From: Halichondria panicea
Taxonomy: Eukaryota; Porifera; Demospongiae; Suberitida; Halichondriidae
Direction: 5' to 3'
Length of the DNA: 64,000 nucleotides
Assembly (NCBI RefSeq): GCF_963675165.1
Contig: NC_087386.1
Coordinates: 1,166,931-1,230,930, forward strand
The notes beneath the pieces are model-generated. The model searched no databases, was not told where the DNA came from, and saw nothing but the letters and a program-made list of their open reading frames with translations. A program made the translations under genes and the position numbers. Shown here in pieces: positions 1 to 64,000 of the stretch (the first letter of the stretch is position 1; each line of letters starts with the position of its first letter).

Positions 1-50
1 TAAGGCCTCCACAACGACCAAACAGTAATTGTGTGCATGCGGTCACTCAC

Positions 51-2233
51 TTTTTTCACAGTTACTTTGCTGGCTGTAGAATTCACGATGTTGGCATACT
101 TTCTAGCGATACTGAACTGTTCTTTCTGAAGCAGCTGGCTCAGTACATACTCAGCATGTACCTCCACTTCAACTGTATATACCTATAGTCAGTATGAAGG
201 TGAAAGTGAAAGAAGTTTTCGTATACACAGCGATAAGACAACATCAATAAAGCCAACGTTTGTATATTACTATATACGGTTCCAATATCTTTGTGTTTGG
301 ATAGTATCAAGAGTTCATTCTGATAGTATAATATAATACATAACAAAAGTACATGTATATTAATGTGTGCTATGCTAAGAACATTTGAGCAAACACACTC
401 CTGCTAGCCAGGGTACCTAGGATAATGGTACCTTACATACAGTCCACACCTAGGAGAGGGTAGACTAGTACTGGGGTTATAAAAAGACTACTGAAAATAA
501 TGTGCTGGTGTTACTAATGAGTGCTGGTGATACATGATTATTGCACAGTGGGTTATGTAATACTGTCACTGACCTGTGCCAGTGTTTGGGTGTGTGATGA
601 TGTATCAAAGGCTTCAGTGAGGGTGACGGCAGTGTTGGACGCCAGACCTGCCTCAGTAAAGGTAAAGGCAGTATTGGAGGCCAGACCAGCCTCTGTCAGG
701 ATCAGGGTCATTTGATACAGCTCTTCATACTTCAAAACTGCAAGGGGGAGATCACGTGATTACAACACAACACACATACACACAGTGTACCTCCACCTTA
801 GCCTGTGCTGTGCTGTTATACACTCACAGAGAACACAAGGAGAGGATTGCCACCATTTTTTTACAGCTATTACAAATGCACATGTTTCTAATGGAGTCAC
901 ATGATACATGTACTAGGTGTGTTTAACCACGAGAATGTACATTGTGGTTGCACGGCTCATGAATTGGCGATCATAGTACATTCCTATGGTTTCATTCAGA
1001 TATTCATAGACACGTACCGCTGGCAGTGCATTTGAAGTCCTGTCCGAACTGTGCCTCTGAGAGTAGGCGCAGGAGGTGTGACCTCTCAAAGGGGGTGGGG
1101 CATCTCACAAGCATGTGCATTGCCATGGTAGCAGCCACTTCATCCACCCACGCAGTGTCACCAATAGAGAGCTCCATACTGTACTGATGCACCTGTGTGT
1201 GTGTGTATGGACATTAGACTAGCATATACAGAGATGAATATTATCCATGCCACGGAACTAGTGTGTGTACTGACATTATAAAGGATCATTGAACAGCTAA
1301 TGAACACACACACACAACAAACTCCTACAACATGTATATAGCAAAGGCTAAATTAGCTGACCCTAACCACAAAATTAAGACACTCTATCACTCTTCTTTC
1401 TTGTACCTGGGTGAACACTTGTTGTAAGCCCTACACACACTCGCCCACACACGCCTCCTCCACACCTCACACACACCCACACACCTTGTCCCTGGCGAGG
1501 TTGAACTCGCTGAGGGTCCTAGCACACTCCTCATAGTCACTCCTACACAGGAACTCCTCGTGGAACCTCATCCATGACATCATCGGGTTGACACCACCAC
1601 TCTTGTCAAAGTATTTGAATGCCAGAGTGAAGGATGCAGCTGGAGTGGGTGTGGCTTGCATGGCCGAGATCAGTAGGAGGGAGAGGTCATGCAACGTCCA
1701 CTCTCGCCACTGGAGGTCTGAAAGAGAAGTAGATATACTAGAATGTTTTGCAAGGATCAAACTTATTTATTATGCGAACTTTGCGAGCATTGATCACTTG
1801 TAAAAAATAAAATCGCAAAATTGCAAAACCTAAATTAGTACTGGTAATGACACACGATCCTTGCCAGAACAATCGCAAAGGGTCAATTTTTCTGCTGATT
1901 TGGCTCATTCGCAAAGGTTTTTCACAAGTAAAATATTCTAGTGATACGGAAGTAGACAACGAGTTTATGAACTTTGCATCACTACAAACATAAGGTTTAT
2001 GTGGACCTAACACGACATTGTTAATATACTGCTGGAATTCTTACCTGCACAAAACCTCAATGATTCATCACCTTGTGGGACAACTGTGAGAGAGCAAACG
2101 TATGAAATGGATGCAGACTTACTCCAGAGCTATATATCTGAACTCACTTCCCAGCAGTTGTGTTGCACTCTTCATGACAGTCTCTCCCAGAGTGGAGTAG
2201 AGCCACACACACATACAAGGCACCATTGATGTG

Positions 2234-2280
<47 letters not shown>

Positions 2281-5200
2281 TGGGTGTGGGTGTGGGTGTG
2301 TGTGTATGCGTGTGCGTGTGTGAAAATTTGTAACCTTTGGGTACATGTCAGAGGAGGTACGACACGCGTGCTTGATTAGCAATTAGCCTCTGCAATAATG
2401 TTGAGCGTGGGTGGAATTATGCCTCGATTATCCGCCCACGCTCAACGTTATTGCATAGGCTAATTGCTATATCGAGCCACGCTGGTCGTACCTCTTCTGG
2501 GTACATGTAGTAGTCGTAAGAATTTAGACAAGCAAAATATAACCCACGTGACGACGTTAAGTTTCTTATCTTTTCCATTTTGAGGAACTAGCTGAGGATG
2601 CTTTTTTGTCTCTCTTTGTTGCAGATTAGTACCATGACAATTATTTTTAGGCTCATGTGATTCCTCTATCTGGGTGTATCATCTATGTTAGGCGTTTTGT
2701 GGCTTGTAGCTACATGTACTATCAGTGTAAGATCTAAGCTTGGTGGCAGATGGTTTCTGCATCAACAGAAACCATCTGCCACTAGTCTTGGAAAGGAGAG
2801 GTCCACTTACACCGATAATCAGATAAAGCGAATGGTTCAACAGAAAAATCTCTATTTGGAAAGTGAAAACTTAGCAAGACAAAGGATGGGTCAGATCTCA
2901 AACAATAAGCCCATAAAGAGTCTCAATAATCGAGGGAAATCTTTCACTGCATTCTGACAGTATCCATGCAGTTTTAGAAACAATTTGTCCACATTGTATA
3001 CTAAGTTTGATTCTAAAAAATGCAGGGAAACCTTCTCATCGTGTATTAGGCCAATACATCATGCACGCCCCCCATATCATAAACAGAACTATTTGATGCA
3101 GCACAGGTGCGCTGAGTCAGGTAGGTCAGCCACCCACATTATTAGGCTGGAATTTGCTGAATCACTTGATTAAAGCATGCACCCACTTCTTTAGGCAGTA
3201 GCTATTGTAATCTGAACCAGATATTGTCCTTTATTGATGCTTCTAAAACCTTACATGGCAATACCAGGACGCCCACTCTATCAGTCCTTTGCATACCCCA
3301 TTACAAGGCAATTTAGAATCAATAACACTGCATGCACACGCACAGTCAAACTGTATTAATTGTCTGGCTAATGACAACGTAGACAAGACATATCAAACAC
3401 ATCATTACCCACACCAATAGTCCCACAAGCATGCAATATAAGTAAACACTTTAGCTTCACTTCATTGAACTTATTATATGGCACCAAAACATGAATTGTA
3501 TAGAGTGGAGGTAGTTACCTCGTGTGTGCGTAGCAGGGTGGAGTGATTGGTGTGTGTGTGTGTGTGTGTGTGGGGGGGGGGGCACAAATGAGCTGTTTGA
3601 GTGAACTAGATACCTTTATGGACTACTTTAACTGCAAATGAGACAGTAGCTAGGCTAGATATAGTGAAACTTGTAGGCAACAAAAAATACTGCTAATCAA
3701 TCTAATTATTGCTTTACAGATTCACGATAGTTCATAATGATGTAGTATAATAATAATAACAAGGTTATCACTTTTATTACGGTAAAAAGTTGTATCCGTT
3801 TTGTGCAATCATAGAAGCTCAACGCACGAGGTGAATGCTCTATGAGCATCTTGTTAAACAAACAATGGATTTTGTACTGATGACCCTTTGCCAGTTTGAG
3901 TTAACGTAAGATATTCAATTTTATATTGAATGACCCTTTACCAGTTGCCAAGTCCAAGCCACAACCATGTTTTATATAGAACGACCCTTTACCAAACATT
4001 TGGAACAGGGTCATCAATTACAAACGAGCTGGAACCTACACTGGTAAAGGGTTATCGATACTAAAAATGGAATACGACTTACCTCATAGCAAGCTGCTAA
4101 CACAGCTAGTAATGGTCTCTCCAAGGCAATAGCGTGGGCCAGTAGTGATCTCCATGGAGTCTTGTCAGCCTGGCACTTGAGTAGGGCTGAGAACAGATCC
4201 TCAGGGAGGTCACTCTCCTCTATGGGGATGTAGGGCTCTGCGGGGGGGACTGTGGGGGGTGCTGCATGGGGGGGGGGGGATTGAAACTTATAGCAGCTTT
4301 GGGCATTCATTCAAATTCAAACTCTAAGAATTATGCTTTGACTCTACTGGGACACTCAGGATACAATGTGTTTTTGAGGCTGAAGCATGCTAATAGTAGA
4401 TCATTGGTAGCTCACGTGATACTGGAGTGGGTTGCTCATCAGACTCTTGTTTCTCTGCGGGGGGTTTGTCTGGTCCCTCTTCCTCCTCAGCTGGGGGTCC
4501 CCTGTCAGCCTGGGGGGTGGCATCTCTTTTCAGGCCAACCTGTGGATAGGCTTAGATTAGCTCTACAACTATAGCTCACTGCATGAGAATTTCGCAACAT
4601 GGTGCAATCCAAAAAAAGTATACAGTAATGAGATCATGAGCCGTATTGGGGAAACATGTTGGTGCCTTTGAACACACCAAATCAGTAGCTCCGAATACAA
4701 CAAGTAAAAAATTGTGAGCATACATACAATAGTTATTCAGTTGTTTCCAAGCTACACTGATGCAATGCACTCTCACCCTGGAGTAGAACTTTGCCCTGAG
4801 GTCGCGTCGTGCTGTCACTATATTCTCCGTCAAATGACCTCTGTTCTTGGTGGGTGTGGCTATTCTGCGACGTCTGGACTTTGACCTCTCACGACCCATC
4901 TGAATCACCAGTTGGTTTGTTAATGCTGCTCTAACAGTATACAGTATAATACCTCTAATACAAGCATAATTTATAAGCTGCATACTGTACATGATATTCA
5001 CGTACATGATCTAATGACGGAGAGGTAGCCCTGGTAACCATTGACGACACGGCCAAGTGGAGGTGCTCCCGTAGAGACAGGTCCGAGAAGTGCTTGTCCA
5101 CTATCAACAGAACCTGCAGCAAAGAGAGAGGCAAGAGCTGGCAGTTAAATCTCAAAGCAATACAAAGTATACTGATACTGATGCTGAGTTTGGATTGCAG

Positions 5201-8200
5201 GCACATAATTATGTACAAGTTGATTTGCAAACACACTACATGATATTACAAAAGCATTACAAACAAGACGACATGGGCTCTAGACATAACTTCCACATGC
5301 TCCAGGCGTACGTACGTACCTTCTGAGGTGGTATACTGCACAGCTGAGAGTGACAGAGAAGAGGCAGCCATTGTCCCTCCCTGGCACACACTGTGATGAA
5401 CTCCAGTGATGGTGGCAGCTGGTGACACTGACAGAAGCTTTGCACAAGACTCCAGCACTCCTCTGCCTCTAGGCCGTGCCTGAGGGTAGCAGGAGATCAA
5501 TGCTGATACTACTAGTAGACACTAAATAGCTAGCCTGGTAAGTACATACAGGTAGGAGTCAACCGTTATAGACACATGATTGCATTGTTTGAGCTTCTCT
5601 ATACGGCTTATACAGGTGTGCTATTCAATGAATATGGAGTGTGATTGAGCACCATTCCATATTCATTAGCTAACAATAACCGTCGGAAATGCATTATAGG
5701 TACATAAGAGTGGTTCTGTATGTGTACACTGTATATGGCTATATCCTATAGTGCTCACAGTTCCACTCCTCCAGAGGAGATCATGTGATGTGTGGAGGAT
5801 TCCAGCTGGGAGAGGAGAGAGCCGGCTAAGCTCGTGTTGTCAGGGTTACAGTGTAGCTGAACAAACTGGGAAGCTGCACGATCGAGACAAGTCAGTATCA
5901 CAAGGAGAGAGAACAGTCAAGTAGCAGTTAGCAATTTATATCCTTTGAATGCACGAACTTACCAATTTTCTGGCAGCTACATGGATCATTATTCTCTTCC
6001 TTCAGCACTTCTATTATGGCGATGAAATTGTAATAATGTTCAATGAATTTTATACTACACCTAAGTTACTATACAGCAAAATGCCCCAGATAGATACAAC
6101 CAACCTTTTCCGGAGCTGTCAGAAGAGTATCTGGCCATGCGGAGGGCGGCCTGGGAGTCGACTCGTAGGTGGGTGGAGTCTCGCTCACACATCTCCATGA
6201 AGGCCACACAAGAGGAGATCAGTCGAGAGTTAGTGAAGTCAAGCATGGCCAGTCGATATACGCGAGAGGACGCTCGATCCAGTCTGAGTGATCAAAGGGA
6301 TGTACGTATAGTGAACACTCTAAGAAGGTCTCCCTTTATAAAACAGCCAGGTTAATGGGCCTCAAGGTCTCCCTAGCATGTACTCTTACTACTGTTGACC
6401 AGGTTGGCCTCTATAATACAGCCAGGTTATTGGGCCTCAATGTATAAATGCAGTGAAGCCTGTCCATTGTGGTCACCCTATAAGCAGGTTGCTCTTTACA
6501 ATACAGCAAAGTTAATGGGCCTCAAAATCTCCCTAGCATGTACTAGACTGTATCACAGTAGGCCTCTTTGCTACTGCTGATCTCTCTGGCATTTTCACTG
6601 AGGCTTTTCCACTGTAATTATGGTACTACATCTCATACTATTATTATACAAAATGCTGACCTTTTCGAAGTGTTCGAGTGACCAATTAATTTGGCTGCCA
6701 CAAAATTAGCAAAAGCAAACGAAGGTTGCCCTCGGCGGAGGTAGTAAACGAAGTTTAGATGTTCAGTGAACGCGAATTTTTCAGTGAGAGCAGGGGAGGA
6801 AAAATGAGGGAGCTCACTTGAATCTGTATATCCATAAAAAAGAAATTATAGAATTAGCACAGCTTTCGTATTTAATATTGGAGTTCAGAAACTCTCGATA
6901 TACAAGCCACACCCACCAGCAGTGCCCTCCTCATGTCCTGATCTATTGGTACTCTGCCACTTGAACAGCCGAGAGATGTTGAACGGTACATTCCCCTGCA
7001 GTGAAGTATAGTTAGAATTACTGACTTGAGTAAGAGTATACTGAAGACGAGAGCTAGTATACAGAGTTATACTGACCTGTAACAGCTGATATACTGAGAT
7101 ATCCTGAGAGTGTGAGGGGCTTAGTGAGGTGAGTGGTGGTGGGAACAGTGCTGCCTGGAGGGAGGGGTAGGCACTCACTGACCGACGCAGGGCTAGGGGG
7201 TCCACAAACCATGGCTGACCAGAGTTACTCGTGTTCATAGCCTGTGTACAAATGTAATGTGTGTAAGTGTGATGCCCTCAAGCAAATACAATACATGGTT
7301 GCTATGGAGTGGAGTATTTTTATAACGGACACCTTTAGGAAGCAAGATTTGGCCAATACAGTACAGAGGTGGCCTTGGTTGAGGGGTTGTTTTGTACATT
7401 TAGGAACTGGGTCCCTGGCTTTTGGCTAATGTTCAGAAGTGGCCATTAAGAAGGGTTCTACTAAAAGTTATGTATCTTGCTAACTCACTTCTTCCAGTGG
7501 AACTGGTGCAAACATTAGAGTAGCCATGGCCATGAGGGTTCGGCCATTACTCAACATCCCCATGACTGTCATGTGACCTCCGTTCCCCGTGGAGAGGAGG
7601 AGATGACCACACGAGAGACTGGCCTGGAAGATCACATCAGGATCTGCAGTGAGGGCCCGGGACTATTAAACATCATAATTATTAACAACTATGTACACAT
7701 TCTAGGAATAGTTAATGAAAATGAAGTGTGTGTATAAATGCAGTACACCACAATTGGTACATGTAGGTGGTGCTATCAATATACCTAGCACAATGAACAG
7801 CAAAAGTACTCTCTGAATATGTACATGTTTACTCTGTATATACAGCCGCCTTGGCAAGAGCATGCAGTACTGTGACACCTATTAGGACACACACACACTC
7901 CCTGCAGCTTTCTCCTACCATTCTGATGGATGGCTGCCCTCCTGTACTGCAGCAACACCTCTACCCATGGCTCCTCTGCCTGATCCAGCCCCAGTAGAGA
8001 GATGGAGCCACTGTCCAGAGCAAGACTGCATGGATATAGGGTCACACAGGGCTTATATGAAACTGTGGCATTGGGTGTATACACTGAACAAGTACTCTAG
8101 CTAAACATGTGTTTAGTCACATTAATTAAGAGCAATGTGTTTTGTTGCACGTATTAACAATACAAGCACTTCAGGATCAAAACAGTTTGGGTCTTTATAG

Positions 8201-8532
8201 ACTTTGTTGGTTGTTGTCAACAGGCAACCCACCAGTCAGCTAACTGGATTACCCTCTAGCAACATGGTACAGTGTACAACGGTAACCTAATAACTCACTT
8301 GTATTGGTCAAGGTAGTGGTACATAAAGCTGTAAAAACGGTTCTCCACAAGGTACTTCAGGAAACCGCTGTGAAACGACTCGAGTGAGATCACAGCTCCA
8401 CCATCCTCACACTCCTCGTCTTCTGTGAGCTTTGTGAGGGGGTGTGGGTGTGTGAAGAGTGAGTGGACTTGTCCAAGACGGTACAATAGAGAGGGTAGGT
8501 CCTGCAGATCATCAGGGACAAACACACCGTGT
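51..8532 (-). CDS. SPG11: Spatacsin C-proximal exon block
   Basis: Exons 8532-8299, 8025-7919, 7643-7489, 7241-7077, 6995-6913, 6283-6105, 5873-5759, 5479-5320, 5113-5006, 4899-4777, 4539-4416, 4261-4083, 2235-2148, 2083-2045, 1717-1485, 1192-1018, 737-574 and about 160-51. The frame is continuous through the chain down to 574. Motifs include WSLVQSFCQCHQL (5479 exon), HLHLAVSSM (5113 exon), CMCVWLYS (2235 exon) and MSWMRFHEEF (1717 exon), each aligning to the corresponding spatacsin region. Exon 737-574 contains an internal near-repeat (TEAGLASNTA twice). The exon at 51 has a good GTGAGT donor, so at least one further exon lies outside the window. Confidence 0.85.
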
Positions 8533-11500
8533 CTACAGTGGAGGAGAAAAGTTATAATTATGGAGAATAAAAACATATCCAAAACTTGAGCTAGGATGCA
8601 GGAAACTAGAGAGAGAGCAGAGGGGTGTGAGTTTGGGGCTGACTTATAATTGATAACAGGTGACCAAGTTTACAAATAGACGGTACGTTTATGGTACATT
8701 GCAAAGCACTTGATATAGTGAAACGTTTAAAATGATGATAATCAATCGTTGTGGGGATATTGCGTGAATAAACAATTGCCTTTTAGGAAAAATATCAGTA
8801 GACAAAAAATCGTGTTACTTACATGTACGCACTAAATAACGGTCAGTTAAACACAGACACAGTTATAGTTTGAAAGCTAAGAGAATGTCTAAATATTCAC
8901 TGAAGCATATTCTCATCTTCTCCGGCCCTATCGTACAGATACTACTGTGGACAACACTCAACAGTGCTATCTACTACGCTGCAATTGACATCGGAAGTGA
9001 GGTTGTCAAAGACACAATTTTGTCCGGGAAATTCGTCAACTTATTGAAATCTTTGGAGGGCACGCTACTTCAGTACGGAGTCTTGTCTCTGGTCTTTGTA
9101 ATTTTCCTTCTTGGTGGTTTCTTTGCCGATGTTTATTTGGGCCGCTACAGAGCAGTTGCGTTGGGGCAGATATTCACTTCATTATGCATGGTGACAACGA
9201 CAGTTAGTTCCGTTGCTTTACACGTTGGAGACAACAAGATCGTGACTAGCGCATGCATATATGTAGCTTTGGCATTCTCCTTGCTATTCTACATAATTGG
9301 GATGTCTCTAGTCGGAAGCAACATACTTCAGTTCGGATCAGACCAGCTGATGGAGAAGCCCAACGAGAGCCTGGGAGTATTTGTACACTGGCTGCTTTGG
9401 GCTCAAGATTTCGGTTATCTAATCGGCAAAATGTTCCTTGTAGGGAAAAATTGTCTCCCTAGAGACAACCAAGTCTTTAACCATGTGCTGTGGTCTATAC
9501 CCATTTATTTTCTCGTGGTCCTGATTGTGCTTTTAATTGTAAGCTATTGTACAAGACATCGCTTTAACAGAGACCGTGTGAAGTACAACCCTTACAAATT
9601 GATTTACAAGGTCCTCAACTTTGCCCGTAAGAACAAGTACCCAGTAGGCCCTGTCTCAGCTTTCACTCGCTGCTACAACTTCCGACCATCGCGGCTGGAC
9701 TATGCCAAGGAGAGATATGGCGGACCATTCACTACCTCAGATGTGGAAGATGTCAAATCATTCAAAAATGTGTTTTTGATTCTGTTAGCTTTGGGACCTG
9801 TCTACATTGCAGACCCACCCATGCAGTCGTTTATATTCCACATGTTTTCCAACCATACTGGGGCAATGATAAGCTTTGGAACTAGTAATGAAACTTGTGA
9901 GAATATTGAAACAATTTTCTCGAGAATTGGAGTACTGATTGGATTCCCTATTTACATGTGGGTAATTTATTCCGTATTTAGAAACAGAACTCCTAGGATA
10001 TTATACCGTCTCATATCAGCAATATCGATCTACCTTTTGGCGGTAACGAGCATACTTGTTGCCGATTTTACAGGCCATCTCATATTGTACACAAGAAGTC
10101 ACAACCACACTGAATATCAAGCTGGTTGTATGTTTGTAGAACATGAGCTACAAGAAACACTGCACCTCCACTGGGCGGTGATAGCAATACCGAGTTTTAT
10201 AGGAGGTATTAGTCACGATGTCGTGATAGCTTCAGCTCTAGAGTTTATATCAGCACAAAGTCCCCATGCAATGAAAGGGGTTCTTGTTGGTATCTTTTTT
10301 GCTACAATTGGCATTTTCAGAGTGATTGGAGCAATTTTTTTTATTCCATTCTCTTTGAAGGTTATTTGGAAATACGGCTATCTTGGAAAGCACCCTCCAG
10401 TGATCAGTTGTGGGTTTGGCTACTACTTGGTGTGTATCACTGTTGCTTTGATTGGTCTCGGTTCACTCATCGTAGCCGTGAAGAGATACAAGTATCGCAG
10501 GAGAGACGAGGAGCCATACTCACAGGCCTGTGTGGAAGAAATATTTGCCAGGAGACTAGCCAACAGAGCTGTAAGCTACGATAGACAAGGGTACCAAGAA
10601 CTGTCAGGTTCTAATATAAACAGTTGATGTAGCTTGTGTGTATTGTTTACTACGTAGAACAGAAGGTTCAATTAATTCTTGCATTTATAAACACATTTGT
10701 ACACTGGCTATGGCTGTATAGAACAATGCATTGTATGTACATGTCCTTATATGTACACATATTGTGCACACACAACTAATGCTTACATAAATTATGCTCA
10801 TTATTTTAATCTACTAAGGTATCAGTCCTTAAGGCATACACAGTAGTGTATACAGTAATTAATTTGATAAGGCTAAATGCAGTCCCTAGTGTTCCTATAC
10901 CACACTAAATACATATTCCCATTATTGTCAAGACAGCACATTTCACAAGTTTCAAGACACTCGCTAAATATCATAATTATATACAGTACAAATGCAGGGT
11001 GTTATAAGACAATTCCAATAAAAATGTTTGTATACAAAATACGAAGGTAATTAATGCACACATATTATATAAACACACTGTTAACACGATAGGTATATTG
11101 TCATTCTCATGGCTACTTCAAGTCCTGCTATTCTAGCATAGTCTTCAATCATCCGTTTCCTAATATCACCATAGAGAGCTTTAAACTCGCGGTAGGTCAT
11201 ATCTTGATACTCAGGTTGCTCTGAAGCATGCATCAACGAGAACACAGGCAGCAAGTCTAGCTCTTCTTGAGTAACATTTTCCACCACAGTTGAAACAGAA
11301 TCTTCCGCCAATCGAGAATAGCCTGAGGAGATGAGCTTGGGCACACACAGCTGCAACGGAACGTATGTATACGTCTCCGGGCACAATAGACTTGAAGCAC
11401 TGTACTGGCTCTTGTAATTCATTTTCGGGCAACTTTGAACGTAATATCCCATGTAGTAATACTGTATAGACGGTGTCACTTTGTACATCTGCTGAGTCAG

Positions 11501-14500
11501 CGCAATCTCGTTCATAGCACCACACACACCAGGAGCGAGGAATCGATACGCCGGGTCGTAGTAGAAATACTCGCACAAAACGCCTCGCGGGAGAATGTCC
11601 AATACCCCGACAGCAAACAGTTTCCCGTCAATCAAATATTGTTGATGAAATGTTCCGTACCCACAGGGCATTCCGGGACTTCCTTCCATTGGAAGCAGTG
11701 GAGACTGCTCAATAAAGTCTCGATAGATTCTGATAGTACAATCCTCTTCTTTCTCTTTGTGAATGGTCATCTGAAACTTGACAAATACTTGGAAGCTTTC
11801 CTCAGCGGAGTCCGTGTACATTTGAGAAGGGGGGCTGACTTGTACAAGACGACACTCAAACTTGTGTTTACATTCATCCGAGTTTGGTAGCGAAACTGAA
11901 ATGAGATCATCTAATGGATAGTCTACGAGTTGTGGTACTGGAGAACTTCGAGAGCTCGCCATAGAAACAGGAGTGGTACATTTCGACAAAGCCTTTTGTC
12001 GTCTCTTTTGTTTACGAATGTCCTTGGCCTTTTGAGCGAGAGGTTTGTTCGGGTCCGGACCAAGACCGGGTTTGACTTCTTTATTCTTGCGTGTTGGTGT
12101 GCCCGGTCGTACTGCTTGAGTAGTGGCGACATCGGGAGGAGTAAGATCCACTCGATTGCATGCATCACGATCTGTTGGTTCAACAACAATGTCAGGTCTA
12201 CCTTCCACGAGAAAACGCTTAAACTTTCGCAGAGCGTATCTCTGAGATTTGTTCGGCTTAAAGTTTGTCACATCAGTACGAAATACGTACTGTGGACAGC
12301 ATGTCTCTTTCATGACTGGCCGATAAACAAACTTTCCGGATCTTTGAAATCCTCGATCCACTAAATCTTGATAATCTTGGCAGGTCAATCGCAGGGCCCA
12401 CATAGACTCCACCATGAATGTATTCTCTGATTTACAGTAGCCACACTTTGAGAGCACAGGGCCAGTAGGCTGGTAGGTGGACTGGACTAGACTCTTTCTG
12501 GCTGACATTTTGTACTGCATTAAATCTATTTAGTGAGCACTACACCCACACATTAATCAATACGCCCACACACCAGGAATTCCCATTGTTTATGTAAATA
12601 CAACATGCAAACAGTACAAACCAAATATACAGCACATGCAGCAGTTATACTAGTCGCTAAAGTGTACAGTTTTTGGCAACATATGGCTATCAAAATGTCC
12701 AGGAGACTAACAAAATTCTACCTTCCTGCTTTGGAGGAGATGGGAGCAGAATTAGGAGAGGGGTCCTATGCTGCAGTGGTTGAATTTCGACTCCATGGAC
12801 TAAAGTGTGCCGGTAAGAAACTCCATCGTCAGTTATGCTATTCAAACCCTGAAGAACGTGAAAAGCTCGTAAGTCGATTCGAAGAAGAATGCCAACTTCT
12901 TAGCTGTGTCCGACACCCAAATATCGTGCAGTTTCTAGGCCTGAGTTATGACAAAGACACCCGTACACCAGTTTTAGTAATGGAGTTCCTCGAAACCACC
13001 TTAACTGCCTGTCTGGCTCTCAATGGTGTCTTACCTGACATGTTTACCTATTCGATCTTGAATGATGTAGCCACTGCGCTGTGTTATCTGCATAGCCAGC
13101 CCGAGCCAATAATTCACAGGGATTTGACAACCAACAACATTCTTCTAACTTCAGACAAGACAGCAAAAATTTCAGACCTAGGAATGGCTAAAATTCTCAA
13201 CTTAAGCTACTTACAGAAGAGACAGATGACAACCTGCCCTGGGGCCTCATCGTACATGCCTCCTGAGGCACTTTCAGATAATGCTACATACGACTGCAGC
13301 CTCGACATCTTTGCAATGGGAGTTTTAATCTTGCACGTATTTTGTGGGGAATGGCCTATCCCAAATGAGCCAAATCGCATCGATCCCCAAGACCCAACCA
13401 AGCTTTTGCCACTAACTGAAGCAGAACGCCGTGCTAAGTTCATTTGTAAACTTCCGTCTATTCACCCCCTAATGAATCTCATTAAGCAAAGCCTTAGCAA
13501 CTACTCCCCACACAGACCAACAGCACAACAAATCTTAGCAGAAGTGAGAGAACAACACTATCTAGGAAAAGTACATAAACTTCAATTGGCAGTGGAGCTA
13601 GATCAAATGCACACAGAAAACGAAAGTCAAACTCGAGCTCACGAAAAGCAATTTGATGACATTCAAAAAACATTACACATTCTGACACAAGAGAAAAAAT
13701 CGCTAGAGGAGCTTGTGATAATCAAAGATGAAACACTACGAGCAAGGGAGAAACAGTTAAGTGCTATGAGAGAGCAAATACAGGCGATGCAGGAGGAGAT
13801 AAGTGCTCAAGGTACAGAGATATCAGTGAAAGACAGGCTTTTACAACAACCACCAGTTGGAAACAAGGTAAAGCTGTAACTATGTGTATGTTACCTAGAT
13901 GCAAATTAGGTCCATAGAGTGTTTCATGCACTCCTGGTGTAGCCAGGAGTGCACGAATACACTCTTGGTGTAGCCAAATAAGCGACTTCCACAAGTACTG
14001 AATTTACTTGGCTTTACTCAACCACAGGATTATTCCCCTATCGCCCCGCCCCAGTGCATTAAATATAGGTACAAGCCCCAAAGTTGCTAGGTGATAGTAT
14101 TTTATGTACACAGATACAGGCCTATATTTATTAGAAACATAAACCCTGTATACTGACTGACCAATCAGATTACTGGATTCTATGCTACTATAATAATTGA
14201 ATGTCATGTAACTGCACGCACGCACACCACACATATTGTGACTAATGCCTGGTGCTAATTCTAAGAACCAAAAGTATGATTGTTTTGTGCTTGCCACATA
14301 CATGTAGAAGAACCACATAGACCCCATCCCCAATAATACAAGGTCTCAAAGATCCACCACTAATTCTAAATATTAGGACATCAGATGCCAACCTTTTTAA
14401 AGATTAATTTAAGTGAGCATTCCGTCTGAGCTACATGTAATAACACGAACAGTTGACACAATTTCTCCCACACAAATGATACTTCTTGTATACCCTCAAA

Positions 14501-14502
14501 CA

Positions 14503-14570
<68 letters not shown>

Positions 14571-17500
14571 ATGTACATTTAGAGTTACAACAGAAACATT
14601 GCAAGAATTTCCCAATATCAATTGTTGGTAACCCGAACTGTATTGTACACCAAGACACATTGTATGTCGGTGCTGGCTACAGTGAAAACAAACAAGACAG
14701 GCACCTAGTCCACAGCTACGACCAACTGAAAGATGCTTGGTACCTATTGCCCCCAACTCCCCATGGCCTCTTTGGCCTAGGCTATCTAGAGGAAGGAATA
14801 GTAGCAGTAGGAGGATTGGACTCGCATAATGTCGTTGTTGCTGATGCTTACATATTTGAGTCGAAGTTGAAACAATGGAAGAAAACCATTCCAGGAATGC
14901 CTACAGCTCGATGTCGCTCAACTATTATCAGTCACTCCAAACTTATGGCAGTTTGTGGTGGAATCCAAGAAAATAATACCGTATCAAACAGAGTCGAAGT
15001 GTTTCTATCTGCTTCTAGGTGCTGGTATTCTGCTCCTACATTAGCTGTACCCTGCACTCTCGTTAAGCCTGTCGTGATTGGTGACCATTTCTATTTGGTT
15101 GGTGGTTACAAAAAATGGAGGAAAACATCTGAAGCCACAAATGCAGTTCAATCAATCACCATCTCAGATATTCTTTCAACCAAAGGAAAATGGAGACTGC
15201 TTCAAGACACACCGAATAACCGATCGCTTCCAATCAACATGGCTGGTACTCTAGTTATTATTGGAGGATGGAATGAAGGTCTAAGTGATGCTATCTTCAT
15301 GTTCTCCGAGACATCGAATGCATGGATAAAGATCGGAACATGGCCGATTGCTTTCCGTAGTGGAGGATCCGCCACATTACCAAGTGGAGAGCCAATAGTG
15401 ATAGGAGGAATAAGAGACCCTCAAGCTTTGCTTCAAGTAGTTATCGTTTCTTTAATACCACAGTAGCAAAAAAACACGTATATACATTTATAGCACATAA
15501 TTTATACATTTATACATTCATTTTAGGTTAATGTCACTTATTTTTTCATTACAATTTTCCTTAGATAATATCATTTATAGCTAGAGTATACTGAAATACT
15601 AAACCCTAGTAAACCTAAACCTCGGCCTGAGGTACGGTTCTTTATTATAATTATGTTATAGGTATTGTCCACTACATCAGAATAATTATATGGCAGTAAA
15701 TCAATCTCCGGGGACGAGGGCAAAGCCCTGAGGCCAAGGATGGTTTACGTTTCGAATGTAGTAGACATTATATACTGACTGGAATGAAAAATGCTTGCTA
15801 CATGTAAGCTACCTCACAATAGCCAACAGTCTCAAAATTATTGAAAACAAATAAGTCGACATATAACTTGTAGCCCATGCAGTGCTAAGCTTCTAGCTCT
15901 ACGTCTATGTCCAAGCAGCGAGCCCCACCCATCTGTCCTGCTCTTGCCAACAAGACTTAGTGTCTAGCTGGCTATGTAGACCTTTAAAATCAGTGCTCGG
16001 GAGTTTATGAGGAATGTGGTTAAACACCACCCGATTGCTACGATACTGACCCCTGGGTATAAAATGATGTATTTTTAGACTAGCGTGACGTATAAAGGTT
16101 AATCCCCATTCAGCAAAATACGAGCAGAAGAATTGCAGTTCTAATATTACACTGAAATGGGATGCTTCTCTATAGCTGTTAAAGTATTCAATTCCAAAGA
16201 TGTCGTATGTACATATACGTGTATGTATAGGAAGGCTACTAAAACTATGAACGGAATAATGACATACGCATGCTTTGCGTGTCTTTCGTTCGCGATCTAT
16301 GCAAAAACTTGCAGTTCGAAATTGAAGAGCCTCACGCATTCGAAACCCAATACACGGTAACAAGTGAACTGTTTGTACAAGTGCTGCCTTACCTTGCCAA
16401 TTCATTTCGTAGACAAGTCTTGAGATACTGAGTGGGGTGAGGGATCTTGGAACAGAGCTCTATAATGTGGGCGGGGCATGGGGTGTGGTTTTCCAGCGGT
16501 GGTATACTGCTCATGATGAACCTCAATGAACTGGTGACATCAGAGCGACTGACGTGATACTGGAACACGTGCTCTTTGCTTTCCATCTTTCTAGCCTCCA
16601 ATCCTGAGGAAATCGTAAACATTTTGTTAAAACATTTTGTCAAAATATTGATGCATGGTGATGGGGATGACAATAATTTCACAAATGCAGTAAAAAAAAA
16701 ACTGAAGATTTGGGTATACAATCGACAAACAGTCTGATTTTGGGTACGAACAGAAGCTACACGTTCATGAATGCCCAATTTTACCATAACTGTAAAGTTT
16801 CTGAATCTATTGAGAACTGTTATGTAGTAAACATCACAGGTACATGTATACAACCGTTGGGACAGAAATGTGGCACCATCAGAACAACACTTGGCATTAG
16901 AGCAACTAACAGAGTGTAGTAATCTCACCATCAGTCTTTGAGGTCAACACGAGTCCCTCAAAGAGCACCCTCTCTCGTGTGGGTGTGTCCCACTCCATCA
17001 CGGCAGCTACACCTACTTGCAGGTAGGGGGCACACACTCCCACGTCACTGCTGGAGGAGGCGGAGTCTCGGGAGAGAAGGTAGTCCTGAGGAACAGTGAG
17101 GTAATAGTTAGAAACTTTATGCAAGCAAGTAAAAATCTCCCAAAACGTGGCTAGAAGCCTTACACTGTACCTGTTAGTTGTACTATATAGCATTGCGCAT
17201 GCAGGCAGATTACAGCTGGAATACACAGGCAGACACACACACAAACAGCTTAAAGTACACTTCTGGCGGCTACGCCCTGAGGCATATAATAAAGGGACAT
17301 CTTACTTGTGGTATTCTTGTATACATGTGCATAAGCTATTGTTGTTGACTCAATACAAATTTACAGTATCCAAGAACCCGCCTCCTCACTCACCCCTCCG
17401 AAGGTCTCTGGGTAGACATCTTGCAGGTTGCCCACGGTGGGGATGGGGGTGGGCCTGCTCACAATACCCGGCATTGCAGGGAGGGCAGTCGGCTGGAACG

Positions 17501-18306
17501 TCATCTTCCTGTGGGTGGGCACAGGATACAGTGCGTGTGATTCAATCGGATTTAAATATCAAACTCTTCGATAATTTCAAGGAAGTAAAATCAAAAACTG
17601 ACTATATAATTAATATGCACATTCATTGATTATATGCACACATTTTCATTCAACGTAGTATGATGGATCGTATAAATTGTTGGACCTTGAGGGGGGCTAA
17701 TGGTTACCTTGGGTGGTGTTTGGAGTAGAGAGAGTGGGCGTGGTCATACGACTGCAGGGGGTAGAGTGCCTCCAGTGTGTGTAGGTAGTCTAGAGCCTGT
17801 ATCTCAGTCGGCAGCAGCCAAGAGGACGCCAACAACTCCTCCGCCTAGAGGGGGGGGGGGTGATATTATATTGAGTACCTGTATAGCGATACGTACAGTA
17901 CAGTAGTATGCTGCTCTTAAAAGTGATTGGCTATAAGGGTATAGTTGCTCTGACTATCCTGAAAGTTGAAATATGCTAACCCACTATGGGCTATGTACAG
18001 CCAAACAATTGCCATTGAGCAGCTTGAACAATATGAGTCGATCAAACAATCTAAGCTCTGAGATAACGATGGATGATCAGTCCACCATGCTTGCTGCACA
18101 GACTCAGCACAACTCACTAGATAATCCCTCAGGCTTCTGCTGACAGTGTGGAAACAGATGTGCTTCAGACCAGCTGCCACAGGAGTGCCCTGTACACGAG
18201 AGGTATAACAAGACAGAGTTCACATGTACAGTATTGCTTTCTTCAGACTACAGTATTTCACATAATTATGACGGTGATAAGGGAACACACACGCACACGC
18301 ACACGC

Positions 18307-18346
<40 letters not shown>

Positions 18347-21300
18347 AAATAGTGGAAGCAATGTCAATCTTTTACAGCTAGGGACTGCCAACACTAACAC
18401 ACCGTCTGCATCAGTAGTGAGGTGGCTGTGTGGAGGTCCCTCCTGTCCAGAGCCTCCACCACGAACCCCATGGCCACGGTGGTCATGTGACTGAGCGAGC
18501 CATCGTAATGTCCCTCACCATCCCTCACTGTCTGGTCCTCCACTGCACCAGAGAGACCGAACCCACTCGAGTCCATTGTGAAGCCACGCCCATCCTATAA
18601 GGTCGGTAAAGGGTGATGTGAATATACATACAGTGTACACTTACTATGTACACAAACCATATGCCATTGAAATATAACGTGGTCTGTTAAAGGGAACATA
18701 GATCAGTAGCTGCTACTTATATACTCTCTTCTTAACCACTACATCAAATGGACAATGGTGCTATAATTATGATTTACCGTTTTGTCGTTGCCACTTGTTC
18801 TGGTATGGACGAGGTAGGTCTGTGCCAGAGGGAGGCTGCTCTTCAACAGTGCGTCCTTGATCACCTCCTGCAGACGTGCGTGGGGGGTAGTGTATGTGGG
18901 GGTAGCGTGGGTGGGGGGTAGTGTATGTGGGGATAGCGTGGGTGGGGGGTAGTAAAGATCATGTGACTGGACAAATTAATATCTACACAAATCAAATACA
19001 TGAAAGTCTTTACATAATTAGTGCTAAAATACACACTGTTTCTACTCACCTTGGTGCTCATTTTGTCCCAAGCTTTCACGAGGGCCTGATCCACGTACGT
19101 CATAGGCCCCGCCCCCTTCCCCACCACCCCCGCACTCCCGGTGGACAGATTACTCTTCTCTGCCTTGGGTAGGAATGCTCTCAGTTGGTCTATATAGCCA
19201 GTGAGATCCATCAGAGACACACTCGGGCCAAACATGGTGGAGTTTTCTTCAACAACACTCTCACCGCCTGCATGAGAGTTAGAAATGTAAAGCAATGTTA
19301 TAACCAATACTTCATACTAAACAAAAACCAGAAACAAACTTTATTTTGACTGAATTCGCTTAAATCTTGAAAACTCAAAAAATACAATTTTAATGATACA
19401 GATTTTATCGGGACCATCCTATGATTTACAAAATGAAAGAGAAGAGCTCTTTCGACAAATATCATGTTTAATATATAACTCAGATTACTTACCTGTTGCG
19501 TGCTCTGTCTCAGTCTTTCCCTCCTCTGCCTCAAGTATGACCTGGGTCCGGATGATGCGTGTGAGGAAGCCGAGGGTCATGAGGAGCAGCTGACTGGCAA
19601 ACTGACAATAGTGCTCCTCCACATAGTTACGACGAATGGCCCCTATCAACAGCTGTGTATGAGGATCGCAAAAAGAGAGAGGTAGGAGTGAACAATGGGT
19701 GAGAGCAAGACAAACAGTTCACACACTGTGGTATATGATCATCAGCAAAGTAGACATACATTTTGTACAACTACAACTACAACTATCGTATAGCGCGAAA
19801 TTTTCGTAATGTTTGCAGATTTCATGGGTTAGCAATCCTGCAATCCTACACGAAAATTAAGTCCACGAAAATTGTTCTTTATTAGAATTATCTGCTATAA
19901 TGTGCAAATATTAAAGACGTGGCTTCCGGTAAGCAGTCATTCCGCGAACTTTGTGCAACGAAATGCTTTTAGAGGCCATTCCACGAAATATAAGTGCCTC
20001 AAAAATTTCACGTTATACGGAATATAGAGAAAAGAAATGCACAAAACCACAATCTTATATACATGTACATCTCGACGTATAAAAGCGTAAAAAGTAGGAG
20101 TATACGGACCTGTACTACAGTGTCCAGTTGTTCCGGGGGGAGAGGAGGGAGAGTGGGTGTGGTCTCATCTGTAGGTGTCTGCGTACCTCCATCACCCTCA
20201 CTAGATCCTGTGTGTGTGAGGTGTGTGTGTGTGTGTGTGTAAGCTAGGTGTGTGTGAGAGGTATGTATGTGAGGTATGTGTGTGTGAGGTGTGTGTGTGG
20301 GGTGTGTGTGTGTGTGGGGTGTGTGTGTGTGGGGTGTGTGTGTGTGAGGTGTGTGTGTGTGAGGTGTGTGTGTGTGAGGTGTGTGTGTGTGGGGTGTGTG
20401 TGTGGGGTGTGTGTGTGTGGGGTGTGTGTGTGTGAGGTGTGTGTGTGTGAGGTGTGTGTGTGTGGGGTGTGTGTGTGTGGGGTGTGTAGAGCGGAGGGTG
20501 GTATGAGATTGATACGTTTGCTACTTTATATGGAATTAATTGTATTAAGAGCTAGGCCAACATGATTGCAGAGAATACGAGTGTACACACATTGTCTAGC
20601 GGGCATTGCATAAGTGCTCATTTGATCAATGACTGACTAGTCACATTATGCAGCTAACAATGCCAGTTAAGATGTGATGTCAACAGCTAGCTGTAAGATT
20701 GGAGCACACGTGCAGGCAGGACACACACAGCTAGCCTGTGGAGATTACTAGTCACATTCTATTTACTTCGTGATCCTAACTAACAATAGACCGTTCACAA
20801 TACAGTTATGCAAAGGAGCAATCTACATTGTCTAAAAGCTATTAAAAGCATCAGTGAATACTGTTTAATATTAGAATGAGAAGCCGACTTCCAAAGAAGG
20901 ACATGAGCAATGAATAGTCACACGGAACGCTAAAAGAGGCGGTTCTAAAGCTCTTCCTTCCTATACATTGCAATTACACCACATGACAGACAAAGTATTG
21001 TACTACATCCTTTGAAGTGGTTAGTATCTATGTGTACGGTGTGTATGGTAACGTGCTCTGAGGCAGTATAAAAGCTACGCCAACAAGAAGCTGGTCACCA
21101 ATTAAATTCAAGTGAACAAAGAAGCAATCAAATCACAAAGTTCAAATCTCCTGAGCTAACAAGAAATGAAAATGGTGTCCTACTTCTTCAAGATTGCCAT
21201 AGTAGTACTGACCATATCACAACAAGCCACTGCAAACAAACAAGGTGTGTGTACAGTGCATTCACAATTAAGAGGTGTTTCGGCGCATAATTATAATTAT

Positions 21301-24300
21301 AGTTCATCATGAAATACTTCATTCCATCTTTTACTCTTTATAGATACTCTATGGCATGTGAGACCAGTCAGTGTTGTTATCCAGCATCAAGTGCTTGGAC
21401 TCAGCTCAGAGACCAACTGTACGCCACTCGACACAGAGGCAGCGGCAGCTGTCAGCACATCAAGCACAACTGCTGGGTATGTCAGCTGTGACCATCCCAC
21501 CAGGATCACCGACTCACACAAAAGCACACCAGTGTTCACACAAGACACTCACGACACAGTGTACACTTGGGGAAGCAAGGCTGATCGTGTGCTCTTCACG
21601 TTCTCATCAACAAAAACCATCGATTCGATTGCACTACACTATTTCTCCAACTCTGACAATCAGGGGCTTCCCAAAATAAGATTGCTTGCCGTTCCTGATG
21701 ATTTTGAAGTAATGGATACCATCGAGAGGTCGTACCCACTAGGCATTATTGATGAGGTCAGACCAGGAAGAGAGGAATCTGGGCTGAAGAATAAGAGCAG
21801 AGATGTTGGCTTTGAGACCAGCAAGATTCTAATGATCAAAGATCGAAGCAAAAACTACCATTTCTCCCTCAGTGAAATAGAGTTCTTCACCAGTGATATA
21901 GGTGAGTTTGCTGATAATGTTATATCATATCATTATAGATTTCACTTACCCACATTATCGTTATGACGTAACTATTCTACCATATTTAACTAAATCACTC
22001 CATTTGTTCAGATTCTATGGACGTAATCACCACTACAGCCACTACAGCCGCTCCCACTACCATGGCAACTGTTGGTGAGTAGCTATATGCAATTACCAGC
22101 TTCCACTATATTATAGACAAATACACAACTATAGCTGTATATAATAGTCAGTACTGAGTGTAAATATCAATGATTTCAAATACAGTATAATTTTCTCTAC
22201 AGCTACTACAACTGATTTAACGGAGTCTACGACAACCGACGTTTCCATAGAAACCACACTGGGTGTGCAGAGTTCGGAAGCTCTCTCTGGAGATCTCAAA
22301 ACAGTCAGTCACCAAACTGTCCTCTGTGTAATGACCGCTGCTCTACTGGCAGCACTCGCCATGCTTGCATAGCCTATAGCCTAGCCCACCCATCAAAACT
22401 CATTATTTTATCCATTGCACACAGCACATGCAGAATCATTATCATTCAACATCATGTATATGCAATATAATCCAAACTCCAAACATGTGATGTATATCAA
22501 ACTGACAACTTTCAATTCATATTACTGTAGAGCTATAACATGTGACTTCTAATGTGGTTATGCACTCTCTTATTATAACACAGCTGTATGACACGGCCCG
22601 AGCTGTATATGCAATGCTAGCATATACAAGTGCAAAAAACATTTTGTGAAAAAATGGGGAAGAGTAGGGTTGGAAGAGCATGTGCACTGAAGTAACAAAA
22701 AGTTCAAAAACAAGATTGTGGGTTGGTATAGTCTTGCATGCTCCAACTAGTTGGGGGTGGGGCACGATCTTTAACAGTTGGGTCCAGCACTACTTCTCGT
22801 TACACCTCTTTCTTTATTTGAGACGCTTGATCACCTATTTGACCATCAACTTGCATGTGTTTCTACATAATGACGCATTTGAATGAGGCTTTTTCAAATT
22901 AGCGTTTCTTTCTGTTACAGCACCGAAACACATGGTGTAATAAATGTGAGACTCTACAGATGAGCCCTGCCCACCCAAAACTCGAAGTAGTGCTGGACCC
23001 AACTGTTAAAGATCGTGCCCCACCCCCAACTAGTTGGAGCATGCAAGACTATACCAACCCACAATCTTGTTTTCGAACTTTTTGTTACTTCAGTGCACAT
23101 GCTCTTCCAACCTTACTCTTCCCCATTTTTTCACAAAATGTTTTTTGCACTTGTTTGTAAACTTTTTTCGCTGCATGCATGCGTTAATAAGTGGTCCTGA
23201 GAAACCACGTACAATATTTTAAGTGATGACGTTTTGTGTCTATTCTAATGGGCGTTCCTTTTAGGGTTACCCATCTTGTTCACATCCTTTTGCCAGCGGC
23301 TCATCCAACATGCAACCCTACTTCTCACCATTATTTTTTTCACAAAATTTTTTTACACTTGTTTGTACCTACAATTTTTCTTCGCAAGTACTAGCATAGA
23401 TTTATCTACGGTGCTAGCTAGATCAAATATCTTCAGTAGGTGGCAATCTACCTTTACTATGCGGATAAAAAGAGCTAGCAACTGTACTGAATTTTTATTA
23501 CCCGAGGCGCGCGTGGGCGGCCACGGGTATAGTAGTCCGTTGGTCTGTTTGTTTGTTTGTAATGTGTGAGTCTACTCACCTGCATGCCATGGCACTGCGT
23601 TTACAGCATGGATAGCCTTCATACAACAAGTTATTAATTTTAATAGTGGCAGAATTTCATGTTAAACCTTCGTTGTCAAATAAAAACGAGCAAAAGCTAA
23701 GAAGCTTGTGACTGGGTCTGCTTACCTGGATGCTCTAGCACTGCGTTTACAGCATGGGTAGCCTCCACACAACAAGTCAGTACTTCTAATAGTGGCAGCT
23801 TTCGGTGTTAAAGCTTCGTTGTCTAATAAAAGCGAGCAAAATGTAGCTTGAACCATAGATTGAAGAGTTAGAGGGATAGGAAACGGTTGGTATCTCGAGT
23901 AACATCCGCGCTACGCTGCGGTTTAATCGAGGCCATCACAACAATATCTATTTCTACACTCAGTGCATAATAAACTACAAGTAACTGTGCTTAGTCCGTG
24001 CAACTCACTTATATTTCAAGGTCTATACCTATTGTAGTAGTCATAACCAACACGCTTACACGTTATATGTTCCAATAGCTCTAAAACAGCCTTGGGAACA
24101 TATAACTTTATTGGAAAGTCTCTTTTTACTGGGTGTGGTCAGTCATTAGCAAGTACTACACGTGGCTCATGGACTAGGCGTGTTTTAAGTTGCTGAAAGA
24201 GATGATGTCTCGAGGAAACACAGCTTTGGGAGTTACCCGGCAAAAGTGTGCTTAATAGCCTCGTTCATAGGGCGTAGCGAGGATAATTTTCGAGGCTCCA

Positions 24301-27300
24301 CTGCAGATTCAATGTAAAATCATCACGTGCACCACTCCGTTTCCTATCCCTCTAACTCTTCAATCTATGCTTGAACAGAACTTGCACATGCGTTACTTAT
24401 AACTGAAGTGATCCTGTACCAGGTCCAGAAACAATGGAACAGGGTCACTAAAGTAGAAAGCTGTATATACCAGGAACAATATTGGAACAGGGTCACTAAA
24501 CCAGAAAGCTTGCTTTAGCTGACTGGGATCCATGCAGGACCTGGAGCCATACTTCTCTGAGACTCCATGCTTCTTTGCTGTGATCCTAATCCACAGTGCA
24601 TATATTTATAGTACTACTACCTGTTCTCAAATGTTTCAGCATGCCTCCAGTCTGGTTTAGTTTTATTGCTCCTGAGTTGCTGTGCAAGTCATGCATGATG
24701 ATGATAACAACATCACTATATGCACTGCATTATATCAGTCTTCTGGTTTCTTTATAATCATGTCACCAGCCGAGGGTTTGCACTTTAGTGCTCTAGTTTG
24801 CACTGTTGCAGTTTGTGTCTGTTATGATAATTTTCATAAGTTTTTTGGTCTTATGCATGCAATAATTTATTATCACAAGCTCAGACAGAGCAGGCTCAGA
24901 ATGCAATGAAGAGCTTCAACATAATGAGCATTAACTGGAGCGGTAAGAATCGACAGTTCAAAACACTACTGTTGCTGTAGACCTCAAGTGGTTGCTAAGA
25001 TAATAGGGGCGTGGCCGTGCTTTCGACTATGTCTGAGCATGCTCAGTAGGTAAAAAATGGCGACCTCACCTCTGCACCTATTAAAGAGGGTGTAGCTTCC
25101 ACCCTAGCAAATTTAACTTCGAAGGAAATAGATTAGTTACTGCACTACCCAAGGCGACTGAGAACAGTAATATGTCACTAGTTTGTCTTGTGGACCTACA
25201 GTTCTCTAGATTATCTGACTGATGAACGTGAGGAGAAGAATGACAAAAAGTGGTTGTTTTTTTTGTTTTGCTGTTTTTATAACTTTTTCATACAATGTTC
25301 AATTCAGTTCATATTTCACACAAATGTCACAAATGATATTGGCAACAGATATATAAACTCAAAATAACTTTGTCTTGCTTCTTGGGTGAGATCCAGAGGG
25401 GGCCTTTTTGCTGTTTTCGACCCAACCCTACTATTAGCACTACCGTGCTAATGATATATGCATGCAGTTACACCAGAGGAGGTACGACACGCGGTTAAGC
25501 TCACGTGGCTGCTATTTCTTGATTGAAGGCAAGAAAGACAAAGAAGTGGTTAAAAATGCATTCCAATGACGACATTCAACTGGTGGCAAGTAAGCGCCAT
25601 AAAGAGACAAGTTTAGAGCATAAAACTCAGTGAATTTGTTGCTGGCTAGTAGCTAGAGTTTTACAAGTAGAGATTAGATTTGTTGTAAGAACCAAGGCTC
25701 AGATGTTTGCAGTGATCCTATCCTGAATGCAGGCACAGAATACTTATTGAATACTCTAAAACAGAATTACACTAAAAACAATAATATCTCAAAATCTAAG
25801 TGGTGGTTGAAACTGGTTGAAAAGCTATTTCACATCAGTATAAGCCCAGCAATCAACAATCCTGATCTTAGAAACGTTAAGTGTATTTTTTGAAAGATAC
25901 ACGCCAAACCAAATCCACTATCAAAGTACACAGTCTTGAATGATATTCATGCACAAGTTAATGAGATTCATAATCCTTTTGGCTGGTCATATGACAGTGT
26001 CGTACCTCCTCTGCAGTTACACAGAACACTGCATGGAGCAGCATGCCCATGTATAGCATTACATTCTTTATATAGGCAATGAGTCTATAAAGTAACAAGA
26101 CAGATATCAGAGCTATAATTATACTGATATAGATGTCCATTAAGAGCTTCAGCCAACTAGTGTTCAAGCTGGCGCTGTGCTAATGCCTCTCGCCATGTTT
26201 TTGCTTTCGCTCAAAAGTATTAGAGTGTTATCTATAATGAATTTTATATTAAAGTTAGCTTATCTATATAAAGTCACTGAGAAGAAAAGACTTATTTACA
26301 TGCATCTATTGTAAGTTATTATTTTTTGTATTATGTGGCTTACCAGGACATCAAGAAAGAAGAAAATTGATTCTTCCAGGATCTGTAGTTCAGTGTATAT
26401 AATATCTAAGAAGAAAAGACCTGTGTACATGCATATTGTTATCTATATTGTTATATGGTAGTGTTTTGTGGCTTACCAGGCCCTCAAGACAAAGATGATT
26501 CTGCCAGGAGGATCTGGATCTGGATCTTGGATATTATTTTCTCACACATGGGGAATGAGCGCGCATGCGCATTACATCCACAGGAATAATTAAAGGGTGT
26601 GTCCAAAGAGATCAATTTTACAAATGGCTACTGTACTGCTAGCTAGCTGTTTTAACAGATATTTTCTGAGTATTGTAGCTAACAAAAAGCTAGCGCTTTA
26701 GTGCAAGGCTAACTCATATGTTGAATAGAAAGTTTGTGCGGACAGATGATGCTATGAAAGATTCTGAAGAGACTGCAACAGCCTTCAATGTGAGTCAAAC
26801 TAGCCATAACTCGAGAAAGAAGCTTTAGTTTGCTAATCCACGAATCAAAATCCAAGAGAACGTGGCTAGAAGCCTATAAAAGCTGTTAGTTTTCGTCGCA
26901 TTGTAACCGTTGAGCAGTTATAGCTGGAATACACACACACACACACAGACAGACACACACACAGTCAGCTTTACCGTATCCCTCGTGCGGCTACGCCTCG
27001 AGGCATAATTACAGTACTAGTGATCCATGCAGGCAGGCTACAAGATGACAGCTCTTATTGCAGTTCTATATGCTCTAGCTCTAAGCCACCTACTGACTGT
27101 ATCAAAAGCACAAGGTAAATAAACATGTCTATACTCAGTACAGCATTAAAGATTATAACCTAGCTTTCTTGCATAAGAGTTGATTTCAAAGAACCAACAT
27201 AACATTATTATCTACAAACTGCAAGGATCATTAACTTTCCTTCTCTACATTACATCCTCATAATTATATACACATTCAGATGGCAGTCCACTGGTCCCAG

Positions 27301-30300
27301 TCTCCCCGTCCTACACAGCCTACAAGAGCTCCCTCCTGGAGAACACAGTCACAGACAGCTGTACCCCATACCCCAGTGACACTCCAGTGCCTCAGGGCGT
27401 GACTCCAACTGAGTTTGTCCAGTGCAGTCAACCAACGACCATCACAGACAATAATGTCGGACCTCCATTCTACGTTGTTGCCGAGAGCCCGGGGCAAATA
27501 CTGTTTGTGTTTCCAAGAGCTGTTAATTTATCGAGTATCACAATCTCCTACCAATTCAATACTACATACGCACTAGCTAAGCTGAGGCTGTATGCAGTGC
27601 CAGATGATTTTGATGCCTGGGATTCAATCGACTCTTTCTCCGGGCAATCAGAACCAATCGATAAGATCACTTTTACTACCGGACAAGAGGAGGGACTAAG
27701 AGATGTGTCCATTACTGATTTACAGTGGGTTACCTCGAGAGTGTTGTTAAGAAAGCTTGAAGACACAAAAGACTATCTGTTTGCTATGAGTGAAGTGAGG
27801 TTTCAAGAATTCATCCCATCAGGTTAGTTCAGCCTAATTTGTAACATGACAATGTACTGTATTCCAAGGAATGTATAGTTCTTTTATACAATGTGAAATC
27901 ATATGCAATTTAATCAAATACACATATTATGCCAACAGAGACTGTAACTACAGCAACAACAGTCGGCACACCAACAGTTGCTATGACTACCTTGACATCG
28001 ACCAATGGTACGGCTCCAAGTAACGCTACCGATGCTAACACAGATCCAAGTCCCGACACACCAGACACAACCACCATCCCTGGTGGCTCAGGACAGCTGG
28101 CTACTACCGGGAGTCTCTTACTCACCATTCTAATGGGCCTCATCACATTACACGGACTACTACGATAACTAGTGTTCAAGCTGGCGCTGTGCTAATGCCT
28201 CTCGCCATGTTTTTGCTTTCGCTTAAAAGTATTAGAGTGTTATAATAATTATTAGTTTCTATAATGAATTTTATATTAAAGTTAGCTTATCTATACATAA
28301 AATATATGTATAAAAGTCACTGAGAAGAAAAGACTTATTTACATGCATCTATTGTTGTTATTTTTGTATTATGTGGCTTACCAGGACCTCAAGAAAGAAG
28401 AAAATTGATTCTTCCAGGATCTGTAGTTCAGTGTATATAATATCTAAGAAGAAAAGACCTGTGTACATGCATATTGTTATCTATAATTATTGTTATAATT
28501 ATGGTAGTGTTTTGTGGCTTACCAGGCCCTCAAGACAAAGATGATTCTGCTAAGAGGATCTGGATCTGGATCTTGGATATTATTTTCTCACACGTGGGGA
28601 ATGAGCGCGCATGCGCATTACATACACAGGAATAATTAAAGGGTGTGTCCAAAGAGATCAATTTCACAAATGGCTACTGCTAGCTAGCTGTTTTAACAGA
28701 TATTTTCTGAGTATTGTAGCTAACAAAAAGCTAGCGCTTTAGTGCAAGGCTAACTCATATGTTGAATAGAAAGTTTATGCGGACAGATGATGCTATGAAA
28801 GATTCTGAAGAGACTGCAACAGCCTTCAATGTGAGTCAAACTAGCCATAACTCGAGAAAGAAGCTTTAGTTTGCTAATCCACGAATCAAAATCCAAGAGA
28901 ACGTGGCTAAAAGCCTATAGAAGCTGTTAGTTTTCGTCGCATTACAACCGTTGAGCAGTTACAGCTGGAACAGACACACAGACAGACAGACACACACACA
29001 GTCAGCTTTACCGTATCCCTCCTGCAGCTACGCCTCGAGGCATAATCATGTTAGCAAATCTCAAGAGACCTCCACAATGCAATGAATAGTACAAGAGTTC
29101 ATGTATCACATTCAGTCGGTGTGTGGGTATATTGTGTTATTTAGACATGTGTCTATTGTAAGGGACTACTAACAGTGAAACACCTCTAAACCAAGAATAT
29201 GATTATTAAGTGCACTTTTTATCAAGGCATCTTGATTTCAGGAAGTCTTCACTTTAGTATGTGCATGGGATGACTAGGAGAACTGTCGGCGGCTAGTACA
29301 TGTACTACCATAACAGTTTACTTAGCTACATGTACCAGTTAAAACCATTATTAACGTTACAACTACAACTTACTAAGGTAGCACCCGGCCCACACTATTG
29401 GCCATTACACAGACGGTGTAGTAACCAAGCAGCTTATGTAACTACGTGTACTCACCGGTGTCTCTGCTCCTGAGGAAGAATGCCAGAGTGTCGAGTTGCC
29501 TCAGCTCCAGGGCTGTCTCGAGGGCGTTCACAGGTAGTGAGCACTTGTCCCAGCGATTCAGGTGACACAGTTCCTCGGCCACACTGGCACTACCGTACAT
29601 CAGCACCTGGTGGGGGGCGGAGGGGGGGAATTAATAGCAAAATCATATTAGCTGACTGGCTAATATTATTATATAGGGGCAGACCTAGAGTGTGTATAGT
29701 AAAGTTACAAAACTTGCATGTATTTGCCATATAAGTTAACAATTTTTGGCAACATGACCTACAGTAATGTAATGACTGACTAGGGGCATACCTAGAGAGT
29801 GGGCACAGTGAAGCCATACAAGCTGTTACTTGTTTGTGTGATAAACAATTACAATATACAATGAGCAAACTGAATGCCAGATGGGCAATTTGTTCAGTGC
29901 TTGTATTTGTTCAGTAAAAAGTCAAAAAGGGTCAATTAACTTCACTAGTATACACTAGCATACATGTACGTACCTTGGCAATGAACTCTTCTTGTGAAAG
30001 GTCGAAGGTTGTGACAGCTAGCATCTGAGAATTGGCCAGATACAGCAGCTGGTCGGATTTGGCAGGCAATACAAGCCAGCTGGGTTGCACCAGCCTGAGA
30101 GAGGTGTGTGTGTACGCAGCGTGTTGATAAAAGGAGCTCCAATCAAAACAAAATTGTCATATAAACATACGAAGTTTGAGCTAAAATTAAGTTACTGCTG
30201 AAAGAGCTGAGTTCACTAATAGTACAATATGGATGTACTACGGTAACATTATACATAAATGTACTGTACCTTGATATTGAATATGTCTGCTTGTCAGTGT

Positions 30301-33300
30301 GGTAAATGACGAGGGTGTTGACCATCACTCGAGCTCCACCCACTATCGGAGACGTCTCCTCTTCCTTCTTTACTGCTTCCACTTTATCGCTGCCATAGTA
30401 ACACACTACCAATTTGGACGAAAACTCAACACTCACGAGACATGAATCAGAAGTGGGAGGGGCCGGCAAGAGGCACAAATGACCATAGTAATATTTTGAC
30501 GGAGAGAGAGCTTCTTCAAGATTGGAAACAAGTGGAGACTGCTGCCGACTGGCAATCGATTTGCTCATTCCCGTGACAAAATTAACATTGAAGTTGCTCT
30601 TAGACATACTCTCCACGGAATGCAAGACAGGTTCTTTAAACCACGGCTTCCTCGACGTCATCAGTGGCTCTATCTCTGCAATCTGACTGACGGCATTTTT
30701 AACCCCGGGAAGTTTTAGCATTCGATTGCGTTTTGTTACAAAAGTAGAGGAGCTTTCGAAATGAGATGCCTTGTAAAAGTTCAAAGTTTGCGACTGAGAC
30801 GGTTGAAAGTCCTCTATGAGATTATTGAGTCTCTGCAAACGATTCGTGTGTCCATAGAAGCCGTGATATAGTCCTAGATAAGGCTCGGTCTGATTCTTGT
30901 CCGAATAGCCGCCATATTTGAGTCGATCTCCTTCCTCCTCTTGTTCAATGGTGGACTGATGTACAGGGGCGATGACACGACTACGCTGACTCAGCAAATA
31001 CGAGCGGGTGAACTGGGAGTTGTAGTGACCAGGAAACATCTGCACAGTTGGGAAATAGTTATGGCCGCCTTTAGAGCTTGGGTACCAAAGCAAAACTTGT
31101 TAGGGTACTGTCACATATCACATACATTGTATCACCGTTTTACATGAATTGACATAAATTCCCACGTTTCTACTACACAACAGTACACAAACTTTATGAC
31201 TTGAACTAACTCAAAATGAGACCAGGAACACGCACTAATAAGCAAATAATCATGTTAACCGAGTGGATTGTAACAGTAGCCCCGGACATTATAGGAATAG
31301 TACAGACAGTTACACAGTGGAGTGACACTGTCAGCTTGGTGACATTACCTGGAAGTAGTCTGGCAGATTGATCAAGACAATGTTGTTGTCTTCAGTGGCT
31401 GCAGCAAGGTGGACTAGGTCCGGAGACACGGCTGCATACTTGAAACTTGCTGTAGATATCGATGACAACAGCTCTTCAGAATCTAGATTTGGGGTAAAGT
31501 GTAATATACTGTTTGGGAACAAGTGGAACAAATTTGGGCTAACAGTATCTAGAGTACACTACTGTATTCAGCTTAAAATGTGGAGGTCCGACTGACAAAA
31601 ACACCTCTAAGCCTTATGCAAGCTCAACCCCAGGTTCCAAAGCACATAGCCAAACTATCTATAGACACTGTGACAAAGTTCCAGACCTTATTAGCCGATT
31701 CATCCTAAAATATGGACACCTCAATAAAAACAGGCAAAATAGTTACCAAAAATAATAGCCTGCATTTAGAGGTTATATTGTAAAATGGTGCCAAAAACGA
31801 CCACTAGCTACTATGTACGATCAAGGAATTGAGTGCATGGAGTGGAGAGACTAACCAGCCTGTCTTGAGCACTGGTACTGACTGTAGGCTATTGCATAGA
31901 CTACTCCAATACACTGGGAGGTCATCATGTTGTACACAACTATACACTGAGTCAAGGATAAGAATGTAGTAGGCTAACGGCATTCAAGGAATGGTTTGAG
32001 CATTTATTCCTAGCACCGTACAATGGTTCAATCAATATCCTGAAGTAGTGGGTCAACTGTACCGTATAGCGGGTTAACGCGAAACAATAGGTTCAACGTC
32101 ATTATCCTGAGCTGTATGAATACAAAATATTAAAATGGGTAGTTCATACGAAAATGTGCACCAACGAAAATCACCCGCTATACGATATTGGAAGTGGGGG
32201 GATTATAGTACAATCTGTTCAGGCAAGCCATTGAGATATGCTTTGGGCAAGTAATCTAACAAATCTACATGTACATGTAACTTTACACATCAAACAGATT
32301 AGATAAAGATTACGAGCATCGAGTGTCAATAAATGACTGGATCATTCATTGTGAATAATGTTAGGATACAGACAAGGCCATCTTGAGTGAGAGCAAACAT
32401 CAGGGGGCGGACAAAGGTAACGTTGACGATAGGCCCCACCCACTGAGGGAGGGAGCTGTCTGCGTATGCGTCCGTGGACAGTTCAATGCTCAGACAGCGC
32501 AGTACGATCATACGACTGAATTCAGGGTCGAAGGTTACAGTACAGACGAGATCAGAGTTGACTAGTAAGAGGACACGATTGTTGTACGAGCCAATGGCTT
32601 GCACTGTGTCAATGGAGTCAGCTAGGGGGGAGGAGAGATGAGGGTGGTATGGTTACGCATGTTTATCCGGTGTATGGTTTTCACATTCAATACATTGGAA
32701 TTAGAATAGAGCTTTCATTAAAATGATGTGTATTTCTCTATTAACTTACAGAATTTTAGTTTCTTGAGCTCAGAAAGGAGGTCGTCCTTAGAGAGTGTAG
32801 CCAACTGTTCAATCTTCATCCCCTCCTCCTCACGAGCTCCACTCCCCTCACGAGCTCCACCCCCTTCACATACGCTGTACCAGTGTAAACAGAGGTCAGG
32901 TGTGATGGCTAGCAGGTCACTCCTCTGTTGAGAGCCTTCGTCCATAACACAATCTTGTCCAGTATCAATGGCAGCCACCCAGTGAAACCTGTGCAAGGAC
33001 AGAGCATCATCAACAACACAACACAATCTATTTATGAAACCGAAAGTGTCCAATAAAGACAGACTACTCGATGGTTGTGTATGCTACAATGCATTGAATT
33101 ATCTGAAACCAAAACAAGGGTTGACTGATTTGCCTATAATCATAGTTACTGATCTATATACATGTATGCTTGTCTCTTGGCGACCTACAGTACTGATCTA
33201 CAGTACTGATATTATAGGGACAGGCTTCTTGAGCATATGGCAGAGGACAGCTCTACAGTGTATTGACTATGTGCGTATGTGTGCATGTTATAGCTACCCA

Positions 33301-33485
33301 GCAAAGTTCATTCCGTCAACAGAGGTACTTTCATCGTGCCCATGAAGTGAGTGGACTTGAAGATTATTGGAGCTGTCCAGGAAACACAGCAGCTTTCCCC
33401 TGGGGCACACTGCTCTATTTGACCCCTCTGAGCAGGCTGTGAGGTATGGACGACTCTTCTTGAGAATCACTGGCAAGTGTTCCAT
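51..33485 (-). CDS. SPG11: Spatacsin (SPG11), multi-exon, C-terminus beyond left edge
   Basis: Large minus-strand gene. In animals spatacsin works with spastizin and AP-5 in late-endosome/lysosome traffic and lysosome reformation. About 36 exons chain in phase with GT-AG borders and give roughly 1950 codons in the window; human spatacsin has about 2440, so the C-terminal quarter or so lies beyond base 1. Segments I recognise from the human protein include the block around CHLNRW and RQLDT (29456-29606), NELARHGVF followed by FLKY and YLDQYK (junction 16393/8532), DPDVIFQASL (7489-7643), SRLFKWQS (6913-6995) and QFSIARKYAN (51-160). Start taken at ATG 33485 (MEHLPVILKKSRPYL). Two introns of about 7.9 and 9.2 kb contain five other genes. 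Uncertain joins: 32370/31482 and 574/160. Identification is strong; some exon ends are approximate. Confidence 0.9.
1738..1942. repeat. Small foldback element in spatacsin intron
   Basis: The ends CTAGAATGTTTTGC near 1738 and its near complement TAAAATATTCTAG near 1942 form short imperfect terminal inverted repeats around about 200 bp of AT-rich sequence with no coding signal. It looks like a MITE remnant. No convincing target duplication was seen beyond TA. Confidence 0.35.
2235..2312. repeat. (TG)n microsatellite abutting a splice acceptor
   Basis: A run of TG dinucleotides followed by TGGG variants. On the minus strand this is a (CA)n tract that ends directly at the CAG acceptor of the spatacsin exon 2235-2148, so the microsatellite stands in for the polypyrimidine tract. 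Confidence 0.85.
2349..2499. mobile_element. 151-bp MITE with 9-bp target duplication
   Basis: Terminal inverted repeats beginning CAGAGGAGGTACGAC and ending GTCGTACCTCTTCTG. The interior is itself largely palindromic (TTGAGCGTGG facing CCACGCTCAA). It is flanked by the direct repeat GGTACATGT at 2340-2348 and 2500-2508, a 9-bp target-site duplication. Same family as 25474-26013. A 9-bp duplication is typical of Mutator-like elements; no transposase is present, so it is non-autonomous. Confidence 0.85.
2560..4082. other. Spatacsin intron without recognised gene
   Basis: Intron between exons 4261-4083 and 2235-2148. It contains a plus-strand open frame (2685-2957, 90 codons) starting with a hydrophobic stretch, of unknown significance, a perfect 17-bp hairpin at 2743-2782, a (TG)n plus poly-G run near 3550-3582, and short repeated GACCCTTTACCA-type motifs at 3885-4050. 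No other gene was recognised. Confidence 0.6.
6335..6545. repeat. Degenerate tandem repeat, about 3 units
   Basis: Three imperfect copies of a unit containing ACAGCCAGGTTAATGGGCCT, with GTCTCCCTAGCATGTACT also repeated, within the spatacsin intron between exons 6913 and 6283. No coding role is apparent. Confidence 0.6.
8885..10627 (+). CDS. POT/PTR family (SLC15-type) oligopeptide transporter, single exon
   Basis: A 580-aa intronless protein with about 12 hydrophobic spans. POT proteins couple uptake of di- and tripeptides, nitrate or other small solutes to protons at the plasma or lysosomal membrane. The family signature is visible as GGFFADVYLGRYRAVALGQI near residues 78-97, followed by the FQ/QFGSDQL-type segment in the next membrane pair. 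An Asn-rich loop between late helices carries several N-glycosylation sequons, as in the extracellular domain of metazoan members. Start set at ATG 8885; an upstream in-frame TTG at 8870 is not a likely eukaryotic start. The gene sits inside the 16393/8532 intron of spatacsin, opposite in strand. Lack of introns in an intron-rich region suggests retroposition or intron loss. The substrate cannot be told. Confidence 0.85.
   Translation: MSKYSLKHILIFSGPIVQILLWTTLNSAIYYAAIDIGSEVVKDTILSGKFVNLLKSLEGTLLQYGVLSLVFVIFLLGGFFADVYLGRYRAVALGQIFTSLCMVTTTVSSVALHVGDNKIVTSACIYVALAFSLLFYIIGMSLVGSNILQFGSDQLMEKPNESLGVFVHWLLWAQDFGYLIGKMFLVGKNCLPRDNQVFNHVLWSIPIYFLVVLIVLLIVSYCTRHRFNRDRVKYNPYKLIYKVLNFARKNKYPVGPVSAFTRCYNFRPSRLDYAKERYGGPFTTSDVEDVKSFKNVFLILLALGPVYIADPPMQSFIFHMFSNHTGAMISFGTSNETCENIETIFSRIGVLIGFPIYMWVIYSVFRNRTPRILYRLISAISIYLLAVTSILVADFTGHLILYTRSHNHTEYQAGCMFVEHELQETLHLHWAVIAIPSFIGGISHDVVIASALEFISAQSPHAMKGVLVGIFFATIGIFRVIGAIFFIPFSLKVIWKYGYLGKHPPVISCGFGYYLVCITVALIGLGSLIVAVKRYKYRRRDEEPYSQACVEEIFARRLANRAVSYDRQGYQELSGSNINS
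10628..11080. other. Intergenic stretch between convergent nested genes
   Basis: AT-rich sequence between the converging POT transporter and ATE1 genes. An AATAAA at about 11017 on the plus strand could serve the transporter, though it is far from the stop. No gene was seen. Confidence 0.5.
11081..12520 (-). CDS. ATE1: Arginyl-tRNA--protein transferase 1 (ATE1), single exon
   Basis: 479 aa. ATE1 transfers Arg from Arg-tRNA to N-terminal Asp, Glu or oxidised Cys of proteins, marking them for the N-degron pathway in cytosol and nucleus. The N-terminal Cys cluster (CGYC near residue 22, CC near residue 73) and the conserved segment ending [11 protein letters not shown] near residue 105 match the ATE1 N-domain. 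The C-domain shows the [24 protein letters not shown] and [10 protein letters not shown]-type segments of the GNAT-like fold. A Lys/Arg-rich linker joins the two. Length is close to the family norm of about 500. Start at ATG 12520 (a second ATG lies at 12508). The gene is nested in spatacsin and lies 84 bp from the first ATG of the divergent kinase-kelch gene. Being intronless, it may be a functional retrocopy; the frame is intact. Confidence 0.93.
   Translation of the reverse strand: [479 protein letters not shown]
12521..12694. promoter_or_regulatory. Shared divergent promoter, ATE1 / kinase-kelch
   Basis: The divergent genes start at 12520 (minus) and at 12605 or 12695 (plus). The gap of 84-174 bp must contain both 5' regions, implying a bidirectional promoter. 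No clear TATA box was seen. Confidence 0.5.
12605..15466 (+). CDS. TKL-type protein kinase with coiled coil fused to kelch propeller
   Basis: Two exons, to 13867 and from 14570, joined in phase 0. Starting from ATG 12695 (MSRRLTKFYL) the product is 689 aa; ATG 12605 would add 30 residues. Kinase domain: glycine loop GEGSYAAV near residue 21, Lys in CAGKKL, catalytic HRDLTTNNILL, DLG in place of DFG, and a PPE motif. All catalytic residues look present, so activity is plausible; the HRDLTxNN form is seen in TKL kinases. A Glu/Gln/Lys-rich coiled coil follows (about residues 290-385). Six kelch blades are then marked by Gly-Gly or similar doublets (VGAGY, VAVGGL, AVCGGI, YLVGGY, VIIGGW, IVIGGI). 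The only intron contains a (CA)n run that ends at the acceptor. Function is likely signalling with the propeller as substrate or scaffold binder; that is inference. Confidence 0.88.
14508..14569. repeat. (CA)n microsatellite ending at kelch exon acceptor
   Basis: About 28 CA units ending in CAG immediately before the kelch exon at 14570. The acceptor AG is part of the repeat, and length change here could affect splicing. Confidence 0.9.
15467..16392. other. Intron sequence with small inverted repeat
   Basis: Part of the large spatacsin intron after the kelch gene. Inverted segments near 15663 (ATTGTCCACTACATCAG) and 15757-15775 (ATGTAGTAGACATTATA) suggest a short foldback element of about 110 bp. 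No coding signal was recognised. Confidence 0.4.
16393..20207 (-). CDS. SPG11: Spatacsin central exon block
   Basis: Exons 20207-20110, 19652-19493, 19267-19050, 18867-18778, 18594-18403, 18189-about 18100, 17844-17708, 17508-17394, 17085-16929 and 16603-16393. All phases agree: for example 29456 ends in phase 1 and 20207 supplies two bases to make Gly. The helical segment AIRRNYVEEHYCQFASQLLL (19652 exon) and LKHICFHTVSRSLRDYLV (18189 exon) match the spatacsin repeat region. The donor after 18100 is weak, so that end is least certain. The final exon stops at GCA-AG and needs one more base, which the exon at 8532 provides. Confidence 0.85.
17140..17292. repeat. Partial copy of the 26157/28168 dispersed repeat
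   Basis: The segment with ACGTGGCTAGAAGCCT, then TTACAGCTGGAATACACA, a CA/GA-rich run and GGCTACGCCCTGAGGCATA matches the distal end of the repeats at 26157-27008 and 28168-29048. It is a diverged, truncated copy in a spatacsin intron. Confidence 0.6.
18287..18343. repeat. (CA)n microsatellite
   Basis: CACG units grade into a pure CA run within the intron between spatacsin exons 18403 and 18189. Confidence 0.9.
19787..20019. mobile_element. MITE with CGTATAGCG-type termini
   Basis: Begins CGTATAGCGCGAAATTTTCG and ends AAATTTCACGTTATACG, forming imperfect terminal inverted repeats of about 18 bp. The interior has several short CGAAAATT or CGCGAA motifs in both orientations. The termini resemble those of the elements at 32063 and 35406. 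Non-autonomous. Confidence 0.55.
20216..20487. repeat. GT-rich minisatellite, units of about 14-16 bp
   Basis: Reiterated GTGTGTGTGTGAGGT and GTGTGTGTGTGGGGT units. On the minus strand this tract lies directly upstream of the spatacsin exon that starts at 20207. Confidence 0.9.
21067..21074 (+). promoter_or_regulatory. TATA box of the discoidin-like gene
   Basis: TATAAAAG lies 99 bp upstream of ATG 21166, a suitable place for a TATA-type promoter. The paralogue at 27027 has the same octamer upstream. Confidence 0.5.
21166..22372 (+). CDS. Secreted, probably membrane-anchored discoidin-like protein, paralogue A
   Basis: Four exons, 21166-21244, 21344-21901, 22012-22074 and 22203-22372, all splitting in phase 1, giving 289 aa. 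Exon 1 encodes a signal peptide (MKMVSYFFKIAIVVLTISQQ, cut probably near ATA). Exon 2 is a beta-sandwich-like domain resembling F5/8 C or discoidin folds (CDHP near the front, RVLFTFSSTKTIDSIALHYF, LRLLAVPDDF-type strand, FSLSEIEFF at the end). Exons 3-4 give a Thr/Ser/Pro stalk with likely O-glycans and end in a hydrophobic tail suitable for a GPI anchor. The domain name is inferred from pattern only. It lies nested in the 29456/20207 intron of spatacsin, opposite strand. A role as a cell-surface recognition or adhesion molecule is a guess. Confidence 0.75.
22626..23154. mobile_element. Foldback element with 171-bp inverted arms
   Basis: The arms at 22626-22796 and 22984-23154 are nearly perfect reverse complements, separated by 187 bp. 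No transposase frame is present. A degenerate partial copy of the right arm (TTTTTTTCACAAAATTTTTTT, then ACACTTGTTTGT) appears at about 23315-23370. A transcript would form a long hairpin. Confidence 0.85.
23577..23845. repeat. Tandem duplication, about 146-bp period
   Basis: Two copies share CACTGCGTTTACAGCATGG, then ACAACAAGT, AATAGTGGCAG and a TCGTTGTCTAATAAAAGCGAGCAAAA-like end (23595 and 23741 phases). No coding content was recognised. Confidence 0.7.
23854..24369. mobile_element. 516-bp TIR element with 7-bp target duplication
   Basis: Perfect 33-bp terminal inverted repeats (23854-23886 and 24337-24369, CATAGATTGAAGAGTTAGAG inward). Direct repeat CTTGAAC flanks both ends (23847-23853 and 24370-24376). 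No transposase, so non-autonomous. Perfect repeats suggest recent activity. Confidence 0.9.
24377..25464. other. Spatacsin intron with short repeats only
   Basis: Contains repeated GGAACAGGGTCACTAAA-type motifs (about 24430 and 24490), related to a TTTGGAACAGGGTCATC motif near 4000. No gene recognised. Confidence 0.5.
25474..26013. mobile_element. 540-bp MITE, same family as 2349-2499, 9-bp target duplication
   Basis: Perfect 17-bp terminal inverted repeats, CAGAGGAGGTACGACAC (25474-25490 and complement 25997-26013). Flanked by the 9-bp direct repeat CAGTTACAC (25465-25473 and 26014-26022). No coding capacity recognised. Confidence 0.9.
26157..27008. repeat. Direct repeat copy 1, upstream of discoidin-like gene B
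   Basis: About 850 bp nearly identical to 28168-29048, from ACTAGTGTTCAAGCTGGCGC to the CTACGCCTCGAGGCATAAT end. It carries an intact TATAAAAG at 26875. It ends about 20 bp before the gene B start codon, so it holds that gene's promoter. Confidence 0.9.
26875..26882 (+). promoter_or_regulatory. TATA box of discoidin-like gene B
   Basis: TATAAAAG about 145-150 bp before ATG 27027. The equivalent position in the second repeat copy (about 28915) reads TATAGAAG. Confidence 0.45.
27027..28168 (+). CDS. Secreted, probably membrane-anchored discoidin-like protein, paralogue B
   Basis: Three exons, 27027-27114, 27280-27822 and 27939-28168, in phase 1, giving 286 aa. Signal peptide from MQAGYKMTALIAVLYALALS (ATG 27045 is an alternative start). 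The central domain aligns with paralogue A: QCSQPTTITD near the front, GQILFVFPRAVNLSSITISY, LRLYAVPDDFDAWDSI, and FAMSEVRFQEF at the end. A Thr/Ser-rich stalk with NGT and NAT glycosylation sequons is followed by a hydrophobic C-terminus (LLLTILMGLITLHGLL), as in GPI-anchored proteins. The gene lies between two direct repeats; the second starts at its stop codon. One intron fewer than paralogue A (the stalk is a single exon). Function unknown; surface role inferred. Confidence 0.75.
28168..29048. repeat. Direct repeat copy 2, downstream of discoidin-like gene B
   Basis: About 880 bp, highly similar to 26157-27008, beginning at the stop codon of gene B. It contains the 3' flank followed by the promoter-like 5' flank of a gene unit, but no gene follows and the TATA motif is altered to TATAGAAG. 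Confidence 0.9.
29049..29455. other. Intron remainder, nothing recognised
   Basis: AT-rich sequence between the repeat and the spatacsin exon 29456-29606. No gene or clear element. Confidence 0.5.
29456..33485 (-). CDS. SPG11: Spatacsin exons 1-7 (N-terminal block)
   Basis: Exons (high to low coordinate): 33485-33298, 32988-32750, 32621-about 32370, 31482-31349, 31039-30270, 30094-29974, 29606-29456. They encode the N-terminal beta-propeller-like part of spatacsin and the start of the helical region (CHLNRW, LPVNALE, RQLDTLAFF). The exon starting at 31039 is the longest (770 nt) and rich in Ser, Tyr and His. The join from 32370 to 31482 relies on a weak donor and may hide a small missed exon. 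The last donor leaves phase 1 and pairs with the acceptor at 20207 across the 9.2-kb intron. Confidence 0.85.
32063..32184. mobile_element. 122-bp MITE with CGTATAGCGGGT termini
   Basis: Perfect 12-bp terminal inverted repeats CGTATAGCGGGT and ACCCGCTATACG in a spatacsin intron. The interior shares ATTATCCTGAGCTGTATGAAT with the 35406 and 48160 copies. Probable TA target site. Confidence 0.7.
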
Positions 33486-33979
33486 AATTATTGCTGGCTT
33501 CCACAAACTTGTTTAGCTATATCTGTACATCAGTAGTTGGGTCTTTGGTCCCCTCTACTATGTAGAAGGTTAGCAACTAGCAGTTAGCTTTAGCTAGATA
33601 GAAGAAACAAGCTAAGAACCAAACACATGTGGCCAGTCAAGGATGATAGACTCCACCTCTGTGCTGCTTCTCCACCTAGCCAGCCCCTCCCTCTATATCC
33701 TGCAAAAGCTCTTACGTCATTCTATGAATATCATTAATTTGGTATGATGCCATGTAAACCACTAATAATGCCACCACATTTGGCAGTAATTTATGGAACC
33801 CTGTTTCTTTATAGTGCTAACATGTTACCATCGCCATACTGTTGTATAAAGATATTTTATGCAGTTGTACGTACAATGACTGATAATTATAGGTCTATGT
33901 GCTATATATACAAAAATACTTTAAAACTGACACAAACATGCAACTGAGAAAATAATTATACTAATAAAACAAACAAGAG
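33486..33979. other. Intergenic gap between spatacsin and the KH gene
   Basis: About 0.5 kb separating the spatacsin start codon from the stop codon of the upstream minus-strand gene. It should hold the spatacsin promoter and that gene's 3' end. No clear TATA box. Confidence 0.5.
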
Positions 33980-36900
33980 TTAATTGTTATTGCGTTCCTC
34001 CACTGTCACCTGCAGAGAGGCTAGGTCTGCTATGAGCGCTTCCAATGTAGCTCCTACGACAATGTTCCCGCCATTCTCTGCCATTCGAATGAGTTTCTTT
34101 GCTTTCTCAACGTCTTCTTCTGAGCCAGTTATCGTACAATCTCGAGTTTGGGGTCCAAATAAAGAAAATGACTCCAGTCCTGTAGGTCCATCTTTGATAT
34201 CGATGTTGGCACCAGAGAGGCTCCTGATTGCATTGATAGTTTGACCCTTGGTTCCTATGATTAGACCAACTTTGTTATTGGGAATTTGAATTGTTTCGGC
34301 CTTGGCAGTACGCTGGTACACTTGCTTCTTGAGTCGGTCCAGAATCATCTGTAGTGCTCTTTTCCGGTTCTCTTCACTGCCACGAATCACTCCTCTCTTG
34401 ACACCACCCAATCCACCATAGTCTTTCTCTATCTTGATTATGGTGTTCGTTTCCCTTTCGACAGCTTGAATGTTTCTTCCTTCTCGTCCGATAATGATGC
34501 CAGTGTGATCAGTGGGGACAGTGAACACTAGCACTCGTTCTTCACCCTCAGAGAAGTTCGTCTCGAGATCACTAGATACTACAAAGAGAAAGGAATATGA
34601 ACATAATTATGCAGGGAACAAAATGTCAGCAAACCATTTGGAGATATGTTCAGTCCGCCCTGCTTGAGAACTTCTTCAGGCGACCACCAATCAGCAGCAA
34701 AAGGATGGGATCGAAAATCATTCAAAGCACTTTCAGAGGAGGCTGCATTACTCTGAGGCTCAGGGTTTCCTTGATTGGGAGGAGGGGAATTCGATGATGA
34801 ACTATCGATGTTATCAAATCGGTTGTCCTTTTTGAGCATTCGAACAGGTAGAAAGACTCCACGTCCATTGGCACAGTAGAAATATTTCACATCATCCTTA
34901 CTCCCATCTCCACCGCCAGGTACCTCATTTTCCTGTGTAAAACGATAATGAAAATGTACAATTTAGTCATTGTCATATAATACCATTTCAATTCCAGCCA
35001 CAGGTTGCCCTAGTGTCTCAGGAAGTTCTCCAATCCACCTCACCACTCCGCACCAAGCTGCAGCGTCACGTCTCTCCACCATCACCATATCATCTAGCTC
35101 GAACGGACAAACAGACGGTGATCTCCCAGGAATCCTCAGGGGGCGAGTAGGTGTGGCAGCATTTTCCTGGAGGCTTGCAGGTATCAAACTAGGAGAAGGG
35201 GCCGCGGGAGCCAGCCTTTCAAATCGGTTTCTCCTCACAAATTCACGATCACTCTCTGGGGCTAGCCTATTAGGGAGACGTGGTGAGGTAGGAGGGACGT
35301 AAGGAAGTGGGTCACCTGTGGACATAAGAATAAGATTGTCAACACATTTGCCAACCTATAAGGGAGTAACTATATAGTCATGCATGTTTGACCACTAGAA
35401 GGTAACGTATGGCGGGAAATTTTCGTTGGTAAACATTTTCGTATGAACTGCCCAATTTTTGTTTTAAGTATTCATACAGCCCAGGATAATGACGTTTTTT
35501 GCGGTAGAATAATTTTGTATGATGCATGCTCTACAATACGACATTCCACCATACGAAAATAACCGGCAATACGGTAAGTAGGGACAACTAACTAGGTATA
35601 CTGTTTCAGATCTATTAGAGTAATATACTCCATTCATTGCGGGAATAGAACACGACACTATCACAGAGACATCACTTAAAAAGATTTACTCGAATAAAAG
35701 GTACTTTAATTTCACAAGAGTTTCCCAAGGGAATGCACAGCACACTATAATTATTATCCAGGGACTTAATTATCTGTAATTAAGGGTATTATTCAGGACA
35801 ACACTAACTTTTTTTAACATCTGTCTTGTCAAGTTTTTTCAGGAGCTCATTTAATTCACTGTCGTACAAGGCAGCATAGAGCATGTCTCGAGTCGCTTCT
35901 TGTCCATCTCTTCGCTTCCACTGGTAAAAAAACTGATGAATTTGCTCTTTGAGATCTCGCCCGTTAGCATATTCAATTGAATCAATGTCAGTTTGTGTGA
36001 ATTGAAGACTTCTAGCCAGGACCATCCATCCATGTCCAATGTGGTCAGAAATTTCCCTGATGAGGGCATCCAATGACTCTACAGGGTCACATTCAGGGGA
36101 CCTTATTTGAGAGGAACCAAGCCCTGTGATTGAGAGGGGGGAGGGTACACATCTCTTAAGCTCTTCAACGATTCGCTTATGTCCTGCGTGATTCTCACTG
36201 GACTCAAGCAAGCAATAGTAGAGCAGGCGAAAACCATTTTCACCTCCATTTTTTTTTGTTAGATTGAAAAGATTCGTTATTTTGGCTGAATTGTCAAGAT
36301 AAGGTGATAATATGGAATCGATGTCAGCCATTAGTACCAGATGACATTTTAGCAAGTATGGAAGCAGTGTTGACATGCTAACGTAGAGAATAAAGTTCGG
36401 GTACTCTTTAAAGACATCTTCAGTCACTAAATACCTTTGCTCAATTAATGATGCATCTGAGGAGAGGAGAAAAAAATAGTAGTTTACAGATTTACTCTAA
36501 TAGGCAGAATGAGGAAATTTTCATTATGAATAATATACAACCTAGCCTTGTCACCAGGCTGATTTTCTCAAATATAACACTAGGTAGAAAAATAGGCCTG
36601 AGGAAGATTGTATCTGGCTGGGCGTGGTTGGATTTTGGCGAATTACGTGTCAATTTCTCCCAAAATAGCTCCGTGATGGATCGTGTTATAACTATCCTGT
36701 GACGAAAGCTATAAACTAGGTACGGTAGCTATCAAGCACTAGCTTATGCACTGCATTGTGTCAAACAACAAGGCCCCCCCACTCAATGAGCAATGAGAAT
36801 CATCAAGTTAAGTACAAGCTGTCAATGTCAAACTTCTGTGTGAAGGTAGGGAAGTTTTTATTTGGAATTTGGCAAGTCTCTGTGCTATACCAGTCACAGT

Positions 36901-39900
36901 GCTGAACCGGAAGCCATTCTACCTGGCCATAGATTGTGAATTGACCACAACAATACTTATTGTCATATTAATATCGACATTTACGCATATACTAAATAGG
37001 CATAGGACTATTTATCTCTGTCTGTTCTATTAAAAAAAATCGGCCTGGGGACAAGGATAAAAAGATATACCTGCACTTCGGATTATAATTTGTTCTTTCA
37101 TATACGAAAAGATTTGTTGAACCTCCTCCCAGCTAGGGTTGTGATGAGTGTGGAACCATTTTTTGATCACTTCCATTAGTGCTGTATCTGTGTCTTGGCG
37201 GCACTGTACTATTATGGTTTCCAGCACATCACTCTCCAAGTTGAAGAGCATTCCTACTCTGTACCACGAATAGGACCATGGAATGAGCTGAGCAAACACA
37301 TTGTGAACGGTAACTTCATCAGCACCTATAATTATACAAGCACAAAAATACATTAATATGTGTTGATCATTTTCATATTTTGAGCTAACTTACCATTATG
37401 TATCTTGGTAAACCAGACGATTTGAGCAGAAGAAAGTGCAATTATTTTATTCATAGCAGAACATCTCCAGTGACCCTCTGTGCTAGGCACAATCATGTGT
37501 GTTTGGTCAACCTGACCACATGTACAGTGAAACCCCACAACAGGAAGAGCTTGACCAGAAATGTGATATGCTTCCGCGGCTTTGTTTAAACCATTAACTA
37601 GTGCTTTTCTGATACATGGTAGAAGCTCATGATCTTCTATTGAATTGACATAAGCGTTCACTTCAGCATTTTCATTTCTATACAAAGTAATGAGAGTATT
37701 AACTCCGCGTAAAACAAATTGTACACGATTCTTGAAAACTTGACTTTGATCAACGATTTTCCAAGGCCATGGGTCACCATTGTACACTGAGCATAAGTAA
37801 CATATTATGTACTCAAAAAAGCCACGAGCAACAGAATACTGAAGCACAAGTGGAGCAACTTTGGTTTGACTCACACCTAAAAAAAAGCTGAAAGTTTCAA
37901 GATCGGCTTCTTCCCTCAGTAAGCATGGCATCAAGAATAATGACTTTCCCAGCTCCATTAATATATATAAATCTTTGAAGAGGGATATTGCATCTTTACT
38001 TGTGAACAATCCTCCAGCATATACGTCTTCACAAACTTCAAATGCAGTGATAGGAATAATAGCAGCTCCATCGTTATGTTGCATGGCATAAAGGTTTATC
38101 TGTGCAATCAATTCAATCAATACGGTCGAATCTTTAAATATCACATTTGGAAGGACATTGCCAAAATAAAGAATCAAGCCACTTATATGCAAGTTAAGTA
38201 AGGCAATTTCAAGATCATTAGTTGACAGTCTAAATTCTGTGGAAATAATTAATACTTCTTGCTTGCTAATAAACCTCCGATTGTTGTGACGCATAACTTT
38301 CTTGATAGCGTGACCAAGCATGTGCCAGGATAGAGAGACGTGCTTCACATCACTTAAGGTCAACGATGATACTAGGTGCTGTTCAATGTTTTCTATCTCC
38401 CTAATTGATTTGCCTACTTCAAATACTGCTTGTTTTCCATCCTCATCAGTAATTAACTTTGCCTGTTCATTATCCTTAAAAAGAATCTCACTCTTTTTCT
38501 CGTTAGTTTCAATCGATTCAAATTCTGCATGCTTTCCAACGACCATCAATTTTGTTGCTAGCACACTGATGTCTTTTATTAGTTGCTTACTAGTGAGATA
38601 TCTTTGTATTTTATTTCCGTGAACTGACATTCTCTGAAGAAATATTTTTTCTTCGAGATCTTGGCTCAAACTCATACAGTTAATGCCTATAGTGATGCCT
38701 TTAAGGAAAATCGGGAGCACATCCAATAACCAAACATCAGAGCAGCATATGCAATTAATTATGTCAAGATCTGTTGTTGATTGATCACAATTGATCATCA
38801 GTCGCAAAATGTTCTCAGAAGAGACACATTTTAATATACTTTCTTTAGGTATTGGCTGATAGGCTAGAATCGGATTGGAAGTTAAATTATGTCGTGAATC
38901 TGTAGTAAATGCATATTTTGGCTCTTCAAACTTTTCATCAACAGATTGATCTTCTTTTCCTTGCTTACTTTGATTTCTTGGACTTGTTTCAGGGTTTTCA
39001 TTTGAGACCTCTTTAGGTGCTTGTTGTATAGAATGTTCATCTGACTGGTCATGTTCAGCTCCCTTTGGAGTCTGTACTGCAGCATTACGAGCAAATACCA
39101 TATCAAAATCGTGATCATGTAAAGGTTTAATATTTTCACCACTGACGGTATAATAACTAAATTCTAGGTTAGTTGTTGTTCTAGGAATGGGATCCAATGA
39201 GTGTGGTGATTCAAAAGGTGTAAAGTTCTTATCCATAATCATTCGCTTGCAAGCAAGGACATCTGATCCTGGCAGTCCAGTAAAAAGAATTGTTGTGAAT
39301 CGCAGACCAAACTTCTTTCCTTTCATTGCAGCCTCAAATCTAGCCTCAGCATCTGTAGAAAAGGAATGAGTATTATAATAGGCTGTATAGTTACTATGTT
39401 ATACTTACCTTTCACAGTAGTTATCTTTTGATGATGTTCATCAGTCAACCATATTTTGTGGGAAGTAGTGAGCTCCATTTTTTTGCCAGCATGTTCACCA
39501 CATGGTACATGATTATCCGTAGCAAATGGCAAGTATTTGAGAAAGTGGGTGCTAGATGAATGTTCAGAGCAAGAACACGCAAATGTTAAGCGTACTGATT
39601 GTGTATTGACAACTCTTTGCAACTGCACATCAAGAGTGGATACAATTTTAAGGCATAGGTCACGGTGGGGAATATTGTCATCAGTAAGTCCGTCAAAGTG
39701 AGCTCGAACACAGTCAATAAATTCCGTGAATACAAGCTGAAACTGGCAATTTATTTCGAATGACACCATGTTCTTACAATTTATAAAATTAGGTGTCAGT
39801 TTCCATATTATACTGCCTTCTTTAATTCCAGAAAGTACAGTCATTAGTCTTGGGAAAAAACCAGGTGGTACAAACTTGGATTTCGAAACCAAAAAGAGAG

Positions 39901-42900
39901 GTGCCACTTTTAAATCGGCTGGTAATACAGAACAGGCCGAAATGCTTGCATCAAACACATGCTGATGATTAGGACAAATGGGAAGCACTTGTAACATAGA
40001 CGGAATAAAGTAGCCTTCCAGTAGAGGCATTGCTAAATGGTGCTCTTCAAAGAAGCTAAGAATCCATGATAGCGGGAGACCTGTCTTACTATCTGCTAGG
40101 AACCTTTCACCAACTTGGACATTCAGAATACCCTGTGTTTGAAGCTGCTTCCATTGTTCAGGGAGATCAATATATACCTGGGGATCAAGAATAGTTCCAA
40201 GAATGGAAAGTAGGTTCTTAGGCTCAACAATAACATATTCTTGGAGATTTTTATTGCCATGATACCATATAAATATACCAAGTTCGTGAAAATAACAGAG
40301 AGCTGCTTGAACGTCTGTTTTGTGCTTTTTCGCTATATCACTAGCTTTTTCAAATGTTACAATTCCTGTGTAAGGCTGTTGTAAGCGTGATTCTCGTTCT
40401 AGATCAATCTTGAAAGCAATCCATTTGATAGGTATTTTTGCTTTGGCACTCTTTGTGCAGGAAACTATTTGCTCTCGCAAAGCTTTCATTCCAGGATCTT
40501 CATACTTCGCTCCTGATCGTGTGTTATCTATCTCAAACATAACAGTAGAGTTGGTTGTAGAAGTTAAAGGTGAGAGAACTTTTTCAAGAAAGTCTATCTG
40601 CAGAGACTTCACATCATCTTTTAACTGAAAGAACATTTGCTCCAATTCTTGCTTATCATTTTCTTTAATTTGGTCTTTGAAAGTGCCGATAAAGGCTACT
40701 TTAGGAAAAGTTGTTCCAATAGCTGCTTCGAATACTCTCTTCTTCAACATATCTGGGAGGTTGCTGAGATGCAAATCAAATGAAGTAGAGTCTAGAAAGG
40801 AAAGACATCGATATAGGTAATCAGTAGATGTGTAAGGAGACTCTCTCTCTCTTTCAAGTTGGCAGGTAGGTCTAATAGAAGCGTTGGAATTATCCAACAG
40901 GTCACGTAGACTAACAACAATGCCATAAATGGATCTAAATTTGGCAAAGCAAGGAAGAAGATCTTGAAACATTGGTTGACCTCCTGTGTCCCAGAGAGTG
41001 AGGTAAATATTATCTGGGTCGCTTTTATAAACGTTGTCGTATTTCTTAAATACCACGGTGCTTTTCTTTGAGTCCACTGTAGTTTCAAATGTTTCTTGAT
41101 ATAGAAGCTCTTGCTCCATTATGATTGTGCTTTTCTCCTTATCATTAAAGGGAATGTTCTGGAGATGCTTTCTAATGGACGTCTTTCCCACTCCAGTGTG
41201 CCCAATGAGAATCATGTGCAAATGTGATACCTCCAAATATTCAGAATCTGGTAGTTCAAGAGTAGCTTTCATTTCCAGGTGGGTTTTCTCCAGATCTAGT
41301 AAGTTATGTGATAAAATGAGACAGACACAAGATGTAATACTTACCTAGTATGCGTGATAGCTGTTTAGCAACATCTGTTGTATTACTTAGACAGCCTGAT
41401 TTCACGTCTGGGAACCACCTGTTGTTGAAATTACTGAAGAGAATGTGGTTTTCGGGTAGCTCAGAGTTGTCGCTATACTGTTTACGATGGACCATCAAAA
41501 GAAGAGTATCTTTGAGCCAATTTAGACTAGGTAACTCAGGTTGGGTCATGGTTTCCAATTGATGGAAGTACGAATGCTCATACATAGGTAAAAACATTGC
41601 TTTTGCGTCATCTGTACTAGTTGTATGTACAAATAGAGATTCTGTAGTCATTTGAAGCTTAATATTAGGTGAGAACCCAAGAACACTAATAGTAGCATTC
41701 AATAACAATGACAGCTGTTGTATTTCAGATAAAGTCTCAGAAGAAAAGCAATACTCTTTTAATGGTTGCTGAACTTCAAACAGGATGATAGGGGGGGAAG
41801 AGAGTTTAGTATCAAAATGAACACATTTTGCTGGCATTACATTGGGATTACTCCGTTGTAGATCTTCAATGTATTTACTGAATTTCAGAACATCGTCCTC
41901 GCCATTGTATTTTAATGCCATACATTGCTGCCCATTGTGAAGAGCCTTCCAGAGCGAGCATGGAGACACGTCAAGGTCCATTTCCTCTTGTAGTTCAAGT
42001 TTACTTTCACAAAATATAGTGTTGAGAATTTGATTGTAAGTTACTTCCACTTTAGATCCAGGGTCTACAATAAATATTAAACTGAAGAATGCACCAAAAA
42101 TTAAAATTTACTTGCCTGTAGACGTGTGTTCAAGATCCGTGGTATCAATGTCTGCTTCCATTCCATCACTTGTCTCATTATCCGCTTCACTACACGTACT
42201 TCTGATCTCAGCCAGCTCACTATTACCGAGATTAGACACAGAACCTGCAACAAATGATTACAGAATAGTATCTAGTGCTCTTGTGCTTCTAGAGAGAGTT
42301 GACAAATTTACTGACATTATAAAGGAACCATTACAATTTTTAATACTCTTTTACCTGTATCTTTTAGTCTAACTTCTTCTAAGTCAAATTCGAGTAGATT
42401 TTGCTCCCTTATAGTAACTTTTAGGAAGCCATGGGCCTTGAGCTGAGACTTCTGATACTTTGACAGTTGACTAATTTCCCCAAAGTAAGGAGGTGCTCCG
42501 AATACAAGCTCAGTACAGCCTTCTCTTGCTTGTTTGAAACATAGATGGTAGTTTGGTGAGCCGAGAATTTTTGCGAATACATACTTCATATGTTTGATCA
42601 CGTTGTGTGAGAGCTGATCATACTCAGAGTCTACTTTGCACTTCACTTTAACTTGGTGTTTTGGCCAAGGACCCTCGTCGTGTAGGAAGATAAAGCAACG
42701 CTGACTGACATACGTTTTAAATTTTGCTTTGTAGTCATCCAGAACTGAATCACTGCTGGTTATTGTAGGGAAGAGATATTTATTTCGGAGTTGTTCAATC
42801 AATTCATAATCAAACCATGAACAGTATTGCTGTTTCGTCAAATAGACTGCAATATCATCAAAACTCTCGAGATCATCCAAGCAATCTAAAACTTGTGAGC

Positions 42901-43785
42901 TGGTCGATGGGAAATACCACTTAGGCTTTAGAAGTATCTTTAAATACACAATTAATTTCTGTATGTCTACAGACTTCTCTAGTTCACTAAATGTGTCCAA
43001 CACTAACTCGCAAAAACTTCCATGCAGTTTTGTCGATTGGTGAAGCAACTCCATTTCAATGTAATCAATATCGTCAGAAGGAATTCCGTAGATTTCTAAC
43101 TTAGGAAATGGATAAGCTTTGGGATTGGGGCAGGTTTCTCCAGTAATGAAACCATACACAGTGCATTGCCCACACCCACACTCAAATTGCAAGCGAGGTA
43201 CTTGTTGCAATCCCAATGATGAAACTGAATGAATACTAGATGTAAACGATTCACTTGAATCACTAACATCTGATGATAATGATTCTCGGGTAAACGCTCC
43301 ACTGTTTTCTGTATAAAAACATGCATGAAATAAGGAATTATGTGTGTGTGTGTGTGTGTGTGTACATTGTATTGAGTGATTGGTGTTTCCCTGCAGTCTC
43401 AAAACATGCCAAAGATCTGGTCTATTCTATATCAAAAGTGGTCAATATGATGTATGTATAATCTCACCATTTTTTTCAGCCAAGTACCGACATACATTAT
43501 TAGCTATCTCTTCTTTCTCAAGCCTGAGTAATTTTTCCAGTAGAGCTGCGTATGTCGCTTTAAAAGAATCATGTCCTTTCCACAGAGATAAGCACTTGAT
43601 CATCGCCATTTGACTGCCGTTTAAATGCAAAGTGGTTTTCACATCATCTTTTTCAGCTGGAGTTAGGTTCATTAGATTGAGATATAATTCAATCTTGTCA
43701 AAATGTTTAGCCAAGAAGGTGATATCGTCATCTTTTATTTCAGAATTGAGTTGATTTTTGGTTAAACGGTGTCTATCCATAAGCC
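33980..43785 (-). CDS. Roco-type scaffold: DD, pseudokinase, two Roc-COR, DD, CARD-like, DD, CAP-Gly, KH, KH
   Basis: Eleven exons: 43785-43468, 43308-42355, 42244-42116, 42064-41345, 41295-39409, 39352-37394, 37325-37071, 36456-35809, 35315-34984, 34932-34635, 34578-33980. All phases agree; the 42116 donor is GC, not GT. From ATG 43780 the product is 2697 aa. Seen in order: a death-fold; a module with WYFPSTSS and EGCTELVF; a kinase-like region lacking catalytic motifs; Roc with GHTGVGKTS, DTGGQ and a TFKD-type loop, then COR; a second Roc-COR whose P-loop reads GLPGSD, without Lys; a death-fold; a CARD-like stretch and a clear death domain; a CAP-Gly resembling CYLD; two KH domains with GREG and GTKG loops. 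Probably a signalling GTPase scaffold with RNA contact. It may join the 2A exons upstream (44161-45561). Confidence 0.82.
35406..35573. mobile_element. MITE of the CGTATAGCGGG family, in intron of the Roco gene
   Basis: Begins CGTATGGCGGGAAATTTTCG and ends CCATACGAAAATAACCGGCAATACG. The interior CATACAGCCCAGGATAATGACG matches the elements at 32063 and about 48160. It sits between the death-domain exon and the CAP-Gly exon in two of the three paralogues. Confidence 0.6.
43338..43364. repeat. (TG)n microsatellite upstream of exon acceptor
   Basis: About 12 TG units, 30 bp upstream (in gene direction) of the exon starting at 43308. Confidence 0.85.
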
Positions 43786-44160
43786 CTGAAAATATAAAAG
43801 TTATTGGTACACATGCAATGGTGTATGAGCTCTACGGTATGTATAATTGTTATAACCATGGCAGCGGTATAGTCATAATTATGCAGACAGCTTGTATAAA
43901 CTACAGCTCAATTTGATTTTTGGTGCAACTATGATACTAACACCCCACAGTAATATTATGGTAATGAGTATCCTGAAACCTTTCTTTGCAGCAATAATAC
44001 ATAGTGCCAAATCGATATCTTTCTAGGACCTAGAGTGATACTTAATTCCCATGCACTTCAAATCCAAAGCCAACGAATGGTGACAATTACAAAGTATAAC
44101 TATACATGCATAAGCCATTTCTTGCAAAGAGACAAAATTATACACTCCTAGATAATATTA

Positions 44161-45561
44161 CTATCCACCTTGCATATGTGACGAGGACAGTCGGGATGTA
44201 TCCATGGTTGTGGACACAGAAGCACCAGACGTCTTTTGTTTCTGCCTCTTAGAACCACCATCATTCACTGTTACAAGAGGTACAGATTCTCCGCTATCTT
44301 TCCCTACAGGCAGTTGTTCTGGTAATGGCTGACAAGCTGTACACCAGGAAAAATTGGTATTTGCAGTTTCAGACAGTGAATGAAGGTTTTTATGCTGATG
44401 GCTAGTACTACTTATTCCACAATGTATGCTAATAGACTTACACAATGGTACAGTTTGTGGGAGCTCTTCCTCCGCTGAGAGATACTCGGTAGATGAATCA
44501 GAAGAGGAACGATCTGAATCAATTTACAATGATTGCAATAAAATAATAGACACGGGATGCATCACCTTGTTGACAATAATTCTCTCTGATTTTCACTGCC
44601 AAATGTTCCATTGAAATGCCTGTGAAAGCATCAGCAATTTTCTCCCAGCCAATTCCGTATAGCTCACAGTTAGTTACAATGTACTGACATAGAACCCTTT
44701 TCTGTTCGTTTATATCTGTGAAAAGTTGATTTGTTACTAATTTTTATGATACTTTTTGCTTACCTTCATGCTTACGCTGAATTCTGTCTAATTCCAGCGG
44801 AGGAATACCCAGTTCTTTACCGAAAGGAATGGGATCAGTCAACTCGAGCAATTCGACAAATAGATTCAATGGTGTGAGCTTGCGAACAGGGCCAGGGTTA
44901 GTCTCGACATCTCCAGCAAGTATTAGCAACATTAAAAGAACCTCCAAACTTTGTAGTTTGCTTTTGAAGCTTACTACCAGTGCCATATGGACACCAGGAG
45001 AATGTTTGTATTGCTCAGTGTGTACATAATTATGATTAAAGAGAGACGGATAAATTTGCCTTGAAACATCTTCCTGTTTTTGTAGCTCTACACAGAATGC
45101 AGGGGCTTCTATTGTGGGTAGAGAGAGACAGTCTCTAAGGGCTGTGGGAAGCATGGGTAGATTGATAGTGATTGGTAATCAACATGGCATCAGTGTACAT
45201 TGTGCCTTCAGGTTCTTCGTTTTTCTTTACAGTGAAATGGAATCGGTAGTGGCCACTATAACTATACTGGTACAACATGACGAAAGATGTATAGACACAG
45301 CATTTAATTAATGTATAGCCAACCTTTTTAAAGGTACATTCAGGTTCAGTCCAAATTAAAGAGACTGGTCAGTCATCGACTAAGATTGGTACATGACTTA
45401 TAACTACATATACGGACAACAATTTATAATCAAGGTAATTCTGGCAAGCTACTAAAAATTAGTAAGATCTAACTGGCCAGAAGAACCGTTTAACACTTAT
45501 TGTAAAAGTTTTATAATGAATGAAACATACCTTCTACAACATTTCCACAGTCATAGCCCAT
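44161..45561 (-). CDS. 2A-like leader plus death domain (front end of Roco gene or separate gene), copy A
   Basis: Exons 45561-45531 (MGYDCGNVVE), 45087-44764, 44715-44566 and 44513-44161. The 2A-like motif LLMLLILAGDVETNPGP ends at residue 77. A death domain follows, split over two exons (ELLELTDPIPFG, ELYGIGWEKIADAF). Then comes a Ser/Glu-rich linker ending in a basic SKRQKQK stretch. Read alone the last exon stops at TAG 44161 (about 285 aa). Alternatively CAAG/GTGGAT at 44169 is a donor that joins in frame to the acceptor before 43785, giving a 2982-aa fusion; the sum of all 15 exons is divisible by three. If the 2A works, ribosomes would release the leader at Gly76/Pro77. In other animals such N-terminal 2A sequences can act as signal sequences when not processed. 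Which model is right is open. Confidence 0.78.
44888..44947 (-). other. 2A-like ribosome-skipping sequence, copy A
   Basis: Encodes LEVLLMLLILAGDVETNPGP. The C-terminal DVETNPGP fits the strict D(V/I)ExNPGP consensus, and the upstream Leu-rich helix is as required for activity. The Pro codon is 44888-44890. The reading frame is preserved in both paralogues. Confidence 0.9.
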
Positions 45562-46242
45562 ATTGAAAGAATTAACAACAGTTCATTGATGACTGCTTGT
45601 TTAATCTAGAGTAGATAGATACCTAGATATCTAGAGCCAATTTAGATCAGATTGGCAGGCTGTGGATTCTTCCTGCAAACTTTCAATTGCACAATGGAAA
45701 AGATAGTAGATCAAAAAAGTACCATGGCCAGCCCCTCCCCCATGGCCCAAAAATGAACTTGGGAAAATATACACAAGTGAGCAAGTTTGTAAATTAATGC
45801 ATGACTGTAATTATGCATGTGCATTGAATTGCATACAGTAATAGTACTGCTGATGCATTAGAGAACACTTGAGCTAAATGTAAATTTTAGTCTGTATTGA
45901 GATTGGCTGAGCACCTTTGGCGAGCTTTCCCCACTCTTAGTCAACCACAACCCTCAGGCTTGTTGTTCTTTGGCTGCAGGTTAGTCTTGCTCAGTAAGCA
46001 TCCAGTTCTGAAGGCACCCTTCATCACTTCAGCAGCCTCAAATAAGTCCATGCGATAGCGAGGAGCAAATGAGAAGTTTTACTCTGCATACGTATGATTT
46101 ATATACGAATCAATATCGTCCACTACTCTAGCCACAACATTTCCTTGTTTGTAATGTGCTAATTGCTATAAATTATATATAAGCTGTTGATAATGTCATC
46201 TTCGTTCAATAAGGTGGTAGTATATATACCTGACATATACCA
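45562..46242. other. Upstream region of the 2A gene, shared with block B
   Basis: Minus-strand upstream sequence of the MGYDCGNVVE exon. It aligns in segments with 57862-58500 as part of the segmental duplication. No gene recognised; it should contain the promoter. Confidence 0.5.
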
Positions 46243-46442
46243 TATAGAGGGTATATTTCGAGGGTATAAATGTTTGTGGTTTTTGCGGATTAGGCATGAA
46301 CCGCGAACATTTATAACCGCGAATTTAATATTTCATGCATGCATGCTGCAAAAAAGGCGCTATTCTACGAAAATTAAATCCGCGAAAACCTTTCTAAAGG
46401 CACTTCCGCGAAAATTTATACCCTCGAAATATACCCGCTATA
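46243..46442. mobile_element. 200-bp foldback MITE
   Basis: Begins TATAGAGGGTATATTTCGAG and ends CTCGAAATATACCCGCTATA, forming long near-perfect terminal inverted repeats. The interior is rich in CGCGAA and TTCGCG motifs. Present in block A; no clear counterpart in block B, so it probably inserted after duplication. Confidence 0.75.
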
Positions 46443-48149
46443 GGGTATATATCCTACAACACAACAACATAGCAACTGAAGTTGATAATTGGAATGCGTG
46501 ACATCATAAATATGCCGAACATTGAATTTTAAAAAAGGAAATGCAAAATTAATGATAACAGGAGCATATTCATACACTCCTAATTTATAGGTCTATGTGT
46601 TATACACAAAAATAATTTGCAATAAAACTGACACAAACATGCAACAGAGCTAATAAAACAAACAAGAGTTAACTGTTATTGCGCTCCTCTACTGTCACCT
46701 GCAGAGAGGCTAGGTCTGCTATGAGCGCTGCCAATGTAGCTCCTACGACAATGTTCCCGCCATCCTCTGCAATTCGAATGAGTTTCTTTGCTTTCTCAAT
46801 GTCTTCTTCTGAGCCGGTTATTGTACAGTCTCGAGTTTGGGATCCAAATAAAGAAAATGACTCCAGTCCTGTAGGTCCATCTTTGATATCGATGCTTGCA
46901 CCAGAGAGGCTCCTGATTGCATTGATAGTTTGACCCTTGGTTCCTATGATTAGACCAACTTTGTTATTGGGAATTTGAATTGTTTCGGCCTTGGCAGTAC
47001 GCTGGTACACTTGCTTCTTGAGTCGGTCCAGAATCATCTGTAGTGCTCTTTTCCTGTTCTCTTCACTGCCACAAATCACTCCTCTCTTGACACCACCCAA
47101 TCCACCATAGTCTCTCTCTATCTTGATTATTGTGTTAGTTTCTTTTTCGACAGCTTAAATGTTTCTTCCGTTTCGTCCAATAATGATGCCGGTGTGATCA
47201 GTGGGGACGGTGAACACTAGCACTCGTTCTTCACCCTCTGAGAGGTTCGCCTCGATATCACTAGATACTACAAAGAGAAAGGAATATGAATATATGCAGG
47301 AAACAAAATGTCAGCAAACCATTTGGAGATATGTTCAGTCCGGCCTGCTTGAGAACTTCTTCAGGCGACCGCCAACCAGCAGCAAAAGGATGGGATAGAA
47401 AATCATTCAAAGCACTTTCAGAGGAGGCTGCATTACTCTGAGGCTCAGGGGTTCCTTGATTGGGAGGAGGGGAATTCCATGATGAACTATCGATGTTATC
47501 AAATCGGTTATCCTTTTTGAGCATTCGAACAGGTAGAAAGAGTCCATGTCCATTGGCACAGTAGAAATATCTCTCACCATCCTTACTCCCATCTCCACCG
47601 CCAGGTACCTCATCTTCCTGTGTAAAAATACTCAATAAAGGAATTGGACGAATTTATATACATGTATGCTTACCATTTCAATTCCAGCCACAGGTTGCCC
47701 TAGTGTCTCAGGAAGTTCTCCAATCCACCTCACCACTCCACACCAAGCTGCAGCGTCACGTCTCTCCACCATCACCATATCATCTAGCTCGAACGGACAA
47801 ACAGACGATGATCTCCCAGGAATCCTCCGGGGGAGAGTAGGTGTGACAGTATTTTCCTGGAGGCTTGCAGGCATCAAACTAGGAGGAGGGGCCTCGGAAA
47901 ATGAAAGTATATTCTGTGCACTTCCATATCCAGATGAGTCGGAATTATTTGACAAGTTAGAACCCAGCCAATCAAGTCTTCTTCTCTTAAAAACCTCAGT
48001 ATCACTCTTTGGGGCTTGCCAAATATGGGGACGTGGTGGGGTAAGAGGGACGTATACGTAAGGAAGTGGGTCACCTGTGGACATAAGAATAAGAATAAGA
48101 CAGTCAACACATTGGCCAACCTATAAAAATGGGAGTAACTATACATCAA

Positions 48150-48290
48150 TTGGTTGTTGGTGCAAATTTTCTTATTTTAAATATTCGTACAGCTCAGGAT
48201 AATGACGCTGAACATATTGCGGTAGATTAATTTCGTATGACATGCTCTACAATATGATATTCCAAATAATCAGCTATATACGGTATTAGT
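48150..48290. mobile_element. Degenerate CGTATAGCGGG-family element, copy 2 intron
   Basis: Contains GTACAGCTCAGGATAATGACG and CATGCTCTACAATATGATATTCC, matching the intron element at 35406-35573 at the homologous place in the gene. Left terminus poorly kept. Inserted before the tail genes duplicated. Confidence 0.5.
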
Positions 48291-49459
48291 AGGGACAACT
48301 AACTACATACATTGTTTCAGATCTAGTATATAGAGTAAGATACTCCATTTATTGCGGGAATAGAACACGACACTATCACAGAGACATAGGATTTACTTGA
48401 ATCAAAGGTGTGCTTTCCACAGAGAGTTTCCCAAAGGGAATGCACAGCACACTATAATATTATACAACTCCCAGGGACTTATCTGTAATTAAGGTACGTA
48501 TTCAGGACAACACTAACTTTTTTTAACATCTGTCTTGTCCAGTTTTTTCAGGAGCTCATTTAATTCACTGTCGTACAAGGCAGCATAGAGCATGTCTCGA
48601 GTCGCTTCTTGTCCATCTCTTCGCTTCCACTGGTAGAAAAACTGATGAATTTGCTCTTTGAGATCTTGCCCGTTGGAATATTCAATTGCCTGGATTTCGA
48701 TTTCCGTGAATCCAAGACTTCTGGCTATGAACATCCAGCTTCCTCCAATGTGATCTGATACTTCCTTGATGAACGCATCCAATGACTTTTCAGCTGCAAC
48801 GGAAAAATATAATTTTGTGCTCGATTAGCTAGCTAGCTCAGGTATGTACGACCTGACTGGTGATATGTACGTACGTACGTGAACATAAACATCAATGAGC
48901 AGCTACGTGTCACCAGGAGCAAATGAGGAATTACTAATCTAGAAACTCACTTTCACTCTTGCTGTCACCATCACCATGAATTGTCTTTTTCCACTTTAAT
49001 TTCGGCCGAGGTTCATTCTACATTTAATAAAACAAAGCATCACCTTTAGACAGTAATTATAACATTGTCTACAGATTTTGAATCTTGTTCAATCTTCTTA
49101 TTTTGTGGCACCAAACGTTGATGGCCTTGCACCTGCACTAATACTAGCTTCCTGCTCAATTCTGCCCGAGGCTGCCAGCTGCTGCACTTCTGGCTACATG
49201 GTATGATAATCAGGTCATTGGTTGGCCCTATCAACACAACGCAATTAACTAAAAGAAACCATATAAAGTTGCATTGAGAGTCATACTCACGAGACTATAA
49301 AAAAATATTTAGACTGATCTTTTATTCCAACAGCATGCTAGATTTGTCCTGTCTCTAAATAATTTTGTAGCTGTGCTGAACACACATTCTAGCTACATCA
49401 ATTGCAGTAACCTGAATGGTCATCCGTCCCTAAGAATTGAAACTTTGTATAAATAATGT

Positions 49460-49877
49460 GATAGTACTTAGGAAAAGGGTCCTTAAGCTACAAAGTATAA
49501 AATTGGATTTTATTGCTTAATTGGATAGAGCAGAGCTTTGGCTTCAAAATGATACCAGAATTGAATAGTTGGCACTTTCATAGCCTGAGATATTTTTGAG
49601 TGAAGGGTTATAGTAGTACTGAAGAGACGTTTTGAGAAATCGACGTTCAAAGGTTAATTTCTACATTCAAAAGATGGTCATTTGGTGTGTTTCTGCAACA
49701 TGCACGATTTGTTTAAAGCATCACTGAGGGCCAAAACTTTGCAGGCAGTTAGAACAAAGGTTAAGCTTTGCATATCAAAAAAAAAGCAGTTTTCCCTAGA
49801 TATCACTCTCCACTTATTTTTGAACATAGCACAAATTGATAATTACGTGCTTAAGGGCCCTTTTCCTAAGTACTATC
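49460..49877. mobile_element. 418-bp TIR element in copy 2 intron
   Basis: Terminal inverted repeats of 29 bp with one mismatch (49460-49488, GATAGTACTTAGGAAAAGGG; complement at 49849-49877). No transposase. No clear target duplication. Confidence 0.75.
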
Positions 49878-49904
49878 ATTATGATGAACAGATGTTCTAT
49901 GCAT

Positions 49905-50035
49905 GATTCTAAAGAGACTGCAAAATTGTTGCCTTTCATGTAAAAAATAATTTTCATTCCAAAAAACGTGCTTGCAGTTACAACTGAAACACGCACGCAC
50001 ACACACACACACACATGTCTACCTCTTTGGCTACG
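49905..50035. repeat. Diverged copy of dispersed repeat with (CA)n
   Basis: ATTCTAAAGAGACTGCAAAA, then AAAACGTGCTTGCAGTTACAACTG, a CA run and GGCTACGTCCCA loosely follow the order of segments in the 26157 and 28168 repeats. Confidence 0.35.
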
Positions 50036-51910
50036 TCCCAAGATATACACCTTTGTAAATTCGTTGCCTCTTTATAATAATAATAAAGTCCATGCAAGTA
50101 CAAAACACTCACTTCATGAAGTACCCTCTCTTCAACAGTTGGAGTACTATCAGTCTTTATATCAGTTCTGTAACAGAGGGCACAATAATAACATGTATAA
50201 AGCAGTACACAATTATTATTATGAACATATACCTTCCAGTTGCAGGTTTGAGAATACTGATTCCTGCCTCACAGAGAGAAGTTAGTTGTGAAGCTGTGGG
50301 TGGAAAAAACTTAGCAAAAGCCTTTGCAGAAAGAAGGAACCTCAGACACATGCATCCCTCCTCGATACTACATAAATGAAGTTCCCATTCATTCAGGCCA
50401 AAGATAGAAGCAATGGTCTCTTTGGCCGAAATAGCATCACAAAGATGCTATCGACAATCTTGTAGTTAAGAAAGATTTACATGGAGTAAGGGCAACAAAA
50501 ATTTTTGGAATTGTATCAGCTCTTTTTATTTGCCTGATGCAATCCTCGTTTTCCAATGATGAAACAAAATTTATAACAAAATTTTGGACCAACGCTACAT
50601 CATTCTTGAGATTTTTTGCAATAGTAGTGTCGGTTAAAGCAAAGAGCTCGATCATTTTCTGAGTATCCTTTCTGAGAGTGGCCTCTAGTACTGATCGGTC
50701 TTCATCAGAGAGTGCTGGTGTTTTGAGATATGGAAAGAGGGTTTTGCCAGTCGCTTCGGGACACCCATTTTTTGACAAGTACTGCTCAAGCGTGCATTTT
50801 TGACAATACGGACAGTTAAAGCTGGGCCCTGGTGAAGATTCAGAATCTGAATGACTTTTGTGAGAGTTAACCTCTACAAAAAGAAAGAATTCATGTCAAA
50901 CACATGAATGCTGTATTATTATTTTTGTCATACCTTGTTGCTCACTTTTTGCTTGGTTAAGAAGGGGCTGAAGTTTGTTATGTGATCCTGCAGATAAGTC
51001 ACACCTCAGCTCCCTTGACAGACTTCCTCTGTCTGCTGGTAGCCCCACAAATGTATTTCCGTCAACCTCTTGAGCTAATGGAGGAAAACGTTCAAATAAT
51101 AAGCACAGTATCATTAGCATGTAATTTATCATACTTACCAGTGTATGAATACACTCCGGATGCTAATAGTAGACAGTTGTATGTGCCCTTAATGGCCATG
51201 GGTGGGCCTGGCAGTGGGCCTGTTTAATCAACTACACTCGACAGCATCACCCACAATTTAAGATCACTCATGCATGTAGTCTTAACAGAATGTAAATTAA
51301 CAGTGTGGCCTAAGAGTGAGCAAGGGTACTAATTGCACAAGTCGTCACACACGAGTAACCACACTATTGATTTCTAATTGTTACGACAAAGTTATCTGCT
51401 ACTGGACCGGATGTGATACGGGATTACACTCTCCAGCACATTACATTATAAATCACCTTTAAAATGTGATACAGTGGTTTCACTGATTCCACGGAGAGAA
51501 AGCCAATCACTCAATTCGTCACAGCTCATTGATTGGCGAAATTCCAATCGCACAAGGGAACTGTACTTTTGCTTGACATTCTTCAAGAACGAGTTTACCC
51601 AAGGGCCTTCCCTTTCCAAGAGGATGATAAATTTGTCATACATGCTAGAATCAGCTCGAACTTGATCGGTCATTAGATCCACAAGTATTTGTGCTCTTTC
51701 AACGACACTCATTTTACTGAATGGTCCAATTTGATCTCTAGTGGTCTCGCCTATATATTCGTTTTCGAACAAAGCAGGACCTATAGTGCTAAGAGACGAT
51801 TTGACGAGGTCGATCAACACTGAGGTACACTTGCGCATGGTGAGATATTCAATGGACAGTGGCGCTTGGCTAGAACATCTGGGTACAATAGCGTGCTGGT
51901 TGATAGCCAT

Positions 51911-52309
51911 AGTACTATAGCTGTATAGATCTATGCAATTTTAATAGCAACTTAGCTGTTCTGATTTAATGAAGGCATGCATCATGACTTTGTGTAATTA
52001 TATTTAGATCTACCATAATTATCCTTTTATGGGGATATGCTAGAGAACCACTGATATAAAGTTGTGGGAACAAAACCTTACTAACAAAACTAATGAATTC
52101 ACTAAAATTCCACTCAAAACACATGTTTTTTAATATGGGAAAATTTAATAATCAGAAGAATTTAACGTCATTGGGCAACAAGTTAGTTACTGCAGGCGCC
52201 CTCGTGCAACATGCCATATATTGCACCGGATGACATAATGCCATAACTAATACATAATTATACAGGAGAGACTACGATCAACTGGCCTTGCAATTGTGTA
52301 TATTGTTAC
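51911..52309. other. Region upstream of copy 2, nothing recognised
   Basis: AT-rich, should include the copy 2 promoter. No open frame of interest. Confidence 0.4.
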
Positions 52310-52428
52310 CATTTTGGTCTCCGAAAGTCTTTGTGTGATTCTCCAGGTAGCTAAAGGCCAGCTTGGCAGGATAGGTGGGGTCACACAGGGCAAAATATTG
52401 TGTACTGCAATCCGCCAAAATTAGTACC
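52310..52428 (-). CDS. Lone exon of a longin-domain protein (Sec22-like)
   Basis: An open segment bordered by a TTTCTAG acceptor and an AAAATG/GTAACA donor. It encodes RVLILADCSTQYFALC, then DPTYPAKLAFSYLEN and HTKTFGDQNG. This resembles the central strand-helix part of longin domains in Sec22-type SNAREs (ALC-x5-PxKLAFxYLE). Longin SNAREs act in ER-Golgi membrane fusion. I found no flanking exons for the N-terminus or SNARE helix, so this is either a gene fragment or part of a gene whose other exons I missed. Confidence 0.45.
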
Positions 52429-53244
52429 CTAGAAACAGAGAAAAATTTGAACGGTAAAATTACTACCCGTCTTTAATATACCAAAGATTGCAAACGCAGC
52501 TAAAGTGAACTTCAACGTTCAAGGCAACCTAAGAGTGCCCCTTTACCACCACTTGCTCTTAATAGAGGTGGTGGCACACGCTCAGTACCAAGGAAAATGA
52601 CGTCAGAAGAACTATCTGTTGAAAGGATGCTTTACTAAAACTAGTGAATAACAGAAACTGTTCGAGTTGACAATATCCCTACAACAACAATGATTAGACT
52701 TGTAAAGAACTGCATAATCTAAGACAGCGCTACTCTAAAACCTCCTCTTTAGGTGAGCTTGAAGAGATACTGGAGATTACAAGGATGATAATAAAGTTCT
52801 CAAAGAGTCTACCAAAATAGAGAAGCTAGCAGACAGACTACTCCAGAAACTTATTAGAGAAACCAAAACTGAGTTTTGTTCGTGGACAGTGTTAGCAACT
52901 ATGTTCTAGCTGTGCAAACTGTAATTTTGTACATAGCTAGTCTCTTGAAAAGAGAAGGGAGGCTGATTCATGAGACTAGTTGAACAGCGGCATTCATATG
53001 CTGTGAAAATTCATGATGATTAACGGTACAGTATAAAGGTTTGATTTTATGATGTACATAAGTATCATTTCTGTATCAGCATGCATGTCACATGAACAAA
53101 TAGCATGAATATTTTTAAGGTAAACAAAAGCACTGCTGGAGCAGTAGTAAATGCATGCTATAGAGCTGAGAATATCTGGTATTGAAACATGAAGTAAGCA
53201 ACAACATTAATTTTGTTTACACACTACAAAACAGCCAAAAACTC
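52429..53244. other. Non-coding stretch, nothing recognised
   Basis: No domain-bearing frame on either strand. Could be introns of the longin-type fragment or intergenic sequence. Confidence 0.4.
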
Positions 53245-53828
53245 TTATCTGTCTAAATCTTTCTCACTTGCTTTGTAAGCTTTTGAATGCACCTGCATAG
53301 GAAAAAATATACGCATCTCAATCAGCTAATGAGCAACTATAAAGATAACTCACAACACGTGGTCCATAGTACATAGCGTTCCGAGCCTCTTGCCCTGCCT
53401 TGCTGAGAGTACTCGGCACCTTGTCATCATCATCATCATTATCATCATCTGGATCAGGGCGAAGTTGACGTCGGTTTCTCTGGTTTGCAGGGGATATAAA
53501 ATCCGATTTCCGCTTTTGTTGAGATTGGGCACCTACATAGACTAGAGAAAAAAATAGATCTACAGATCACTATAATTATAGCATGTTAGTAACACAAAAC
53601 AAATCTTTCGAACTGATTGGATAACTTACGTTCAGTCTTCCAGTCAATATTGGACATTGGACTGATTCGTACCAGCTTCCTTTTATAGTTGATAGCAACA
53701 TGCACAAGGAGTATGACGCAGGATTTGTGAGCCGATGAACACTTTGTGGTCAGGAGTTTGGTGTTCCAGGGGTTGGCTTCAAGACAATCCTTACAGACCA
53801 AACCAATTGGTCTTGATCTTCGACTCAT
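53245..53828 (-). CDS. Small unrecognised protein, three exons
   Basis: Exons 53828-53630, 53532-53354 and 53292-53245 join in phase to give 141 aa. It starts MSRRSRPIGLVCKDCLEANP and includes CKDC and a later CSSAHKSC, a possible zinc-binding cluster. The middle is basic and then acidic (RPDPDDDNDDDDDK), and the end is charged (YKASEKDLDR). The acidic-basic pattern suggests a nuclear or nucleic-acid-associated protein, but I do not recognise the family. An alternative donor inside the last exon (AAAGCAA/GTGAGA) could extend the gene leftward toward the longin-type exon. Upstream spacer to the kinase remnant is about 0.3 kb. Confidence 0.55.
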
Positions 53829-54120
53829 GTTGAAATGGATTGTTGAGCATAACCAGCCTCTCCCTTTATTTGCTGTGCAAACTGTGGCGCGCATGTGCAG
53901 TACTAGAGGTGGGGCTGAGATGTTACATGTGAACACAACAAAAGCTAATAACCATAATATTTATTATAAGAACTGATAGCAGTAACAAGGAGATAAAAAC
54001 AGGGGATAATATGAATACAACACAACAATGTAGCTAGCTAGAGAGATATATCTCTAAATAAAATACTTGACTTCCAATGACATTGGATAAATGAATTGAA
54101 CACAAAAAACAATGTTCAGA

Positions 54121-56640
54121 CTAGAATACAGGAATGTACTCTCTCTTGGACTTTCTCACTTTCTTCTCGAGACTCTGAAGAGTCTTGAGTGTTGTCATCT
54201 CCAGAGCTGTAGGCCTCTTGGTCGGGTCTGTTGCCAGTAGCAACTTCACAATGTTCACCACCTCATTAGGTAGTCTCTCTGTGAACTGGGCAGGGAACTC
54301 GAGCTGGCTGCGCAGAGCTGTGAGCACCTATGATGATGTGTGGGTGGGGGTGTGGGTGGGTGGGTAGTGGATGAACGAAAGTGTGTGGGTGGTTTTAGTG
54401 CAATAAACATACATTGTAGCCATACATTGTAGCATGGAAAGGAATACACAATGAAGGAATTTTCGTATAAACTAACCTAATGAAAGCACCGCAGGTGCTG
54501 ATGCCTCGGTGGAGGTGCCAAAGCTACATAACATAAACCTACTAATAGCTAGCTTTTATACACACATTGTCATTTGATTATAATTATCATGATGAACATT
54601 TTTAATTTTGCTGCATGCAATCAACCGAATAGTAGGTAATGATCGACCATGATTATTGTTAAAAACGATCGATGCCAAAAGTTCAAGTCTAAAATTAATG
54701 GCTGCAAGTCAGCAGAGCCTTGCAGCTCTCTGCTCACTCTTGCAGCTACCAATAGCTTAGCCTCATTCCCAGGCCTTACTTTTTTTTGCTGTTGTCACTG
54801 TTCATCCATAAATCACATAGTGAGGCAGCAAAGAAATAAATGGGCGTACAGTTAAGAAAAAGTAAGGCCTGGTTTGGGAAATCGCGTGATCCACAAGGAT
54901 TTTTATGAACGTGGGCAATATGTAGCCCACAATCGTGACGTAAGGTATTCTCCCACGCATTCAGAGTTAATAAGACTGTACTGTACTGTACTGAGACAAC
55001 CACCAAGCTGTGCTGCAAGTCAGATCAGAGAACCAGCGTGGCCAGCTCTGGTGGCAGTAGCTACCTGCTATATAATAATGATGACTAAGCTATTCTTGAT
55101 CTATACTACGCCTCGTGCAATTACTATCCTTGCCATTGCTTGTTACTCGTGCTATTAATTCCATATTGCATTCATATATCCATACTATTAATAATACATA
55201 CTAACCTTCCTGTGGCATCACTAGTCCATTTGTTGCGGGACCAAAGCCGCCAAGTTTGAGACGTCCATCACCACGAGAGAAAAATACGTTTGACGGGTTC
55301 AGGTCACGATGCCCTCCCCATGAATGTACACCAGTGCCTCCAAGATCTGTAGATAGTATAAAAGAACAATCACAACTACTGAAAATCGTAATTATAGCAA
55401 AGTTAGGCTTCCTTTATCAGAAAAATTCAAGGTTTGTAAAAATGTAACAGGAGTTAGATCTATACATTTCCGGCTCAGGCAGTACCTATAGGCCATGGAT
55501 ACGACACGAGTACCTCGATTAGGCTTGATTAGGCTTAGTCATGTGCAAACTTCAACGTTAAAATCATTGTTGCATGTGACTAATTAGCCTAATCGAGGTA
55601 CTCGTGTCGGACCTTCTCCTCTGGGTTATGGACATTCCATTCAGAGATGAATTGAGTCAGCTAATACATTATGACAATAACACAGAAGCAAATCTAACAA
55701 TACCTGTTTGAAGAAGTCGAGTACTTGACTCTTCTTCCTACTCTTCTCCTCGCAGTGCTCTAGTAACCAGGTGTGGAGTGTGTCTGTCTTGCAGAGCTCC
55801 GTGGGGATGAAGAGGAACGTTGGGGGAGGGGCAGAGCTCTCACTGCACGAGAGTATATAGACACAATGAATGCTAATCTCCAAATATAATATCTTGAAGG
55901 TCCGAAATACGTAATTTCAGCATTATTTTTGTGATACAGAAAACCCATTATTTTATAAGGCCTGAAGTGGACATGTTATAATTATTATTGCAGAAGAACA
56001 AACATGTGTGTACAGTACGATCGTATTATAGAGACTCACATAGCTCTTGAGTACTGACCACACCCATTTCTCGCCACACCCTTCATTAGCTCTCTCCGTC
56101 CAGGGGGTGTGGTAGCGTACAATGTTGGGGTGGTTCTGCAGTGTCACCAACCCCTTCACTTCCCGTAGTACTGCCTCTTGCTCCTTAGGACTGTGAAATA
56201 TTGAAAGTAATTTTTTTAAAAGTAGGAAAACTACATGTACATGTACTCGTACTAACCTTGTGAAATTGTATTTGCAATGACACACTAAATATGCTCAGTA
56301 CATGCTTGCACACTAGCTGGCCAGGAGTTTGGGGGTTGTCCTAACGACTATTTACAGGCACAAACACACTGACTCACTTGTCAGAGAGTCTGAGTGCTCT
56401 CAGAGCGTAGTCCTCCTTGGCACGATACACATGGAACAACACACCGACACCACCACTGCCTATCAGGTTCTTCACTTCGTAGTCATCCAGTCTACAGGGG
56501 AAGGAAGGATGGATGGTTTAGTTGTAGTTAGTGTTTACAGAACACCAATACAAACACATCACATCTCCTACATGGAGCTCTGACATACACCTGTGGTACT
56601 ACAAACCATTCTTTATGCTTACCTGCACTCAGGAGTGATA
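54121..56640 (-). pseudogene. eIF2-alpha-kinase-like gene remnant, catalytically damaged
   Basis: Exon-like pieces: 56636-about 56600 (VATPKVITPEC), 56501-56383, 56190-56040, about 55860-55706, about 55348-55209, about 54330-54121. Glycine loop IGSGGVGVLF, HPNIVRYHTPW and LLATDPTKRPTA are those of a Ser/Thr kinase; the HPNIVRY-x-PW form is typical of the eIF2-alpha kinase group. Defects: the VAIK Lys is Arg (YALRAL), DFG is GGFG, and the exon with HRDLNPSN has a frameshift just before HRD (about 55300). No start or N-terminal regulatory region is visible, and its 5' side abuts the duplicated 2A block at about 56657. I read it as a truncated pseudogene; a transcribed pseudokinase is possible. 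Family assignment is moderate. Confidence 0.55.
55500..55618. mobile_element. Palindromic element related to the CAGAGGAGG family
   Basis: CGACACGAGTACCTCGATTAGGCT faces AGCCTAATCGAGGTACTCGTGTCG around about 60 bp. The right end (GTCGGACCTTCTCCTCTG) resembles the terminus of the elements at 2349 and 25474. The left end is eroded. It lies in an intron of the kinase remnant. Confidence 0.55.
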
Positions 56641-56696
56641 ACTTTAGGTGTAGCAACAGACAAGCTGTACACCAGGAAATATTGGTATTTGCAGTT

Positions 56697-57861
56697 TCAG
56701 ACAGTATGAAGGTTTTTATGCTGATGGCTAGTACTACTTATTCCACAATGTATGCTAATGGACTTACACAATGGTACAGTTTGTGGGAGCTCTTCCTCCG
56801 CTGAGAGATACTCAGTAGATGAATCAGAAGAGGAACAATCTGAATCAATTTACAATGATTGCAATAAAATAATGGACACGGGATGCATTACCTTGTTGAC
56901 AATAATTCTCTCTGATTTTCACTGCCAATTGTTCCATTGAAATGCCTGTGAAAGCATCGGCAATTTTCTCCCAGCCAATTCCGTACAGCTCACAGTTAGT
57001 TACAATGTACTGACATAGAGCCATTTTCTGTTCTTTTATATCTGTGAAAAGTTGATTTGTTATAAATTTTTATGATACTTTTTGCTTACCTTTATGATGC
57101 TTACGCTGAATTCTGTCTAATTCCAGCAGAGGGATACCCAATTTTGTACCAAAAGGAATAGGATCAGTCAATTCAAGCAGTTCTTCATAAAGATTTGAGA
57201 GTGTAAGTTTGTGAACAGGACCAGGGTTAGTCTCGACATCTCCAGCAAGTATTAGCAACATTAAAAGAACCTCCAAACTTTGTAGTTTCCTTTTGAAGCT
57301 TACAACCAGTGCCATATGGACACCAGGAGAATGTTCATATTGCTCAGTGTGTACATAATTCTGTTTTGGATGATGTCTGTATTTCAAGAGAGACGATGAA
57401 ATTTGCCTTGAAACATTTTCCTGTTTTTGTAGCTCTACACAGAATGTGAGGGCTTTTATTGTGGGTAGAGAGAGACAGTCTGTAAGGGCTGTGGGAAGTG
57501 TGTGTAGATTGATAGTGATTGGTAATCAACATGGCATCATTTGTACGTATGCCTTCAGGCTTTTCTTTACAGTGAAAAAATGGAATCGGTAGTGGCCACT
57601 ATAACTGTACTGGTACAACATGACGAAAGATGTTTAAACAACATGCAACCTTTTTATTTTTCGTTAAAGGTACATTCAGGTTCGAAGAGAGTACATGGTC
57701 AGTATTATTGACTAAGATTAGTAGACAAAAATTGTAATCCTCATCATTTCTTAGTAAAAAGTACTTCTGGCCAGCTTAATAATAAGTAAAAGTACATATC
57801 ACCAACTAATTTATAATGAATGAAACATACCTTCTACAACATTTCCACAGTCATAGCCCAT
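56697..57861 (-). CDS. 2A-like leader plus death domain, stand-alone copy B
   Basis: Exons 57861-57831 (MGYDCGNVVE), 57434-57090, 57041-56892 and 56839-56697, in phase, giving 222 aa. It is the paralogue of the 2A-death exons at 44161-45561, with the same exon borders. The 2A motif LAGDVETNPGP is unchanged. The death domain is intact (ELYGIGWEKIADAFTGISME in both). The last exon lost two bases relative to copy A, which creates a TGA at 56697-56699, so it ends after KNLHTV and cannot connect to a Roco body. The duplication breaks off just beyond, at about 56657, next to the kinase remnant. Intact 2A and death domain imply that it can still make a short protein. Confidence 0.75.
57217..57276 (-). 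other. 2A-like ribosome-skipping sequence, copy B
   Basis: Same 20-residue segment as copy A, ending DVETNPGP, with the Pro codon at 57217-57219. The residues after it differ (VHKLTLSN against VRKLTPLN), while the 2A itself is identical, which suggests constraint. Confidence 0.88.
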
Positions 57862-58733
57862 ATTGAAAGAGCTAACAACAGATCATTGATGACTGCTTGT
57901 TTGATCTAGGTAGATCTAGATCAGATTGGCAGGCTGAGATGATAAATGGATTCTTCCTGCAGACTTTCGATTGCACAATAGAACAAAAAACACCAGCCCC
58001 TCCCCCAAAATGCGGAAAGGATATAGCTCCTAAGTGGTTCTTGAAATTTGCCTCAGATGAAAGTGAGTTCAGAATTAGTTTGTAAATCAATGCATGTAAT
58101 TATGTGCTTGCATTAAGTAAATTTTTGATGAGCACAATTAAGGTACCTCTGACAAGCTTTCCCCACTCTCAGTGACCTTTTAATAACAACGATTTCTTAG
58201 CCTCAGGCTTGTTCTTCAGCTGCAGGTGAGTCTTGCCCAGTATAGTAGCAGCCAGCTCTGAAGGCAACCCTTCTGTTCATCACTCCCGCAGCCTCAAAAT
58301 GAGTCCATGCGATTGCCTACATCAAATCTCATTTGTAATATATATAGCCAGGAGCAAATGAGGAGCATAAAGTAGCGCTATTTCCACCTGTGCATGTAGT
58401 TTTACTAAGTGACCCCTTTATGTTTTGAGTCTTACTCATTATACTATCGTGGAATCAATAACGTTCACTATAATTATACTCTATATAGCCGCTTGTTTGT
58501 AATCTAATCTTCATTGAATAGTATAGGTTAGCAGTATATATGGCACAATGTAACAACTGGGATATATATTATATTGCATTGGAATGCGTGAAGTTATAAT
58601 TATGCCAAGTATTGAACATTTAAGAAAGGAAAAGTCACACTAATGATAACAGCTATATATATACAAAAATAATTTTTTATGTTGCAATAAAACATGCAAC
58701 TGAGCAAATATATACTAATAAAACAAACAAGAG
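57862..58733. other. Duplicated upstream region between 2A copy B and tail gene 3
   Basis: Aligns in segments with 45562-46670 but lacks the 46243-46442 foldback element. No gene recognised. Confidence 0.5.
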
Positions 58734-61048
58734 TTAATTGTTATTGCGTTCCTCCACTGTCACCTGCAGAGAGGCTAGGTCTGCTATGAGCGCTGCCAAT
58801 GTAGCTCCTACGACAATGTTCCCGCCATCCTCTGCAATTCGAATGAGTTTCTTTGCTTTCTCAATGTCTTCTTCTGAGCCAGTTATCGTACAGTCTCGAG
58901 TTTGGGATCCAAATAAAGAAAATGACTCCAGTCCTGTAGGTCCATCTTTGATATCAATGTTGGTACCAGAGAGGCTCCTGATTGCATTGATAGTTTGACC
59001 TTTGGTTCCTATGATTAGACCAACTTTGTTATTTGGAATTTGAATTGTTTCGGCCTTGGCAGTACGCTGGTACACTTGCTTCTTGAGTCGGTCCAGAATC
59101 ATCTGTAGTGCTCTTTTCCTGTTCTCTTCACTGCCACGAATCACTCCTCTCTTGACACCACTCAATCCACCATAGTCTCTCTCCATCTTAATTATGGTGT
59201 TTGTTTCCCTTTCGACAGCTTGAATGTTTCTTCCTTCTCGTCCGATAATGATGCCAGTGTGATCAGTGGGGACAGTGAACACTAGCACTCGTTCTTCACC
59301 CTCAGAGAGGTTCGTCTCGAGATCACTAGATACTACAAGGGAATATAAATATAATTATGCAGGGAACAAAATGTTAGCAAACCATTTGGAGATATGTTCA
59401 GTCCGGCCTGCTTGAGAACTTCTTCAGGCGACCGCCAACCAGCAGCAAAAGGATGGGATAGAAAATCATTCAAAGCACTTTCAGAGGAGGCTGTATTACT
59501 CTGAGGCTCAGGGGTTCCTTGATTGGGAGGAGGGGAATTCGATGATGAACTATCGATGTTATCAAATCGGTTGTCCTTTTTGAGCATTCGAACCGGTAGA
59601 AAGACTCCACGTCCATTGGTACAGTAGAAATATCTCTCACCATCCTTACTCCCATCTCCACCACCAGGTACCTCATCTTCCTGTGTAAAAATACTCAATA
59701 AAGGAATTGGACAAATTTAATTATATATGCGTACCATTTCAATTCCAGCCACAGGTTGCCCTAGTGTCTCAGGAAGTTCCCCAATCCACCTCACCACTCC
59801 GCACCAAGCTGCAGCGTCACGTCTCTCCACCATCACCATATCATCTAGCTCGAACGGACAAACAGACGGTGATCTCCCAGGAATCCTCCGGGGGAGAGTA
59901 GGTGTGGCATTTTCCTGGAGGCTTGCGGGTATCAAACTAGGAGGAGGGGCCTCGGGAAATGAAAGTCTATTCTGTGCACCTCCATTTCCAGATGAGTCGG
60001 AGTTATTTGACAAGTTGGAAGCCAGCTTTTCAAGTCGTTTTCGCCTCACAAACTCTTGATCACTCTCTGGGCTCTGTGTGGGGGTGTCCAGATTGTTTTG
60101 ATGCAAATTTGGTGAGTTCTGTACAGCCAGGGGAGAATGTTGTCCAGTAGTAGTTGTTGAGTCAGGTAAAACATTAGTATCTAGCCTATTAGGAGGGCTG
60201 GTTATAAGTCTGCTGATGCTAGCAGGAGAATTTTGGCCAGTGGTGGTTGTCGAGTCAGGTACGGCATCAGGATCCAGAACAGTTACTAGTTGTGGTGGGG
60301 TAGGAGGGACGTTAGGAAGTGGGTCACCTGTGGACATAAGGGTAAGACTGTCAACACATTAGCCAACCTATAAGGGAGTACATGCATATGCCCCCAGGCT
60401 TGTATTTCTCATGACAGAGACATCACTTAAAAAAGGATTTACCCAAATCAAAGGTACTTTCCACAGGGAGTTTCCCAAGGGAATGTACAGCACACTATAT
60501 TAGGAATATGAATAAAACCCAGGGACTTTCTGTAATTAAAGGGTATTATTTAGGACTTACTTTTTTTAACATCTGTTTTGTCCAGTTTTTTCAGGAGCTC
60601 CTCTAATTCACCGTCGTATAAGGCAGCATAGAGCTTGTCTCGAGTCGCTTCTTGTCCATCTCTTCGCTTCCACTGATAGAAAAACTGATGGATTTGCTCT
60701 TTGAGGTCCCGTTCATTGGAATATTCAATTGCCTGGATGTCGGTTTCCATGAATCCAAGACTTCTAGCCAGGACCATCCAGCCACGTCCAATGTGGTCAG
60801 ATATTTCCCTGATGAGGGAATCCACTGACTCTACAGCTACAGCGTCACCTTCAGCTGCAACGTAGGAATATATTGTGATCGACTAGTAACACTATACATA
60901 CAAGCTAGCTGAGGTACTTGCAAACACGACCTGACTCGGTGGTACGTACGTAAACACACAATGAACCAGACCAGCAGCTATGTATGTATATCACTATGTA
61001 ATGTGTAAAGAACTACTGAAGGACCAGCAGACTGAACTTACTTGCCAT
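58734..61048 (-). CDS. Death domain / CYLD-like CAP-Gly / two-KH protein, copy 3 (intact)
   Basis: Five exons: 61048-61042 (ATG GCA A), 60854-60561, 60327-59735, 59680-59383 and 59332-58734, in phase, 596 aa. The death domain is in exon 2 (SLIREISDHIG through ELEELLKKLD). The exon 2 donor GTAAGT is the best of the three copies and shows that death and CAP-Gly exons are spliced together. The linker has a two-fold repeat around PDSTTTTGQ. The CAP-Gly domain (DDMVMVERRD, GVVRWIGELP, YFYCTNGRGVFLPV) resembles the third CAP-Gly of CYLD. The KH domains have GREG and GTKG loops. Likely cytoplasmic; the CAP-Gly could bind a signalling partner and the KH pair RNA. The start lies 219 bp from the divergent hnRNP H/F start. 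High identity to copies 1 and 2 points to recent duplication or conversion. Confidence 0.85.
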
Positions 61049-61266
61049 GCTTCAACCAATCTCTTCACTTTGTACTTCAAGACTTTCTTATCCCCTTGAG
61101 CTCGAGCTGGCCGGCCAGTCCAAGAGATGTGCTCATGTAAGGTAAACACAGGGTAAATGGCATTCACCCTGTATTAATACGCATGAAAATTTGGGGGATT
61201 TCCCTACATTCCACCCACTTTTCGCCATTACGTCAGTGCTAGATCTAGTGACTTAAAACTTTGAAA
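61049..61266. promoter_or_regulatory. Divergent promoter between copy 3 and hnRNP H/F
   Basis: 218 bp between the two start codons. Contains a TTACGTCAG-type site (CRE/ATF-like) near 61223. No TATA box. Confidence 0.5.
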
Positions 61267-64000
61267 ATGGCTGCTGAAAGACCTGCTGGTGGTAGCTTCG
61301 TAGACACACAAGGCTCTCAGGAGGTTAGTGAGTACAATAGGAAGGCTATATAAGGCTTTAGGTATCGAACAAAAAGCCTAAATCTTTCTACACATAAGAT
61401 TTTTTGCGTTCACACTCTACACCATGTACCAGTACACATCATGTCATGAATAATATCATGAATATACATTGTTTAAAGCTGTACACACTACACATACACA
61501 CCACCCATTTTCCTCAGGGCGGTGATGACTTGGTGGTTCGGTTGCGAGGGCTCCCCTACTCGGCTACACGTCTTGACATCAAGGAACTCTTGAAAGACTG
61601 CAATATAGTCAACGGCGAAAAAGGAGTCACTTTTACATTCCTCGAAGACGGTCGACCTTCGGGCGAAGCTTTTGTGGACCTTGGTAGCGAAGACGACGTT
61701 GCTAAGGCCTTGGAGCATAACAACGAACATATGGGGAGACGGTATGTGGAGATATTCCGGGCGTCTCGGGGTGAAAAGGAGTGGGACCTTAGGGTGTCGT
61801 GTGAGAGTAAGGAGGGCCCTGGGGGGAGCCGGGATGGTGGTGGTGGTGGGGAGAATGTGGTCAGGCTACGGGGGTTACCATTCGGGGCATCAGACGATCA
61901 AGTTCACGACTTTTTCTCAGGTTTGCGTTGAGACTAGAGACTATTTCTTTCTTTCTTTCTTTGTGTGGGTATAATTATATACCTAGTGTGCCACACGGCA
62001 GAGCATTATGTGTACATGTGTTTATAAGTATTATTAGCAGGCTTGTTGTACAGGTACAGTACTTGTATTGTACGTAGCATTTTTAGTACGAAATTTTACA
62101 CATTTAGCACTTGCAAACATTTATGTCGCTATATATACTGTATGCTAGAGTGAGGTCTTTTATTAGCTAAGTATGAACTGTAAGTACCGTGTATGCTTTA
62201 CTCATCTGACCACATTTGCTGTTCCGTGGTTGTGCAGGTCTCTCTATTATGCCCGGTGGTATTGTGATCCAGAGAGACGAGGACGGTAAAGAGAGTGGCA
62301 TTGGGTTCGTGGAGTTCACCAACAAGGACCAGGCAGAGAGAGCTCTGGAGAGGGACAGGAAGAGCATGGGACACAGGTGGGAGGGATACGGTGTATGGGG
62401 TTACATGAGTAATAGATCAGCATTATGTGTTTTTTCATTTGCACATAATAATAATTATAGTTGTTCTGATGCGCCTTATAGATACTGTCATACAGTATTC
62501 GGGCGCCGGTTGGATATAATTCTGTCACACGTAGTACCATAAGTATAGATTCATAATTATGTTTTAAGTCTTACGAACTTTAGTGTTGCCTTAAATAGGG
62601 TAAATATGGTAAAATGTGTGCATGCAGGTACATGTATGTAGCTATTTTGAGATTCTCTGTTGACCATTTTCACTGATGTTTGTGTCTCCAGGTACATTGA
62701 GGTATTCCGCAGCACTGCCGCTGAGATCAAGCCCATCAAGTCTAATAGGCCCACCCCCTACGATCGCCCGGGGAGTACTCGACACCATGGCGGCTATGGT
62801 GGGTATGAAGAGTACGGGAGGAGTGAGAGGGGCTTCTCAGGAGGGAGGAGAGGGGGGCGTGGCGGTAGCTGGGGCGGGGGATACAACCGCCACAACCAGT
62901 ATGACAACTATAAGGAAGAGCGTGAGTCTTGGGATACCGTTTGTACTGTACATGTAACTGTTAAAATCTGTATGTGTTTATATTGATAATGCAGACAAGT
63001 TCCTTAGGGTGCGTATTATTATGTTCTTGATGATGCCCCTAGCAGGGCGGGGTGGACTCCCCACCACTGTGTATTTGTCGTTTTAGGTCCCATCTTTATT
63101 GATCTTTCAATAAGTTTCTCCCCTTCGTACAGCATACTATGAGGACTCTGCTGGCTATGGTGGTTACAGTGGTAACAACCAAAGCTCCTTTGACCCTGGC
63201 TACCAACAAGCAGCCCCCTCCAGGGGGGCGGTCTCCTACCCCCCAGTGCGGCCCAGTCACCAACCCCCTCGGCCCAATCAGCAATTCCCCCCCTCTGAGC
63301 CAGGCAGCTTTCTTGTTAGGATGAGAGGTCTACCATACTCTGCTAAAGAGAGCGATATTAATAGGTTCTTTGCACCTCAAGTGCCGGTCAAGATTGACCT
63401 TGAATTGGACGGCTATGATCGACCTTCTGGGGACGGTATGGTCACCTTTGCCACACTACAGGACGCTGAACTTGCCATGGGAAAAAACAAGAACAATATT
63501 GGTACATTGTGTGTGTGTGGGTGGGTGGGGTGATCACATTGAAAGTGTCTATCGTACTATTTTTGAGGAAGCTGGTTGCGTACAACATGATAATCGTAGT
63601 TGTTTTCGTGCAGTGTGTTCAGCTTACCTAATCATAGCTTATTTCTTCCCCCCCTCCCTCTCCCCTGTGCAGGCCACCGCTACATTGAGCTGTTCCCAGT
63701 GTTCAACGGGGAGCCTACTCCTGGCCCTCCCCAGCAACAACAGCGCTGGGGTGACCCGAGATCACAACAGGTTAGGACACTATTAGTATACAATACAGTA
63801 ATACGTAGAATAGTGCTTACTTTAGAAATTTCAATCTTTGTATGTATTAATTGTGATCTTGCCTAATTCTGTAACAGTTTAGCTAGTGCGTCAACTAATA
63901 CTATCCTTGTTCATTGATTGCAGGGGCCTCCCCCTCCTGCTGACACTGGGCCCTCTGGCTACCAGAACCAGTATTACCAACCACCACCACAACAAGCCCA
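61267..64000 (+). CDS. hnRNP H/F-type RNA-binding protein, 3' end beyond window
   Basis: Exons 61267-61323 (MAAERPAGGS start), 61518-61920, 62238-62376, 62692-62921, 63133-63501, 63673-63770 and 63924 onward, all in phase. hnRNP H and F bind G-runs and steer splicing and polyadenylation in the nucleus. Three quasi-RRMs are visible: VRLRGLPYSATRLDIKELL, VRLRGLPFGASDDQVHDFF and VRMRGLPYSAKESDINRFF. Their RNP motifs are followed by RYVEIFRAS, RYIEVFRST and RYIELFPVF, as in hnRNP H. A Gly/Arg/Tyr-rich stretch (SGGRRGGRGG, DNYKEE, SAGYGGYSG) lies between qRRM2 and qRRM3. After qRRM3 comes a Pro/Gln/Tyr-rich tail (QNQYYQPPP), cut by the window edge. Confidence 0.93.

Follow-up and report, generated by a model that had tools for sequence, protein, structure and literature searches.

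What the 2A-like peptide encoded in this part of the Halichondria panicea genome does, and to what kind of protein, is the question raised by this locus. The window (the whole stretch of DNA analysed, 64,000 nucleotides long, located on C10) carries it inside a cellular gene for a very large signalling protein of immune type. We propose that the segment is a working StopGo element ending the 94-residue leader of a Death-ROC-COR sensor, which would give a released leader, a cytosolic receptor, and a minor fused form. We place the probability of this reading at roughly 0.6, based on the sequence itself, its frame, the exon structure established by homology, its recurrence, its conservation, and its loss in some disrupted copies. 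By these sequence features, the element is genuine, it is conserved, and it belongs to a large pattern.

The minus strand of the window encodes VLLMLLILAGDVETNPGP within a frame open from stop to stop (45178-44744, 144 amino acids), and the second coding exon contains the exact 17-residue 2A consensus LLMLLILAGDVETNPGP, as the first-pass annotation of this DNA had read it. The core octapeptide, DVETNPGP, conforms to (D/G/C/N)(V/I)ExNPGP and is preceded by LLMLLILAG, an L-rich upstream context. The last six of these residues, LLILAG, end in AG and are followed by D, which places them in an accepted class in a by-eye comparison with the available text of PMC12846837. When the window was searched with the pattern GAYRTNGARNNNAAYCCNGGNCC, allowing at most one mismatch, two matches were obtained (44889-44911 and 57218-57240), both exact and both on the minus strand, with an expected count of 0.00 (100 shuffles). 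Since the reversed pattern also had no match in the genome, a chance origin of the 2A was rejected. The window 2A lies inside one coding frame, and 2A motifs likewise lie inside the single predicted proteins P0001 and P0058. A protein database search that took only the 2A stretch of a 1202-residue piece (residues 62-101) as its query gave four candidates, none at E ≤10, under a length window that excluded even known family members of >3000 residues. Five database matches were returned for the window, none of which is the protein encoded by the window itself.

Comparison with five close copies of the 2A exon, found twice on C10, once on C6, and twice on C12, defined the exon structure around the motif. 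Coding exon 1, as first annotated (45561-45531), is real by homology: it is whole in four of the five copies and cut in the fifth by the edge of the aligned stretch, and the NCBI model of that fifth copy, P0002, starts with this exon. It is also used by P0001, the NCBI model of the C6 copy. The acceptor originally proposed for exon 2, at 45088, did not hold, as it is missing in three of the five copies and present only in the two window copies. An acceptor CCCACAG at 45142 is instead identical and in phase in all five, and P0001 splices at the equivalent position (join MGYDSGNVVE/A LRDCLSLPTIEAP). With one base left over by exon 1, either acceptor would be in phase, and 45088 was rejected because it is absent from three copies, whereas CCCACAG is common to all five. 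With the acceptor at 45142, exon 2 spans 45141-44764 and the 17-mer occupies residues 79-95, not residues 61-77, where it had been placed. The interval from this acceptor to the 2A is open and in the same frame in all five close copies. In the resulting gene model, the 2A closes a 94-residue leader and is not the short N-terminal signal peptide suggested earlier, because this leader precedes the predicted break; leaders in paralog models are of similar length (99 amino acids in P0004, 100 in P0001).

The joined model comprises ten exons separated by nine introns, all in phase 1, with one GC donor (Table 1). A tblastn comparison with P0001, along with the listing of reading frames, indicates that the gene extends beyond the stop of this model into a Death domain and then a frame with two KH domains. 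Judged by order and strand only, the KH frame probably belongs to the window gene.

Table 1 Positions of the features discussed, in window coordinates
Feature	Position	Strand	Basis or remark
Coding exon 1, MGYDCGNVVE + G (phase 1), donor GTATGT	45531..45561	-	family copies; P0001 and P0002 have the same start
Coding exon 2: rest of leader, 2A, first part of Death domain	44764..45141	-	phase 1 on both sides
Met63, possible internal start, 32-aa leader MALVVSFK...NPG	44984..44986	-	conserved in 5/5 close copies
Hydrophobic tract LEVLLMLLILAG	44912..44947	-	residues 76-87; 2A upstream motif, possible targeting tract
2A/StopGo octapeptide DVETNPGP	44888..44911	-	residues 88-95; predicted break Gly94/Pro95
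Death domain, first part	44764..44887	-	homology to P0002 residues 125-192, Pfam Death 34.2 bits
Coding exon 3: remainder of Death domain	44566..44715	-	gene model, homology
Coding exon 4, linker	44169..44513	-	gene model
Coding exon 5, second death-like domain	43468..43785	-	Pfam Death 20.2 bits, below cut-off 22.6
Coding exon 6	42355..43308	-	gene model, tblastn with P0001
Coding exon 7, GC donor CAG/GCAAGT (GC-AG intron at 42116)	42116..42244	-	gene model
Coding exon 8	41345..42064	-	gene model, tblastn with P0001
Coding exon 9: Roc GTPase 43.1 bits (cut-off 27), COR-A 30.6 bits (cut-off 35.3)	39409..41295	-	
Coding exon 10 region, reading frame only	37353..39352	-	P0001 comparison: gene splices on before the stop
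Frame with C-terminal Death domain, 59.6 bits	35807..36496	-	
Two KH RNA-binding domains in one frame; probably the 3' end of the window gene	33983..34606	-	
Gene B: second window 2A exon	57097..57489	-	2A core match 57240-57218

The frames downstream of the window 2A encode Death, Roc, COR, and KH domains. The succession of Roc and COR is that of a ROCO protein, the COR-A match standing at 30.6 bits, below the cut-off of 35.3, in the window and at 50 bits, above it, in P0001. The NACHT plus LRR combination of an NLR does not occur in the window gene, which has Roc and COR-A, and neither an endonuclease nor a reverse transcriptase, as expected for a non-LTR retrotransposon, was found downstream of the 2A. 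As predicted from these frames, the window 2A is at the front of a Death-ROC-COR protein, not an NLR. The presence of a Death domain directly after the 2A, part of the initial annotation, is supported by homology to P0002, in which residues 125-192 match Pfam Death (34.2 bits, cut-off 22.6) starting 20 residues past its first 2A, but Pfam gives no match in the window copy. A profile of six family members reached the Fas death domain at E 0.06 at best, while a profile of ten domains lying after a 2A, of which P0058 contributed one and other H. panicea loci the rest, retrieved the death domains of LRDD (E 2.9e-5) and FADD (E 6.7e-5); singly, three of these ten domains matched Pfam Death at E ≤0.01. 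Likewise, six CARD-like domains (five post-2A domains and one from gene B of the window) matched as a set the CARD protein ICEBERG (1.2e-4), followed by designed helical proteins (0.0013). The C-termini of the paralogs differ from that of the window gene, with a kinase and Kelch repeats in P0001 and Kelch repeats in P0002, which indicates that paralogs keep a common N-terminal part but vary toward the C-terminus.

Four NCBI predicted models (P0001, P0002, P0004, and P0005) include the 2A within their coding sequence; from the NCBI isoform P0003, the first 2A of the locus is absent. Two 2A sites, one at residues 98-105 and the other at residues 429-436, share a frame in P0002 (C12; L004 and L005), which would, if its splicing is right, yield three products, making it a possible natural cellular polyprotein. 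Since L004, the downstream copy at this locus, has its own exon-1-like sequence, the double-2A form may represent one isoform only.

The window holds a second gene of this kind, gene B, with a 2A exon and Death exons (57489-56754, minus strand), a CARD-like frame at 51940-51449, and later frames unlike those of the first gene. In addition, what appears to be a single C-terminal module is found in three copies on the minus strand (60882-58737, 48824-46669, and 36496-33983), each composed of a Death domain, a CAP-Gly-like frame (by eye), and a KH frame; Pfam was run on one copy, and found nothing on its CAP-Gly-like frame. KH RNA-binding domains on a death-domain receptor would be unusual.

The window 2A is under purifying selection. 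Across the five close copies, the four variable codons of the octapeptide are all synonymous, compared to 19 synonymous-only and 42 amino-acid-changing codons among the other gap-free aligned codons (Fisher p 0.013), and pairwise pN/pS is 0.00 in the octapeptide versus 0.42-0.51 around it. In three other groups of sites, the octapeptide varies between V and I only, plus A/V at the free position in one sequence, with pN/pS of 0.21-0.24 in the octapeptide versus 0.47-0.88 in the leader, a comparison biased by the fact that these sites were found through the motif itself.

A search by motif cannot detect copies in which the motif has been lost, a problem avoided by searching with exon 2, with a C5-type leader, or with the WRARIGL pattern found in some leaders; the first two of these queries both contained the 2A. 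The exon-2 homology search returned nine genomic copies, all of which kept the motif. The C5-type leader query returned 35 rows, including 17 full-length stop-free copies, every one with the motif, and 5 disrupted copies (7 rows), from which the motif was lost in three and in which it was still present in two. Fisher's test on this difference in motif loss gave p 0.0065, with tandem copies being non-independent. Another 11 partial or distant rows were left out of the count, ten of them coinciding with a 2A site and one (C4:4050687) not. The WRARIGL pattern, for which the 2A is not used, matched 31 times, against twice for its reverse, and a 2A lay 180-396 nt downstream on the same strand in 25 of the 31. 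The six others comprise one WSASIG sequence, three matches in stop-bearing copies, one in a 46-residue frame, and C15:970511, a match with no exact 2A nearby that is located upstream of the C15 2A sites.

Genome-wide, exact D[VI]ExNPGP sites number 116 (71 + 45) in 131.5 Mb, against none for the reversed pattern, and a Gly directly precedes the core in 115 of them. We inspected the translations of 64 of these sites, two of which are truncated at the locus end, and examined downstream frames by eye at 42 of the 61 loci (L001-L005, 17 loci, and 20 more). Death-fold frames were recognized by eye downstream at 32 of these 42 loci. The ten others include three retrotransposon-like loci (L012, L037, and L046) and seven that are not retrotransposon-like and at which no death-fold frame was seen by eye downstream (L038, L042, L044, L045, L055, L060, and L061, with L042 and L045 being short loci). 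At L038, L044, L060, and L061, the 2A stands between long leaders and readings with no visible death-fold domain. Sites or remains resembling non-LTR retrotransposons, called by eye without a family search, make up 7 of the 64 inspected sites (L009, L011, L012, L013, L025, L037, and L046); non-LTR retrotransposon-like frames with GDIELNPGP, GDVELNPGP, or GDIEPNPGP were observed at L009, L011, L013, L025, and L046.

The remaining sites fall into several groups with distinct leaders and downstream frames. The window family includes six inspected sites (L001-L005 and L050) and three more at C10 4.32-4.42 Mb. Leaders starting at or near MGxxVELWRARIGLF occur on C3, C4, C5, C6, C10, C11, and C12, with one on C13 that is broken by a stop. 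An array on C14 gathers 41 2A sites within about 1.1 Mb and has 4 dispersed relatives; seven C14-type sites were inspected (three from the array and the four dispersed ones), and in three of these (L039 twice and L058, on C13) the leader corresponds to part of an EH-domain protein. At L039 and L058, this fragment of an EH-domain-containing GTPase is in frame with the 2A and is followed by Death-like exons, and the one EH-type leader tested matched EHD4 at E 3e-27. Another 11 sites are found on C2, with pairs on C1 and C7, and CARD-like frames were seen downstream at the five inspected loci (L007, L014, L018, L048, and L049). C15 carries three sites; at one of them, L041, two Death-like exons and a NACHT-type frame follow. 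Another nine loci are ungrouped (L006, L010, L027, L028, L038, L044, L055, L060, and L061). Among the 49 complete sites that are not retrotransposon-like and lie outside the window family, 47 show a phase-1 GT 0-3 codons past NPGP, in a crude test without splice scoring (the frames of L060 and L061 continue past this GT), suggesting that leader plus 2A often acts as a module spliced to death-fold exons. Scored Pfam Death matches within 5 kb of the 116 sites were downstream in 8 cases, upstream in 6, and on the opposite strand in none, a comparison that is uninformative with 150 of 503 Death candidates scored.

A leader-2A-NACHT-LRR organization was also found in proteins of another source. Four of the 77 NLR-type proteins found with the C15 gene (P0058, P0059, P0064, and P0065, predicted proteins of 1000-1009 residues) carry the 2A motif from residue 112, in the order leader with two hydrophobic stretches, LLMRSGDVEPNPGP, death-like-aligned stretch, NACHT, and LRR; Pfam Death is not listed for any of the four. 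They share 24-26% identity with the C15 query over 35-42% of its length, and so are not copies of the C15 gene. The motif is absent from four other proteins of this set, P0040, P0074, P0078, and P0082, for which both Death and NACHT are listed by Pfam. An AlphaFold2 model of P0058, built on an 18-protein alignment, has pLDDT <50 over residues 1-198 (leader, 2A, and next domain), and is thus uninformative on the domain that follows the 2A.

From these observations, we infer recoding activity, a mixture of two forms, and membrane tethering, as follows. The ribosome would make the leader, fail to form the Gly94-Pro95 bond, and release the leader with its hydrophobic tail, before continuing with a cytosolic receptor beginning at Pro95. 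In rounds in which the Gly94-Pro95 bond does form, the receptor would retain the hydrophobic tract and may be membrane-tethered; this fused form would arise in a minority of rounds, or once the leader engages the translocon. Two outcomes from one mRNA would be the natural expectation for such a sequence, and the leader-2A exon is one of many modules of this type in the genome, placed before the death-fold domains of several gene families. The best 19-residue Kyte-Doolittle mean of the window tract is only 1.44, similar to that of the sea-urchin peptide SpNLR2A6 (1.48), and with this weak hydrophobicity tethering of the unskipped window product may not happen. WRARIGL-type leaders are more hydrophobic over 19 residues (about 2.1-3.1), which makes tethering likelier there than for the window gene.

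Several alternatives to this reading can be weighed against the same evidence. If skipping were near-complete, the receptor would always be cytosolic, and each mRNA would give two separate proteins without dual targeting. The canonical core and upstream context do predict high efficiency, leaders are long and, in other families, have a 19-residue hydrophobicity near 3.0 just before the 2A (L029, L053, and L054), so that a released leader would resemble a tail-anchored protein, and an EH-domain fragment forms the leader at three of the seven C14-type sites inspected. However, the leader of the window family is unconserved outside the close copies: relatives at C10 4.27-4.42 Mb align to the exon-2 query only from residue 61-63 onward, which speaks against a conserved function of the leader in that family. 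We consider this alternative rather unlikely.

Translation could also begin at Met63, turning the segment into a 2A signal of the sea-urchin type that would lead the unskipped product to the secretory pathway and leave the skipped product in the cytosol. This 32-residue form has the same octapeptide as SpNLR2A6 and a comparable hydrophobicity over 11 residues (2.88 vs. 3.19) as well as over 19; Met63 is kept in all five close copies, and SpNLR2A6 shows dual targeting in HeLa and plant cells according to the available text of PMC4981915. Yet by the NCBI models and the conserved exon 1, translation begins 62 codons earlier. Between the exon start and Met63, all five copies keep an uninterrupted, in-phase frame with a pN/pS of 0.51, so that this part looks coding, and an equivalent Met is absent from the relatives seen at C10 4.27-4.42 Mb (L050, P0004, and P0005). 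An internal start of this kind is thus unlikely.

A lower probability still attaches to the possibility that the motif is a relic without activity, next to a hydrophobic tract that has an ordinary targeting or structural role. Some genome copies are indeed disrupted by stops, and two of the five disrupted C5-type copies retain the motif, but it is gone from the other three, the octapeptide shows no amino-acid change in the five close copies, and it is near-invariant in the three other, motif-selected groups. Moreover, NPGP adds nothing to a signal tract, since the P3A mutant of SpNLR2A6 still targets (PMC4981915, in the part of the text available). Finally, capture of the exon from a 2A-bearing non-LTR retrotransposon is very improbable and was rejected: retrotransposon-like 2A frames do exist in this genome (by eye), but a Death domain and not a zinc-finger plus endonuclease-like reading follows the window 2A, the leaders share nothing visible with such elements (by eye, without alignment), and the nine copies sit within one gene family.

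We thus favor a StopGo element that would divide a Death-ROC-COR sensor into leader and receptor, with a minor fused form. Extending it beyond this gene, we would tentatively suggest, at somewhat less than even odds, that in H. panicea and probably other sponges a genome-wide StopGo exon module splits innate-immune-type receptors (ROCO, NLR, and other death-fold families) into a cytosolic receptor and a leader prone to membrane association, and that translocon engagement suppresses skipping, setting the choice between anchored and free forms during translation. If these elements are active, 116 sites with death-fold frames after 32 of the 42 loci examined downstream would make StopGo widespread among the innate-immunity genes of animals. 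Since annotation pipelines do not stop at a 2A, such a gene would be displayed as one fused membrane receptor, although two separate proteins may be produced in the cell.

Among known 2A carriers, APE-type non-LTR retrotransposons reportedly have a 2A near their N-terminus. This position is common to both, and look-alike elements also exist in H. panicea, but the zinc-finger/endonuclease-like reading is absent after the window 2A. StopGo has been seen as chiefly a viral device that cellular genes rarely use, and work on viral elements indicates that the ribosome is held at the StopGo site by the nascent chain together with the exit tunnel, with L-rich upstream motifs that end in (A/S/C)G and have D at position 12 (p12), one of which was found active (Li 2026; PMC12846837, available text). 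The window element has in common with these the core octapeptide and an L-rich motif, LLILAG-DVETNPGP fitting this description, and differs by the T at the free position, where S is preferred in the viral L-rich motifs, and by its location in a cellular gene. In artificial polyproteins, ER translocation of some upstream sequences inhibits the 2A reaction (De Felipe 2010; PMC2978324, available text).

The closest cellular system is SpNLR2A of sea urchins, a 26-residue sequence at the extreme N-terminus of NACHT-LRR proteins (Roulston 2016; PMC4981915). In the text available from that study, SpNLR2A is reported for 14 of 87 NCBI entries and elsewhere for 85 of 241 at or near the N-terminus, SpNLR2A6 skips with an efficiency estimated by the authors at ~80% in vitro, and a non-skipping mutant goes mainly to the Golgi. 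Common to both systems are D(V/I)ExNPGP and a hydrophobic tract in front of innate-immune-type receptors with a death domain (by homology in the window gene), and the window octapeptide, DVETNPGP, is identical to that of SpNLR2A6. In the sponge, however, a 94-residue leader precedes a Death-ROC-COR protein, several gene families are concerned, and the 2A often lies just before a phase-1 splice site. The window 2A is not within about 26 residues of the start, a position nearly reached (32 residues) only if Met63 is used, and although it would in principle work like SpNLR2A, it departs from it in both position and protein type; we therefore regard it as StopGo occurring in a new context.

NLRs are the cellular case named in a 2024 review from the 2A field (PMC11512398, available text), and no report of a cellular 2A in sponges was present among the literature matches listed (titles and abstract starts, with most subscription journals outside reach); three listed papers that seemed relevant use the terms in another sense. 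Putative membrane-bound NLRs have been reported from the sponge Dysidea avara (PMC12909245), in a paper whose text does not contain the term '2A-like'. The proteins of D. avara and H. panicea are both sponge death-domain receptors, with transmembrane segments described in the available text for those of D. avara, and the reading-through of 2A sequences in annotation bears directly on such putative membrane-bound NLRs. With 2A signals already known from sea-urchin NLRs, what appears to be new, on present sequence evidence, is StopGo as a recurrent module before sponge immune-type receptors.
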